Below are positions 1 through 46,906 of a stretch of 46,906 nucleotides of DNA, in pieces (position 1 is the stretch's first letter; each line of letters begins with the position of its first letter). The notes under the pieces were generated by a model. The model saw nothing but the letters and a program-made list of their open reading frames with translations. It had not been told where the DNA came from and searched no databases. Position numbers and translations under genes: made by a program. Origin of the DNA: Methylomonas sp. (lineage in GTDB: Bacteria > Pseudomonadota > Gammaproteobacteria > Methylococcales > Methylomonadaceae); NCBI GenBank assembly GCA_026989395.1, contig JALSJK010000149.1:1-46906 (forward strand), read 5' to 3'.

Positions 1-30
1 TGCTATGCGCCTATTTTAGTGCCTTGCTCT

Positions 31-85
31 CGACAAAAATCAGTGCGCTATAAATTCCGCATCTGTGACCGCGCGAAGTATAATT
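31..85. repeat. Dispersed 55-bp noncoding element, copy 1
   Basis: This stretch closely resembles 29696-29750. Shared blocks in order are GACA, TATAAATTCC, CATC, GTGA and AAGTATAATT, at nearly the same spacing. Both copies are intergenic and lie upstream of plus-strand genes, at about 90 and 170 bp. The terminal TATAATT looks like a -10 box, but no convincing -35 lies 17 bp before it. It may be a promoter/regulatory element or a short dispersed repeat. Confidence 0.55.
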
Positions 86-176
86 CAGTCATGAATTTAA
101 AACATAAACTGTTTGTCATCATTCCTTAACATTTGTTGTTTATCATGTTTGTAAAAATGACAGAAGAGAGAATAAA

Positions 177-335
177 ATGACACCACAAAATTATGATGCA
201 TTTTTAGGAGAGGAAACTCAAATTGACCAAGAAGTGTTAGATTTTCTGATTGATAATACCCTTATCAATAGACGCCATGCTGTTTTGAAATTTGATACTC
301 AATTGGATGAATATGAGCAGGCTATGGTTGTCTGA
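177..335 (+). CDS. Small acidic hypothetical protein (52 aa)
   Basis: Short ORF opening MTPQNYDAFLGEE and ending QLDEYEQAMVV, with no signal peptide or membrane segment. A purine-rich AGAAGAGAG stretch sits a few bases before the ATG and can serve as ribosome binding site. It lies downstream of the dispersed element at 31-85 and is followed by an 8-bp inverted repeat. I recognise no family. Coding status rests on the start context, the open frame and the neighbouring similar-sized ORF, so it is tentative. Confidence 0.4.
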   Translation: MTPQNYDAFLGEETQIDQEVLDFLIDNTLINRRHAVLKFDTQLDEYEQAMVV

Positions 336-341
336 AAAAAC

Positions 342-377
342 TGCGGTATAATTTTGATTTTTATAAGTGATACCGCA
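342..377. other. Inverted repeat TGCGGTAT/ATACCGCA between two small ORFs
   Basis: Perfect 8-bp arms at 342-349 and 370-377 enclose a 20-nt AT-rich loop. It begins just after the stop of the 52-aa ORF and ends two bases before the next ATG. It could be a weak hairpin or an operator dyad. There is no run of T after it, so a Rho-independent terminator is unlikely. Confidence 0.45.
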
Positions 378-378
378 A

Positions 379-540
379 ATGAATACGCCTGATGAAAAAG
401 AGAAGAAGGTACGCCGGATTGCAGCCATTATTTATCTGTTGGTGATTGCTTTTTTGGTTGGCGGCACATTAATTCATCAACGCAGCTTGGAAAACCAATC
501 GCCCGAAGTCAATGAGATCTTCGAATCAAACGGACTTTAA
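379..540 (+). CDS. Small single-span membrane protein (53 aa), hypothetical
   Basis: The N-terminus is charged (MNTPDEKEKKVRRI), followed by one hydrophobic segment at about residues 14-32 (IAAIIYLLVIAFLVGG) and a short polar tail. This predicts a single-pass inner membrane protein with a cytoplasmic basic N-terminus. It starts right after the inverted repeat at 342-377, with no strong ribosome binding site. It ends 22 bp from the convergent glycoside-hydrolase-like gene. No family is recognised. Confidence 0.45.
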   Translation: MNTPDEKEKKVRRIAAIIYLLVIAFLVGGTLIHQRSLENQSPEVNEIFESNGL

Positions 541-562
541 ATTTTGGGAATGAAAGGAAAAT

Positions 563-1816
563 TTATTGAGAATCAAATAACTTTCTTAATGTTTCTGGAA
601 TTTTTCCTTTTGGCTTAAGTTTACGATCAGTACTAATCTCAAATATTCCGAACCATTCCTCTGGATCTTCTCGTTCATGCCGAGTTGAGTCGGTTGGATC
701 TTCCCCGCTTTTCCACCATTCGTCCTGAAACTCAAAAAAAGCAATCCCGGCAATTTTTTGTTTGTTTTTCGCTGTCTGTAGATCTTTCCATATCGCTTTA
801 AAGGTAGTGATTACCAGTTGTTCCTTGTGGCCACCAAATCCGGGTGCAGTTTTTGGTTTGGGTTGAAAAGGTGAAGTGGATAAACCAACCTGAGTAATAA
901 AAATTGGTTTGTCAGTGATTGATGCAAGTTCTTCCAGATAGCCTTGATAAGCTGAACGGGTTACGCTACCGGGTGGAGAAGTGACAACACCACGGGCATA
1001 AGTATAGATATTCAAACAAACCAAATCGCCGATGTCAGGAAGTAATGCACTCGCAGGCGGTACTTCCAGATCATCCCGTTTCAAGGGGCCAATGTGAGTC
1101 CAACTGGTATGGCAGTAAAGATGACGGCGACCATAGGTTTTTAATTCATAATCAATTGCTTTGTCAATTAATTGTGCCAGAGCGATTTCTGTCGGGGTTC
1201 GATTCGAAACCTGAATATGCTTGCCCTTGAAACTGCTGATTTCAGGATGCCTGGCATCAGTACGGGCAACAGATTCAGCTTGCAATTCGTCGCCAATTGA
1301 GAAAAATACTAGCCGGTCAGGGCGGCCAACACGGTAGGTATGGTCAATCGCCTCTTTTATTATTGACCACTTCCAGTCCAGATATTTTTTGTCCAGAAAA
1401 TCTTCAGCATAGGGAAACATCCAAATGTCCTGACTGTAAAAAATGTCAGTACGATCTAATTGACCAAAAAATTTTTCCGGCATTTTTAGTGGAAAGACAT
1501 GCAGGTAATTAATACCCATTTTTTGCATCAAGTGTAGATGTTCTTGGTAGCGTTCATCATTCCCTGGACTGGCACCCTGTAATGGCGTCTCTCCTGGAAG
1601 AAAAGGTGAGTAGCCTATGCCTTTAAAAAAAACAGGTCGTTGTTTTTTGATATCTAAAACTTTTCCATTTCTGACAACGAAGCGGGCTGGTTTAGGCGTC
1701 GATTTGCTAATTCTGGAGGTTTTATTTAAGTCCTTTGACGCTTGAATAGCTAACGGCAATGTCAGAAGAAATAATGAAGTTAGTGTAACCAGAAATCCTT
1801 GTGGTAAAACTTTCAT
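563..1816 (-). CDS. Secreted glycoside-hydrolase-like TIM-barrel protein
   Basis: 417 aa with a signal peptide (about residues 1-26) and then a clan GH-A-like barrel. Visible landmarks are FFKGIGYSPFLPGE near the barrel start, an acid/base-type GDE in FSIGDE (E177), and FEFQDEWWK near the end. The strand-7 position that normally reads T-E-x-G reads ITQVG: Q309, codon CAG, replaces the expected nucleophile Glu. Such proteins usually act on beta-glucans or related envelope polysaccharides, but the substitution makes ordinary retaining hydrolysis doubtful. It may bind glycan or use another residue. It is monocistronic and convergent with the small ORFs on its left. The family is fairly secure, the substrate unknown. 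Confidence 0.65.
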   Translation of the reverse strand: MKVLPQGFLVTLTSLFLLTLPLAIQASKDLNKTSRISKSTPKPARFVVRNGKVLDIKKQRPVFFKGIGYSPFLPGETPLQGASPGNDERYQEHLHLMQKMGINYLHVFPLKMPEKFFGQLDRTDIFYSQDIWMFPYAEDFLDKKYLDWKWSIIKEAIDHTYRVGRPDRLVFFSIGDELQAESVARTDARHPEISSFKGKHIQVSNRTPTEIALAQLIDKAIDYELKTYGRRHLYCHTSWTHIGPLKRDDLEVPPASALLPDIGDLVCLNIYTYARGVVTSPPGSVTRSAYQGYLEELASITDKPIFITQVGLSTSPFQPKPKTAPGFGGHKEQLVITTFKAIWKDLQTAKNKQKIAGIAFFEFQDEWWKSGEDPTDSTRHEREDPEEWFGIFEISTDRKLKPKGKIPETLRKLFDSQ

Positions 1817-2122
1817 TAATTAAAGATCAGGAGATATTGAGGGTAATCTTAAGTGGCTGATCATAAGTAGAAAAAATTTTTGGTTGTCGATTTGAGGTTT
1901 TAACATTCAGGATAGATCAATTGTTAACAGTGAATGATGAATATGGTCATTCATTATATTAGGTTGACCTTAAGTCATAATGAAAAATAAATTTTTCTGG
2001 AAACTGAAAGTAAACTTGAAGATGCAGATAGGGTATTGCTGATTTTTTTGATATTTTTTTGGAAAATCGTTATAAACATAATTCCTAATCATTAAAAACA
2101 ATTCAATTGTCAGAGGGAAAAC
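1817..2122. other. AT-rich divergent intergenic region
   Basis: This gap of about 306 bp separates the minus-strand glycosidase-like gene from the plus-strand glycine-zipper gene, so it should hold both promoters. I see a 6-bp dyad ATGAAT(atggtc)ATTCAT at 1937-1954 and an AGAGGG ribosome binding site just before 2123. No clear -35/-10 pair or RNA gene was recognised. Confidence 0.4.
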
Positions 2123-2794
2123 ATGAATATGAAAAAAATTATCACCATCATTTTTCTATTATTCCAAACTGGAATTACTTATGCTGAGTCACCATTAGAG
2201 GATTTGGCAAAAGATGATCTGGTTATTGGAACTTTGGGAGGCGCGGCAGTTGGTGCTGCTGTTGGAGCTATTGCGGGTGGCGGAGATGGTGCGAAATGGG
2301 GCGCAGTTGCCGGAGCCGGTGCAGGTTTGGTTGCTGGTGCAGTCGCAAAAAACATGCGCGAAGAATTCAAATCTGAAGAGGAATTTCTGGATAATGAAAT
2401 ATCTAATGCGGATCAAGCAATTACATCAAAAGAAAAGCAAATAACCTCACTGGAAACCAGTTTGCAGGAAAGTCAGGAGCAGATTTCACAAATGGAAGAA
2501 CAAATTAAACAAAATCAGGAAATTGCTTCAGATATTGCTGAAAAGCATAAAGAGTTATCTGAGATTATTAAACAAACTGAGCAATCTTCAGAAAAATACA
2601 AAAAGGCAATCGAATATCTCGATGAAGTTTCAAAAATGGAGTTTTCAGATAGCCCCAGTACCAAAAGTAAACTCGAAACCCTGAATGCTGACAAACTAAA
2701 GCTTGCCGGGCAACATAAAAAACTCGAAGAAATTCAGCAAGGAATGAAAAAGCAAGACCAGCGTTTAAGTCAATTGTCTGAATCGGTAAAATGA
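2123..2794 (+). CDS. Exported glycine-zipper, coiled-coil protein
   Basis: 223 aa. A cleavable-looking signal peptide (MNMKKIITIIFLLFQTGITYA) is followed at about residues 35-75 by an Ala/Gly-rich zipper (GTLGGAAVGAAVGAIAGG, then GAVAGAGAGLVAGAVAKN). Such zippers typically insert in or pack against membranes. The remaining 140 residues form long charged, Gln/Glu/Lys-rich helices with heptad character. An AGAGGG ribosome binding site supports the start. The stop overlaps the next gene by 4 bp (ATGA), which implies co-translation with a coiled-coil lipoprotein and perhaps a complex. The precise function is unknown. Confidence 0.65.
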   Translation: MNMKKIITIIFLLFQTGITYAESPLEDLAKDDLVIGTLGGAAVGAAVGAIAGGGDGAKWGAVAGAGAGLVAGAVAKNMREEFKSEEEFLDNEISNADQAITSKEKQITSLETSLQESQEQISQMEEQIKQNQEIASDIAEKHKELSEIIKQTEQSSEKYKKAIEYLDEVSKMEFSDSPSTKSKLETLNADKLKLAGQHKKLEEIQQGMKKQDQRLSQLSESVK

Positions 2795-3357
2795 TTAAGG
2801 GCTGTGGAGTTCTTTTGGTTTCTGTAAAGTGGGCCATAGCCTTATTGAGTTTGGTGTTGCTGAGTGCATGCTCATCAACACCCAAAAGTCCCGAGTCAGC
2901 AAATATAATGGAAATTTTGTTTGGGAATAATGTTGAACTGTATCTTGCAAACAAAAAGACTGAGCTTCAGCAACTTGAAAACCGTACATTGGAACTGGGT
3001 AACAATGTATTATCGTTGTTAATGCAGTTACAAAGACAGGAAATGCAGCTTGAAGTTACCAAGCTTAAATCGGAATTTTCCAAGCTAAAACTTTCTCAGT
3101 TGCAGGAAAAAATCAGAAAAAAAAGAATTAAAACCGAGAAGACCTATAGGAAAGTACTGGAGCTGAAAAGAAAAATACAGAAATTTGAATCCTATTGGGA
3201 AGAAGATATTAAATCTTTAAATAGCGCGATGATCTCCCTGAAGGCAGAAATTGTCAGACTTGAAAATGAGCAGCTTGCTCTTGGCTGGAATATAGAAAAT
3301 AGCTTGAATTTACAAGTTGATCAATGTTGTGTGGATGGGCAGAGCCAGGTCGATTAA
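2791..3357 (+). CDS. Coiled-coil lipoprotein
   Basis: 188 aa. The hydrophobic N-terminus ends in lipobox LSAC with C27 as the predicted lipidated cysteine, followed by SSTPKSPESAN. Residues about 55-165 are nearly all Lys/Glu/Leu/Gln helix with coiled-coil periodicity. The start codon overlaps the previous stop (ATGA), so the two proteins are probably made together. The residue after the cysteine is Ser, which fits sorting to the outer membrane. No enzymatic motif is visible; a structural or scaffolding role is inference. Confidence 0.65.
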   Translation: MIKGCGVLLVSVKWAIALLSLVLLSACSSTPKSPESANIMEILFGNNVELYLANKKTELQQLENRTLELGNNVLSLLMQLQRQEMQLEVTKLKSEFSKLKLSQLQEKIRKKRIKTEKTYRKVLELKRKIQKFESYWEEDIKSLNSAMISLKAEIVRLENEQLALGWNIENSLNLQVDQCCVDGQSQVD

Positions 3358-3363
3358 ATTAAG

Positions 3364-3397
3364 ATCTGAAGCCGCTATTGAAATTACGGATTCAGAT
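3364..3397. terminator. Weak hairpin between convergent genes
   Basis: Perfect 7-bp arms ATCTGAA (3364-3370) and TTCAGAT (3391-3397) are followed on the plus strand by AAGATTTTTT. This may end the two-gene coiled-coil operon. The loop is long (20 nt) and the arms AT-rich, so it is only a candidate. Confidence 0.3.
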
Positions 3398-3861
3398 TAA
3401 GATTTTTTACTATTGGATGTTTCTGAATTAATTGACTCATTTTCTACTTCATCATCTGGGCAACCAAATAACTTTGTGGTGTAAGATAAAACCCAAGTAG
3501 CACCACTCAGTATAAATATAGCAACAGCGGTGCTGAGCAATAAATATAAATGAAACTCGTCGGCAACCTTGCGTACGTCAATAACCAGGTGGCGGGAAAG
3601 TGCGGTAATGGCAATGTAAATCAAAAATTGAACGGGCAAACGGTGGGTTCTGAAGTAGATGCCCACCATGGCTCCTAGTTCAAGGTAAATGAATAAAAGC
3701 AGAATGTCTTCCAGTGTTGCATGACCTGCTTTGACCATTTCCAGAAAATCAAAAGAAGCCGACCAGACAATGGTGCTGCCAATACCAAATAATGCCAGAT
3801 AGTGAAAGGTTTCGACCAGAAAATTTCCAAATTGATGGATTTTTTTATTGATGTCTTTCAT
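3397..3861 (-). CDS. PsiE-family membrane protein
   Basis: 154 aa with four hydrophobic segments. It has the PsiE-like layout: an N-terminal helix, a segment LEDILLLFIYLELGAMVGIYFRTHRLPVQFLIYIAITALSRHLVID, then a last pair of spans. The HRLPVQFLIYIAITALSRHL block is characteristic of the phosphate-starvation-inducible PsiE family. Function in this family is poorly defined; the E. coli member is induced by phosphate starvation. It lies 37 bp after the Schlafen-domain gene on the same strand and could be co-transcribed with it. Confidence 0.75.
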   Translation of the reverse strand: MKDINKKIHQFGNFLVETFHYLALFGIGSTIVWSASFDFLEMVKAGHATLEDILLLFIYLELGAMVGIYFRTHRLPVQFLIYIAITALSRHLVIDVRKVADEFHLYLLLSTAVAIFILSGATWVLSYTTKLFGCPDDEVENESINSETSNSKKS

Positions 3862-3898
3862 GACTATTCCCGGCTGTGGTCAGTAGTTTTGAAGCAAG

Positions 3899-4699
3899 TC
3901 AGCTAAAGTGTACTTTGGATATGTGGGCAAATGATTCTTTTGCATCAAGTTCTCGAGTGGCATTACCTGTGCGTAAATAATATTTGGATACATTTCCTGA
4001 ATTGAAATATACAGGAGTTTCTGAAGATTCGATAAAAATTCGGCAAACATCTTTACCTTCTATCTCATGAAAAACACAATGAACAAGGCTGCAAACATCC
4101 CCACCTAGCCAAATTTTTATTGTGTCCATCAGACAAAGCTCGAAGCCATCACGGTTTTTATGTCGAAAGGTTTGATAATCTTTTTCCAAACCAATAACCT
4201 GACCATCATCATTGACTCCGATAAGGAGATTACCTCCTTGATGATTCATAAATCCTGCAATACTTTTAGCGATAACTGCTTGTAATTCTTTATTTGCTCT
4301 TTGTTGCTTAAAATCCCAGCGCATGGAGGATTTGAATTCAAGTCGCTCGTTTTCATTGCTTTTGATAAGTGTAGGCAAGTCTTCAGCAAGCTCTTTTTCC
4401 AGTTGCTGGACTTTTTGGAGCGATCTCATTAGCGACAAATGATAGAAGGCAAAAACCGCTCCGATACAGCCGCCTATTAATGCAAAAACCAGGCTCATGG
4501 TGATCATTTCCAGGCGGAAAGAATCTTCAAAACGATCTAAAAGAAAAGACCAGAGATCTTTATAACCTCTAAGCTGAATACTATCATGAAACTCAAACCA
4601 ATAGACCGCTTTGGTTATTGGGTGCAATAAAATGACACTCAAGATAGCGCCAATTAAAATATGCAGAGCAAACACTCGTGTCCTGGCGGAAGCAATCAT
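3899..4699 (-). CDS. Membrane-anchored Schlafen AlbA_2 domain protein
   Basis: 266 aa. Two predicted membrane spans (about residues 8-30 and 66-88) and a short coiled stretch precede a cytoplasmic AlbA_2 (Schlafen-type) domain from about residue 115. The domain shows E-x-LEFKSS, then IAKSIAGFMNHQGGNLLIGVNDDGQVIGL, the hallmark of this fold, and a terminal YYLRTGNATREL. AlbA_2 domains bind nucleic acid, and relatives include RNA-cleaving Schlafens and phage-defence proteins. The usual C-terminal helix-turn-helix or ATPase parts are absent. Whether it cleaves RNA, senses ligand or regulates is not known; the family call is secure. Confidence 0.75.
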   Translation of the reverse strand: MIASARTRVFALHILIGAILSVILLHPITKAVYWFEFHDSIQLRGYKDLWSFLLDRFEDSFRLEMITMSLVFALIGGCIGAVFAFYHLSLMRSLQKVQQLEKELAEDLPTLIKSNENERLEFKSSMRWDFKQQRANKELQAVIAKSIAGFMNHQGGNLLIGVNDDGQVIGLEKDYQTFRHKNRDGFELCLMDTIKIWLGGDVCSLVHCVFHEIEGKDVCRIFIESSETPVYFNSGNVSKYYLRTGNATRELDAKESFAHISKVHFS

Positions 4700-4751
4700 A
4701 ATGTCGCGGTATTATTGGGGGCAAAAAAACAAATTGATTCTTTATTGACTA

Positions 4752-6217
<1,466 letters not shown>

Positions 6218-6219
6218 GG

Positions 6220-6462
6220 TTAGAGTGGATTGTTTAATAATTCGTCAATACTGGGTAGTTTTTTGTCTTGCTTGCAACGGGTTTTGTACACACTGATAAA
6301 TTCAGCAAAAGCTTGTTCAAGGTCAGACAAAATATCTTCTTCATTTTCCATTTCTTCCTGGTTGATGTCTGAAGATTCCAGATATTCTTTTTGCAAAGCA
6401 ATTTCACTGTTCAGTGCGAGAATGGCATAGATAATGGCTTGGCTTGAAAGGCTTGCGCTCAT
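6220..6462 (-). CDS. Conserved-looking small acidic protein (80 aa)
   Basis: Begins MSASLSSQAIIYAILALNSEIAL and continues as acidic helix (SSDINQEEMENEEDILSDLEQAFAEF), ending PSIDELLNNPL. It lies only 2 bp upstream of yffB on the same strand, so it likely heads the yffB-dapE operon. There is no signal peptide, metal motif or recognised family. The dense packing with the operon is the main argument that it is real. Confidence 0.6.
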   Translation of the reverse strand: MSASLSSQAIIYAILALNSEIALQKEYLESSDINQEEMENEEDILSDLEQAFAEFISVYKTRCKQDKKLPSIDELLNNPL

Positions 6463-6562
6463 GATGCTGAAAGTAAGGTGAAGTTGATGCTGCTAATTTT
6501 AAACACTTTCATTAACCAAATTATTTACAGAAAAGAGCCGGTCAAAAAAGGCTAACAGGTAG

Positions 6563-6588
6563 GTTGGGTTAGCAAAGCGTAACCCAAC
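6563..6588. repeat. GTTGGGTT/AACCCAAC hairpin repeat
   Basis: Arms GTTGGGTT (6563-6570) and AACCCAAC (6581-6588) flank a 10-nt loop in which GC/GC can extend the stem with a bulge. It lies between dapD (ending its operon to the right) and the small gene-yffB-dapE operon. GTTGGGTTA...TAACCCAAC palindromes are familiar dispersed repeats in many bacterial genomes. There is no T-run, so I list it as a repeat rather than a terminator. Confidence 0.5.
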
Positions 6589-6647
6589 AACACAAATATT
6601 GGGTATTACATTACCCCAACTTGCCATTACAATCACCAAAGCAACAG

Positions 6648-7466
6648 TTAATCACGCAACAATTCATTGATGCCTGTTTTGCTGCGTGTTTTTTCATCAA
6701 CCTGTTTGATAATGACCGCGCAATACAGGCTGTGTGTGCCATCTTTTGCAGGCAGGTTGCCGGAAACAACCACTGACCCGGCAGGAATACGGCCGTAGCT
6801 GATTTCGCCTGTCATACGGTTGAAGATTTTGGTGCTTTGGCCAATATAAACGCCCATGGAAATAACCGAGCCTTCTTCAACCACCACACCTTCAACAATT
6901 TCAGAACGTGCGCCAATAAAGCAGTTATCTTCAATAATGGTTGGGCCGGCTTGTAGAGGTTCCAAAACGCCACCGATGCCGACCCCGCCAGATAAATGAA
7001 CATTCTTGCCAATTTGGGCGCATGAGCCAACAGTTACCCAGGTGTCGACCATAGTTCCGCTATCTACATAAGCGCCAATATTGACATAGCTGGGCATTAA
7101 AACTGCGCCAGGTGCAATGTACGAGCCGTGTCGGGCATTTGCATTGGGTACAACTCTGACTCCAGCTTTTGCAAAGTCATCAGGGGTGTAAGTGGCAAAT
7201 TTGGTTTCCACCTTGTCGTAGTAACGGTTGACGCCACCATCCATAACTCTGTTTTCATTGATTCTAAAAGACAACAATACGGCTTTTTTCAGCCATTGAT
7301 TCACTATCCAGTCGCCACTGGTTTTTTCAGCCACACGGGCCTTGCCGCTATCCAGCATGTTGATAGCTTCTTCCACCGCTTCACGGATTTCTGCAGAAGC
7401 ATTGCTAGGGCTGATGTCAGCGCGTTGTTCAAACGCGTCATTTATGATGGTTTCAAGTTGTGTCAT
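6648..7466 (-). CDS. dapD: Tetrahydrodipicolinate N-succinyltransferase DapD
   Basis: 272 aa, the full family length. It succinylates tetrahydrodipicolinate from succinyl-CoA at the branch toward diaminopimelate. The N-terminal helical domain is followed by a left-handed beta-helix built from hexapeptide repeats ([21 protein letters not shown], then [15 protein letters not shown] and [19 protein letters not shown]). The signature [25 protein letters not shown] is present. It starts 8 bp after dapC ends on the same strand. Assignment is secure. Confidence 0.95.
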
Positions 7467-7474
7467 GATTTTAT

Positions 7475-8671
7475 CTATAAAGTGTTAAAGAAATTTTTTA
7501 TTCTGTTTGCAGCGTCAATACATTCATCAAGCGGGGCTACTAAAGCCATCCGAACATGATTTCTACCCGGGTTAATGCCAAGAAAATCTCTGGAAAGATA
7601 ACTGCCGGGCAATACTGTAATATTTTCCCTGGCATATAATTGCTGAGCAAAGTCCAGATCGCTGATGGGCGTATTTAGCCAGATATAAAAGCTTGCTGGC
7701 GGCATCGTGATTGTACAAACATTTTTCAGAATGTCCACGACAGCAGTAAATTTTTCTCGGTAGGCTTGGCGATTTTCTTTGCAGTGGTCCTCATCTTTCC
7801 AGGCTTTGATGCTGGCGTGTTGAACGGGCAAAGGCATAGCGCAGCCATGATAGGTTCTATATTGGAAATAATCTTTCAGAATTTCGGCATTACCGGCTAC
7901 AAATCCAGATCTGAGTCCGGGAGCATTGGATCGTTTTGACAGGCTATGAAAAACCACGCAATGGTCAAAGTTGGTATTTCCCATTGCGTAAGCTGCTTGT
8001 AATAGTCCTGTTGGTGGGTTTTGTTCGTCCGCATAGATTTCGCTGTAACATTCGTCTGATGCAATAACGAAATTATACTGGCTGGCAAGATTGAGTAATT
8101 TCTCAAAGTCTTGTTGTTCCAGTACTGTGCCAGTAGGATTTCCGGGTGAACAAATATAAATAAGCTGACAGCGTTGCCAGATAGTTTCCGGAATCAAATC
8201 AAAATCGGGTAAATAATTATTCTCTGCAGTTGTATTCAAATAATAGGGTTCAGCCCCAGCCAGAATTGCCGCCCCTTCATAGATTTGATAGAAAGGGTTA
8301 GGCATCATTACAACCGCTTTGTTACGATTATCGATAACGCTTTGGGCAAAAGAAAACAAAGCTTCTCTTGTGCCATTGACAGGTAAAATCTGGGTGTCAG
8401 GGTTTAGTTGTTTTGCAGGAATTTGAAAACGGTTGGCCAGCCAGTTTGCAATGGCTTCTCTTAATTCAGCAATCCCTTTGGTTGTTGGGTAATTTCCCAG
8501 CCCATGAAGATGTGCCAAAAGCGTTTCCTGAATAAAATGCGGTGTTGGATGTTTGGGTTCACCAATTGAAAGGGCAATATGGGTTTTGTCTTCTGGCGCA
8601 GTAACTTCCTGCTTTAAACGTGCCAGTTTTTCAAAGGGATAAGTATGTAAGTGTTGTAAATTCGGGTTCAT
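7475..8671 (-). CDS. dapC: Succinyldiaminopimelate transaminase DapC
   Basis: Fold-type I PLP aminotransferase that makes N-succinyl-LL-diaminopimelate. It starts [21 protein letters not shown] and carries [13 protein letters not shown], the [13 protein letters not shown] motif, [10 protein letters not shown] and the PLP lysine in [16 protein letters not shown]. The open frame extends four codons further (to 8683). I chose the ATG at 8671 because it overlaps the upstream stop as ATGA and matches family N-termini. It lies between the M48 lipoprotein gene and dapD, so it completes the local Dap set. Confidence 0.92.
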
Positions 8672-9453
8672 TGCTTTTTGCAATGTGGGGCGCGTCCTTG
8701 GGCAATGGCCTGACGTTGCAATTGCAAAACAGAAGACATCTTTTCCTGAAGGTCTTCAATTCGGGTGGAGTGGGACGGATGTGTTGATAAAAATTCCGGT
8801 ACTTTGCCGCCTGCCGCTTGTGACATTTTTTGCCATAAATTAACGCTTTGTCTCGGGTCGAAACCGGCTTTCGCCATGATCTCCAGACCATACAAATCGG
8901 CCTCACTTTCATGAGAGCGGCTAAATGGCATGATAATGCCATATTCTGCGCCAACGCCTAATAACCCCAATGCTTTTTGGCCTAGCAGGGTTTCAGGTCT
9001 GGCTGCTGCCTGAATCAGGGCAACAGTGCCTAAAACTGCTGCTTTTTGAGACATGCGCTCATTGCCATGGCGCAAAAGTACATGGCTGATTTCATGGGCA
9101 ATCACTGCCGCTAACTGGTGTTGATTGTCTACCAGATCAATTAATCCTGTATAAATGCCAATTTTTCTTCCAGGCAAAGCAAAGGCATTCAGTTGCTTAT
9201 CCTCGAAAACCACAACTTCCCAATTACCGCCAACAACACCGATCAATGCATCGGTAATACATTTAACAAACTGGATGTATTTCTGATTGGTGCTGATACG
9301 CTTTTTTTGTTTCATTTCCTCAAAAGCAGTCAGTCCCATCTGACTGACCTGGCTTTCTGGCATAAAAGCCAGTTGTGACCGGCCTGCCATGTTTGTTTGA
9401 CATGCAGAAAGCACCATAGTGCTCAATATAACAAGAAGCGCTCTATTAATCAT
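8668..9453 (-). CDS. M48 family metalloprotease lipoprotein
   Basis: 261 aa. The signal peptide ends in lipobox LSAC (C18), so it is probably membrane-anchored in the periplasm. The zinc motif is HEISH (H120, E121, H124), with the third-ligand Glu in SRSHESEADLYGLEIM. The downstream STHPSHSTRI motif is typical of the LoiP/YcaL/BepA group of periplasmic quality-control proteases. It is the first gene of an apparent operon with dapC (4-bp overlap) and dapD. That link is positional and I see no functional reason for it. Confidence 0.88.
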   Translation of the reverse strand: MINRALLVILSTMVLSACQTNMAGRSQLAFMPESQVSQMGLTAFEEMKQKKRISTNQKYIQFVKCITDALIGVVGGNWEVVVFEDKQLNAFALPGRKIGIYTGLIDLVDNQHQLAAVIAHEISHVLLRHGNERMSQKAAVLGTVALIQAAARPETLLGQKALGLLGVGAEYGIIMPFSRSHESEADLYGLEIMAKAGFDPRQSVNLWQKMSQAAGGKVPEFLSTHPSHSTRIEDLQEKMSSVLQLQRQAIAQGRAPHCKKQ

Positions 9454-9516
9454 TGTCAGTTTATCAATGGTTTCATAATATAATTGTTGCTCATTTTACC
9501 TTAAATCAAGAACCCG

Positions 9517-10710
9517 ATGAAGTTTATAGGAATTGATGGTTGCAAGGCAGGCTGGTTTTATGTTGGTTTTGACCAAAACCAACAATGGCAAACGGGTATT
9601 TTCGAGCAGATTTCAGAATTATCAGATCATCTGCCAGCTGCTCATCTGGTTTTGATCGATATTCCCATGGGCCTTAAGTCGAGTGGAAAGCGGGAAAGAG
9701 TCTGTGATATCGAGGCACGGAATAAACTGAAGCCTAAGCGCAACGCCAGTGTTTTTCCTGTGCCATGTAGAGAAAGTTTGTATGCAAAAAATTATCAACA
9801 AGCCAGTGAACTGAATTTTCAGAAAACCGGTAGAAAGCTATCTAAGCAAACCTGGAATATTATGCCAAAAATCAGTCAGGTGGATGATTTTTTACTGGCT
9901 GGAAAGGGCCGTTACAAAATTAGAGAAATGCATCCCGAACTATGTTTCTGGGCTTTCAATTGCCATCAACCCATGCAGCATAACAAGAGAACCGAACAGG
10001 GATTTAGAGAACGTAGAGAGTTGTTAAATAAATTCTGCGGGGTCGCTGATTCTATTATTGAAGATGCATTGTCGCGTTTTTCAAAAAAGCACTTGGCTAA
10101 GGATGATGTTCTTGATGCATTGGTTGGCGCGGTCACGGCCTGTTTTCATGAGCGATTGAAAAGTTTACCGCAAGCACCCCAATATGACGATATGAATTTG
10201 CCAATGGAAGTGGTTTTTGCCGAGGCAAATGAGGATATGTCGATAATTGAAACCCCCGCTGGTTATCTCAGACTCCAAGCCAGAGGAAATGAACTGGTTC
10301 AGATTGGATGGTTAGTTGATCAAGCCCTCCCCAAGCCTGCTGAAAGTGGTTTTTTGAAAGATGTCGTTCAGCAAATTCACCAATATTGGCAAAATCCCGA
10401 GGCTAAAATTGTTGTAAAACTCACTCAACGGGGAACCCCTTTTATGAGTAAAGTCTGGCAGGCACTGGGGCAAATTCCATCGGGGCAAACTCGTACTTAT
10501 GGTGAATTGGCACAATTACTTGGAACCAGTGCCAGGGCAGTGGGTAATGCATGCCGAAAAAATCCTTATCCATTAATTGTTCCTTGTCATCGAGTAGTGT
10601 CAGCTAAAGGCCTGGGTGGTTATGATGGTGCTACAGCAGGTGAAAAGTTAACCATCAAGCAAAAATTGTTGGCACATGAACAGCACTATTCAGATGAGAA
10701 AATCTTCTAG
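9517..10710 (+). CDS. DUF429 - O6-alkylguanine methyltransferase fusion
   Basis: 397 aa in one uninterrupted frame. Residues about 1-235 are a DUF429 domain (predicted RNase H-fold nuclease-like), with FIGIDGCKAGWFYVG, a VLIDIPMGL strand and DDVLDALVGA supplying the expected acidic positions. Residues about 240-397 are an Ada/Ogt-type methyltransferase: GQIPSGQTRTYGELAQLLG, ARAVGNACRKNPYPLIVPCHRVV with acceptor Cys C357, then GGYDGATAGEKLTIKQKLL. The second half should remove alkyl groups from O6-alkylguanine; the role of the first is unknown. It is transcribed divergently from the M48 gene and its last 21 bp overlap the convergent HAD gene. Domain calls are firm, the joint function is inference. 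Confidence 0.85.
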   Translation: MKFIGIDGCKAGWFYVGFDQNQQWQTGIFEQISELSDHLPAAHLVLIDIPMGLKSSGKRERVCDIEARNKLKPKRNASVFPVPCRESLYAKNYQQASELNFQKTGRKLSKQTWNIMPKISQVDDFLLAGKGRYKIREMHPELCFWAFNCHQPMQHNKRTEQGFRERRELLNKFCGVADSIIEDALSRFSKKHLAKDDVLDALVGAVTACFHERLKSLPQAPQYDDMNLPMEVVFAEANEDMSIIETPAGYLRLQARGNELVQIGWLVDQALPKPAESGFLKDVVQQIHQYWQNPEAKIVVKLTQRGTPFMSKVWQALGQIPSGQTRTYGELAQLLGTSARAVGNACRKNPYPLIVPCHRVVSAKGLGGYDGATAGEKLTIKQKLLAHEQHYSDEKIF

Positions 10711-11445
10711 GGATATTAGCTTAAAGGATTGGTTCTGCGCGGCGATGGCTTTATCTTCTTTGGTGTTATATCCCCACAAGGCGAAAAATAATTCCACGGA
10801 GGATAATTGGCTATTAGTTTGGACTGCTTGTAAGGTCGGCAAGCGATCTTCAACAAAGAAAATTACGTCATCGTTGTGTTTGTTAACTAAGCTTTCCAGA
10901 ACCGCATTTTTCCCCATATTTCTATCCAGACCAAAAATCTGTTCTTCGGATAATTCAATCCGGTTAGCTTCTAGAATGAATTGGACAAAACGTTCCTGCT
11001 TGGTGGTGATAATGTACCAGGGGTTTTCATTGTCAAGATTCCGCAGTTTTTCCTTAACACCGGGAAATAGCGGATTCATTTCAATCCAGTTTTCAAGGTC
11101 TGAATTAATCCAGTGATCTCTGGTTTCAGCAAATATTATTTTTAAATCGGCGACATCTAATTTGTTTTCTTTCAGAAGTTGATTTTTTTGCTGGGGGAAA
11201 TGATTCAGAATTGCTTCAACCGATTGTCCTTGGTTAAGTAATCTCATCAATAAAATTGATTCATAGCCGGTTTCCAGAATCGGGCGAACCTGACGAAATT
11301 TTTCGATCAGTTGTTCTGGCGGTAATGGAGTGGCAAAGTCGTCCCAAATTTTACAGGCTGTTTTCCAGCCGGCAATTCCAGTTTCAACTGCGCTATCGCA
11401 AATAACGCCGTCAAAATCTAGTGCTTGAATAATAGTTTTTTGCAT
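10690..11445 (-). CDS. HAD-superfamily hydrolase
   Basis: 251 aa. HAD motif I is ALDFDGVICDS (D10 nucleophile, D12). Motif II is in YIITTKQ, with a following Lys region, and motif IV is IFFVEDRLPTL. This suggests a phosphoglycolate-phosphatase-like or related small-molecule phosphatase with a helical cap; the substrate is not evident. The 3' end overlaps the 3' end of the DUF429-MGMT fusion by 21 bp, a tail-to-tail overlap that could give antisense interference. Confidence 0.8.
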   Translation of the reverse strand: MQKTIIQALDFDGVICDSAVETGIAGWKTACKIWDDFATPLPPEQLIEKFRQVRPILETGYESILLMRLLNQGQSVEAILNHFPQQKNQLLKENKLDVADLKIIFAETRDHWINSDLENWIEMNPLFPGVKEKLRNLDNENPWYIITTKQERFVQFILEANRIELSEEQIFGLDRNMGKNAVLESLVNKHNDDVIFFVEDRLPTLQAVQTNSQLSSVELFFALWGYNTKEDKAIAAQNQSFKLISLEDFLI

Positions 11446-11530
11446 TAAATTGATTTTCCAGAAGAATCAGGTTGTAGTGATTAAGTTAAAAAATGGAATA
11501 GCAAGGTTGGTATTTTTGGAATAGGCTATT

Positions 11531-11734
11531 TTACAATCCATGCATTAATTTTTCGATAACCAAAACGCATATCTTCAAGAATAATACTGATAGCAGGTGC
11601 CAGAACCAGGCTGGCTAGCGTGGCAAACAGAATGCCGTAACTAAGATACTACCATTGAAATCAGAAATTATTCCTGGATGTTTTTTCAAAAATTAATGGT
11701 ATCAGGCCGACAAATGTCGTTAATAATGTGAGTG
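11531..11734 (-). pseudogene. Fragment 1 of an RND efflux pump 3' end
   Basis: Clear nucleotide similarity to the last 200 bp of the intact pump gene at 19044-19256. Shared blocks include CCAAAACGCATATC, AAGAATAATACTG, and the AATTAATGG / ATCAGGCCGACAAATGTCGTTA stretch. The reading frame is broken by a 2-nt deletion at about 11648 relative to the intact gene, and it stops with TAA at 11531-11533. The homology ends at GTGAGT around 11734, just before the 80-bp element at 11741. It shares diagnostic differences with fragment 2 rather than with the intact pump. Confidence 0.8.
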
Positions 11735-11740
11735 GTAACT

Positions 11741-11820
11741 GGAGTCGGAGATAAATTAAAAGCGAAACGGTCTGTCGGGTGTTGTTGAAAGGGTGCGTTA
11801 TTTAGTTTGCACCTGACTCC
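11741..11820 (-). repeat. 80-bp MITE-like element, copy A
   Basis: It starts GGAGTCGG and ends CTGACTCC, giving near-perfect 8-bp terminal inverted repeats. Its reverse complement aligns along its whole length with 12960-13041, sharing TCAGGTGCAAA, TAAA.AAC, CACCCGA/AACCCGA, TTTCG.TTTTAATTT. It has no coding capacity and is probably a non-autonomous mobile or REP-type element. Confidence 0.65.
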
Positions 11821-11858
11821 TTTGCTGTTTGTTGGTTTCCAGTGGAAAAAGAATTTTG

Positions 11859-12338
11859 TTAAGTGCTTAGATTTGGACAATGACTAAGAAGTAGCTTGGG
11901 AGGGTTGACGGAAATGGCAAACGGGGCAGTTTTTTCCAGGGCGCTCAGGCCGAGAATATTCCTCATTCTACCAGGCAGGACAACAGCCTCGACATTGTAA
12001 ATATCACACTCTCCACCAATATTGATGCTGGAAATTTTATAGACTGGCAAAGTAACGTTTGACCCGTTTGCCAAAGTGGCAGAAACGTTTTTCATAAATT
12101 CTGCTTTGCCCTGAATCTTCAGTTTATCCAGTGTCGCTTCATTAATTGCTGAATATCCGGAGCCTGTATCCACCAGAAAATCCGTTGTTCCTGAGCCGTT
12201 GATGGACCCTGAGACATAATAGGTCGTAAAGCCCTTTTTATTTATAGGAACTGAAGTGCCGAAATCAGAGGCGATGCTAGCACTGGGTTCTAGTAAAAAG
12301 AAGAGCAAAACAGACATGAGGATTCTAAAATGTAACAT
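11859..12338 (-). CDS. Secreted retropepsin-like aspartic protease
   Basis: 159 aa. The signal peptide (about residues 1-24) is followed by a single-lobe clan AA domain. Catalytic motif FLVDTGSGYSAI has D57 as the nucleophilic Asp, followed by a strand VYKISSINIGG and the second hydrophobic-glycine motif RNILGLSAL. The usual flap and psi-loop spacing fit gag-pepsin-like bacterial proteases, which act as homodimers. The fold call is good; no substrate is known. It lies among repeats and pseudogene fragments, so it may be accessory. Confidence 0.8.
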   Translation of the reverse strand: MLHFRILMSVLLFFLLEPSASIASDFGTSVPINKKGFTTYYVSGSINGSGTTDFLVDTGSGYSAINEATLDKLKIQGKAEFMKNVSATLANGSNVTLPVYKISSINIGGECDIYNVEAVVLPGRMRNILGLSALEKTAPFAISVNPPKLLLSHCPNLST

Positions 12339-12433
12339 CGCCGGTACTCCAGAAAGAAACTTACCTTAGATGCTAGCAAATTACATGCTAACTAAAATTA
12401 ATTGTTACTATACAATCATATACAAGGAACGGG

Positions 12434-12538
12434 GCGTCAGTTTTATGCCTTGTCAGCACCATCAAGGTGCAAAAAAATATCTAGCGCACCTCATTGAGGC
12501 GTAGCCTGGATAAATATACTTGTAATAAAACTTGACGC
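12434..12538. repeat. Imperfect inverted-repeat element with internal hairpins
   Basis: Outer arms are GCGTCAGTTTTAT (12434-12446) and ATAAAACTTGACGC (12525-12538), matching except for one extra base. Inside lies a GCACC(atcaa)GGTGC hairpin (12456-12470) and a CCTCATTGAGG palindrome-like stretch near 12500. It sits in the promoter region between divergent genes. It could be a short mobile element or a structured regulatory RNA. Confidence 0.4.
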
Positions 12539-12569
12539 TAACAAAAGATTGATGTAGTTTTGTCTTTAA

Positions 12570-12586
12570 ATTGATATCGAATCAAT
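12570..12586. promoter_or_regulatory. Candidate operator dyad ATTGAT-N5-ATCAAT
   Basis: Perfect 6-bp half-sites (12570-12575 and 12581-12586) separated by 5 nt lie about 40 bp before the start at 12626. The position fits a repressor or activator site for the small secreted protein. No family is assigned. Confidence 0.35.
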
Positions 12587-12625
12587 ACCAAATAAGATAG
12601 TAAATCAAAATAAGAGGAGATGCTA

Positions 12626-12952
12626 ATGAGTAAGTGGCCTGCCTTTAAAATATTTGGAATGTCTTTTGGAGTGGGTATTTTAGCCAGTTCGGCTTTGGCT
12701 GCCGCACCAGGCGACAATCAGTTTGTTTCTTCGATTGCTTCTACAGAAACGATTATTGTAGCTTACAGAGAAAAACCTCCATACCGCAATCGCGGCCAGG
12801 TTCGTGCCAGGTTAAAAGCACAGCAAGTCGCGCGAACAAAGGGCTTGGAGAAAACAGAACTATCTGCAATGGAAATCAGTGAAAAGGATGACAAGTCACC
12901 TTTTTCAGGAAAAAATACCCGAAAACGATATGGGCATCCCTATCACAGATAG
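12626..12952 (+). CDS. Small basic exported protein (108 aa), hypothetical
   Basis: The signal peptide MSKWPAFKIFGMSFGVGILASSALA is followed by a short acidic/neutral stretch. Then comes a strongly basic segment rich in Arg (YREKPPYRNRGQVRARLKAQQVARTK), ending GKNTRKRYGHPYHR. I chose the ATG at 12626 over the in-frame ATG at 12620. The ribosome binding site AGAGGAG (12613-12619) directly abuts the first but is 6 nt from the second. No family is recognised. Confidence 0.6.
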   Translation: MSKWPAFKIFGMSFGVGILASSALAAAPGDNQFVSSIASTETIIVAYREKPPYRNRGQVRARLKAQQVARTKGLEKTELSAMEISEKDDKSPFSGKNTRKRYGHPYHR

Positions 12953-12959
12953 AATAATT

Positions 12960-13041
12960 GGGTTCAGGTGCAAATTAAACAACATGCCTTTATCAACACA
13001 ACCCGATAAGCCTTTCGTTTTTAATTTGTATCTGGACCTGG
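12960..13041 (+). repeat. 80-bp MITE-like element, copy B
   Basis: Inverted relative to copy A at 11741-11820 and alignable over its full length. Its ends CAGGT...ACCTG are mutually inverted. It lies just after the small exported protein gene and before the convergent SEC-C gene. Together with copy A it brackets the retropepsin and small-exported-protein genes in inverted orientation. Confidence 0.6.
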
Positions 13042-13092
13042 TCATTCAGCCCGGTTATTTTATTCAAAACGGGGTGTAAGTGTTCTGACAAC

Positions 13093-14523
13093 TCAATCCA
13101 TACCAATTGATTGCCGAAGTTTTTTTAGATCCGGAGCGAACGGTTGCGGTCCTTGTTGATCATGTCGCTCGAATTGAATAAATAGCGCTTCCAGACGTTC
13201 TCTGCCAATTTTGGTTTTAGCAGCCTCCCTCGGGGTTTGGTTTTTAAGCGCCGGTAGTGGGGTGTCAATCCAGTCTTTCCAATGTTGTTCGGCTTTTTCT
13301 TTCAGAAAGGCTTCAACTTCAGGTGACTGCATCAATTCCTGATGTTCTTGTTGCTGTCTGACAGAATTGACAGGCGGGTTGTTTTGTTGGTCTTCCAGCA
13401 GTTTTTCAAGCGACTCAATCGTTGCATGTTGAAATAGCGCCAGTTTACCTAATCGACGAGTTATTTTGCGTTTGATTGTTTCTGCCCGTTCTCTGGAATT
13501 GACCCCGATAATGAGTTGATCGCCATCAATCGTAATATCACCTAGAACTGTATTGTCTTTAGTTTTTTTTAGCCATGGAAATATGATTGATTGTAATTCG
13601 CCTTGTATGTTAAATTTGCCATCGCTGATAATGTCATCAGTATGACCAAAAGACAGGCTGGCTAGTCTTACCACAGCTTCGTATGGCGAACAATTCAGTG
13701 TATAGTAAAGCTTGGTTGGTTCCAGTTTATCTCCATCAGCATTACGCAATTGCGGAAGTTGCGGGTTATCCAGTTCTTCACAGATATCAAGGAAGATTTC
13801 ACGAATTTCAAGGTCGTCTTCCAGTAATACTTCTTTATCTAAGGTTTCCCCTTGTTCATTAAATGATTCGCGCAAATCAATAAAGTAATGAATATAGGAC
13901 GGCGGTATGCCCGTTGTTGAATTTCCAAGAATAATGGAATGGTTATCCATGGTCATTATTCGTGCAAACAAAATAGTGTTTTTTGCCTCCGCTTTTGAAC
14001 CAGTACGCTCATGAACTTCAATTTCACGTTGGAGTAGCAGATCTTTCAGAAATAATTTTTTACCGGGGTCAACATCTGTTACCAGAAAAAAGCTGAATGG
14101 TTGGGAACAAACTTCTTCAATGAACCGGCGCTCAAAAGAATCAATTTTTTGTCCTCTTTTGTTCAGGTAATGCATGGCAATCGACATTTCCGGTAAATTA
14201 TAGTCTCCCTCCAAATCTTCGTTATCTGGAATCCAGTTATACAAAAACCAGGGCATAAAAATGGTTTCAAAATCAAGACCTGGATTTTTCGGAATATCAG
14301 TATGTGTCCAAACCATGAATTCACGCCATGCTTCTGTCAAGACATCAAGAGTATAATATTTTTGTGCATGGGCGATAAGAATATCAGCCAGCTCACCTTC
14401 AGTTCTGCGCATTTTTTGCCACGTCAAGCTGGAAACTGACGCGGTCATTTTTTTAAGACAACATTTTTTGTATTTTTTTCCACTTCCGCAAGGGCAGGGG
14501 TCATTACGGCCGGTTTTTGACAT
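13093..14523 (-). CDS. SEC-C motif protein, otherwise uncharacterised
   Basis: 476 aa. The N-terminus MSKTGRNDPCPCGSGKKYKKCC is a SEC-C zinc motif (C10, C12, C21, C22), like the zinc tail of SecA that contacts SecB and ribosomes. The rest is acidic, helix-rich and lacks recognisable catalytic motifs. Tail segments such as EAFLKEKAEQHWKDWIDTPLPALKNQTPREAAKTK resemble the C-terminal part of other SEC-C proteins of unknown role. It is monocistronic. Only the zinc motif is assigned; function is open. Confidence 0.75.
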   Translation of the reverse strand: MSKTGRNDPCPCGSGKKYKKCCLKKMTASVSSLTWQKMRRTEGELADILIAHAQKYYTLDVLTEAWREFMVWTHTDIPKNPGLDFETIFMPWFLYNWIPDNEDLEGDYNLPEMSIAMHYLNKRGQKIDSFERRFIEEVCSQPFSFFLVTDVDPGKKLFLKDLLLQREIEVHERTGSKAEAKNTILFARIMTMDNHSIILGNSTTGIPPSYIHYFIDLRESFNEQGETLDKEVLLEDDLEIREIFLDICEELDNPQLPQLRNADGDKLEPTKLYYTLNCSPYEAVVRLASLSFGHTDDIISDGKFNIQGELQSIIFPWLKKTKDNTVLGDITIDGDQLIIGVNSRERAETIKRKITRRLGKLALFQHATIESLEKLLEDQQNNPPVNSVRQQQEHQELMQSPEVEAFLKEKAEQHWKDWIDTPLPALKNQTPREAAKTKIGRERLEALFIQFERHDQQGPQPFAPDLKKLRQSIGMD

Positions 14524-14606
14524 AAGGCGTTCTCGTTATACTGGTGTTTTACTAAGGGGTTATTTTACATGACTGCCGGGTAATATGGAGGCAAAAATGG
14601 TGTCAT

Positions 14607-14626
14607 GGGGACAGTGTAAACATTAT
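14607..14626 (+). repeat. Short repeat GGGGACAGTGTAAACATTAT
   Basis: Nearly identical to GGGTCAGTGTAAACCTTAT at 18892-18910. It resembles the GGGGTCAG-type ends seen in dispersed small elements, including the 80-bp family in this window. Only the shared word is visible; element boundaries are not. Confidence 0.35.
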
Positions 14627-14673
14627 TTCTTTTTGGATCTTGCTCATTTTCTTTTTCGTAACACGGCTTGCTG

Positions 14674-14709
14674 GAATCTTCTCAAAAATTGATATTTATG
14701 AGAAGATTC
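14674..14709. promoter_or_regulatory. 11-bp perfect inverted repeat upstream of fic
   Basis: GAATCTTCTCA (14674-14684) and TGAGAAGATTC (14699-14709) are perfect inverted arms around a 14-nt AT-rich spacer. It ends 32 bp before the first fic ATG. The Fic protein carries a C-terminal winged-helix-like region, so autoregulation through this site is a natural hypothesis. Confidence 0.5.
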
Positions 14710-14741
14710 TCAGGTTAATGTTCAAAAAACCACCTTTCTGA

Positions 14742-15806
14742 ATGGAAATCACAATGCAAAAATTATCAACAAGCACGATTGATGCAAATGATCCGGCCAT
14801 CCTAACGGCTTTAATTCAAGCGCATCGGCCATTAGCTGAACTTAAAGGTGTGATTAAAAGCATTCCCAATCAGCAAATCCTATTGTCAACATTGACCTTG
14901 CAAGAAGCGAAAGACAGTTCCGAAATAGAAAATATCATTACTACCCAGGATGAACTGTATAAGCACACGTTAAGAACTGATTTAAGCAATCTGGCGACAA
15001 AAGAAGTCGCCAACTATAACCGTGCTTTGCAAGTGGGATATCAGGCCGTAAAAGAGCAAGGTTTGCTGACATTAAACACCATCCTGAAAATACAGGAAAA
15101 CCTGGAAAACAACCGGGCCGGTTTCAGAAAACAACTGGGCACCGTATTAAAAAATGAGCAAACGGGAGACATTATCTACACTCCGCCAGAACCTCAACTA
15201 ATCCCGGAATTAATGACCGACCTGGAGCAAGTCATCAATCAAGAGCCGCCCCAGAACGATCCATTAGTGCAAATGGCGCTTATTCACCACCAATTTGAAA
15301 GCATCCATCCTTTTTACGATGGCAATGGCAGAACCGGCCGCATCATTAACATCCTTTATCTGGTCAAAACAGGATTACTGGATTCCCCCGTTCTTTATCT
15401 AAGCCGCTACATCAACCACACCAAAAGCAAATATTATCAGCAGTTACAACAAGTCAGGGCCAATAATGACTGGCAGGGTTGGATTGTTTATATGTTAAAA
15501 GGTATTGAAATCACTGCCAGTCAAACCATTATTCTGGTTGAAGCCATAAAAGACTTGTTACAGAAACAAAAACATACCATCAGAGATCAGTTTAAATTCT
15601 ACAGCCAGGATTTAATTAACAACATTTTTCATCACCCATACACCAAAGTACAATTTCTGGAACACGATATTCGAGTATCCAGGGCGACAGCCACCCGTTA
15701 TCTCGATGCCTTGGCTGACTATGGCATCCTCGAAAAACACAAACTTGGCAGGGAAAATTATTACCTGAACCGGGAACTGGTTGAGCTGTTATTCAATATC
15801 CCCTGA
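14742..15806 (+). CDS. Fic family AMPylating protein with N-terminal inhibitory helix
   Basis: 354 aa. The Fic active-site loop HPFYDGNGRTGR spans residues 189-200 (His189 catalytic base), and it likely transfers AMP from ATP to hydroxyl side chains of a target protein. The autoinhibitory motif (S/T)xxxE(G/N) is visible before the core as S59-S-E-I-E63-N64, so this is the class with a built-in N-terminal inhibitor. The C-terminus (about residues 275-354) looks like a winged helix (VQFLEHDIRVSRATATRYLDALADYGIL). Two in-frame ATGs (14742, 14754) are possible, neither with a strong ribosome binding site. An adjacent perfect palindrome suggests self-regulation. The target is unknown. Confidence 0.9.
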   Translation: MEITMQKLSTSTIDANDPAILTALIQAHRPLAELKGVIKSIPNQQILLSTLTLQEAKDSSEIENIITTQDELYKHTLRTDLSNLATKEVANYNRALQVGYQAVKEQGLLTLNTILKIQENLENNRAGFRKQLGTVLKNEQTGDIIYTPPEPQLIPELMTDLEQVINQEPPQNDPLVQMALIHHQFESIHPFYDGNGRTGRIINILYLVKTGLLDSPVLYLSRYINHTKSKYYQQLQQVRANNDWQGWIVYMLKGIEITASQTIILVEAIKDLLQKQKHTIRDQFKFYSQDLINNIFHHPYTKVQFLEHDIRVSRATATRYLDALADYGILEKHKLGRENYYLNRELVELLFNIP

Positions 15807-15830
15807 TTTTCGTTTCAGATTTTATTCACA

Positions 15831-16388
15831 ATGAAAAATGACAGACGAAATCGTCGCTCAATACGCCTGAAAGATTATGACTACGCACAGGCCGGTGCAT
15901 ATTTTGTTACCATTTGCACACACAATCACGTTTGTCTACTGGGTGAAATTGTTGAAGGCGAGATGGCATTGAATGAATTTGGCAGGATTGTACAAGAAGA
16001 GTGGATGAAAACCGAACAATTGCGGCCCAATGTGAGTTGTGGAAAATTTGTCGTCATGCCCAAACATTTTCATGGGGTTTTGATTATCAATTACGATGGT
16101 AGGGGCGTATTGCAATACGCCCGTACGCCATCCGCCCCCACTGGGTTTAAATCACCATCGCAGACAATTGGCGCCATTGTACGTGGGTTCAAATCCGCCG
16201 TCACCAAACAAATCAACCATCTCTGCCAAACACCCGGGCAAAAATTCTGGCAACGCAATTATTATGAACACATCATCCGCAATGAGGATGACTTTCAACG
16301 AATAAACGAATATATCGAAAACAACCCGTTAAAATGGGAGTTAGATGCCTTAAATCCGGCAAATGGAGACAATAAATGGAAAAAATGA
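15831..16388 (+). CDS. REP-associated tyrosine transposase (RAYT)
   Basis: 185 aa Y1 (HUH) nuclease-type transposase. RRSIRLKDYDYAQAGAYFVTICTHNH is the RAYT N-terminus, the metal-binding pair is H79/H81 in MPKHFHGVL, and the nucleophile is Y144 or Y145 in QRNYYEHIIRNEDDF. RAYTs move or maintain REP palindromes. Here a perfect 20-bp palindrome (16103-16122) lies inside the gene in frame and is translated as part of a linker GRGVLQYARTPSAPTG between the two motifs. The gene starts 25 bp after fic; its stop overlaps the next, decayed ORF. It appears intact, though the linker insertion is odd. Confidence 0.85.
   Translation: MKNDRRNRRSIRLKDYDYAQAGAYFVTICTHNHVCLLGEIVEGEMALNEFGRIVQEEWMKTEQLRPNVSCGKFVVMPKHFHGVLIINYDGRGVLQYARTPSAPTGFKSPSQTIGAIVRGFKSAVTKQINHLCQTPGQKFWQRNYYEHIIRNEDDFQRINEYIENNPLKWELDALNPANGDNKWKK
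16103..16122. repeat. REP palindrome inside the RAYT gene
   Basis: GGGCGTATTGCAATACGCCC is a perfect 20-bp palindrome, repeated identically at 16516-16535. It is in frame and encodes GVLQYA as part of the linker. This looks like a REP unit that landed in, or was tolerated by, the transposase gene itself. Confidence 0.75.
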
Positions 16389-16729
16389 AAATGCAATCCA
16401 AAAATCTCACCCGAGAACAGATTGAAAAAATGATGGAATTGTTTCCCAGTTGTGGTGTTACCGAAACAAAATTGGATATCGGTGGGCGCGCATATCGTAG
16501 GGGCGTATATCGTACGGGCGTATTGCAATACGCCCCTACGCAACACACCCAGCGCATCAATTGGGATTTGCAGAAACAAGAACTCTCAGGCCACATCATC
16601 GAAGGCCCCACAGGAACGCGCCGCCTAGATTGACCCGGCAAACGCGGAGTCCCGCTCACCGCCAACGTGCCCATTGCCAAAATCTTGCGTCCCTACTGGA
16701 AATTCTGGGTACACAATACTTATTTCTGA
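16376..16729 (+). pseudogene. N-terminal remnant of a type III R-M methyltransferase (mod)
   Basis: The frame opens MEKMKMQSKNLTREQIEKMMELFP, reads SCGVTE, then LQKQELSGHIIEGP, and after an in-frame TGA (16631-16633) continues PGKRGVPLTANVPIAKILRP. That order (NLT..I..L.ELFP.CVTE / LRQELS..IVEGP / RL.WPGKRE.LLTANAPIAKTLRP) is the conserved start of type III Mod adenine methyltransferases. Where Mod has Trp (TGG) this has a stop (TGA). The sequence then ends at a stop at 16727 before any catalytic motif. A REP unit (about 16496-16540) is inserted in frame in the middle. It is therefore a dead, truncated gene. Confidence 0.75.
16496..16540. repeat. Compound REP palindrome inside the mod remnant
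   Basis: Contains the same 20-bp palindrome as the RAYT gene (16516-16535), nested in a larger imperfect palindrome with arms CGTAGGGGCGTAT (16496-16508) and ATACGCCCCTACG (16528-16540). It reads in frame through the mod fragment. It lies about 390 bp from its sister unit, as expected for RAYT/REP clusters. Confidence 0.75.
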
Positions 16730-16760
16730 TGTTGTGCTGAAAATTAAATATTGTGCTCCC
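16707..16760. repeat. Small inverted-repeat element (CACAATA/TATTGTG ends)
   Basis: Left arm 16707-16722 begins GGGTACACAATACTTA and right arm 16743-16760 ends ATTAAATATTGTGCTCCC. They are imperfect inverted copies about 20 nt apart. The right-arm word recurs as TTAAGTATTGTGCCCCC at 17275-17291. It truncates the mod remnant and abuts RND fragment 2, so it may mark a rearrangement junction. Confidence 0.5.
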
Positions 16761-16774
16761 AAAAACCCCAGAAC

Positions 16775-16893
16775 CTATACTGACAGAAAGTGCCAGTATC
16801 AGGCTGACTAGTGTAGCAAACAGAATGTCGGAACTAAGATATTCTACCATTGGAATCAGAAATTGTTCCTGGACATTTTTCTCAAAAAAATGA
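16775..16893 (-). pseudogene. Fragment 2 of an RND efflux pump 3' end
   Basis: Similar to 19103-19215 of the intact pump and to fragment 1. On the minus strand it still encodes ILFATLVSLIL, as in the pump's GYGILFATLVSLILVP. It shares with fragment 1 the words GCAAACAGAATG and AACTAAGATA, which differ from the intact gene. It lacks the 2-nt deletion of fragment 1. Both ends are truncated. Confidence 0.75.
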
Positions 16894-17458
16894 CAGTCAT
16901 ACCATCTGAGCTATTTCAGGGGCAGTTGAAACGTACCGTTAGCCTGAAAGCAAGGAAATATTCCGCATTCCATTAGTTAAAAATTACCTTGGAAAATGAA
17001 CTTATTGATTGTATTTTTTATGCGTAGATATATAAAAAACTGTTCAAATATCAGTTTTTCAACTCGCTTGCCCATTTATGTAATTTAGCTGTTGGTAATT
17101 AGCCCAATTATTGATATGAGATTTAATAGCACGTTAATATTCAGTTCGTGAACCAGGGCACACTGAGGGTCAAATGAACAGAGGGATTAATGAAGCAACT
17201 ACAGTGAACATTGGCAAAAATAATTCCCCTCAATAAAAAAATAGCATACTACGGTAGTTATCGCTAAGCGTAATTAAGTATTGTGCCCCCAGAACTTGTG
17301 TTTACCCTGATCCCATTTATTCTACTTCAGACTAGGCGAATCGCTCCAATAACTAATTCACGCGGAATTTAATGCGATTATTCTTGAACTTCGCCATAGG
17401 AATGCAAATCAATATTAGAATTGACGATACCAAATCTTTAGCGATGTTAATTTGAAAA
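16894..17458. other. Noncoding gap before the Sel1 lipoprotein
   Basis: About 560 bp without a supportable gene. It contains a TATTGTGCCCCC repeat word at 17280-17291 related to the element at 16707-16760, and an 11-bp palindrome ACTACGGTAGT near 17248. The promoter of the Sel1 gene must lie near its right end. No RNA gene or intact mobile element was recognised. Confidence 0.4.
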
Positions 17459-18736
17459 ATGTTTCTTCAATTGCGGGTTTTATCAATTTTTTTTGCAAAC
17501 AAGCCCTTGGTTGTAAAGTACAAGCTTATCGTTTTTGCCCTGATTATTTTGCAAGGCTGTCAGATAGAAATTGTTAGGAAAAACGTTAAGGTTATTTCGA
17601 GTGATCAAGATTGTTGTGTAAAACAGAGTGAGCAAGATCAAGAGGTGGATTGTTTGCTACCTGCTCATATTAGAACACTGGGTAAAGAAATGGCCTATTT
17701 GACTGCCAGGAGACCGATTAAGACAAATGCCGCCAATTGCGAAATAAGAGGGGGTGAATATGTCCCTTATGATCGAGCAAACTATGAATCAGCATTAACG
17801 ATCTGGTTGCCTCATGCTAAAGAAGGTGATGCCGAGGCGCAAATGAGGGTTGGCGAGATTTACGAAAAAGGTATGGGTAGATCGCCCAACCTGAAATTGG
17901 CGAGAAAGTGGTATAACAAAGCGACTGAACAAGGTAATGCAGATGCTTTGGCGCAGCTGAGGCATTTACAAGCAACAGCTGGCTCAATAAATCTAGAAAA
18001 GGGTCATGTGAAAATTGTAAATAGCAAAATAACGAAATCTGGCCAAAAAAATAAGCCATCATTGGCACGAGTTGTTCCAGTAGTAAAAACTAAAGACTTG
18101 CCAGAATTACCCGAAAAGCCTCGTTCTGATACTATAAAATCATTTCAGACCCGTATTGAAGAATATTTGAACACATTAAAACAGGCGGCTTACGTGTTCA
18201 ATCCTCCTTCGCCTATAAAAGTTGCTAGACCAACAATAATTTATTTGTTAATTGATCCGCAAAATGAAAAATTAGCGCTTGAAAAACACCTCAAAAAACT
18301 TGATCCCCAAAATACTTCGCGTATTGAATCTGACACTGCAAAGTGGGCTCAGGTGATGGAGGCAGGTTTATCCGGCGGTGATTTTGATATTGATCCAAGT
18401 ACACCAGTGAGGAAAACGCTTAATTCATCTGAGATAGCAAAATGGAGTTGGGTGATAACACCGAAACACCCCGGAGCTAAACTACCACTGAATCTAACTG
18501 TTAAAGCTATTCTACCCAATGAATTTGCACCTCCTTATGATGTCGTTCTGCTCTACAAAAAAATTGATGTTAAAGTCACAATTTGGTGGCTCATAGATCA
18601 TTACTTCGACAAGTACTGGAAATGGCTACTAGGAGGTTTAGCAGGACTCATTACCGGTATGATTAGCTTGAAGTGGAAAGCAAGAGGCTTTGTAACAAAG
18701 AGAATACCTTTCAAACGGAAACATTTATCACGATAA
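17459..18736 (+). CDS. Sel1-repeat lipoprotein with C-terminal membrane segment
   Basis: 425 aa. The N-terminal hydrophobic stretch ends in a lipobox-like LQGC (C34). Sel1/TPR-like repeats follow at about residues 105-165 (ANYESALTIWLPHAKEGDAEAQMRVGEIYEKGMG, then LARKWYNKATEQGNADALAQL). A middle region resembles a beta-sandwich, with SGGDFDIDPSTPVRKTL, a WSWVITPKHPGA strand and LPLNLTVKAI. It ends with one membrane span (WKWLLGGLAGLITGMISL) and a basic tail. Having both a lipobox and a C-terminal span is unusual; the lipobox may instead be part of an anchor. Sel1 proteins mediate protein contacts. The role is unknown. Confidence 0.6.
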   Translation: MFLQLRVLSIFFANKPLVVKYKLIVFALIILQGCQIEIVRKNVKVISSDQDCCVKQSEQDQEVDCLLPAHIRTLGKEMAYLTARRPIKTNAANCEIRGGEYVPYDRANYESALTIWLPHAKEGDAEAQMRVGEIYEKGMGRSPNLKLARKWYNKATEQGNADALAQLRHLQATAGSINLEKGHVKIVNSKITKSGQKNKPSLARVVPVVKTKDLPELPEKPRSDTIKSFQTRIEEYLNTLKQAAYVFNPPSPIKVARPTIIYLLIDPQNEKLALEKHLKKLDPQNTSRIESDTAKWAQVMEAGLSGGDFDIDPSTPVRKTLNSSEIAKWSWVITPKHPGAKLPLNLTVKAILPNEFAPPYDVVLLYKKIDVKVTIWWLIDHYFDKYWKWLLGGLAGLITGMISLKWKARGFVTKRIPFKRKHLSR

Positions 18737-19043
18737 ACTGATGCCAGCTTGGATTTTGGCGAAAACGTAGATAAGCCATGTGGAATAGTACAATATGGGT
18801 GGTGAAACTAGTTGACTTTTATCTGAGTGCGCCTTGTGATTTTAGTAACTAATTAATATTAAAAGGTATAGTTCTTAAGTAAGTGCCATTCGGGTCAGTG
18901 TAAACCTTATCATCAAGTTTTTTATAGGCCCATTTTTAAAATATAAGCATGCGAGATTTGGGAAGGATGAGTTAAATTAATTTTAACAGGGTGAAAGATA
19001 TACGGCTCGTAGGGATTCATCATTGATAGGGTACAAGTCATAG
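18737..19043. other. Convergent intergenic region with a short repeat word
   Basis: About 307 bp between the 3' ends of the Sel1 gene and the RND pump. GGGTCAGTGTAAACCTTAT at 18892-18910 matches 14607-14626. I see no strong terminator hairpin and no gene. Confidence 0.4.
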
Positions 19044-22000
19044 TTAAATTCCCATTGTTTTTTTTATTTTCCGAAAACCAAAACGCATATCCTCAAGAAT
19101 AATACTGGCAGCAGGTACCAGAATCAGGCTGACCAGTGTGGCAAATAAAATTCCATAACCAAGCGATACCACCATCGGAATCAAAAATTGTGCCTGGGTG
19201 TCTTTCTCGAAAATTAATGGCATCAGGCCGACAAATGTCGTTAGTGATGTGAGTAAAATGGCGCGAAAGCGGTCGCAGCCGGCTTTGATAATGGCCGTTT
19301 TAGCTTGGATGCCGTTGTCACGTAAGGTATTAAACCGGTCGATCAATACCAGGCTGTCATTAACTACAACACCAGATAAAGCCAACATTCCTAACAGACT
19401 GTTTATGCTTAGATGCATGTTCATCAGCAAGTGGCCCAACAGGGCGCCCATTAAACCGAATGGGATTGCGAGTAACACCACTAATGGCTGAATATAGGAC
19501 TGAAAAGGAATAGCCAATAAAGCATAGACACATACAAAAATAAAGATACTGCCGAGCATCAGGCTATGGAAAGATTCGCGTTGTTCCTTGGCTTCACCTT
19601 CCTGTGAATAGTGAACTTCAGGGTATTTGACGAGTAATTCCTGCATGAATTTGGAAATCTCTTGCTTGATGCGATTGGCATTGCCTTTTTCCTTGTTGAT
19701 GTCAGCGCGGATATTGATTGAACGCCTGCCATCAACGTGCAATATGGCGGTTGGACCTCGACCATATTTGATTTCCGCGACATCAGAAAATGGCACTTCA
19801 GCGCCGTTTTGAGTGCGTATTAACATGGATTCCAGGCTGTTGAGTGATTTGCGTTGGTCGGACGGATAGCGCAGCATCACCTTGACATCTTCTTTATTGC
19901 GCTGAATGCGTTGAACCTCCAAACCGTAAAATGCTTGTCTGACTTGTGCGGCAAGGTCTTGCAAGCTTAGCCCCAGCAGTTCTGCCTGGGGTTTAATGGA
20001 TAACTGAATTTCCTGTTTGCCGGATTCGGCGTTGTCATAAATATCGTTGATATCCTGATAAGTTGCCAGTTGTTGTTTGATTTCTTCGGTAATGGCTTTT
20101 AATTGCTGCAAATTACTGGATTGAACCTGGATATCAATAGGATTTAGGCGATGGCCGATTTCCGAGCGAAAACTCAATTCTTCAACACCGGGAATAATAC
20201 CGATCATTTTTCGCCATTCTCTGGTTAGTTGTGTGACAGAGATATAGGGCTGGCGTTTTTCAGGCGGCACTACTTCAAAGCGTATTTTTCCAAGATGCGG
20301 TTGGGCATTACCGGCGCGTGATGGATAGCCAGCTATAGAGTAAACCGCTTTAATAACACTGGTTCCGGTTTCTTCATTGGTATGTTTTTTTTGTAACTGG
20401 TAGGCTGCTTCTGCAATTTGTCGGGTATATTTTTCGGTGAGGGTAAAGGGTGTACCGACTGGAAATTTCAGCGTGGCTGTTGCAACCTCGCTTTCTACGC
20501 GGGGAAAAAATGTAAAGGCAAGACGACCGCTGGCAACCAGGCTGAGCAGAATGATTGTTAAGGCAACAAAAGCAGCCAGGGTTAAATATCGCTGTTTGAT
20601 CACTTTTTCCAGAAATGGCTGGTAGATTCCCTGAATAAATTGATTCAGAAAATGGCTGCAATAACTTTGGATTCGACTCAGCCAGGACTTTTTAGCGCTG
20701 TCAGATAATGGCCGGATATGTTTTAAATGAGCAGGCAGGATTAATTTGGTTTCCAAAAGCGAAAACAATAAAGCCGGGATAACAACCAAGGCGATAGAAG
20801 CGAAAATTTTGCCGCGACTGCCTTCGATATTCAGCATCGGTAAAAATGCAACCACCGTGGTCATCACTCCAAAAGTTACCGGAACGGTGACTTCTTTAAC
20901 GCCTTGAATGGTTGCTTCAACATGATTGTCAGTTATGGCGAGGTGGGTGGCAATATTTTCGGCAGTAACAATTGCGTCATCAACAATAATGCCGAGCACC
21001 ATGATGAAGGCAAACATACTGGTGACGTTAATGGTGACATCCATTATCGGCATGAGCGCTATTACGCCAAAAAAACTGACCGGTATGCCCACACAAACCC
21101 AGAATGCGATTTTTAAACGCAAAAACAGAGTCAGTAAAATAAAAACCAGAATGCCGCCCTGAAAAGCGCTGCTGAGTAATAAATCGATTCGTCCTTTGAT
21201 AATTTTGGAACGGTCTCGCCAGTAACTGATGTTGACTGATGGAGGAAGACGTTCCTGAACTTCTATAATGTACTGCTTGACGGTTTTTGCAATTGCAATG
21301 GCATTTTCATCGCTGACTCGGGTGACATCAACCATTAATGCAGGTTTTCCCTGATATCGGGATACCACCTGGCCTTCAACAAATCCGTCTTTGATCTCGG
21401 CAATTTCGCCCAGTGTCAATCGTATTCCCTGTTCACTGGTACGAATGACGATATTTGAAAATTGCTCTTGGGTATATTTCAGGCCGCGGGAGCTGAGCAT
21501 GATATCACCGCCCTGGGTTCTGATTTGTCCAGCGGGAATATCAATAGAGCTGCGTCGAATTGCTTCGGCGATTTCCTTGAAGGTCAGATCGTAGCGGTTC
21601 AGATTTTGTTCGGAAATTTCAATGGAAATCTCATAAGCCAGAGCGCCAACCAGCTCAACCTGACTGATTCCAGGTTTTGAGCGAAGGTCATCTGCCACTT
21701 TTTCAGCAATATTTCTTAATTCTCGCTGGCCGAATTCACCTGAAACAATCACACTGATAACGTCAATATTCCGCTGGTTCAGACTGATAATCGGGCGTCG
21801 CATTTCTTCCGGAAAAGTTTCGATGGCGTCAATACGGTTTTGGATATCCTCCATGATTTCCCGTTCGTTATAACCCTGGGCTATTTCGACTTCAATATTG
21901 CAGGTTCCTTCCAATGCCGTCGCCAGAATTTGTTTGATACCGACAAGATCAGAAATAGCCTGTTCTATACGAATGACTACATTCTGCTCCATTTCGACAG

Positions 22001-22169
22001 GGGTTGCGCCTTCATAGGAAGCTCGAATATTGACGGTATCCGTGTCAAAACGAGGCAATATTTCCATGGGGATTTTTGGATAGGAATAAATGCCTGCCAG
22101 AATAATCAACAGCATCAATAAATTGGCTGCAACATCATTGTAAGTAAACCAGCGAATCAGGCTTGTCAT
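19044..22169 (-). CDS. RND efflux pump inner membrane transporter (AcrB/HAE1-type)
   Basis: 1041 aa, full length. It has TM1 (ANLLMLLIILAGIYSYPKIPMEILP), two large periplasmic loops, and the TM4 proton-relay segment GIIVDDAIVTAENIATH with paired Asp. The matching second-half segment LALSGVVVNDSLVLIDRFN is also present. It exports substrates from periplasm or inner membrane using the proton gradient, with the adjacent MFP and outer membrane factor. It starts at a TAATG overlap with the MFP stop. The substrate range cannot be read from sequence. Its 3' end has two decayed relatives in this window (11531-11734, 16775-16893). Confidence 0.93.
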   Translation of the reverse strand: MTSLIRWFTYNDVAANLLMLLIILAGIYSYPKIPMEILPRFDTDTVNIRASYEGATPVEMEQNVVIRIEQAISDLVGIKQILATALEGTCNIEVEIAQGYNEREIMEDIQNRIDAIETFPEEMRRPIISLNQRNIDVISVIVSGEFGQRELRNIAEKVADDLRSKPGISQVELVGALAYEISIEISEQNLNRYDLTFKEIAEAIRRSSIDIPAGQIRTQGGDIMLSSRGLKYTQEQFSNIVIRTSEQGIRLTLGEIAEIKDGFVEGQVVSRYQGKPALMVDVTRVSDENAIAIAKTVKQYIIEVQERLPPSVNISYWRDRSKIIKGRIDLLLSSAFQGGILVFILLTLFLRLKIAFWVCVGIPVSFFGVIALMPIMDVTINVTSMFAFIMVLGIIVDDAIVTAENIATHLAITDNHVEATIQGVKEVTVPVTFGVMTTVVAFLPMLNIEGSRGKIFASIALVVIPALLFSLLETKLILPAHLKHIRPLSDSAKKSWLSRIQSYCSHFLNQFIQGIYQPFLEKVIKQRYLTLAAFVALTIILLSLVASGRLAFTFFPRVESEVATATLKFPVGTPFTLTEKYTRQIAEAAYQLQKKHTNEETGTSVIKAVYSIAGYPSRAGNAQPHLGKIRFEVVPPEKRQPYISVTQLTREWRKMIGIIPGVEELSFRSEIGHRLNPIDIQVQSSNLQQLKAITEEIKQQLATYQDINDIYDNAESGKQEIQLSIKPQAELLGLSLQDLAAQVRQAFYGLEVQRIQRNKEDVKVMLRYPSDQRKSLNSLESMLIRTQNGAEVPFSDVAEIKYGRGPTAILHVDGRRSINIRADINKEKGNANRIKQEISKFMQELLVKYPEVHYSQEGEAKEQRESFHSLMLGSIFIFVCVYALLAIPFQSYIQPLVVLLAIPFGLMGALLGHLLMNMHLSINSLLGMLALSGVVVNDSLVLIDRFNTLRDNGIQAKTAIIKAGCDRFRAILLTSLTTFVGLMPLIFEKDTQAQFLIPMVVSLGYGILFATLVSLILVPAASIILEDMRFGFRKIKKTMGI

Positions 22170-23368
22170 TAATGTTGTTCCTGGTTTGATGGAAGGTGTT
22201 GATGATTTTTAATAATTGCTGAAACAGGCATGCCTTTTGCCGCTGATGCGACAGGCGTAATACACAGTAAATCACCTTCTTCAGCGCCGTCAGCAATAAT
22301 GATGACCTGGTTATCTTGCCAGACTGGTTTGATTTGACGAGGCAGGAGTTGATTATTTTTGTCGACCAGTAAAATTTGAGAATTCTCTCTAACCGCCGCC
22401 CTGGGTATGATAAAGACATTTTCAAGTATTTTTCCTTTGATTTTGGCTTCTACATACTGACCTATTTTTAGCGGGGGTTTGTTGGTTTCTTTCAAACCAT
22501 AAGGATTATCCACTTGAGCCACCACAAATAACCGCCGGCTTTTTGTGTCGAAAGTCCCTTCAGTCCGAACAATCCTGCCAGGCCATTGATATTGTCTGTT
22601 ACCAAAGTTGCTGCTGAGAATAACTTCGGGCAGGTCTGTTGGCGTTTGTTTTTTTTCGCGGTAGCTTTCAGGAAGATCAATAAATCCCAGCTGTTGGTTA
22701 CTTAATGGCAAACGAATTTCAGCAAAATCGACAGCAAAAATTTTTGCCAGTTCAGTTCCCGGAGAAACATATTGCCCGACATCTGCCATTTTCTCCATGA
22801 CTCTGCCAGCGTAAGGGGCTTTGATACGAGTACGTTGCAAGTCAAGTTGCGCCTGTTTCAGCAGGGCTTTTGCAGAAGCAACTTTGGCTTTGGCGCGTGC
22901 CAATTGTGGTTTGTGAAGTACCAATGCGGTTGGCTGCGTGGTTTTTCCAAGGCGCTGCCAATTCCTTAATGCTTGTTTTGCCAGCGCCTGTTCTTCAGCC
23001 AATGCCAGCTGTGCTTCGGCCAACTGTGATTTGGCAACGGTTACTGCAATATCATAATTACTGGCATCAATGCGTAATAATTCATCGCCTTTTTCAAAAA
23101 AAGCGCCTTCTTGAAAATGATCAGACGTGTAGATGATTTTACCGGATACTTCGGGTATCAGGGAGCTTTCAGTACGGGGTTTTACTGTTCCCTGGGTTTG
23201 TAATACAACCTGAAAATCCTGTTTTTTTAATGGAATGACTTCAACGGCTGTCGGTTGTATTTTACGTTTTCCCTGGGCAGGTTTTTCTGATGATTGCATA
23301 ATCAGGAAACTGATGCCGATTGCAGCAAGCAGAATCAGAACAGGGAAAATGAATTTTATCCATTTCAT
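22169..23368 (-). CDS. RND efflux periplasmic adaptor (membrane fusion protein)
   Basis: 399 aa. An N-terminal membrane anchor (FIFPVLILLAAIGISFLIM) is followed by the lipoyl/hairpin/beta-barrel order of HlyD/AcrA adaptors: VVLQTQGTVKPRTESSLIPEVSGKI, a coiled hairpin, then ALLKQAQLDLQRTRIKAPYAGRVMEKMADVGQYVSPG. It bridges the inner membrane pump and outer membrane channel. It sits 3 bp after the outer membrane factor gene and overlaps the pump start by 1 bp, so all three are one operon. Confidence 0.92.
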   Translation of the reverse strand: MKWIKFIFPVLILLAAIGISFLIMQSSEKPAQGKRKIQPTAVEVIPLKKQDFQVVLQTQGTVKPRTESSLIPEVSGKIIYTSDHFQEGAFFEKGDELLRIDASNYDIAVTVAKSQLAEAQLALAEEQALAKQALRNWQRLGKTTQPTALVLHKPQLARAKAKVASAKALLKQAQLDLQRTRIKAPYAGRVMEKMADVGQYVSPGTELAKIFAVDFAEIRLPLSNQQLGFIDLPESYREKKQTPTDLPEVILSSNFGNRQYQWPGRIVRTEGTFDTKSRRLFVVAQVDNPYGLKETNKPPLKIGQYVEAKIKGKILENVFIIPRAAVRENSQILLVDKNNQLLPRQIKPVWQDNQVIIIADGAEEGDLLCITPVASAAKGMPVSAIIKNHQHLPSNQEQH

Positions 23369-23371
23369 GAA

Positions 23372-24898
23372 TTAGTCCTGAGATAAAAGTTGAATGGGTA
23401 AATTATTGTTTTCGACTTGTTCTGGATTTTGTTTTGATTCTTGTTTGGAAAAAGCCCCTCCCAGGGCAAGATATAAATTAATCCGATTGGTCAGACGTTG
23501 ATTCGAAACCTGCAATAATGCGCTTTGGGCATCATAGGAACGGCGTTGTGCTTCCAATAAGGTTGTCATGTCGACAATACCGGCATTATATTCTTCCAAT
23601 GCCAGATTTTCTGCTTCCACAGATTCTGTAACGGCCAGCGATAATGCCTGTTCTTGTTTTTCCAGCAATTGTTCAGCTTTGATTGCCGTTTCCACTTCAA
23701 AAAATGCTTGTAATACGATCTGTCCATAATTTGCCAAGGCTTCTTCATTAATGGCGTCGGCCTGGAATTTACTGGCAATCAATCGACCTCCCTGAAAAAT
23801 TGGCTGGGTCATATTGCCTATTATATTCCAGACCAAGGCGTCATAATTAAGGACATCCCGAATATCACCAGTATTGGTTCCGGCATTAGCGGACAAGCTG
23901 AAAGTCGGTAGTAAACTTTTGATGGCTTCACTGACTCTTTGATCGCTGGCTGCCAGCCGATGTTCAGCAGCCAGTATATCAGGCCGGCGTCTGAGTAAGG
24001 CAACAGGTAATCCTAATTTGACGGTGTGTTGCAGTCTGGGCAATTGGTCTGCACCAAGGATTTCTGCGCGTGGATAACGTCCCAATAAAACTTCCAAAGC
24101 TCTGCTGGTATTATCCAGTTGTATTTTTTGTGCCTGTAACTGGCTTTCTGCGCTGGCGACATTGGCTCTTGCCAAACGCACATCAAGAGCGCTGTTGACG
24201 CCAATGGCATAGCCATCTTCAATAATCTGTCTTGCAGTTTCAAAAGCAGTCACTTTTTTTTGTAACAAATGACTTTGCTGGCGCGCTTCGATTAAATTAA
24301 ACCAGGACTTGGCAACATTTGCGGCCAGAGAAAAACGAGCGGCGCGGTAGTCGGCCTCAGATGCCTTGAAATCCAGTTCGGCGGCATTAGCGCGATTTTG
24401 CAGTTTTCCCCAGACATCCAGTTCCCAATTTATACTGAAATCAATGCCAAAGCTGTTTGAGATTGGACTGGAAATGCGAAAGCCACTGGTTGAGTTTCGT
24501 TGCGATCGTCTGGCATCGAAGCCGAAAGAAAATTGCGGAAAGCGATCTGCTCCATTTATTCTGACCAATGCCTGGGCGGTTTTGACACGCGCAGCAGCAG
24601 CTTTCAGATCGAAATTGTAGTGTAAGGCCTCGGTAATCAAATGCGTTAACTCGGGCGTGGAAAAGCTGTTGATCCAATCGTTGCTGACCATGCCATTGGA
24701 GTTCTCAATAGCTTGCCAGTGCACGGGAATATCCATTTTGACTGGTTCAATTTGATGATCTGGAATGAGACCGCAGCCGCTGACTAAGGCAGCAGAAACA
24801 AGCAAGAGAAATAGGGTCTTGTTTTTTGAAGATTTAGAGATGGGGAGTTGGCAGTGCGGTGATTTTTCCAATTTAATATTAATCAGCAAATAATCCAT
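23372..24898 (-). CDS. RND outer membrane channel lipoprotein (NodT/OprM-type)
   Basis: 508 aa. A 30-residue leader precedes the hydrophobic segment and lipobox VSGC. TolC-like tandem repeats follow: LITEALHYNFDLKAAAARVKTAQALVR, the ARANVASAESQLQAQK helices, GLPVALLRRRPDILAAEHRLAASDQRV (a NodT-family hallmark) and a second ALANYGQIVLQAFFEVETAI repeat. It is the first gene of the efflux operon. A possible -10 box TATAAT reads on the minus strand at 24924-24929. The long leader suggests the true start may be a downstream non-ATG codon. Confidence 0.9.
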   Translation of the reverse strand: MDYLLINIKLEKSPHCQLPISKSSKNKTLFLLLVSAALVSGCGLIPDHQIEPVKMDIPVHWQAIENSNGMVSNDWINSFSTPELTHLITEALHYNFDLKAAAARVKTAQALVRINGADRFPQFSFGFDARRSQRNSTSGFRISSPISNSFGIDFSINWELDVWGKLQNRANAAELDFKASEADYRAARFSLAANVAKSWFNLIEARQQSHLLQKKVTAFETARQIIEDGYAIGVNSALDVRLARANVASAESQLQAQKIQLDNTSRALEVLLGRYPRAEILGADQLPRLQHTVKLGLPVALLRRRPDILAAEHRLAASDQRVSEAIKSLLPTFSLSANAGTNTGDIRDVLNYDALVWNIIGNMTQPIFQGGRLIASKFQADAINEEALANYGQIVLQAFFEVETAIKAEQLLEKQEQALSLAVTESVEAENLALEEYNAGIVDMTTLLEAQRRSYDAQSALLQVSNQRLTNRINLYLALGGAFSKQESKQNPEQVENNNLPIQLLSQD

Positions 24899-24992
24899 TT
24901 AGTCATAGTGATGGGTAGTCATTATTATAACCGTTCAAACTATTGAGCCAGGAAAAAATGCTATTTGGACCAGGTTTGGATTTTTTGAGATT

Positions 24993-25033
24993 TTGCACGA
25001 ACCATCGAGTCTTGGTTCTTCTGGTTCGTGCAA
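24993..25033. other. 12-bp perfect inverted repeat downstream of the PspA-linked gene
   Basis: TTGCACGAACCA (24993-25004) and TGGTTCGTGCAA (25022-25033) pair perfectly around a 17-nt loop. On the plus strand it is followed by TATTTTTGAGA. It lies between the 5' end of the efflux operon and the 3' end of the membrane protein gene at 25060, both on the minus strand. In that direction no T-run follows, so it may be a terminator-like hairpin or an operator. Confidence 0.45.
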
Positions 25034-25059
25034 TATTTTTGAGATTATTTCCGACTGTG

Positions 25060-26403
25060 TTAATCCCAGCTTTTTATCTGGTCAAAATAATAACGGGATT
25101 TGGCCAGGATTTTAATTTCCTTGTTCTCAATATAAGAGGCCAGTAAGATAACCATCAAACCTAAGGCAATTGTGCTTGCCCACGGCGCTTTTGTATACAA
25201 ACTTGTCAAAAATTGCCCGTAATACATAAAGCCACTAGTTACACAGAGATTACCTATGATAAGTGGTGTTTTTTCATGTTTCTTAATTCCCGCTAAACTT
25301 AGCAAGATACCTGCTGCAATGGTAATAACCGGAGCCATGTTTTGCTGATCAATCATTGCACCGAATGTTAACAGCAAGATTAACCAAGCACTGATTGTGC
25401 GATATAGGCTGGCATGATATTCAACCTGTGACGACAGGGCAAACAGGATAACAGCGACCGGTAAAAATAGCCCAAATTGATTGCTATAAACTGTCTCAAA
25501 TTGAGATAAAACAGTGAACCAAGCAGAGATCGCAGCAAAAGTTCCTAGCCATTGGTTGAGGTAGATAATGTTGGCAGAATTAGTATAACGTTTGATGTCA
25601 AAAATGCAGTGGACAACTATCATCGATGAAACCACCAGCGCTAGTATCCATGATGTTGGATGAAGCAAGCTGCGTCCAGTGATGATCAATAGAGGCAGGC
25701 TGATTAATGCTCTAGCAGCCAGGCCTTCTTTTAAACGCATACTGCGGTCATTATGTAAATGATGCTCAATTTGTCTTAAATAAATGAATAGTCCTGCAAT
25801 AATAAAGGGTATTAAGGCACCATCACGTATAGGAAGCATCAAGATTATATTGCCCGTCGCTGAAGCAATTAATAAGGTTTTAAGATGTTTTCGAGCCAGT
25901 ATGGAAAAACTGGCATAGCTAACCAGAAACAATAGCAAGCCGGTAATGGCTAAATCCAGTGCTATGATGGTAGGGCTGACATCCATAAATTGCAGCCAGC
26001 TATATTCTGGTTGTAAGGCTTGCTGACCATGCCAGTAGCCGTAGATCATTGCGCTAACCTGAGTTACCTGAACAGGTAGGAAGGCAGCCCCTAATCCGAA
26101 TAATATTCTGGCTCCTTTGGTTTCATGGAATAAATAGGCGCAAATTAGTCCGCCGCCGCAGAGTAATAATGTCAGACCCAAGCCGACCCAATATCGGTAA
26201 GCTGGCAGAATTTCATCATAGCCTTGCAGCATAAAGCTGATTGCGGACAAAATGATCAATGCTGATCCAATCCAGCGCAAGTAAGTTGTTATTTTATGGG
26301 TCAGGTTTTTGCTATTGTTTAATGAGGCGGCATCCCTTGATTGGTGTTCGACTGAATGTATTGGTGTTGAGGGTTCAAATTCTTGAGTTTCATTGATGTA
26401 CAT
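25060..26403 (-). CDS. Polytopic membrane protein of the psp-like locus
   Basis: 447 aa. A polar N-terminus of about 40 residues is followed by roughly twelve hydrophobic segments (for example WIGSALIILSAISFML, WVGLGLTLLLCGGGLICAYLF, ISAWLILLLTFGAMI), ending in a polar tail. No transporter signature is recognised; some DUF2157-like flavour is possible but uncertain. It starts 9 bp after the PspA-like gene on the same strand, so it should be under the same sigma-54 promoter. A membrane partner replacing PspB/PspC is an inference from position. Confidence 0.7.
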   Translation of the reverse strand: MYINETQEFEPSTPIHSVEHQSRDAASLNNSKNLTHKITTYLRWIGSALIILSAISFMLQGYDEILPAYRYWVGLGLTLLLCGGGLICAYLFHETKGARILFGLGAAFLPVQVTQVSAMIYGYWHGQQALQPEYSWLQFMDVSPTIIALDLAITGLLLFLVSYASFSILARKHLKTLLIASATGNIILMLPIRDGALIPFIIAGLFIYLRQIEHHLHNDRSMRLKEGLAARALISLPLLIITGRSLLHPTSWILALVVSSMIVVHCIFDIKRYTNSANIIYLNQWLGTFAAISAWFTVLSQFETVYSNQFGLFLPVAVILFALSSQVEYHASLYRTISAWLILLLTFGAMIDQQNMAPVITIAAGILLSLAGIKKHEKTPLIIGNLCVTSGFMYYGQFLTSLYTKAPWASTIALGLMVILLASYIENKEIKILAKSRYYFDQIKSWD

Positions 26404-26412
26404 GATTTTCTC

Positions 26413-27096
26413 CTATTTCTTATCTTTGGCGGTGTTTTCAGGTTGCTGGTTTTGTTTTTCTAGTTCATCGAGTATCATTTTTAATGCCAATTCATCCTCT
26501 TCATGTTCAAATTCCTGGGCGAGAGGGTCTGAATCAAAATCACAATCGGGCGCTTCAAATTCTGAACTGACGACTGAACCTTCCCAGCGTTCAAAAATAT
26601 TGTTCACTTCCAATGCAGGGTTAGTAGATTTTGAATTGAGTGATTCTTGAAGGTCAGCTCGATTTTGTCTGGCGGCGAGAATCTCTTTTTTGTTTTTCAA
26701 AACCTGTAATTGCTCTGAAATACGATTTAAATCGTCACGGATTTTTGATTCCTGTTTGCAGCTTTCCTCATACTGCTGTTCGAGTAGAGTAATTTGCTGT
26801 TGCGTTTGCCGCAAACGCTTTATGCATTGCAGCGCTTTTTGCTCGTCTTCATCTTCGTTTTTGGCTTTCAATGCGCGTTCAGACCATAATTGAGCTTGCT
26901 TTTGTTGCTGTTCCAGTTGCTTTTGATAATGAGTTGACATTTTGCTAACTCGATGTAAATGCAATCTTGTTTTGCTGCCCAATGTTTGTAGATCTTGGAT
27001 AGCTGCTTCGGCTAATGCTTCATGGTTTTCAAAGTCATTAGCGACTTGGTCGACCTGGCTTTTAATGCTGATAAAGATTTTTTTTAAGCTGTTCAT
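26413..27096 (-). CDS. pspA: PspA/IM30-family protein
   Basis: 227 aa from the chosen start MNSLKKIFISIKSQVDQVANDFENHEALAEAAI. The PspA/Vipp1 layout is clear: an amphipathic N-terminal helix, then long coiled-coil helices (LHRVSKMSTHYQKQLEQQQKQAQLWSERALKA, QITLLEQQYEESCKQESKIRDDL). An acidic C-terminal extension follows (EFEHEEDELALKMILDELEKQ). PspA oligomers bind and protect a damaged inner membrane and can hold a sigma-54 activator in check. The frame is open to 27294, but the ATG at 27096 has a GAGG ribosome binding site and matches the family start. A sigma-54 promoter lies at 27139-27152. Confidence 0.82.
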   Translation of the reverse strand: MNSLKKIFISIKSQVDQVANDFENHEALAEAAIQDLQTLGSKTRLHLHRVSKMSTHYQKQLEQQQKQAQLWSERALKAKNEDEDEQKALQCIKRLRQTQQQITLLEQQYEESCKQESKIRDDLNRISEQLQVLKNKKEILAARQNRADLQESLNSKSTNPALEVNNIFERWEGSVVSSEFEAPDCDFDSDPLAQEFEHEEDELALKMILDELEKQNQQPENTAKDKK

Positions 27097-27135
27097 GCTG
27101 GTTATCCTCGTTTTGTTTGTGAATTCAATGAAAAC

Positions 27136-27156
27136 AGAGCAGAAGCTATGCCAAAA
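27136..27156 (-). promoter_or_regulatory. Sigma-54 promoter for the pspA-like operon
   Basis: On the minus strand the sequence reads TTTTGGCATAGCTTCTGCTC. The invariant GG (27152-27151) and GC (27140-27139) are exactly 10 nt apart, and TTGGCA and CTGC agree with the -24/-12 consensus. Transcription should begin near 27127, about 30 nt before the pspA ATG. An imperfect TGTGC...CCACAC dyad at about 27191-27213 is a possible activator site. Confidence 0.7.
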
Positions 27157-27272
27157 TATTAATTTATTAAATATCAGTTGCTTATATATATGGTGTGGTT
27201 TTCCATGCACAGAAATGTACAATTTATGTATATTAGCTATGCTTAAAATGAATGATTGGTAGAGAAATTTAA

Positions 27273-28748
27273 ATGAGTAAAAAACTGAATCCAAGGCAAC
27301 GGGATTTTTTTAACCAGATTACAAGCCTGGCTTTTGTGAATCCTTTTAGCAAAGAAAGAGAGCAGGCTGATTGTGATTTGTTGGATATTGCGACAGGAAA
27401 ATTAAATTTGCTACAAAGAACGGAAATTATCCAGAAACTTCTTCAAGACCAATTAAAACAGCTCGAAGGAGTAACGGGGTTCCAAATTAGCCAATTTCAA
27501 GGCAAGACTCAGGAAACAATAAAATTAGCTTGGCTGTTCTATCAGTATCATGAATTTCAGGAGCAATTTAATAGGTTTATTGATAAACAAAACCGTAAAG
27601 GGGAAGAGCCAATCGAACTGCCATTTGCGAAAGAATTGATTAGGCGATTTTTATGTTCTGGGTTTACAGAATTGGAAACAGAGAGATTTATCGCTTTATT
27701 TTATCAGTTATGCCGAGGTTTTTATTTTATAAATTCATCAATTTCGGGTGATTGTCCAGCGATTATTCAATTACGCATGCATTTGTGGAATAACATTTTT
27801 ACTTTTAATCCACAGTGGTATCTAAATTATTTATGCGGAAAAATGGAAGATTTCTCGACTTTATTATTGGGCGCAACTGGAACAGGAAAAAGCCTTGCAG
27901 CGTATGCTATTGGATGTTCAGGGTTTATTCCATTTGATTTGGAAAAAAAACGTTTTCGTGAAAGTTTTACCCGCTCCTATCAGGCGATAAATTTATCGCA
28001 ATATCCGGCATCATTGTTGGAATCGGAGCTTTTTGGCCATAAAAAAGGTGCTTTTACCGGGGCTATAGAACAACATCAAGGATTATTTGCTAGATGCAGT
28101 GCTCATGGCGCTGTATTTATAGATGAAATTGGGGATATAGATATGCCAATTCAGGTGAAATTGCTTAATGTATTGCAAGATCGGACATTTAGTCCGGTTG
28201 GTAGTCATGAAAAAATAAGGTTTTCTGGTCGTGTAATCAGCGCAACTAATCGAAATATTGAGCAATTACGCAAAGATGGAATTTTCAGGGATGATCTGTA
28301 TTACAGATTATGTTCTGATGTTATTGTGGTTCCCAGTTTACAGCAGCGAATACGCGAAAACGCAAAAGAGCTAGGTAATTTGATTGCTGGTTTGCTTAAG
28401 CGTATTTTTGATGCGCCTGATCCTCAAATGGTATCACGAATAGAAAAAAGTATATTGAACATCGTGCCTGCTGATTATCACTGGCCAGGAAATGTTAGAG
28501 AGTTGGAGCAATGTATCCGGCGTATTTGTTTGGTTGGCTATTATAATGTTAGTGAGCAGTCCAACTTTACCGCAAATAATGGCTTCGTTCTCGCTGAAAA
28601 TTCTGGTGAAAGCAGTGTACAAAATCTACTGAAAAAATATTGTGATTTTTTATATCAGCGACATGGCAGTTATGAAGCCGTTGCCAGAATTACACAACTC
28701 GATCGGCGTACCGTAAAAAAATATATCGTTAGTAAGAAAGGAGCATGA
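27273..28748 (+). CDS. Sigma-54-dependent transcriptional activator (PspF-like, with N-terminal extension)
   Basis: 491 aa. The central AAA+ domain has Walker A GATGTGKS (200-207), the sigma-54 contact loop GAFTGA (259-264), Walker B VFIDE (281-285) and the ISATNRNI sensor. The C-terminus is a Fis-type helix-turn-helix (RHGSYEAVARITQLDRRTVKKYI). Unlike PspF, which lacks a sensor part, it carries about 180 residues before the ATPase with no recognisable receiver, PAS or GAF motif. It is divergent from the pspA-like gene, whose promoter is sigma-54 type, so it is the likely activator. Binding by PspA or a signal via the extension is unproven. Confidence 0.85.
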   Translation: MSKKLNPRQRDFFNQITSLAFVNPFSKEREQADCDLLDIATGKLNLLQRTEIIQKLLQDQLKQLEGVTGFQISQFQGKTQETIKLAWLFYQYHEFQEQFNRFIDKQNRKGEEPIELPFAKELIRRFLCSGFTELETERFIALFYQLCRGFYFINSSISGDCPAIIQLRMHLWNNIFTFNPQWYLNYLCGKMEDFSTLLLGATGTGKSLAAYAIGCSGFIPFDLEKKRFRESFTRSYQAINLSQYPASLLESELFGHKKGAFTGAIEQHQGLFARCSAHGAVFIDEIGDIDMPIQVKLLNVLQDRTFSPVGSHEKIRFSGRVISATNRNIEQLRKDGIFRDDLYYRLCSDVIVVPSLQQRIRENAKELGNLIAGLLKRIFDAPDPQMVSRIEKSILNIVPADYHWPGNVRELEQCIRRICLVGYYNVSEQSNFTANNGFVLAENSGESSVQNLLKKYCDFLYQRHGSYEAVARITQLDRRTVKKYIVSKKGA

Positions 28749-28790
28749 AATAATTTAAAACAACTGGCTTGTCATTTTTATCCATCTTCT

Positions 28791-28839
28791 GCGTTGTAAA
28801 AAATAGATACATAGCTGGCTATAGATCTTTTTTCTACGC
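28791..28839. repeat. Imperfect palindrome between convergent genes
   Basis: GCGTTGTAAAAAATAGAT..CATAGC pairs with GCTATAGATC.TTTTTTCTACGC around a 2-nt centre. It sits in the 156-bp gap where the activator and YIP1 genes converge. It may act as a bidirectional terminator, but the sequence style (GCGTTGTA...TACGCC) is that of a dispersed repeat. Confidence 0.45.
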
Positions 28840-28904
28840 CTTGAATACGAATAAAAAAACCGTGCCAGTTCCAACCTATTCCGTGGTCGTTTCCTAAGCA
28901 TTGA

Positions 28905-29570
28905 TTATTGCACGCCCTGCTCCAATCCTTTGAAAAACTCGCCAAGCGTCCGGCCTGCTTCTTCTGGTGGCATTTTGCTAAGATCACCAAATTGACTTGT
29001 GAATTCATCAGTTTGCTCGGCCATGTTTCTGACGACCATTTCGTTACTAATATTAGTCAGGGCAGCAATTATCCCTAATACACAAAACACGATATAAGCA
29101 GTTTTTGGTTTGATACCGTGGACTTCGATACTGGCAATAATCATTAAAATGGTGCCCAGTAGTGTTGATAAAATTGAACCGAGATAAGGAATAGGACTCA
29201 AAATGGCAACGAGGGGATAGACGACAGACGCATAAGCGATACAGCGATAGGAAACTTCATAAGATTCATTTGATCCCAGTAGTTTCCAGATGACAAAGAT
29301 AATGGCGGCGCCGATGAAGCTGCTGATGATGGAGGCAATTACAGTAAACAAGATAGTGCCAATTCCTGCCATCATTCCTCCATGCATGCCTAATCCGAGT
29401 ATCGAAAACAATGTCATTATCAGGCCAACGAAAATAGCCATTACAATGACAAATAACATGGGTTCCAGATAGCCCCCTGATTTCGGCATTGTTTGATAAA
29501 ACGCGACAGGAGTTTTTAATATTTTAAGCGCGGTTTGGATGATTTTATTGAAACTGGTGTTGCTTTCCAT
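28905..29570 (-). CDS. YIP1 family membrane protein
   Basis: 221 aa. KIIQTALKILKTPVAFYQTMPKSGGYLEPMLFVIVMAIFVG is the start of the Yip1 domain. Five membrane spans follow, including a Gly/Met-rich second region (GLGMHGGMMAGIGTILF) and GSNESYEVSYRCIAYASVVYPL, typical of the family. A short acidic soluble tail (about residues 180-221) ends it. Bacterial YIP1 proteins have no defined function. It is convergent with the sigma-54 activator. Confidence 0.8.
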   Translation of the reverse strand: MESNTSFNKIIQTALKILKTPVAFYQTMPKSGGYLEPMLFVIVMAIFVGLIMTLFSILGLGMHGGMMAGIGTILFTVIASIISSFIGAAIIFVIWKLLGSNESYEVSYRCIAYASVVYPLVAILSPIPYLGSILSTLLGTILMIIASIEVHGIKPKTAYIVFCVLGIIAALTNISNEMVVRNMAEQTDEFTSQFGDLSKMPPEEAGRTLGEFFKGLEQGVQ

Positions 29571-29923
29571 AAATTACTCCTGATGTGAATGATGGGAAGT
29601 TTTTATTATTTGTACTTTAAAACGGTCACGGATGCAGATTTTTTGCGGTCTAACTTTTTTATAGCATGTCATGCGGCTGTTTCAACGTTCTGTTATTGAC
29701 AGAGCTCAATGCATATAAATTCCCCATCCGTGATTGTGCAAAGTATAATTAGAAGCCTCTTTTCTTTATGTTTAACATAAACCGGGTTCTGGTTCAATAA
29801 AACACACAATCAAAAAGTGCTTCAAAAAAGCATTTTCTTTGGTTTTGGCTTTTTTCGTGTTAACGATCAAGGTAGAATTTAAGATGTTCCTCGGGACTTT
29901 CCGAGAAGTAAAAAAAATGGCAA
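29571..29923. other. Promoter-bearing gap before the SPFH-like cluster
   Basis: About 353 bp between divergent genes. It holds the second copy of the 55-bp dispersed element (29696-29750), and otherwise AT-rich sequence with T-runs around 29845-29860. No RNA gene was recognised. Confidence 0.4.
29696..29750. repeat. Dispersed 55-bp noncoding element, copy 2
   Basis: Matches 31-85 in blocks GACA, CA.TGC, TATAAATTCC, CATC.GTGA, GC.AAGTATAATT. It lies upstream of the four-gene membrane/peptidase cluster. The conservation of the AAGTATAATT end in both copies hints at a shared promoter or protein site. Confidence 0.55.
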
Positions 29924-31213
29924 ATGAAGATGGAAAATATTAAACAAATGAAGTCGCAAGGCGCTGGCTTGGGTCGATTAATTAATCGAGTTCAGACCGT
30001 GTTTGTCGGCATGCTCCGGATTTGGTCAATACCCATTGTATTATTGCTCAGTCTGGCATCTGGTTTTACAACCTACTATGGCTTATCTCATTTCATCGTA
30101 CCCTGGATTGCATTAATTATTACTGTTGCAATTCAGTCTATTATCGTTATCTGTTCTCTTGAAATAGCGGGTATACACTGGAAGGCCAATCGCTTTCGCT
30201 ATTTTACGATTATGATTTCTTTATTGATCGCATTAGCCGCATCGATATCATTTTCCTATTTCAAGTTTTACGAGATATCGGAAAAGGATACCATTCATAT
30301 TCAAAGACTTAACCAGGTGCAGCAGGACGTTAATCAATATTTGAATAAAGTTACGGAGGTAAAAAACACCATACTTGAACAGCACCGGAAAGAATTGGAG
30401 CAAGCCTCCAAAGATGTCACACAAGCATTTTTTGGTACCCATCCTGGAATCGTACCTCGCTATAAAAATGTGGTTGGAGAAGGACCATTTTGGCGTCGTT
30501 ATAATCAAATTTATCAGGACAAGAAAAAAGAAAATCAATTGCGTGAGCAGGAATTCGTCAAACTGGATAAAAAAATCCTTAATCTACAAAGTAACTTGAC
30601 ACAGCTGGATGGGGCGCAGAGCAAAGAGAGCGTTTATCAAAAGATTTTGACTCTTTTACAGGAGGTGCAAGTTGATTTTAACCGTTTAATTTCAAGTGAA
30701 GGGGTTGAGGCGCCCAAAGCACCCACATTGATGTCCTACATGCAATTTACCCAAGGTGTTAAACCGTCTTTTTCAATGTGGAAGGGGTTTTCCATGTTCG
30801 CTTTTGTGTGTGCGGCAATGGTTGATTTTTTTACTGTCTTGTTGTCATACAGACTGGAGTTTACTGCCCCGGGACCATTAACTGAACAGGAAGAATCCCT
30901 GGTTTTTGAATGTCTCAGGCAATTTACTGAGTTCAGAATCAATGAAAATGATGAGCTGGAAATGGTGATTGAAAAGACAGAACTGGAAAGAGCCAGACAT
31001 TATTCTGACTGGTCAAGAATGTTCGCGGTTGGATTTTTATTAAGTCGAGGCTTTCTGCGAAAAATTGATGAAAGAACAGTCGAATTTGCCCCCAATCTTT
31101 ATCCATTGATTGCTGAGCACATGGGGGATAAATTGCAGGAATTAAAGGCCAAGGCCGCATCAAAGACAAAATCAGAAGCAGTAAAGCTGGAGGTGGTTCA
31201 TGGCAATGACTGA
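29924..31213 (+). CDS. Polytopic membrane protein with internal coiled coil, unknown family
   Basis: 429 aa. Three N-terminal hydrophobic segments (IWSIPIVLLLSLASGFTTYYGL, WIALIITVAIQSIIVICSLEI, FTIMISLLIALAASISFSYF) precede a long charged region (about residues 115-260) with coiled-coil character. A further span follows (GFSMFAFVCAAMVDFFTVLLSY), then a cytoplasmic C-terminus ending in a Lys/Ala helix. I recognise no family. The stop overlaps the next gene by 14 bp, implying coupled expression with an SPFH-like protein. Two ATGs (29924 and two codons on) are possible. Confidence 0.7.
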   Translation: MKMENIKQMKSQGAGLGRLINRVQTVFVGMLRIWSIPIVLLLSLASGFTTYYGLSHFIVPWIALIITVAIQSIIVICSLEIAGIHWKANRFRYFTIMISLLIALAASISFSYFKFYEISEKDTIHIQRLNQVQQDVNQYLNKVTEVKNTILEQHRKELEQASKDVTQAFFGTHPGIVPRYKNVVGEGPFWRRYNQIYQDKKKENQLREQEFVKLDKKILNLQSNLTQLDGAQSKESVYQKILTLLQEVQVDFNRLISSEGVEAPKAPTLMSYMQFTQGVKPSFSMWKGFSMFAFVCAAMVDFFTVLLSYRLEFTAPGPLTEQEESLVFECLRQFTEFRINENDELEMVIEKTELERARHYSDWSRMFAVGFLLSRGFLRKIDERTVEFAPNLYPLIAEHMGDKLQELKAKAASKTKSEAVKLEVVHGND

Positions 31214-32549
31214 AGATTCCGTTGAAGCCTGGTTGCAAACGCCATTCCCAGGCTCGGATAGTTCAGATCGTCCTATTTGGGATCCAGGTTTTGATCCGGA
31301 AAGAAGAATTGTAGTTTCTAGGTTAGGGCCATATTATAAGGTGTTTCTCAGGCCGCCACGATTTGTTAAACGTTTTTATCATACTGTTTATCCATTATTA
31401 ATTGAAAACTGGAATCTGGCGACACAAGCCAAACTTTATGATGGTTTTTGCACCATGGATGTGGCGTTGGAAGTCCGATTTCAGGCGACATTAAAATATG
31501 TTGAAAAAAATCTTGAGTTTTTATCCAAGATTAATGAACACATCAAAACGGTTTATGAAGGTATTTTGATCGATATTCTGGATAAGGAATTACTTGAATT
31601 GGCTGATGGAGAATGGGTGCAAACTGGTTTGAATCCAGTCGCCAGGCAAATTGAAAATGCGATCAATGAAACCTTGATGCTGAAAAATATTCAATGCAGG
31701 GCTTTATGTAGTTTGCAGCCCAGTTTTGAGGACTTTTCTGATGATGAAACAATCGATAGTCGTTTTGTTCAGGAGTCTGTTTATCTGAATATTGTCAAGA
31801 AAAATTTCGAATTTCGCGAGAAGAAAGCCCAGGAAGCCTTTCGTCAGGAACAAAAACTGGAGCAGGAAAAGCTGGAGCAGAAACGCAAAATGCTCGAACA
31901 GTTAAATGAAGAGGATGAAATCGTCAGACAAAAACAGGCCATTGAAGCAGAAAATATCAAGCGCCAGTTGATGGAACAAAAACAACACCTTGATGAACAA
32001 TTAACACTCGAAGAAAAGCTGTTGGCTGAGAAAGTCAAACATGAAGTAAAAATGAAGGAAATAGAGCAGGAAGCTAAAGAAGAAGAGCAAAGAAAGCTGC
32101 TTTTACGACAGCAACAAATTGAGCAGGATTTATTAGAAGAAAAATTAAAACATCAAGAACAAATCAAGGACAGGGAAACTGAAATGGAAATTGAGCAATA
32201 TAAAAAACAACAACGAAAATGGCTGGAGGCCAAAAGACGACTTCAAGAGGAAAAATACCGAAATGAAGAATTATTGAGTCAACGGGAAAGGGAGGCTGAA
32301 TTCAAGGCTCAGGAGCAGCATCAACTGGAAAAGCAAAAGTTGCTGGAGCAGTTACGGCAGGAACAATTAAAGCATGAGGCGCGAATCAAGGAAATGGAGC
32401 TGGAAGCTGAATTGGTACGGCAACAGAAACAACACGAAACGACCGAAAAAACTGAAGATTTTCTGCGAAAGGAAATAGAGATGTTAGTCTTGGAAAAACA
32501 ACGTGCAGAGCTCAATGAAGAAATAAAAAGAGTTCAGGCTGAAGAATAG
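31200..32549 (+). CDS. SPFH/stomatin-like domain with long coiled coil
   Basis: 449 aa. Residues about 37-185 show a stomatin/flotillin-like pattern: RIVVSRLGPYYKVFLRP, then TKA-like LATQAKLYDGFCTMDVALEVRFQATLKYVEKN, and VARQIENAINETLMLKNIQCRALCSLQPSF. Residues 200-449 are continuous Glu/Lys/Gln/Leu coiled coil. There is no membrane span, unlike HflK/C, so membrane contact may be through its overlapping partner encoded just upstream. SPFH proteins form large rings that regulate membrane proteases. Domain assignment is by pattern only. Confidence 0.55.
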   Translation: MAMTEDSVEAWLQTPFPGSDSSDRPIWDPGFDPERRIVVSRLGPYYKVFLRPPRFVKRFYHTVYPLLIENWNLATQAKLYDGFCTMDVALEVRFQATLKYVEKNLEFLSKINEHIKTVYEGILIDILDKELLELADGEWVQTGLNPVARQIENAINETLMLKNIQCRALCSLQPSFEDFSDDETIDSRFVQESVYLNIVKKNFEFREKKAQEAFRQEQKLEQEKLEQKRKMLEQLNEEDEIVRQKQAIEAENIKRQLMEQKQHLDEQLTLEEKLLAEKVKHEVKMKEIEQEAKEEEQRKLLLRQQQIEQDLLEEKLKHQEQIKDRETEMEIEQYKKQQRKWLEAKRRLQEEKYRNEELLSQREREAEFKAQEQHQLEKQKLLEQLRQEQLKHEARIKEMELEAELVRQQKQHETTEKTEDFLRKEIEMLVLEKQRAELNEEIKRVQAEE

Positions 32550-32581
32550 CCGAAAATAGCAATATCGCAGGAGAAGTTAAG

Positions 32582-33445
32582 ATGAAATGGCGCAATCGCA
32601 GAAGAAGCAGTAATGTCGAAGATCGAAGAGGCTCAACAATTTCAAGAGGGGCAAAGGGAGGCGGTATTGGTCTGATCGCTTTAGCCTTGATTGGCATGTA
32701 TTTTGGTGTTGATCCAAGAATAATCATGGGTATTGGTAGTCAGCTTTCAGGAGGTGGAGAAGCTACAACGACCCAGCGTGCTAATTATAAACCATCACCC
32801 AAAGGACAGCAGCTTGGGGAATTTGTCTCCGTTGTATTAGCTGATTCCGAAGATACCTGGCATGCGATTTTTAAACAAATGGGAAGACGCTATCAGGAGC
32901 CGAAACTGGTTCTGTTTACAGATAGGGTTCAGTCAGCCTGTGGTATGGCGGAAGCAGCAATGGGGCCTTTTTATTGTCCAGGGGATGCAAAAGTTTACGT
33001 TGACTTGGGTTTTTACGATGAATTGAAAAGGCGACACAATGCGCCTGGTGATTTTGCCCAGGCTTATGTCGTGGCGCATGAAGTGGGGCATCATGTGCAA
33101 AATTTGTTGGGAATTTCCAGCAAAGTGCAAAATGCCCGCAGCCGGATGAGTCAAGCACAGGGCAATGAACTATCAGTGAGGCTGGAGCTTCAAGCAGACT
33201 GTTTTGCTGGGTTGTGGGCGCAACATACTCAGCAGACCAAGCAGGTATTGGAGCAAGGCGATGTTGAAGAGGCCTTGAATGCCGCATCTGCCATAGGCGA
33301 TGATCGTCTGCAAAAACAGGCCAGAGGCTATGCTTCGCCAGAATCATTTACACATGGGACATCCAGGCAGCGGGTAAAATGGTTTAAACAGGGAATGCAG
33401 GCTAGTAGTATTAATGACTGCGATACTTTTTCCGTCCGTTTATAA
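32582..33445 (+). CDS. ypfJ: YpfJ-type neutral zinc metallopeptidase
   Basis: 287 aa. A basic N-terminus (MKWRNRRRSSNVEDRRG) is followed by one membrane span (GGGIGLIALALIGMYFG). The rest is the YpfJ peptidase domain: QSACGMAEAAMGPFYCPGDAKVYVDLGFYDEL, the zinc motif HEVGHHVQNLLG, and LELQADCFAGLWAQH with the third ligand. It is an inner membrane-anchored peptidase facing the periplasm by the usual topology. It lies 32 bp after the SPFH-like gene, and that context resembles SPFH-protease pairs. Its substrate is unknown. Confidence 0.9.
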   Translation: MKWRNRRRSSNVEDRRGSTISRGAKGGGIGLIALALIGMYFGVDPRIIMGIGSQLSGGGEATTTQRANYKPSPKGQQLGEFVSVVLADSEDTWHAIFKQMGRRYQEPKLVLFTDRVQSACGMAEAAMGPFYCPGDAKVYVDLGFYDELKRRHNAPGDFAQAYVVAHEVGHHVQNLLGISSKVQNARSRMSQAQGNELSVRLELQADCFAGLWAQHTQQTKQVLEQGDVEEALNAASAIGDDRLQKQARGYASPESFTHGTSRQRVKWFKQGMQASSINDCDTFSVRL

Positions 33446-33452
33446 AGGTTTT

Positions 33453-33725
33453 ATGCAAATTTCTCCCGAAAGCATTGGCTACATTGCGGCAGTATTGACA
33501 ACTTCCTCATTTTTGCCACAAGCCATATTGACCATAAAAACCAAGGATACCGAATCTTTGTCATTAGGAATGTACAGTGCCTTTACATTAGGTGTTTTAC
33601 TCTGGTTGATTTATGGCGTTTATCTTGACGATAAAGCGATTATTTTTGCCAATGCCATCACTCTTGTGCTTTCAGCATCAATTTTATCAGTGAAGATTTT
33701 TAATACCATCTTTAAAAACGAATAA
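33453..33725 (+). CDS. SemiSWEET-type PQ-loop sugar transporter
   Basis: 90 aa from the ATG at 33453 (a longer in-frame start at 33414 would overlap ypfJ). MQISPESIGYIAAVLTTSSFLPQAILTIKTKDTESLSLGMYSAF carries the PQ-loop signature, followed by LWLIYGVYL and a third hydrophobic span. SemiSWEETs are three-helix dimeric facilitators for sugars. A weak AAAGG ribosome binding site precedes the ATG. Its placement 8 bp after ypfJ suggests co-transcription without an obvious functional link. Confidence 0.82.
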   Translation: MQISPESIGYIAAVLTTSSFLPQAILTIKTKDTESLSLGMYSAFTLGVLLWLIYGVYLDDKAIIFANAITLVLSASILSVKIFNTIFKNE

Positions 33726-33752
33726 AAATACAAGCCCGTTGTCCAAGTTATT

Positions 33753-34349
33753 TCATGTTCGTTCCTTAATGTCATCAAATTGTTTACGAATTTTTTCCTT
33801 ATTTTGCCGATAAGCTATCGCATCACCATAATCTAGAAAATGTTGGTATCGGCTGTGTAATGTGCTGATACGTCTTGCATGTTTAATTGGACACCAAAAT
33901 TGTTCAGTTCTGGCGGCAATTTCCTGAGTGAAAGCGATTAGACCATTAAAATAGCTGCAATAAGCGCAATTTATCTTTTCAACAATATTCAGATAATTTA
34001 AATAATGACGATCGAAAACGATATAGTTGGAACGTTTGACTTTTGGAATACCATAAATTGGAAAACAAATGCTGTGATAGAGGGAAACGAAAATATCGAA
34101 TAAAATTGTAGGGAAAAGCACTGACCAGATAATTGGGGTGCTCAGAATATGTTTAATGGGAGCAGCTTTAAAATAATCTAATAAACGCTGTAGATGTTGT
34201 TTATGCTGCTGGATAACAGAATTTTCAAAGCAAACCTTTTTTTGTTGTATTTGATAACTTGAAGTATCTTGCTGATTTTGGATTTCATCAATGAGTTCTG
34301 ACTCAAGGGTTTTTATCTTATCTAGGAGATCATCAATTGTAGTTGTCAT
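33753..34349 (-). CDS. Conserved-looking hypothetical with cysteine motifs
   Basis: 198 aa. An N-terminal helical/coiled region (residues 1-60) precedes a hydrophobic central stretch IIWSVLFPTILFDIFVSLYHSICFP, which may be membrane-associated. NYLNIVEKINCAYCSYFNGLIAFTQEIAARTEQFWCPIKHARR then provides three cysteines in a CxxC...C arrangement suited to metal binding. I do not recognise a function. The Cys-rich block looks strongly constrained, which argues for a real conserved family. Confidence 0.65.
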   Translation of the reverse strand: MTTTIDDLLDKIKTLESELIDEIQNQQDTSSYQIQQKKVCFENSVIQQHKQHLQRLLDYFKAAPIKHILSTPIIWSVLFPTILFDIFVSLYHSICFPIYGIPKVKRSNYIVFDRHYLNYLNIVEKINCAYCSYFNGLIAFTQEIAARTEQFWCPIKHARRISTLHSRYQHFLDYGDAIAYRQNKEKIRKQFDDIKERT

Positions 34350-34464
34350 TATTTTTTCCTGAGTTGACTGCTTCTTATCTTATAGAATTTGTGCGTTGCT
34401 TAGAAGGAATTTTCAACAATACTGAGAAGATTAATGTTGAGTGTCAAACCAGAAATCTAGATGA

Positions 34465-35280
34465 TTATTTTTGACAGTTTTGACAAAAAACTGTTGAACG
34501 GCTGCTGATTTTTACTTCCTTTAAAATTGCATTACAAACAGGGCAAGGGCAATCAGCTTTACCATACACTTGAAGTTGCTGGCTAAAATATCCAGGTTTG
34601 CCATCACCCCCAACAAAATCCTTAAGTGTCGTTCCGCCTTGGTCAATGGCGTTTTTCAGGATGGATTGTATTGATTCAACTAAGGCATGATAACGCTTTT
34701 TTGAAATATTTCCTGCCTTACGAGTTGGCCGAATGCCGCAAAGAAATAGTGCTTCATTGGCATAAATATTACCAATGCCGACGACAACTTTTTGATCCAT
34801 AATGAATTGTTTGACGGATAATTTTCTATTGCGGGATAATTGGTGTAAATATGAAGCAGTGAAATGTTTGGAAAGGGGTTCTGGTCCAAGTTTATTCAAT
34901 AAAAAGTGCTGGAACGGTGCTTTCCCAAGCCACAAAACTGCTCCAAACCTTCTTGGGTCAGTCAATCGCAGCACTTTTTTATTGTGAAAAACCAGGTCTA
35001 CGTGATCATGCTTTTCGGCGGGTTGGTCAATATCAACAATTCGTAAGCTTCCAGACATTCCCAAGTGGATTAAAACATAGCCACTACTGAACTCTAATAG
35101 CAGGTATTTTGCTCTCCGTTTAATAGTGTGTAATAACGAATTTGATAAAAGCTTGGGCAGGTCATCAGGAATTGGCCAGCGTAGCCTTGCCTGACGAATG
35201 ATGACTGTTTTGATCTTTTGCTCGATGATATGAGGGGTAATACCTCTACAAGTTGTCTCTACTTCAGGTAATTCGGGCAT
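34465..35280 (-). CDS. mutM: Formamidopyrimidine-DNA glycosylase MutM (Fpg)
   Basis: 271 aa. The mature N-terminal proline and catalytic Glu are in MPELPEVETTCRGITPHI. The beta-elimination lysine lies in the LRRAK-like segment (KRRAKYLLLEF), and the helix-two-turn-helix QFIMDQKVVVGIGNIYANEALF is present. The C-terminal zinc finger has C-P-V-C and C-Q-N-C pairs. It excises 8-oxoguanine and formamidopyrimidines. It is 17 bp downstream of hflD and co-directional with hflD and the rhodanese gene. Confidence 0.95.
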   Translation of the reverse strand: MPELPEVETTCRGITPHIIEQKIKTVIIRQARLRWPIPDDLPKLLSNSLLHTIKRRAKYLLLEFSSGYVLIHLGMSGSLRIVDIDQPAEKHDHVDLVFHNKKVLRLTDPRRFGAVLWLGKAPFQHFLLNKLGPEPLSKHFTASYLHQLSRNRKLSVKQFIMDQKVVVGIGNIYANEALFLCGIRPTRKAGNISKKRYHALVESIQSILKNAIDQGGTTLKDFVGGDGKPGYFSQQLQVYGKADCPCPVCNAILKEVKISSRSTVFCQNCQK

Positions 35281-35297
35281 TTAATTTGCAACATGAA

Positions 35298-35921
35298 TTA
35301 AGCCATCTTTAGAAGACTTTCACATTCGTCTCGTAATTTTTTCCGATAGAATAAAAATTTCCAGCGTTTGCCACCGCATTGGCGCCAGAGCATCGCAGAG
35401 CGAATTCCTGCCAATAATAACGCTCTGATTTTATTGATATTGGCGGGATCGGTGATGTATTTTTGTTCGCCTTGAACCATCACTCTAGGCTGTAAAGTGC
35501 TGATGGTTCGGTGATAAAGATCGCCTAGATTGGCCAAAACGTTTTCATGCAGTATATCGAAGTGTTCTGCCTGGGCCTGGGCTTTTTCGACACCAATACG
35601 AATGGTATTTTGCATTTGAGGATTTTTTTTCAGTTGATTTTCCAAAAAAACCAACGAGGCAGCATAACGAGCTTGTTCTGGGTTATGGATATTGGTGTTT
35701 GCTAATTGCTGGTGAAGTTGTTCCAGGCCAAGTTTTATACCCTCAAGTCCGCCATAAATATCGGCAACATTATCGGAATCAATCTGTAAAATGCTATTGA
35801 TGCTTGCTTTCATAGCATTTTGGTCTGATGAGCCGGTTGAAGCAATTTTGTGAACCAAATAAGTGGCCTGGGCTATTCCCGCTAAGCCAACTGTTTGATT
35901 AGTAAATGTTTTAATCGTCAT
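35298..35921 (-). CDS. hflD: High frequency lysogenization protein HflD
   Basis: 207 aa, the typical length. It opens FTNQTVGLAGIAQATYLVHKIASTG and contains VADIYGGLEGIKLGLEQL and NPEQARYAASLVFLENQLKKNPQM. The end LLLAGIRSAMLWRQCGGKRWKFLFYRKKL matches the family. HflD is membrane-associated and in E. coli influences lambda CII. It is usually beside mnmA and purB, but here lies between a rhodanese gene and mutM. Confidence 0.92.
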   Translation of the reverse strand: MTIKTFTNQTVGLAGIAQATYLVHKIASTGSSDQNAMKASINSILQIDSDNVADIYGGLEGIKLGLEQLHQQLANTNIHNPEQARYAASLVFLENQLKKNPQMQNTIRIGVEKAQAQAEHFDILHENVLANLGDLYHRTISTLQPRVMVQGEQKYITDPANINKIRALLLAGIRSAMLWRQCGGKRWKFLFYRKKLRDECESLLKMA

Positions 35922-35931
35922 TAAATTCTAT

Positions 35932-36396
35932 TTATTTTAAAGGGCTTGTAGTTTGTTGATCTTTAATGGTCTTTTTGCCGGATTTTATCCAAGAGGTAAT
36001 GCCATTTTGCAGATGAAGGATATTTTTCATGCCTAGTTTTTGGGTCAAGAAATTGCCCACCATGCTGCTTCTATTTCCAGATCGACAAACAAGAATAACA
36101 GGTTGATCGGGTGAAGATTTAACCTGGTTTAATTCCTTTACCCATGTTTCAGCATCAAATTTTCCTTGGGGATCAAAAAACTGTAATTTCTTGCTATTGG
36201 GAATAATTCCGGTTGATTGCCATTCTTTTACTGTCCTGATGTCGATGATCAAAGCGCCATTTTTCTGCAAGACTTCAACTTGTTCAGGGTCGAGATTTTT
36301 CAATTCATCCGCGGGCAAATAATTAGATGTCAGTAATAAAATAGAAAAAAAGACTGGAAAAAACAAAGATTTTAAAGAGTAGCGTTGCATATTCAT
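35932..36396 (-). CDS. Exported single-domain rhodanese
   Basis: 154 aa. The signal peptide or anchor (LKSLFFPVFFSILLLTSNYLPA) is followed by one rhodanese domain: LDPEQVEVLQKNGALIIDIRTVKEWQSTGIIPNSK. The active-site loop VILVCRSGNRSS has the catalytic Cys, and VGNFLTQKLGMKNILHLQNGITSW follows. It probably handles sulfane sulfur in the periplasm. It is the first gene of a tight run with hflD (10-bp gap) and mutM. Confidence 0.88.
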   Translation of the reverse strand: MNMQRYSLKSLFFPVFFSILLLTSNYLPADELKNLDPEQVEVLQKNGALIIDIRTVKEWQSTGIIPNSKKLQFFDPQGKFDAETWVKELNQVKSSPDQPVILVCRSGNRSSMVGNFLTQKLGMKNILHLQNGITSWIKSGKKTIKDQQTTSPLK

Positions 36397-36999
36397 TAGT
36401 TAAAGTTCAAATTTTTTTATTGATTGTAAGGATGCTAACAAGTGAAAAAGTAATGTCAACAAAAAATAAGATGGGTTTAAAGTGAAATTTACTTTTTCCA
36501 ATGAGGACGATTGTAGTTTTAAGGGCCAATTATTTGATTAATTTAATACGTATTTAAGATCTTGATCGTATAGTTTGATTGTGGCATTTGACATAAATCT
36601 TTGTGGTAAATCCCAAGATTAATAAAATGTTTGCTGGGATTAAGCAAAAACAGAAAAATTATTTGTGTTATATATCACATTACGCTAAGCTTCAATTGAT
36701 GCTGAATAGCGTCATGCATTATTGGAGTATTTTTTACTTTAATTACCAATGTATTTTTAGGTAAAAGAATATTGATGTTGCTCAATGATGAAAGGCTTTG
36801 ATTAATCTATTAATGTTTTATTTCGGTAGCATTTTATTGTGTACCATCCTTAATAAAACTTGTTAGAGTTTTCAATCGCCCTTGAACCTTAGCACCATAT
36901 AAGTATATTTGGAAAATGTACGGTTGAATGGGGAGCTGTCCGTAGTTGATTGACTCTCTTTAAGGTAAGACAATTTAGAAAAAAACAGGTGAATACAAA
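36397..36999. other. AT-rich 600-bp divergent regulatory region
   Basis: It separates the rhodanese gene from the PEP-CTERM gene and is long for an intergenic gap here. A CRP-like palindrome TGTGT-N6-TCACA lies at 36664-36679. The start at 37000 follows AAACAGGTG, with AGGTG as a plausible ribosome binding site. No ORF or RNA gene could be supported. Confidence 0.4.
36664..36679. promoter_or_regulatory. CRP/FNR-like palindrome
   Basis: TGTGT-TATATA-TCACA has five of five bases on one half and four of five on the other against TGTGA-N6-TCACA. It is about 320 bp before the PEP-CTERM gene and about 270 bp before the rhodanese gene, so its target is unclear. Confidence 0.35.
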
Positions 37000-37557
37000 A
37001 TGAAAAATTATAAAGCATTACTTTTGGCTCTCGTGCTAGCGCCGGCCTCGGCATTCGCTACAATTATTGGCGATGGTTTTACTCTGGGAAATGGTCATGT
37101 TGCTACACCATACCTGGTTGATTTGACAGAAGTTACGCAAACAATTGTGGCGGGTGTAAATGAACCAGTAACGGATTATTGGGAACTGGAAGTTCTTACA
37201 GAAGGTACATATAATCTGTCTTTTGCTTCTGTAAGCATTGTAGCTCTCAATGTTGCTATTGATGGGTTTTCTGTTTCAAAAGATAGCATGGCTAATGCTT
37301 CTGGAATTTACACTTTAGATTTGCAACCAGGTACTTATGATTTCTCTGTTTCGGGAGCTGCTAGAGACGGATTCAGTCATGACATTGGTCCCATTGCCTT
37401 GGGAATTGGCGGCATTTATACTGTTACCACTGATTTTACAACGGGTGATGTTGACGGTGACGGAGATGTGTCACAGGTGCCAGTTCCAGCCGCAGTCTGG
37501 TTTATGGGAACTGCAATGTTAGGACTACTGACTGTAGGTCGTCGCAAAAAAGCATGA
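37000..37557 (+). CDS. PEP-CTERM-type secreted protein
   Basis: 185 aa. A signal peptide (YKALLLALVLAPASAFA) is followed by an acidic beta-rich mature part (DYWELEVLTEGTYNLSFASVS, LDLQPGTYDFSVSG) and a short Asp-rich linker DVDGDGDV. The tail PVPAAVWFMGTAMLGLLTVGRRKKA is a PEP-CTERM variant (VPxPAAVW), hydrophobic span and Arg/Lys end. Such tails are recognised by exosortase and usually mark exported, often glycosylated, surface or matrix proteins. A strong terminator follows, so it is monocistronic. No exosortase gene is in the window. Confidence 0.85.
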   Translation: MKNYKALLLALVLAPASAFATIIGDGFTLGNGHVATPYLVDLTEVTQTIVAGVNEPVTDYWELEVLTEGTYNLSFASVSIVALNVAIDGFSVSKDSMANASGIYTLDLQPGTYDFSVSGAARDGFSHDIGPIALGIGGIYTVTTDFTTGDVDGDGDVSQVPVPAAVWFMGTAMLGLLTVGRRKKA

Positions 37558-37593
37558 TAGGTATCTTTGCTTGAAAGAGCGAGGGGTATTCAG

Positions 37594-37620
37594 AAAAAGG
37601 GGCTTTTAGCCCCTTTTTTT
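37594..37620 (+). terminator. Rho-independent terminator after the PEP-CTERM gene
   Basis: AAAAAGGGGCT pairs with AGCCCCTTTTT around a 3-nt loop and is followed by an uninterrupted T-run to 37620. It is the clearest intrinsic terminator in the window. It is 37 bp after the stop and separates this gene from the copper genes. Confidence 0.85.
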
Positions 37621-37777
37621 ATGCGCAGAAGAAAAAATTAATCGAATAGTTTTCATTGAATTTTATGAATTATTTGATTTTGTCAAAAATACCTTAATAA
37701 TACACAGTAAATCCTGGATTCAGGTTTATAAAGATGGTCAGGTTAAAATTTATCAATAGTTTTATGGAGACAAAGCA

Positions 37778-37987
37778 GTGAATGAAATAACATTAAATGT
37801 AACGGGTATGAAATGTGGGGGCTGCGAAGCCAATATTAAAAATAGTGTTGGTTCTTTGCCGGGTATACATTCTGTTGAAGCCAGTAGTAAAGAAAATAAG
37901 GTCGTCGTTTCATTTGATGAAGGAAAAACCGGTCTTGATGAAATTAAAGAGGCTATTGCCAGTTCGGGCTTTACAGTAGAAGAATGA
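37778..37987 (+). CDS. copZ: Heavy-metal-associated copper chaperone (CopZ-like)
   Basis: 69 aa HMA domain beginning with GTG (37778), preceded by ATGGAGA as ribosome binding site. The metal-binding loop is GMKCGGCEANIKN (CxxC), and the ferredoxin-like fold is intact to GFTVEE. It would bind Cu(I) and deliver it to the P-type ATPase encoded 34 bp downstream. The cargo is inferred from the neighbour. Confidence 0.85.
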   Translation: MNEITLNVTGMKCGGCEANIKNSVGSLPGIHSVEASSKENKVVVSFDEGKTGLDEIKEAIASSGFTVEE

Positions 37988-38021
37988 TGGATTGGCTTAA
38001 TTAAATAATTTTGGATAAACA

Positions 38022-40277
38022 ATGACAACAATTGCAAGTTCTGAACAGACTTCAGAGGAAGTGCGATTATCAATTCTTGGGATGCGCTGCGCGGGTTGCG
38101 TCAGTGCCGTTGAAAATGCCTTAGCCGAGGTTAAAGGGGTTAGCGCGGTCACTGTAAATTTTGCAGATCATTCTGCAATAGTGAAAGGAAGTGTCGATCC
38201 GGAAGATTTGAAAAATGCGGTTAACAGCGCGGGTTATGAAGCAGCCATAATGGAAGGTCTGGAAGACCCGGAAGATGAGGAACAGCGTGAACAAGAACGG
38301 TATTATAGTTTGCTGAAAAAAGCGGCGGTTGCTGCAGCTTTTGGCGTACCTTTGATGCTCGCAGGGCATTTGGGATGGCTTCCCGAAATTGGTTCTGAGA
38401 CCGGGCGTTGGTTCTGGCCGCAAATTGCATTAATCACCTTGGGCATTTTGGTCTATTCAGGCTGGCATTTTTATAGTGGTGCCTATCAATCCCTGCGTCA
38501 TGGTCAGGCAAACATGGATACCTTGATTGCCTTGGGGACTGGATCGGCTTGGTTTTATTCCTGTATTGTTCTAGATTACTACGAAATTTTACCGCCACTT
38601 TCAAGGCATGCCTATTTTGAAGCAGCGGTTATTATTTTGGCCTTTATTAACTTAGGAACCGCCCTTGAAACACGAGCCAGAAGAAAAACTTCCAGTGCAA
38701 TCCGGGAGTTAATTGGTTTGCAGCCAAGAACAGCGCGGGTTATCAGGGATGGGAAAGAAATGGATATTCCCATTGAAGAGGTCGGATTGGGAGAAACTTT
38801 GCGCGTCAGGCCGGGAGAAAAGATTCCTGTCGATGGCATAGTTATTGACGGCCATTCCTTGGTTGATGAATCGATGTTGACGGGAGAACCGTTGCCGGTT
38901 GAAAAAACCAAGGGGTCGAAAGTGGTTGCCGGAACCATTAATCAAAAAGGCACTTTCATATTCGAAGCAAATCGAATAGGCAGGGATACGGCCCTGGCTC
39001 AGATTATCCAAAGTGTCCGATTGGCACAGAGTAGTAAACCCCCAATAGCAAGGTTAGCAGACCGGATTTCAGCAATATTTGTTCCTGCTGTCGTAGCGAT
39101 TTCGGTTCTTACGTTTTTAATTTGGTATATTTGGGGACCTGATCCCTCCATTGGCTATGCTTTTGTCACGTCCATGACGGTTCTGGTCATTGCCTGTCCA
39201 TGTGTGCTAGGGCTTGCAATGCCAATCTCGTTAATGGTTGCCGTTGGTCGTGCTGCCAAATCAGGTATTTTGATCAGAAATGGAGAAGCGGTTCAGTTGG
39301 CTGAAAAAATCAGTTGTGTGGTGCTGGATAAAACCGGAACAGTCACTGAAGGAAAACCTCAGGTCACAGGTGTACATGCCAGTGGTCAATTTTCTGAAGA
39401 ACAATTATTGCAATTAGCGGCGAGTATTGAATCTGGCTCTGAACATCCTCTTGCTTCGGCAATTATAAATGCTGCGTCTGAAAAAAATCTGGAAATAAAA
39501 AAGGCAACTCGTTTTAAGGCGATTTCAGGCTTAGGTATTAAGGCAGAGGTTGATGGGGAGCAAGTTGTCTTTGGTAATGCCGCCTTAATGGATCTGGAAG
39601 GAATTAAATATGGTCGATATGTAAAGAAACTGCAACAGCTTTCAGAATCCGGAAAAACACCAATGCTGTTAGCTGTCGATGGTAAAATTGCAGGGATTAT
39701 TGCCGTTTCTGATCCAGTCAAAAAGGATTCAACAGAGGCGATCAGAAAACTGAAAAAGCAGGGTATTCGCGTCAATATGCTGACTGGCGATAATAAAATC
39801 ACTGCCAATGCAGTGGCTCAACAAGTAGGAATACCAGAAGTCAGGGCAGAAGTTCTGCCTCAGGATAAAGCAAAAGTTGTCAAAGATTTGCAAGTTAAGG
39901 GTGAAGTCGTTGCAATGGTAGGCGATGGCATTAATGATGCCCCGGCATTGGCACAAGCTGATATTGGTTTGGCTATTGGCACGGGCACAGATGTTGCCAT
40001 TGAAAGTGCGGATATTGTCATTATGCAAGGCTCGTTATTGAAAGTTCCAGAAGCCATTGCGCTTTCAAAAGCCACGTTGAAGAATATTAAACAGAATCTG
40101 TTTGGCGCGTTAATTTATAATACCTTAAGTATTCCAATTGCCGCAGGTGTTTTATATCCTTTTTTAGGTATTTTATTAAACCCGATGATTGCTGGCGCTG
40201 CTATGGCAATGTCTTCATTCACTGTTGTTACAAATGCCAACCGGTTGCGGTGGATGAAACTTGATGAAGAACAATAA
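38022..40277 (+). CDS. copA: Cu(I) P-type ATPase CopA
   Basis: 751 aa P1B-1 ATPase. One N-terminal HMA domain has MRCAGC (C23, C26). Eight membrane spans follow, with actuator TGEP at 287-290, the intramembrane CPC at 392-394 and phosphorylation motif DKTGT at 436-440. HP occurs in [11 protein letters not shown], and TGDN and [10 protein letters not shown] close the nucleotide domain. The TM7 YN and TM8 MSS residues ([25 protein letters not shown]) indicate Cu(I) specificity. It exports copper to the periplasm. It follows the chaperone and precedes gnnA by 13 bp. Confidence 0.95.
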
Positions 40278-40290
40278 TAATCAGATTTAA

Positions 40291-41226
40291 ATGAACAAAT
40301 TGAAGTGCGCCGTCATCGGTACTGGCTATTTAGGTAAATTTCACGCAGAAAAATATGCATCATTACCAGATTGTGAATTAGTTGCTGTTGTTGACACCAA
40401 TGAGGAAGCAGCCCGGGAAATTGCAAAGAACAATGCTACAGATTTTTTAACTGATTATCAGCCATTGCTTGGTGAGGTTGAGGCAGTGAGTGTGGTTGTA
40501 CCGACCAGTTTGCATCACCAGGTATCTAAAGATTTTTTAAAAGCAGGGTCAAATGTTTTAGTCGAAAAACCGATCACTGTCACAGTTGAAGAGGCAGATG
40601 ATCTGATAGCCGTTGCAAAAGAGAATAATCTTATTTTGCAGGTTGGCCATTTGGAGCGCTTTAACCCGGCAATTGTCGGCCTGGATAGTATTAAGGAACA
40701 GCCCATCTTTATCGAGTCAGATCGGCTGTCGCCTTTTAATCCAAGAGCTAATGATGTCAGTGTGGTGTTGGATCTGATGATTCACGATATTGATATTATT
40801 CTGGCGATTGTAGATTCCGAAGTTGATCGAATTGAAGCCAGTGGTACTGCTGTTTTGACCAAAGGTATAGATATTGCCAATGCCCGGATTGTCTTTGAAA
40901 ATGGCTGTGTTGCAAATGTGACTGCCAGTCGCATCAGCATGAAAATGGAACGGAAGATGAGGATGTTCAGACCCAATTCTTATGTTTCTGTTGATTTCCA
41001 GAATCGGGTGTTAACCCAGCATCAAACTGGAACCAAGGAAATGTTCCCGGGAATCCCTGAAATTGTCACTGAAGAATCTGTTTTTGAGGATGCCGATGCA
41101 TTACTGGAAGAAATCAAACATTTTGTCAATTGTATCCAGACCAAGGAAAATCCATTGGTTTCTGGGGAGGCAGGCAGAAAAGCTTTGGCAACAGCTATAC
41201 AAATATCAAATTTGTTAAATCAATAA
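40291..41226 (+). CDS. gnnA: Gfo/Idh/MocA oxidoreductase, probably GnnA
   Basis: 311 aa. The NAD-binding loop is VIGTGYLGKFHAEKY, and the family EKP motif lies in NVLVEKPITVTVEEADDLI. A GHLERFNPA segment and a DLMIHDIDIILAIV stretch with the catalytic His follow, typical of UDP-sugar dehydrogenases. GnnA oxidises UDP-GlcNAc at C3. Identity rests on the next gene being a matching aminotransferase and the one after being lpxB, the arrangement described for GlcN3N-type lipid A synthesis. A generic MocA role cannot be excluded. Confidence 0.8.
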   Translation: MNKLKCAVIGTGYLGKFHAEKYASLPDCELVAVVDTNEEAAREIAKNNATDFLTDYQPLLGEVEAVSVVVPTSLHHQVSKDFLKAGSNVLVEKPITVTVEEADDLIAVAKENNLILQVGHLERFNPAIVGLDSIKEQPIFIESDRLSPFNPRANDVSVVLDLMIHDIDIILAIVDSEVDRIEASGTAVLTKGIDIANARIVFENGCVANVTASRISMKMERKMRMFRPNSYVSVDFQNRVLTQHQTGTKEMFPGIPEIVTEESVFEDADALLEEIKHFVNCIQTKENPLVSGEAGRKALATAIQISNLLNQ

Positions 41227-41250
41227 TCAATAGTAAAGGAAGGGCGGCGT

Positions 41251-42345
41251 ATGATCCCAATGGTCAATTTGAAAGCACAATATGCAGATATTAAAACCGA
41301 GATTGAGGCTGGTTTGGCCGAGACAATGGAAAATTGTGCTTTTATTCTGGGGTCTAACGTTCAGGCATTTGAACAAGAAGCGGCGCATTATCTGGGAGTG
41401 AAACATGCCATTGGCGTTGCTTCCGGGACGGATGCCTTGCATTTGGCATTGCTAGCCGAAGGTATTGGTGAAGGTGATGAGGTAATAACCACAGCATTTA
41501 CATTTATTGCAACAGCGGAAGCTATCCGGTATGTGGGAGCTAAACCTGTCTTTGTTGATATTGATGAAAAATCTTTCAATATTTCCCCGGCAGCAATAGA
41601 GCAGGCGATAACATCAAAAACCAAGGCAATTATGCCTGTTCATCTTTTTGGGCAGCCGGTCGATATGGAAAGCATCAAACAATTATGCGATCAATATCAA
41701 CTGAAAATTATTGAGGATTGTGCCCAATCTTTCGGAGCAGATATTAATGGCAAGCAAACCGGTAGTTTTGGTAATGCCGCTGGTTTTAGCTTTTTTCCCA
41801 GTAAAAATCTGGGTGCTTTTGGCGATGGTGGTTTGGTAACAACGCAATCTGATGAAACGGCAGAAATGCTTAGAATGCTTCGAAATCATGGTTCCAGGGA
41901 ACGCTATTATCATGATGTGATAGGGTTTAATAGTCGCTTGGATGAAATACAGGCAGTCATTTTACGTGCCAAATTAAAACGTATAGACCAATATAACCAG
42001 CGCCGCCGCAAAGCCGCTTATTTATATTCACAATTAATGGCTGATTTGCCTTTGCAAACCCCGATTGAAGATTCTTTTGGTACGCATGTGTACCATCAAT
42101 ACACCTTGCTTTGTGACCGTCGTGATGAAGTGATGACTGCGTTACAGGCAAAGCAGATTGCCTGTGCTGTTTATTATCCTGTTCCTTTACACAAACAGAA
42201 AGTTTTTGCAGATGACTGTCGCAATGTTAGTTTACCGGTTACTGAATCGGTATCTGACCGATGTTTGTCTTTGCCAATTTGCCCGGAATTGTCAGAACAT
42301 AACGTTCATGAAATTGTTTCTGTGATTAAATCAGCGTTGAAATAA
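41251..42345 (+). CDS. gnnB: DegT/DnrJ/EryC1 aminotransferase, probably GnnB
   Basis: 364 aa PLP enzyme of the sugar aminotransferase family. It has IPMVNLKAQYADIKTEIE, then GVASGTDALHLAL and IIEDCAQSFGADINGKQTGSFG, and the PLP lysine in FSFFPSKNLGAFGDGG. It would aminate the 3-keto sugar made by GnnA to give UDP-GlcNAc3N. A GGAAGGGCGG purine stretch gives a strong ribosome binding site. It is 24 bp after gnnA and 6 bp before lpxB. Confidence 0.82.
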   Translation: MIPMVNLKAQYADIKTEIEAGLAETMENCAFILGSNVQAFEQEAAHYLGVKHAIGVASGTDALHLALLAEGIGEGDEVITTAFTFIATAEAIRYVGAKPVFVDIDEKSFNISPAAIEQAITSKTKAIMPVHLFGQPVDMESIKQLCDQYQLKIIEDCAQSFGADINGKQTGSFGNAAGFSFFPSKNLGAFGDGGLVTTQSDETAEMLRMLRNHGSRERYYHDVIGFNSRLDEIQAVILRAKLKRIDQYNQRRRKAAYLYSQLMADLPLQTPIEDSFGTHVYHQYTLLCDRRDEVMTALQAKQIACAVYYPVPLHKQKVFADDCRNVSLPVTESVSDRCLSLPICPELSEHNVHEIVSVIKSALK

Positions 42346-42351
42346 TTTTCC

Positions 42352-43512
42352 ATGACCCAGAAGATTATGCTGGTGGCTGGTGAAGCCTCTGGCGATCAGC
42401 ACGCTGCTAATTTATTTTTGGAATTAAAAAACCACATTCCAGACATCTCGGGGTTTGGAATGGGTGGAAAAAAAATGGCGAAGGCGGGCATTGATGTGCG
42501 ATTTGATTCCAGCAATATTGCTGTGATTGGCGTCATTGAAGTACTCAAGCACTATCGAGAAATCAAAACTGCATTAAAATTAATGCAGCAATTATTGGTT
42601 TCCGAAAAACCTGATTTATTGGTTTGTGTTGATTATAAGGAATTTAATTACAAATTAGCCGCTTTTGCCAAACAGCAAGGGATTAAAGTGCTTTTTTATG
42701 TCAGTCCCCAGGTTTGGGCCTGGAGACCGGGGCGGGTAATCAAATACGGTAAGGTTATCGATATGATGGCCGTCATTTTTCCTTTTGAAACAGCTTATTA
42801 TGAAGCAGAAAATATCCCCGTTGCTTATGTAGGGCATCCGTCTGTCGATAAGGTTCATCCGCAATTTTCAGTTGAAGAAGCAAAACGGCACTTTAATCTT
42901 GATTGCAATCATCCAATTGTGGGTTTATTGCCCGGAAGTCGTCGAAATGAAATTATGCGATTACTTCCGGAGATGATAAAAGCTGCTGAAATCATTCAGA
43001 AAACTGTTCCTGATATTCAATTTATATTGCCTCAGGCTGATTCTGTTGATGATGAGCTATTACAATCCATTTTACAAACGGCGGCGGTTAAACTTCAAAT
43101 TGTTAAACACCAGCCGTATGACGTAATTCAATGCTGCGATGCCGTGATGACCAGTTCAGGAACAGTGACAATCGAAATCGCTCTGCTCACGGTGCCAATG
43201 GTGATTACTTATAAACTTTCCCCGATTACTTACTGGTTAGGGAAATTGCTGGTTAAAACGCCTTTCATCGGTCTACCGAATATCGTGGCGGGGCGAAAAA
43301 TAGTTCAGGAATTTATTCAGCACGCGGCGCAGGCTGAAAATTTGGCTTTGGAAATCAACAGGATTTTGACAAATACTGATTACGCTGATGAAATGCGGAA
43401 AAACCTGAAGGAAGTAAAAACAGCACTAGGCTCAGGGGGGGGGTCAAAAAAGATGGCAGAACTGGCTGCAAAGATGTTAAAAAATGAATTACCGTTAGAA
43501 AAACCTCTTTAA
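42352..43512 (+). CDS. lpxB: Lipid-A-disaccharide synthase LpxB
   Basis: 386 aa GT19 glycosyltransferase joining UDP-diacyl-glucosamine to lipid X. It begins MTQKIMLVAGEASGDQHAANLF and has GFGMGGKKM, then VDYKEFNYKLA, VSPQVWAWRPGR, LLPGSRRNEI and MTSSGTVTIEIAL. A run of nine G (43435-43443) encodes SGGG in the C-terminal part and is in frame. It should be dimeric and inner-membrane peripheral. Its 3' end overlaps flgN by 4 bp tail to tail. It is the last gene of the gnnA-gnnB-lpxB unit. Confidence 0.95.
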   Translation: MTQKIMLVAGEASGDQHAANLFLELKNHIPDISGFGMGGKKMAKAGIDVRFDSSNIAVIGVIEVLKHYREIKTALKLMQQLLVSEKPDLLVCVDYKEFNYKLAAFAKQQGIKVLFYVSPQVWAWRPGRVIKYGKVIDMMAVIFPFETAYYEAENIPVAYVGHPSVDKVHPQFSVEEAKRHFNLDCNHPIVGLLPGSRRNEIMRLLPEMIKAAEIIQKTVPDIQFILPQADSVDDELLQSILQTAAVKLQIVKHQPYDVIQCCDAVMTSSGTVTIEIALLTVPMVITYKLSPITYWLGKLLVKTPFIGLPNIVAGRKIVQEFIQHAAQAENLALEINRILTNTDYADEMRKNLKEVKTALGSGGGSKKMAELAAKMLKNELPLEKPL

Positions 43513-44006
43513 ACGGATGAAACCAGATTTTGACTATTGTGTTCAGTGCTCGTTGTACCATCCGGGCCATATGTATTGATAGATTGGCCGCTACCTTTGA
43601 TAATTTGTAATGAACGTTGGGTATGACGCGTCAATAAATCGATACTGGCGCCATTGCGTTCGTTCTGATCCCGGCATTTTTTTGACAGTTCAGTTATTTC
43701 AAACCAGTATTGGGATAACTCAGTGGCTTTAAGACCTGCATTTTTGGCTTTTTCCAGATAGTTTTTAATGCCGTCCTGATCCAAAATAAGATTTTCTGTG
43801 TTGAGTATTTGGGATAGTTGTTGGGTAAATTGGTTGAGTTGAGCGACTAATAATTGTTTTTCAGCCGCTATTCCTGTCAACAATTCTGGCGTTTCGCTTT
43901 TTCTTAGCAGTGAGGATTCTTCACTCAGAAGCTGGAAAAGCCTTTGGGTATGAATCAGGCCATTTTTAGCTAATTTGGTGGCGACAGGATAGGTTTTTTC
44001 AATCAT
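43509..44006 (-). CDS. flgN: Flagellar hook-filament junction chaperone FlgN
   Basis: 165 aa, mostly helical. The FlgN pattern shows KCRDQNERNGASIDLLTRHTQRSLQIIKGSG and the C-terminal NTYGPDGTTST tail. It chaperones FlgK/FlgL for export through the flagellar type III apparatus. It directly follows flgM (3-bp gap) on the same strand, the usual flgM-flgN order. The N-terminus is less conserved, as is normal. Confidence 0.85.
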   Translation of the reverse strand: MIEKTYPVATKLAKNGLIHTQRLFQLLSEESSLLRKSETPELLTGIAAEKQLLVAQLNQFTQQLSQILNTENLILDQDGIKNYLEKAKNAGLKATELSQYWFEITELSKKCRDQNERNGASIDLLTRHTQRSLQIIKGSGQSINTYGPDGTTSTEHNSQNLVSSV

Positions 44007-44009
44007 AAC

Positions 44010-44315
44010 TTAAGAAGTTCCGGGTAACGATTTTTCAAACTGGACCATTTGTTCAGCAATTTTTTCAGCATCAACCTGATATGTTCCTTCCGAAATAGCA
44101 TCTCTTGCCTGTTTAACGCGATCGGAATTGATAACAGGAACAGAATCTAGAGCAGCGAAGGCCTGTTTGAGTTCCTTGGCTGTTTCAGTAAACTTCAGGG
44201 AATCGCCTTGAGTTACAGTTTGGGCTGAAGTGTTTTTGGCAGTTTCAGCCTTTTCCTTTCCGGAAGATTTATGAACTTGCACTGTCTGGAGTGAAGTTGA
44301 AATTTTTATAGCCAT
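44010..44315 (-). CDS. flgM: Anti-sigma-28 factor FlgM
   Basis: 101 aa. It opens MAIKISTSLQ and ends with the sigma-28-binding helix region SDRVKQARDAISEGTYQVDAEKIAEQMVQFEKSL. The first half is disordered Thr/Ser/Ala-rich. It binds FliA until exported through the completed hook-basal body. It sits 88 bp downstream of flgA on the same strand, in the common order flgA, flgM, flgN. Confidence 0.92.
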   Translation of the reverse strand: MAIKISTSLQTVQVHKSSGKEKAETAKNTSAQTVTQGDSLKFTETAKELKQAFAALDSVPVINSDRVKQARDAISEGTYQVDAEKIAEQMVQFEKSLPGTS

Positions 44316-44403
44316 GATGTTTCCTTTTAACTATTTATATTTGCTTTAGTTATCGTCAGTTTAGATGATAACTTTAATTTTTGAACGAAATTTTTTCTTT
44401 CGC

Positions 44404-45090
44404 CTAGAAATCGACCGATACCAGGCCGGGTTTAACAACAGTTGCCTCGATAATTCGCTTGGAGTTTTCATTTTTGACCGGAATCCTTTGGCCTTTGATG
44501 CCATTTTTCATGGCTTGGCCGCTCATTTGGATGAAGAACCCGGGTGAGCGTGAAGCAATGGTTATTTTTTGGCCGCGTTTTATCAGGGTTGCTTCCGTCA
44601 AATATTTGTCAGAGATAATTCTTCCGGCAGACAGATTTTTGGTCGCTTGTTTATTAACAACCTGTCTGGGGTCAGTAAAAAAGTTTTCACGTAACCGTGA
44701 AATTTCTTTTTTTTCAATGGTTAGATGCTGGGGTGTGATGATTTCGCCGCGCCGAATTGATCTTTTCAGAACTACCATATTTTGGTATGTTTTTATGGAG
44801 GCTGAATGGAAAATATTCCAGGATTCTTCCCCCTTGCAGCTAACTCCGATGGAGTTTCTACCGGGTTTTATACGACCGCGATGCACAGAAACTTTCAAAG
44901 GTTTAGTGCATTTCGGTAGCCTTAATCGGGGATCAATCGGGGCAACTATGATTTCGTGATCGAGTTTATCGGATATTTGACTGGATAGATAATCAACGAT
45001 TGCCAATTTAATAGTTTCAAGGTTTTGTCCGGGTGCTGCCGAGGTTTTTTGGGCAAAAATTAATGCCAGTATTAAAAGTGATTCTTTCAT
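44404..45090 (-). CDS. flgA: Flagellar P-ring assembly protein FlgA
   Basis: Periplasmic chaperone for P-ring (FlgI) assembly. I use the ATG at 45090, giving a signal peptide (MKESLLILALIFAQKTSA) and about 228 aa. The open frame extends to 45126, but that N-terminus is not signal-like. SAF-like segments follow: VVLKRSIRRGEIITPQHLTIEKKEISRL, VNKQATKNLSAGRIISDKYL and GQKITIASRSPGFFIQMSGQAMKNG, with a final VVKPGLVSVDF. Confidence 0.88.
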   Translation of the reverse strand: MKESLLILALIFAQKTSAAPGQNLETIKLAIVDYLSSQISDKLDHEIIVAPIDPRLRLPKCTKPLKVSVHRGRIKPGRNSIGVSCKGEESWNIFHSASIKTYQNMVVLKRSIRRGEIITPQHLTIEKKEISRLRENFFTDPRQVVNKQATKNLSAGRIISDKYLTEATLIKRGQKITIASRSPGFFIQMSGQAMKNGIKGQRIPVKNENSKRIIEATVVKPGLVSVDF

Positions 45091-45278
45091 GAGAGTGCCA
45101 TTTTTTTGTCGTGTTAATTTAAGCACGCATGAATAATGCCAACAAGTTTGATGTTAGATAGCTTTGACATGTTAATATTTAAGGGAAGGCTTTAGCCGCG
45201 ATAGCCACAAATTTCACGGCAAAAACCACTCCTGAAAATTCAATCAATAATTCTTCTAAAATCAACTATTCTTAAAAC

Positions 45279-45384
45279 TATACTGTTTACGATCAAAAAT
45301 ATCTCACTGCATTCATGATGATATTATTAATATTCAATATGTTACAGAATTACAGGGGTGCGTTTTTTCAGCGCAAACAGTATA
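45279..45384. repeat. MITE-like element, copy 1 (106 bp)
   Basis: Terminal inverted repeats TATACTGTTTACG (left) and CGCAAACAGTATA (right) differ at one base. The interior carries AATATCTCACTGCATTCAT and TATGTTACAGAATTACAG. No ORF. TATA at each end is compatible with TA-target insertion, as for IS630/mariner-type transposases. Confidence 0.7.
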
Positions 45385-45454
45385 TCGACTTTATAAATAG
45401 ACCTGTTGCTCTTGAGGTGATTAAAAAGGATTGAAAGTTATAAGATTTATTATG

Positions 45455-45558
45455 TATACTGTTTACGCTGATAAATGCACTTTTGACATTCTGTAACATA
45501 CTGAATGTAAATTGATTGTTATGAATGTAGTGAGGTATTTTTGACCGTAAACAGTATA
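45455..45558. repeat. MITE-like element, copy 2 (104 bp), inverted
   Basis: Same element as 45279-45384 in opposite orientation: its reverse complement shares TATACTGTTTACG.TCAAAAATA.CTCACT.CATTCAT and TATGTTACAGAAT, roughly 80 percent by eye. Together with the 70-bp spacer (45385-45454) the two copies make a 280-bp imperfect palindrome upstream of a PAS-GGDEF gene. Confidence 0.7.
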
Positions 45559-45734
45559 TTCAAAACTTGATCAGTGGGACAAGATGCCCGATAATCGAGG
45601 CGTCCGTATTTATTTAATCAAGAAATACAGCAATTATATGTTCCGGAAAGACTTATTTTGTAGCAAAGTTGAACAGGATAATGATTTTTTCATGTCGGCT
45701 TAAGTCGGCGACCAAATAATTCAGGAAAAGCACC

Positions 45735-46906
45735 TTGAAAAAAACTGAGGAATTTTTTCGTCAATTGGTAGAAAACTCCCTTGATTGGCTCTGGGAAGTT
45801 GACGAAAATGCCGTTTATACCTATGTCAGCCCCCAATGTAAGAAAATTCTCGGCTATCTGCCAGAAGAATTAATTGGAAAAACCCCGTTTGATTTAATGC
45901 CAGTACGCGAAGCGGAAAGGATTGCGACTATCTTTCAGGAAATAGTTGCAGCCAGGCGACCCTTTACAAATTTGGAAAACATCAATTTACATCGGGAAGG
46001 ATATCCCGTCATTCTGGAAACTAGTGGAAATCCTTTTTTTAATGATGAAGGTGAATTAATTGGATATCGGGGCGTGGACCGAGATATCAGTTACCGCAGA
46101 AAGGCTGAACAAGCATTGGAGGTTACTGTTCAGCGCTATCAGACAATGATTGATTTTGCGCCTGATGCGTTGATTATCCTTGATCTGGAAACTCTGCGTT
46201 TCAGTGATGCAAATAAAAAAGCATTAGAACTGTTTGGTATGAGTAAAGCTGATTTGTTGCAAATTGGTCCGGTGGAGGCCAGTCCGGAAAGGCAGGCTGA
46301 TGACAGCTTAAGTTCGGAAATAGTAAAGAAATGTCTCAAGGAGGTTTCACAGAAAGGAGAAACAAGTTTTGAGTGGATGATTGTCAACAGTAAAGGTAAC
46401 AGAATTCTCTGCGAAGTTAGAGTGGTTAAATTACCCTCGATAGAAAATCAGAATACTCTCTGCTGTAGCTTGGTCGATATCAGTCAACGTAAAGCACAAG
46501 AAGCAAGGGAAGTTAGCTTGGGTCGTATTATTGATGATTCCTTAAATGAAATATATATTTTCAGTGAAGAAACTTTGCAGTTCATTGAAGTCAATCGGGG
46601 CGCCAGGCAGAATTTGGGGTATTCTCTAACTGAGCTGCAACAAATGACGCCACTGGATCTAAAGTCTGAGTATACTGCCTCAGAATTCGATGAAATGCTT
46701 CAGCCACTCAGAAACCACACCAAAGAAATTTTGGTGTTTGAGACAGTTCATAAGCGCAAAGATGGCACTTTGTACAATATTGAAGTGCATCTGCAATTAA
46801 TTCCTTATTGTGATCAACTTGCATTTGTAGCAATTATTCTGGATATCACTGAACGCGTTAAAGCCCATGCCAAAATCAAGCAGCTTGCCTATAATGATCC
46901 TTTAAC
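45735..46906 (+). CDS. Multi-PAS diguanylate cyclase-type protein (3' truncated by window)
   Basis: An open frame starting at TTG (45735), with AGGAAAAG as ribosome binding site 5 nt before it and an in-frame TAA at 45717, so no upstream start exists. Three PAS-like domains are visible: FFRQLVENSLDWLWEVDENAVYTYVSPQC..GY (residues 6-45); RYQTMIDFAPDALIILDLETLRFSDANKKALELFG; and IIDDSLNEIYIFSEETLQFIEVNRGARQNLGYS. Each ends with a VDIS/LDITER-like exit. The last residues LAYNDPLT are the canonical entry to a GGDEF domain. It probably makes or turns over cyclic-di-GMP, plausible beside flagellar genes. The output domain lies outside. Confidence 0.82.
   Translation, partial: MKKTEEFFRQLVENSLDWLWEVDENAVYTYVSPQCKKILGYLPEELIGKTPFDLMPVREAERIATIFQEIVAARRPFTNLENINLHREGYPVILETSGNPFFNDEGELIGYRGVDRDISYRRKAEQALEVTVQRYQTMIDFAPDALIILDLETLRFSDANKKALELFGMSKADLLQIGPVEASPERQADDSLSSEIVKKCLKEVSQKGETSFEWMIVNSKGNRILCEVRVVKLPSIENQNTLCCSLVDISQRKAQEAREVSLGRIIDDSLNEIYIFSEETLQFIEVNRGARQNLGYSLTELQQMTPLDLKSEYTASEFDEMLQPLRNHTKEILVFETVHKRKDGTLYNIEVHLQLIPYCDQLAFVAIILDITERVKAHAKIKQLAYNDPL

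Follow-up and report, generated by a model that had tools for sequence, protein, structure and literature searches.

HflK and HflC are membrane-anchored SPFH proteins, and they are described as regulators of the protease FtsH. Passages of one paper describe classic SPFH proteins as carrying an N-terminal hydrophobic stretch, and SPFH genes as lying commonly in operons with NfeD genes (PMC2636767). By the accounts given in parts of two papers, SPFH8, SPFH9 and YdjI have no N-terminal transmembrane segment (PMC2636767, PMC8581546). YdjI is encoded in the pspA-ydjGHI operon of Bacillus subtilis; it is soluble by prediction, and sections of the same report state that it needs YdjG and YdjH for its association with the membrane (PMC8581546). 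We have analyzed a locus in which a soluble protein, whose predicted model points to an SPFH fold, is encoded immediately after a polytopic membrane protein.

The window, a stretch of 46,906 nucleotides from Methylomonas sp. (contig JALSJK010000149.1), belongs to a genome of 3.27 Mb in 182 contigs. Gene A (positions 29924..31213, + strand) encodes a membrane protein of 429 amino acids, as judged from its open reading frame, hydropathy, an AlphaFold2 model and 28 orthologues. Gene B (31200..32549, +) encodes a soluble protein of 449 amino acids with no transmembrane segment, characterized by its open reading frame, an AlphaFold2 model, Foldseek and VIA-align. The two frames overlap by 14 bp (31200..31213, +), and we infer that their translation is coupled at this point. 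Following a gap of 32 bp, and in the same direction, comes the gene of a 287-residue YpfJ-type zinc metallopeptidase (32582..33445, +), identified by PF04228 (E = 4e-120) and NCBIfam NF050010. Upstream of A lie genes for a PspA_IM30 protein (26413-27294; profile match E = 1.9e-9), a sigma-54 activator (27273-28748) and a Yip1-domain protein (28905-29570). A sigma-54 motif was found upstream of A in 0 of 77 regions, and the control also gave 0 of 237, so that the motif definition may have been too stringent to be informative. The first-pass annotation had reported three co-directional genes with this overlap and gap, a YpfJ-type peptidase and an adjoining psp-like locus, all of which are borne out by the coordinates and profile matches. 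It had further proposed that the three genes form an undescribed assembly for membrane quality control.

Which of these genes belong together? Among 41 relatives, A and B are both present in the same 33 genomes and both absent from the remaining 8. Inspection by eye of the 33 pair-bearing relatives placed the two matches on the same contig in each, with under 200 bp between their ends. Across 221 genomes of the order Methylococcales, A is present in 148 and B in 149. This is a count of gene presence; in two genomes (G739 and G743) the genes, or pieces of them, lie on different contigs. The sole discrepancy arises in a genome (G719) whose B begins at base 3 of its contig. Absences of the pair are scattered among pair-bearing families, including genomes assembled as one contig (G750 and G731), and with the exception of G719 both genes are missing. 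The scattered joint absence, together with the strict co-occurrence, is consistent with two proteins that form one unit and can be lost jointly.

The neighborhood of the pair was surveyed in the best 80 of 158 relatives, using named loci fetched by A. These are mostly Methylococcales records (Methylomonas, Methylobacter, Methylotuvimicrobium, Methylovulum and others), and some are labeled merely 'Gammaproteobacteria' or 'proteobacterium'. Two metagenome-assembled genomes (L153 and L178) carry the label 'Bacteroidetes'; we take them for mislabeled or mixed bins. Gene B follows A in 77 of these 80 loci, and in the three misses (L143, L164 and L173) the contig stops at the A match or no more than 140 bp from it. 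With frame starts picked by script, 72 of the 76 loci that contain a complete B have overlapping A and B frames, and the median spacing over the 76 is −8 bp. The most widespread real third gene occurs at 15 of the 80 loci, largely in Methylomonas records, and the commonest other families of open reading frames near the pair are shadow frames within A or B. The conclusion that emerges is that A and B form an undescribed strict gene pair in the methanotroph order Methylococcales, and that the conserved unit does not extend to the trio. The earlier suggestion of an undescribed assembly thus survives in part, for the conserved pair, neither member of which matches a Pfam or NCBIfam family above cut-off, but not for YpfJ as a member.

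The peptidase gene deserves separate consideration. An SPFH ring of B acting with A could in principle control the YpfJ zinc peptidase, as HflK/C control FtsH, and the co-directional arrangement in the window is consistent with this, as is linkage in all three genomes of the window's genus included here (the window, L100 and L104). In the best 80 of 158 loci, however, YpfJ is linked to the pair just twice, both times in that genus, and 68 of the 76 complete-B loci reach at least 1,000 bp past B. Moreover, YpfJ is equally frequent in genomes with the pair (12/33) and without it (3/8; Fisher p = 1). Rare linkage and a presence independent of the pair leave an SPFH-controlled zinc-peptidase trio unsupported, and we regard such an assembly as very improbable. 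Nor does another protease take the place of YpfJ, since no other third gene exceeds the 15 of 80 loci given above and no protease gene is conserved beside A and B in this survey.

Similar considerations apply to the psp locus. In the window the PspA_IM30 and sigma-54 activator genes lie less than 4 kb from the pair, and passages on YdjI describe a likewise anchorless SPFH protein tied to PspA (PMC8581546); on this basis B might bind PspA in a membrane-stress assembly, with A as the anchor, in the manner of YdjGHI. PspA matches occur in 17 of 33 pair-bearing genomes versus 1 of 8 that lack the pair, an association of p = 0.06 (Fisher) on few genomes, with 12 of the 18 matching genomes exceeding the family cut-off. 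Against this, 16 of the 33 pair-bearing genomes have no PspA match, and a PspA gene is linked to the pair at 1 of the best 80 of 158 loci, again in the window's genus. The co-occurrence is thus a weak hint, without linkage, and we consider a PspA-binding role unlikely. Association with the psp locus, like that with YpfJ, is a local feature: both are bystanders of the A-B pair and not conserved partners.

Protein B consists of a conserved domain ending close to residue 180 and, behind it, a coiled coil whose length varies widely; the complete protein ranges from 347 to 542 amino acids in the 76 complete-B loci among the best 80 of 158. Its identity to the window protein lies between 28% and 63% in an alignment of 28 sequences. 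Thirteen residues are invariant in that alignment (W27, F31, R35, P52, R58, F59, C84, Q95, W139, E157, L159, C170 and F176), and ten columns, C84 and C170 among them, are invariant in an alignment of 54 sequences. The invariant residues span positions 27-176 of the protein (31278..31727, +). The C-terminal stretch of 249 residues has a high content of E, Q, K and L, and the protein of the window has no hydrophobic segment, its top 19-residue Kyte-Doolittle value being 0.77; both agree with the first-pass description of a soluble protein with about 250 residues of coiled coil. Among the 76 members hydropathy peaks at 1.76, a value reached at residue 145 of the open reading frame. The N-terminal transmembrane helix or hairpin that is usual in SPFH proteins was not found in B by hydropathy.

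The structure of residues 1-245 was predicted by AlphaFold2 from 54 sequences, with a mean pLDDT of 82.7; when residues 31-170 are divided into 14 blocks of ten, 11 blocks have values of at least 90. In the model five strands come first, then four helices, of which two are long, then one strand and lastly a long helix; this is the SPFH topology. The predicted SPFH-type fold covers residues 32 to 180 approximately, with the long charged helix or coiled coil behind it. A Foldseek comparison with the PDB returned SPFH entries or complexes, by title, in rows 1-24, with FliL in row 25; just two rows fall at E ≤ 0.001. The top match is a flotillin (9l3g; E = 2.2e-4, probability 1.00), and stomatin, erlin, HflK/C and QmcA-YbbJ (8z5g) are also represented. 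VIA-align superimposed the model on human prohibitin (9oa0) with Z = 10.4 over 193 aligned residues (rmsd 10.4). The isolated domain aligned with the SPFH structure 4fvj with Z = 8.7 over 108 residues (rmsd 3.4), a score close to those of unrelated folds near 8, such as dihydroneopterin aldolase (8.1).

In contrast to the model, sequence comparison returned nothing of this kind. The Pfam Band_7 profile matched none of 28 B members at E ≤ 1, and no SPFH similarity was found in Pfam, NCBIfam, PHROGs or PDB sequences. Aligning B by hhalign with a profile of 25 Band_7 proteins from the same genomes gave P = 0.13 and 0.16, and 9 of 40 block-shuffled decoys and the reversed profile equaled or exceeded the score. 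The stomatin-like N terminus of the first-pass annotation thus fails by profiles, including a profile comparison of the kind proposed as its check, and stands by the AlphaFold2 model, Foldseek and VIA-align. The predicted structure makes an SPFH fold of B quite likely in our judgment, and the empty sequence profiles leave common descent unproven.

Conservation is much stronger in protein A than in B: 28 orthologues of A have 47%-81% identity to the window protein. It has four hydrophobic windows (23-54, 50-86, 90-116 and 287-311), a helical coiled-coil region at about 118-260, and a conserved C-terminal soluble domain at about 321-400, in agreement with its description as a membrane protein with a long internal coiled coil. 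The AlphaFold2 model has a mean pLDDT of 75.9, with 85-97 in the coiled coil and 54-71 in the membrane part. Six K/R residues precede TM1 and three lie in the loop between TM2 and TM3. This distribution of charge suggests that both the N terminus and the C-terminal domain are inside and that the helical region 118-280 is outside. Around TM4, with two K/R before it and one K/R plus five D/E after it, the charges misfit this arrangement, and the topology of A is uncertain as a result.

Relatives of A of known structure are weak and mostly coiled-coil matches, with a best E of 0.002. Foldseek gave a best E of 0.17, and thus no fold match at E ≤ 0.001; VIA-align returned mainly helical bundles over residues 92-278 with Z ≤ 9.8, a range that is uninformative for helical models. 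There is similarity to DUF4407 (PF14362), with 19 of 29 A members matching at E ≤ 1 (best 2.5e-6); the match runs co-linearly through the transmembrane and coiled-coil parts in L034 and L054. The printed scores (12.3 bits for A of the window, and at most 20.1 in four of nine other members) fall below the curated cut-off of 31.3 bits, and we do not therefore claim membership of this family for A. NfeD had no match in A of the window, and the listing for 29 members, which shows 25 of 96 families at E ≤ 1, does not include it.

The C-terminal domain of A raises a different interpretation of the pair, in which B is merely SPFH-like and A is a transmembrane sensor, with its coiled coil outside and a winged-helix-like end in the cytosol that signals to B. 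The secondary structure of this domain in the AlphaFold2 model is compatible with such a role, winged-helix regulators occur among the Foldseek rows for A (E of 0.19 and above, the aligned part of A being unspecified), and B has no sequence homology to SPFH proteins. A sensor is nevertheless rather unlikely in our judgment, given that A lacks a significant fold match and that the 24 leading Foldseek rows for B are SPFH entries throughout.

PmoA/AMO is present in 33 of the 41 relatives, which together with the Methylococcales names identifies a methanotroph lineage. All pair-bearing genomes belong to Methylococcales families f1-f6, and no genome of f7 or f8, in which AMO is more divergent, appears in the match lists. 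In wider surveys, A was found in 4 of 274 genomes of the class, namely three of its own order and G163 (E = 3.1e-4), and in 7 of 398 genomes of the phylum, which are the window's own and six partial, weak matches. No B-like neighbor of the A-like proteins of G163, G542 and G666 was seen in the stretches inspected by eye. In G440 the contig stops about 470 bp past its A-like gene. Plasmids gave no match to A or to residues 1-217 of B, and viral contigs contained no relative of B.

Could the pair serve the membranes that carry pMMO? Passages of a paper on methanotrophs describe the formation of intracytoplasmic membranes as not understood (PMC9445010), and our literature search found no paper that joins SPFH proteins with these membranes, nor with Methylococcus. 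Because the pair is confined, within the genomes searched, to methanotroph families, a link to these membranes is attractive, and a role in them is possible. A more specific proposal, that A and B are the scaffold of the pMMO-bearing intracytoplasmic membranes of gammaproteobacterial methanotrophs, gains from the restriction to f1-f6. It is weakened by genomes that have PmoA without the pair, among them the one-contig genomes G750 (f1), G731 (f4) and G697 (f6), which show that A and B are not required for the use of pMMO. It is weakened also by the neighborhoods, as no PmoA gene was found within the best 80 of 158 loci (tblastn, E ≤ 1e-5; 4 of 4 PmoA-bearing control loci were positive). We judge this scaffold improbable. 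Bolder still, and to our minds quite doubtful, is the idea that B represents an SPFH branch unrecognizable by sequence and private to gammaproteobacterial methanotrophs, which has a polytopic partner in place of an anchor, with the coiled coil of that partner projecting into the intracytoplasmic membrane lumen, and which shapes, spaces or maintains these membranes.

On balance we favor a more general reading, in which A and B are a lineage-specific two-component membrane scaffold with A anchoring the SPFH-type protein B. An SPFH fold with a coiled coil, no anchor, and a usually overlapping gene for a polytopic partner together point to a cytosolic assembly of B held by A. B would use both its SPFH domain and its coiled coil to build a ring or cage, which would sit at the cytosolic face. 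A would substitute for the missing N-terminal anchor and set the assembly on the inner membrane, with its own N terminus and C-terminal domain in the cytosol and its coiled coil on the other side, either periplasmic or within the lumen of intracytoplasmic membranes. From there the assembly might arrange or protect a membrane patch together with the proteins in it, as has been proposed for QmcA-YbbJ-type pairs or for YdjI with YdjG/YdjH. The pair probably consists of an SPFH-type protein, B, and a membrane protein dedicated to it, A; it is not a trio with YpfJ or psp. If so, it is an SPFH-type scaffold with a strict single membrane partner that was apparently missed by the profile libraries tried, and a defined gene pair for study in cells whose internal membranes await explanation. 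The pair is present in Methylotuvimicrobium buryatense 5G (L131), a tractable laboratory strain among the methanotrophs.

Set against the described systems, the pair resembles each in part. B shares with HflK and HflC an SPFH fold (by predicted model) and a coiled coil, but the partner of HflK/HflC is the protease FtsH, and A and B have no conserved protease neighbor in the loci surveyed. YdjI is, in the portions of the account used here, closer to B in being an anchorless soluble SPFH protein whose gene follows those of its membrane partners; it differs in that its SPFH domain is a recognized one, in possessing a zinc-finger motif, and in working with PspA (PMC8581546). The A-B pair departs from YdjGHI in lacking an SPFH sequence match and a conserved psp link, and in having a single partner gene. 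With respect to QmcA-YbbJ and other SPFH-NfeD pairs, as far as the excerpts drawn on describe them, NfeD is not among the family matches of A in the window or those listed for other members, and B lacks the N-terminal hydrophobic stretch of a classic SPFH protein, while the arrangement itself, an SPFH gene alongside the gene of a membrane partner, is the same.

B, the soluble protein with a predicted SPFH-type fold encoded by the second gene of the A-B pair, contains two cysteine residues, C84 (window 31449-31451) and C170 (window 31707-31709), that are invariant in both of our alignments of B proteins (28/28 and 54/54). These could form a metal or redox site.

Downstream of the YpfJ zinc metallopeptidase gene there is an ORF for a SemiSWEET transporter (window 33414-33725); its start as listed falls inside YpfJ, and the overlap is conditional on that start. 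A 198-aa protein (window 33753-34349) gave no match above family cut-off in a Pfam scan, and is conserved at a locus from the same genus (L104). On the other side of the A-B pair, the PspA_IM30 protein (window 26413-27294) scores 37.9 bits, barely above the family cut-off of 33.9 bits. With the ORF limits as listed, its gene overlaps that of the divergent sigma-54 activator (window 27273-28748), and next come a 447-aa gene, uncharacterised, and genes for RND efflux.

Searching the genomes of the order Methylococcales for PmoA gave no match in G005, G039 and G795, and only a weak one in G789 (E 2.8e-9). All four genomes are rated 99-100% complete; the missing or weak matches are perhaps due to binning losses.

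The N-terminal membrane motif (TTxxGM...) of A, the polytopic coiled-coil protein, is also seen in large proteins (822-1,120 aa) of three genomes that belong to the phylum but not to the order, G542 (L189 7664-10942), G666 (L190 5814-9176) and G440 (L188 100-2568), whose similarity to A in the phylum-level search has E values of 5e-8 to 5e-4. There may thus far be members of a wider protein family here.
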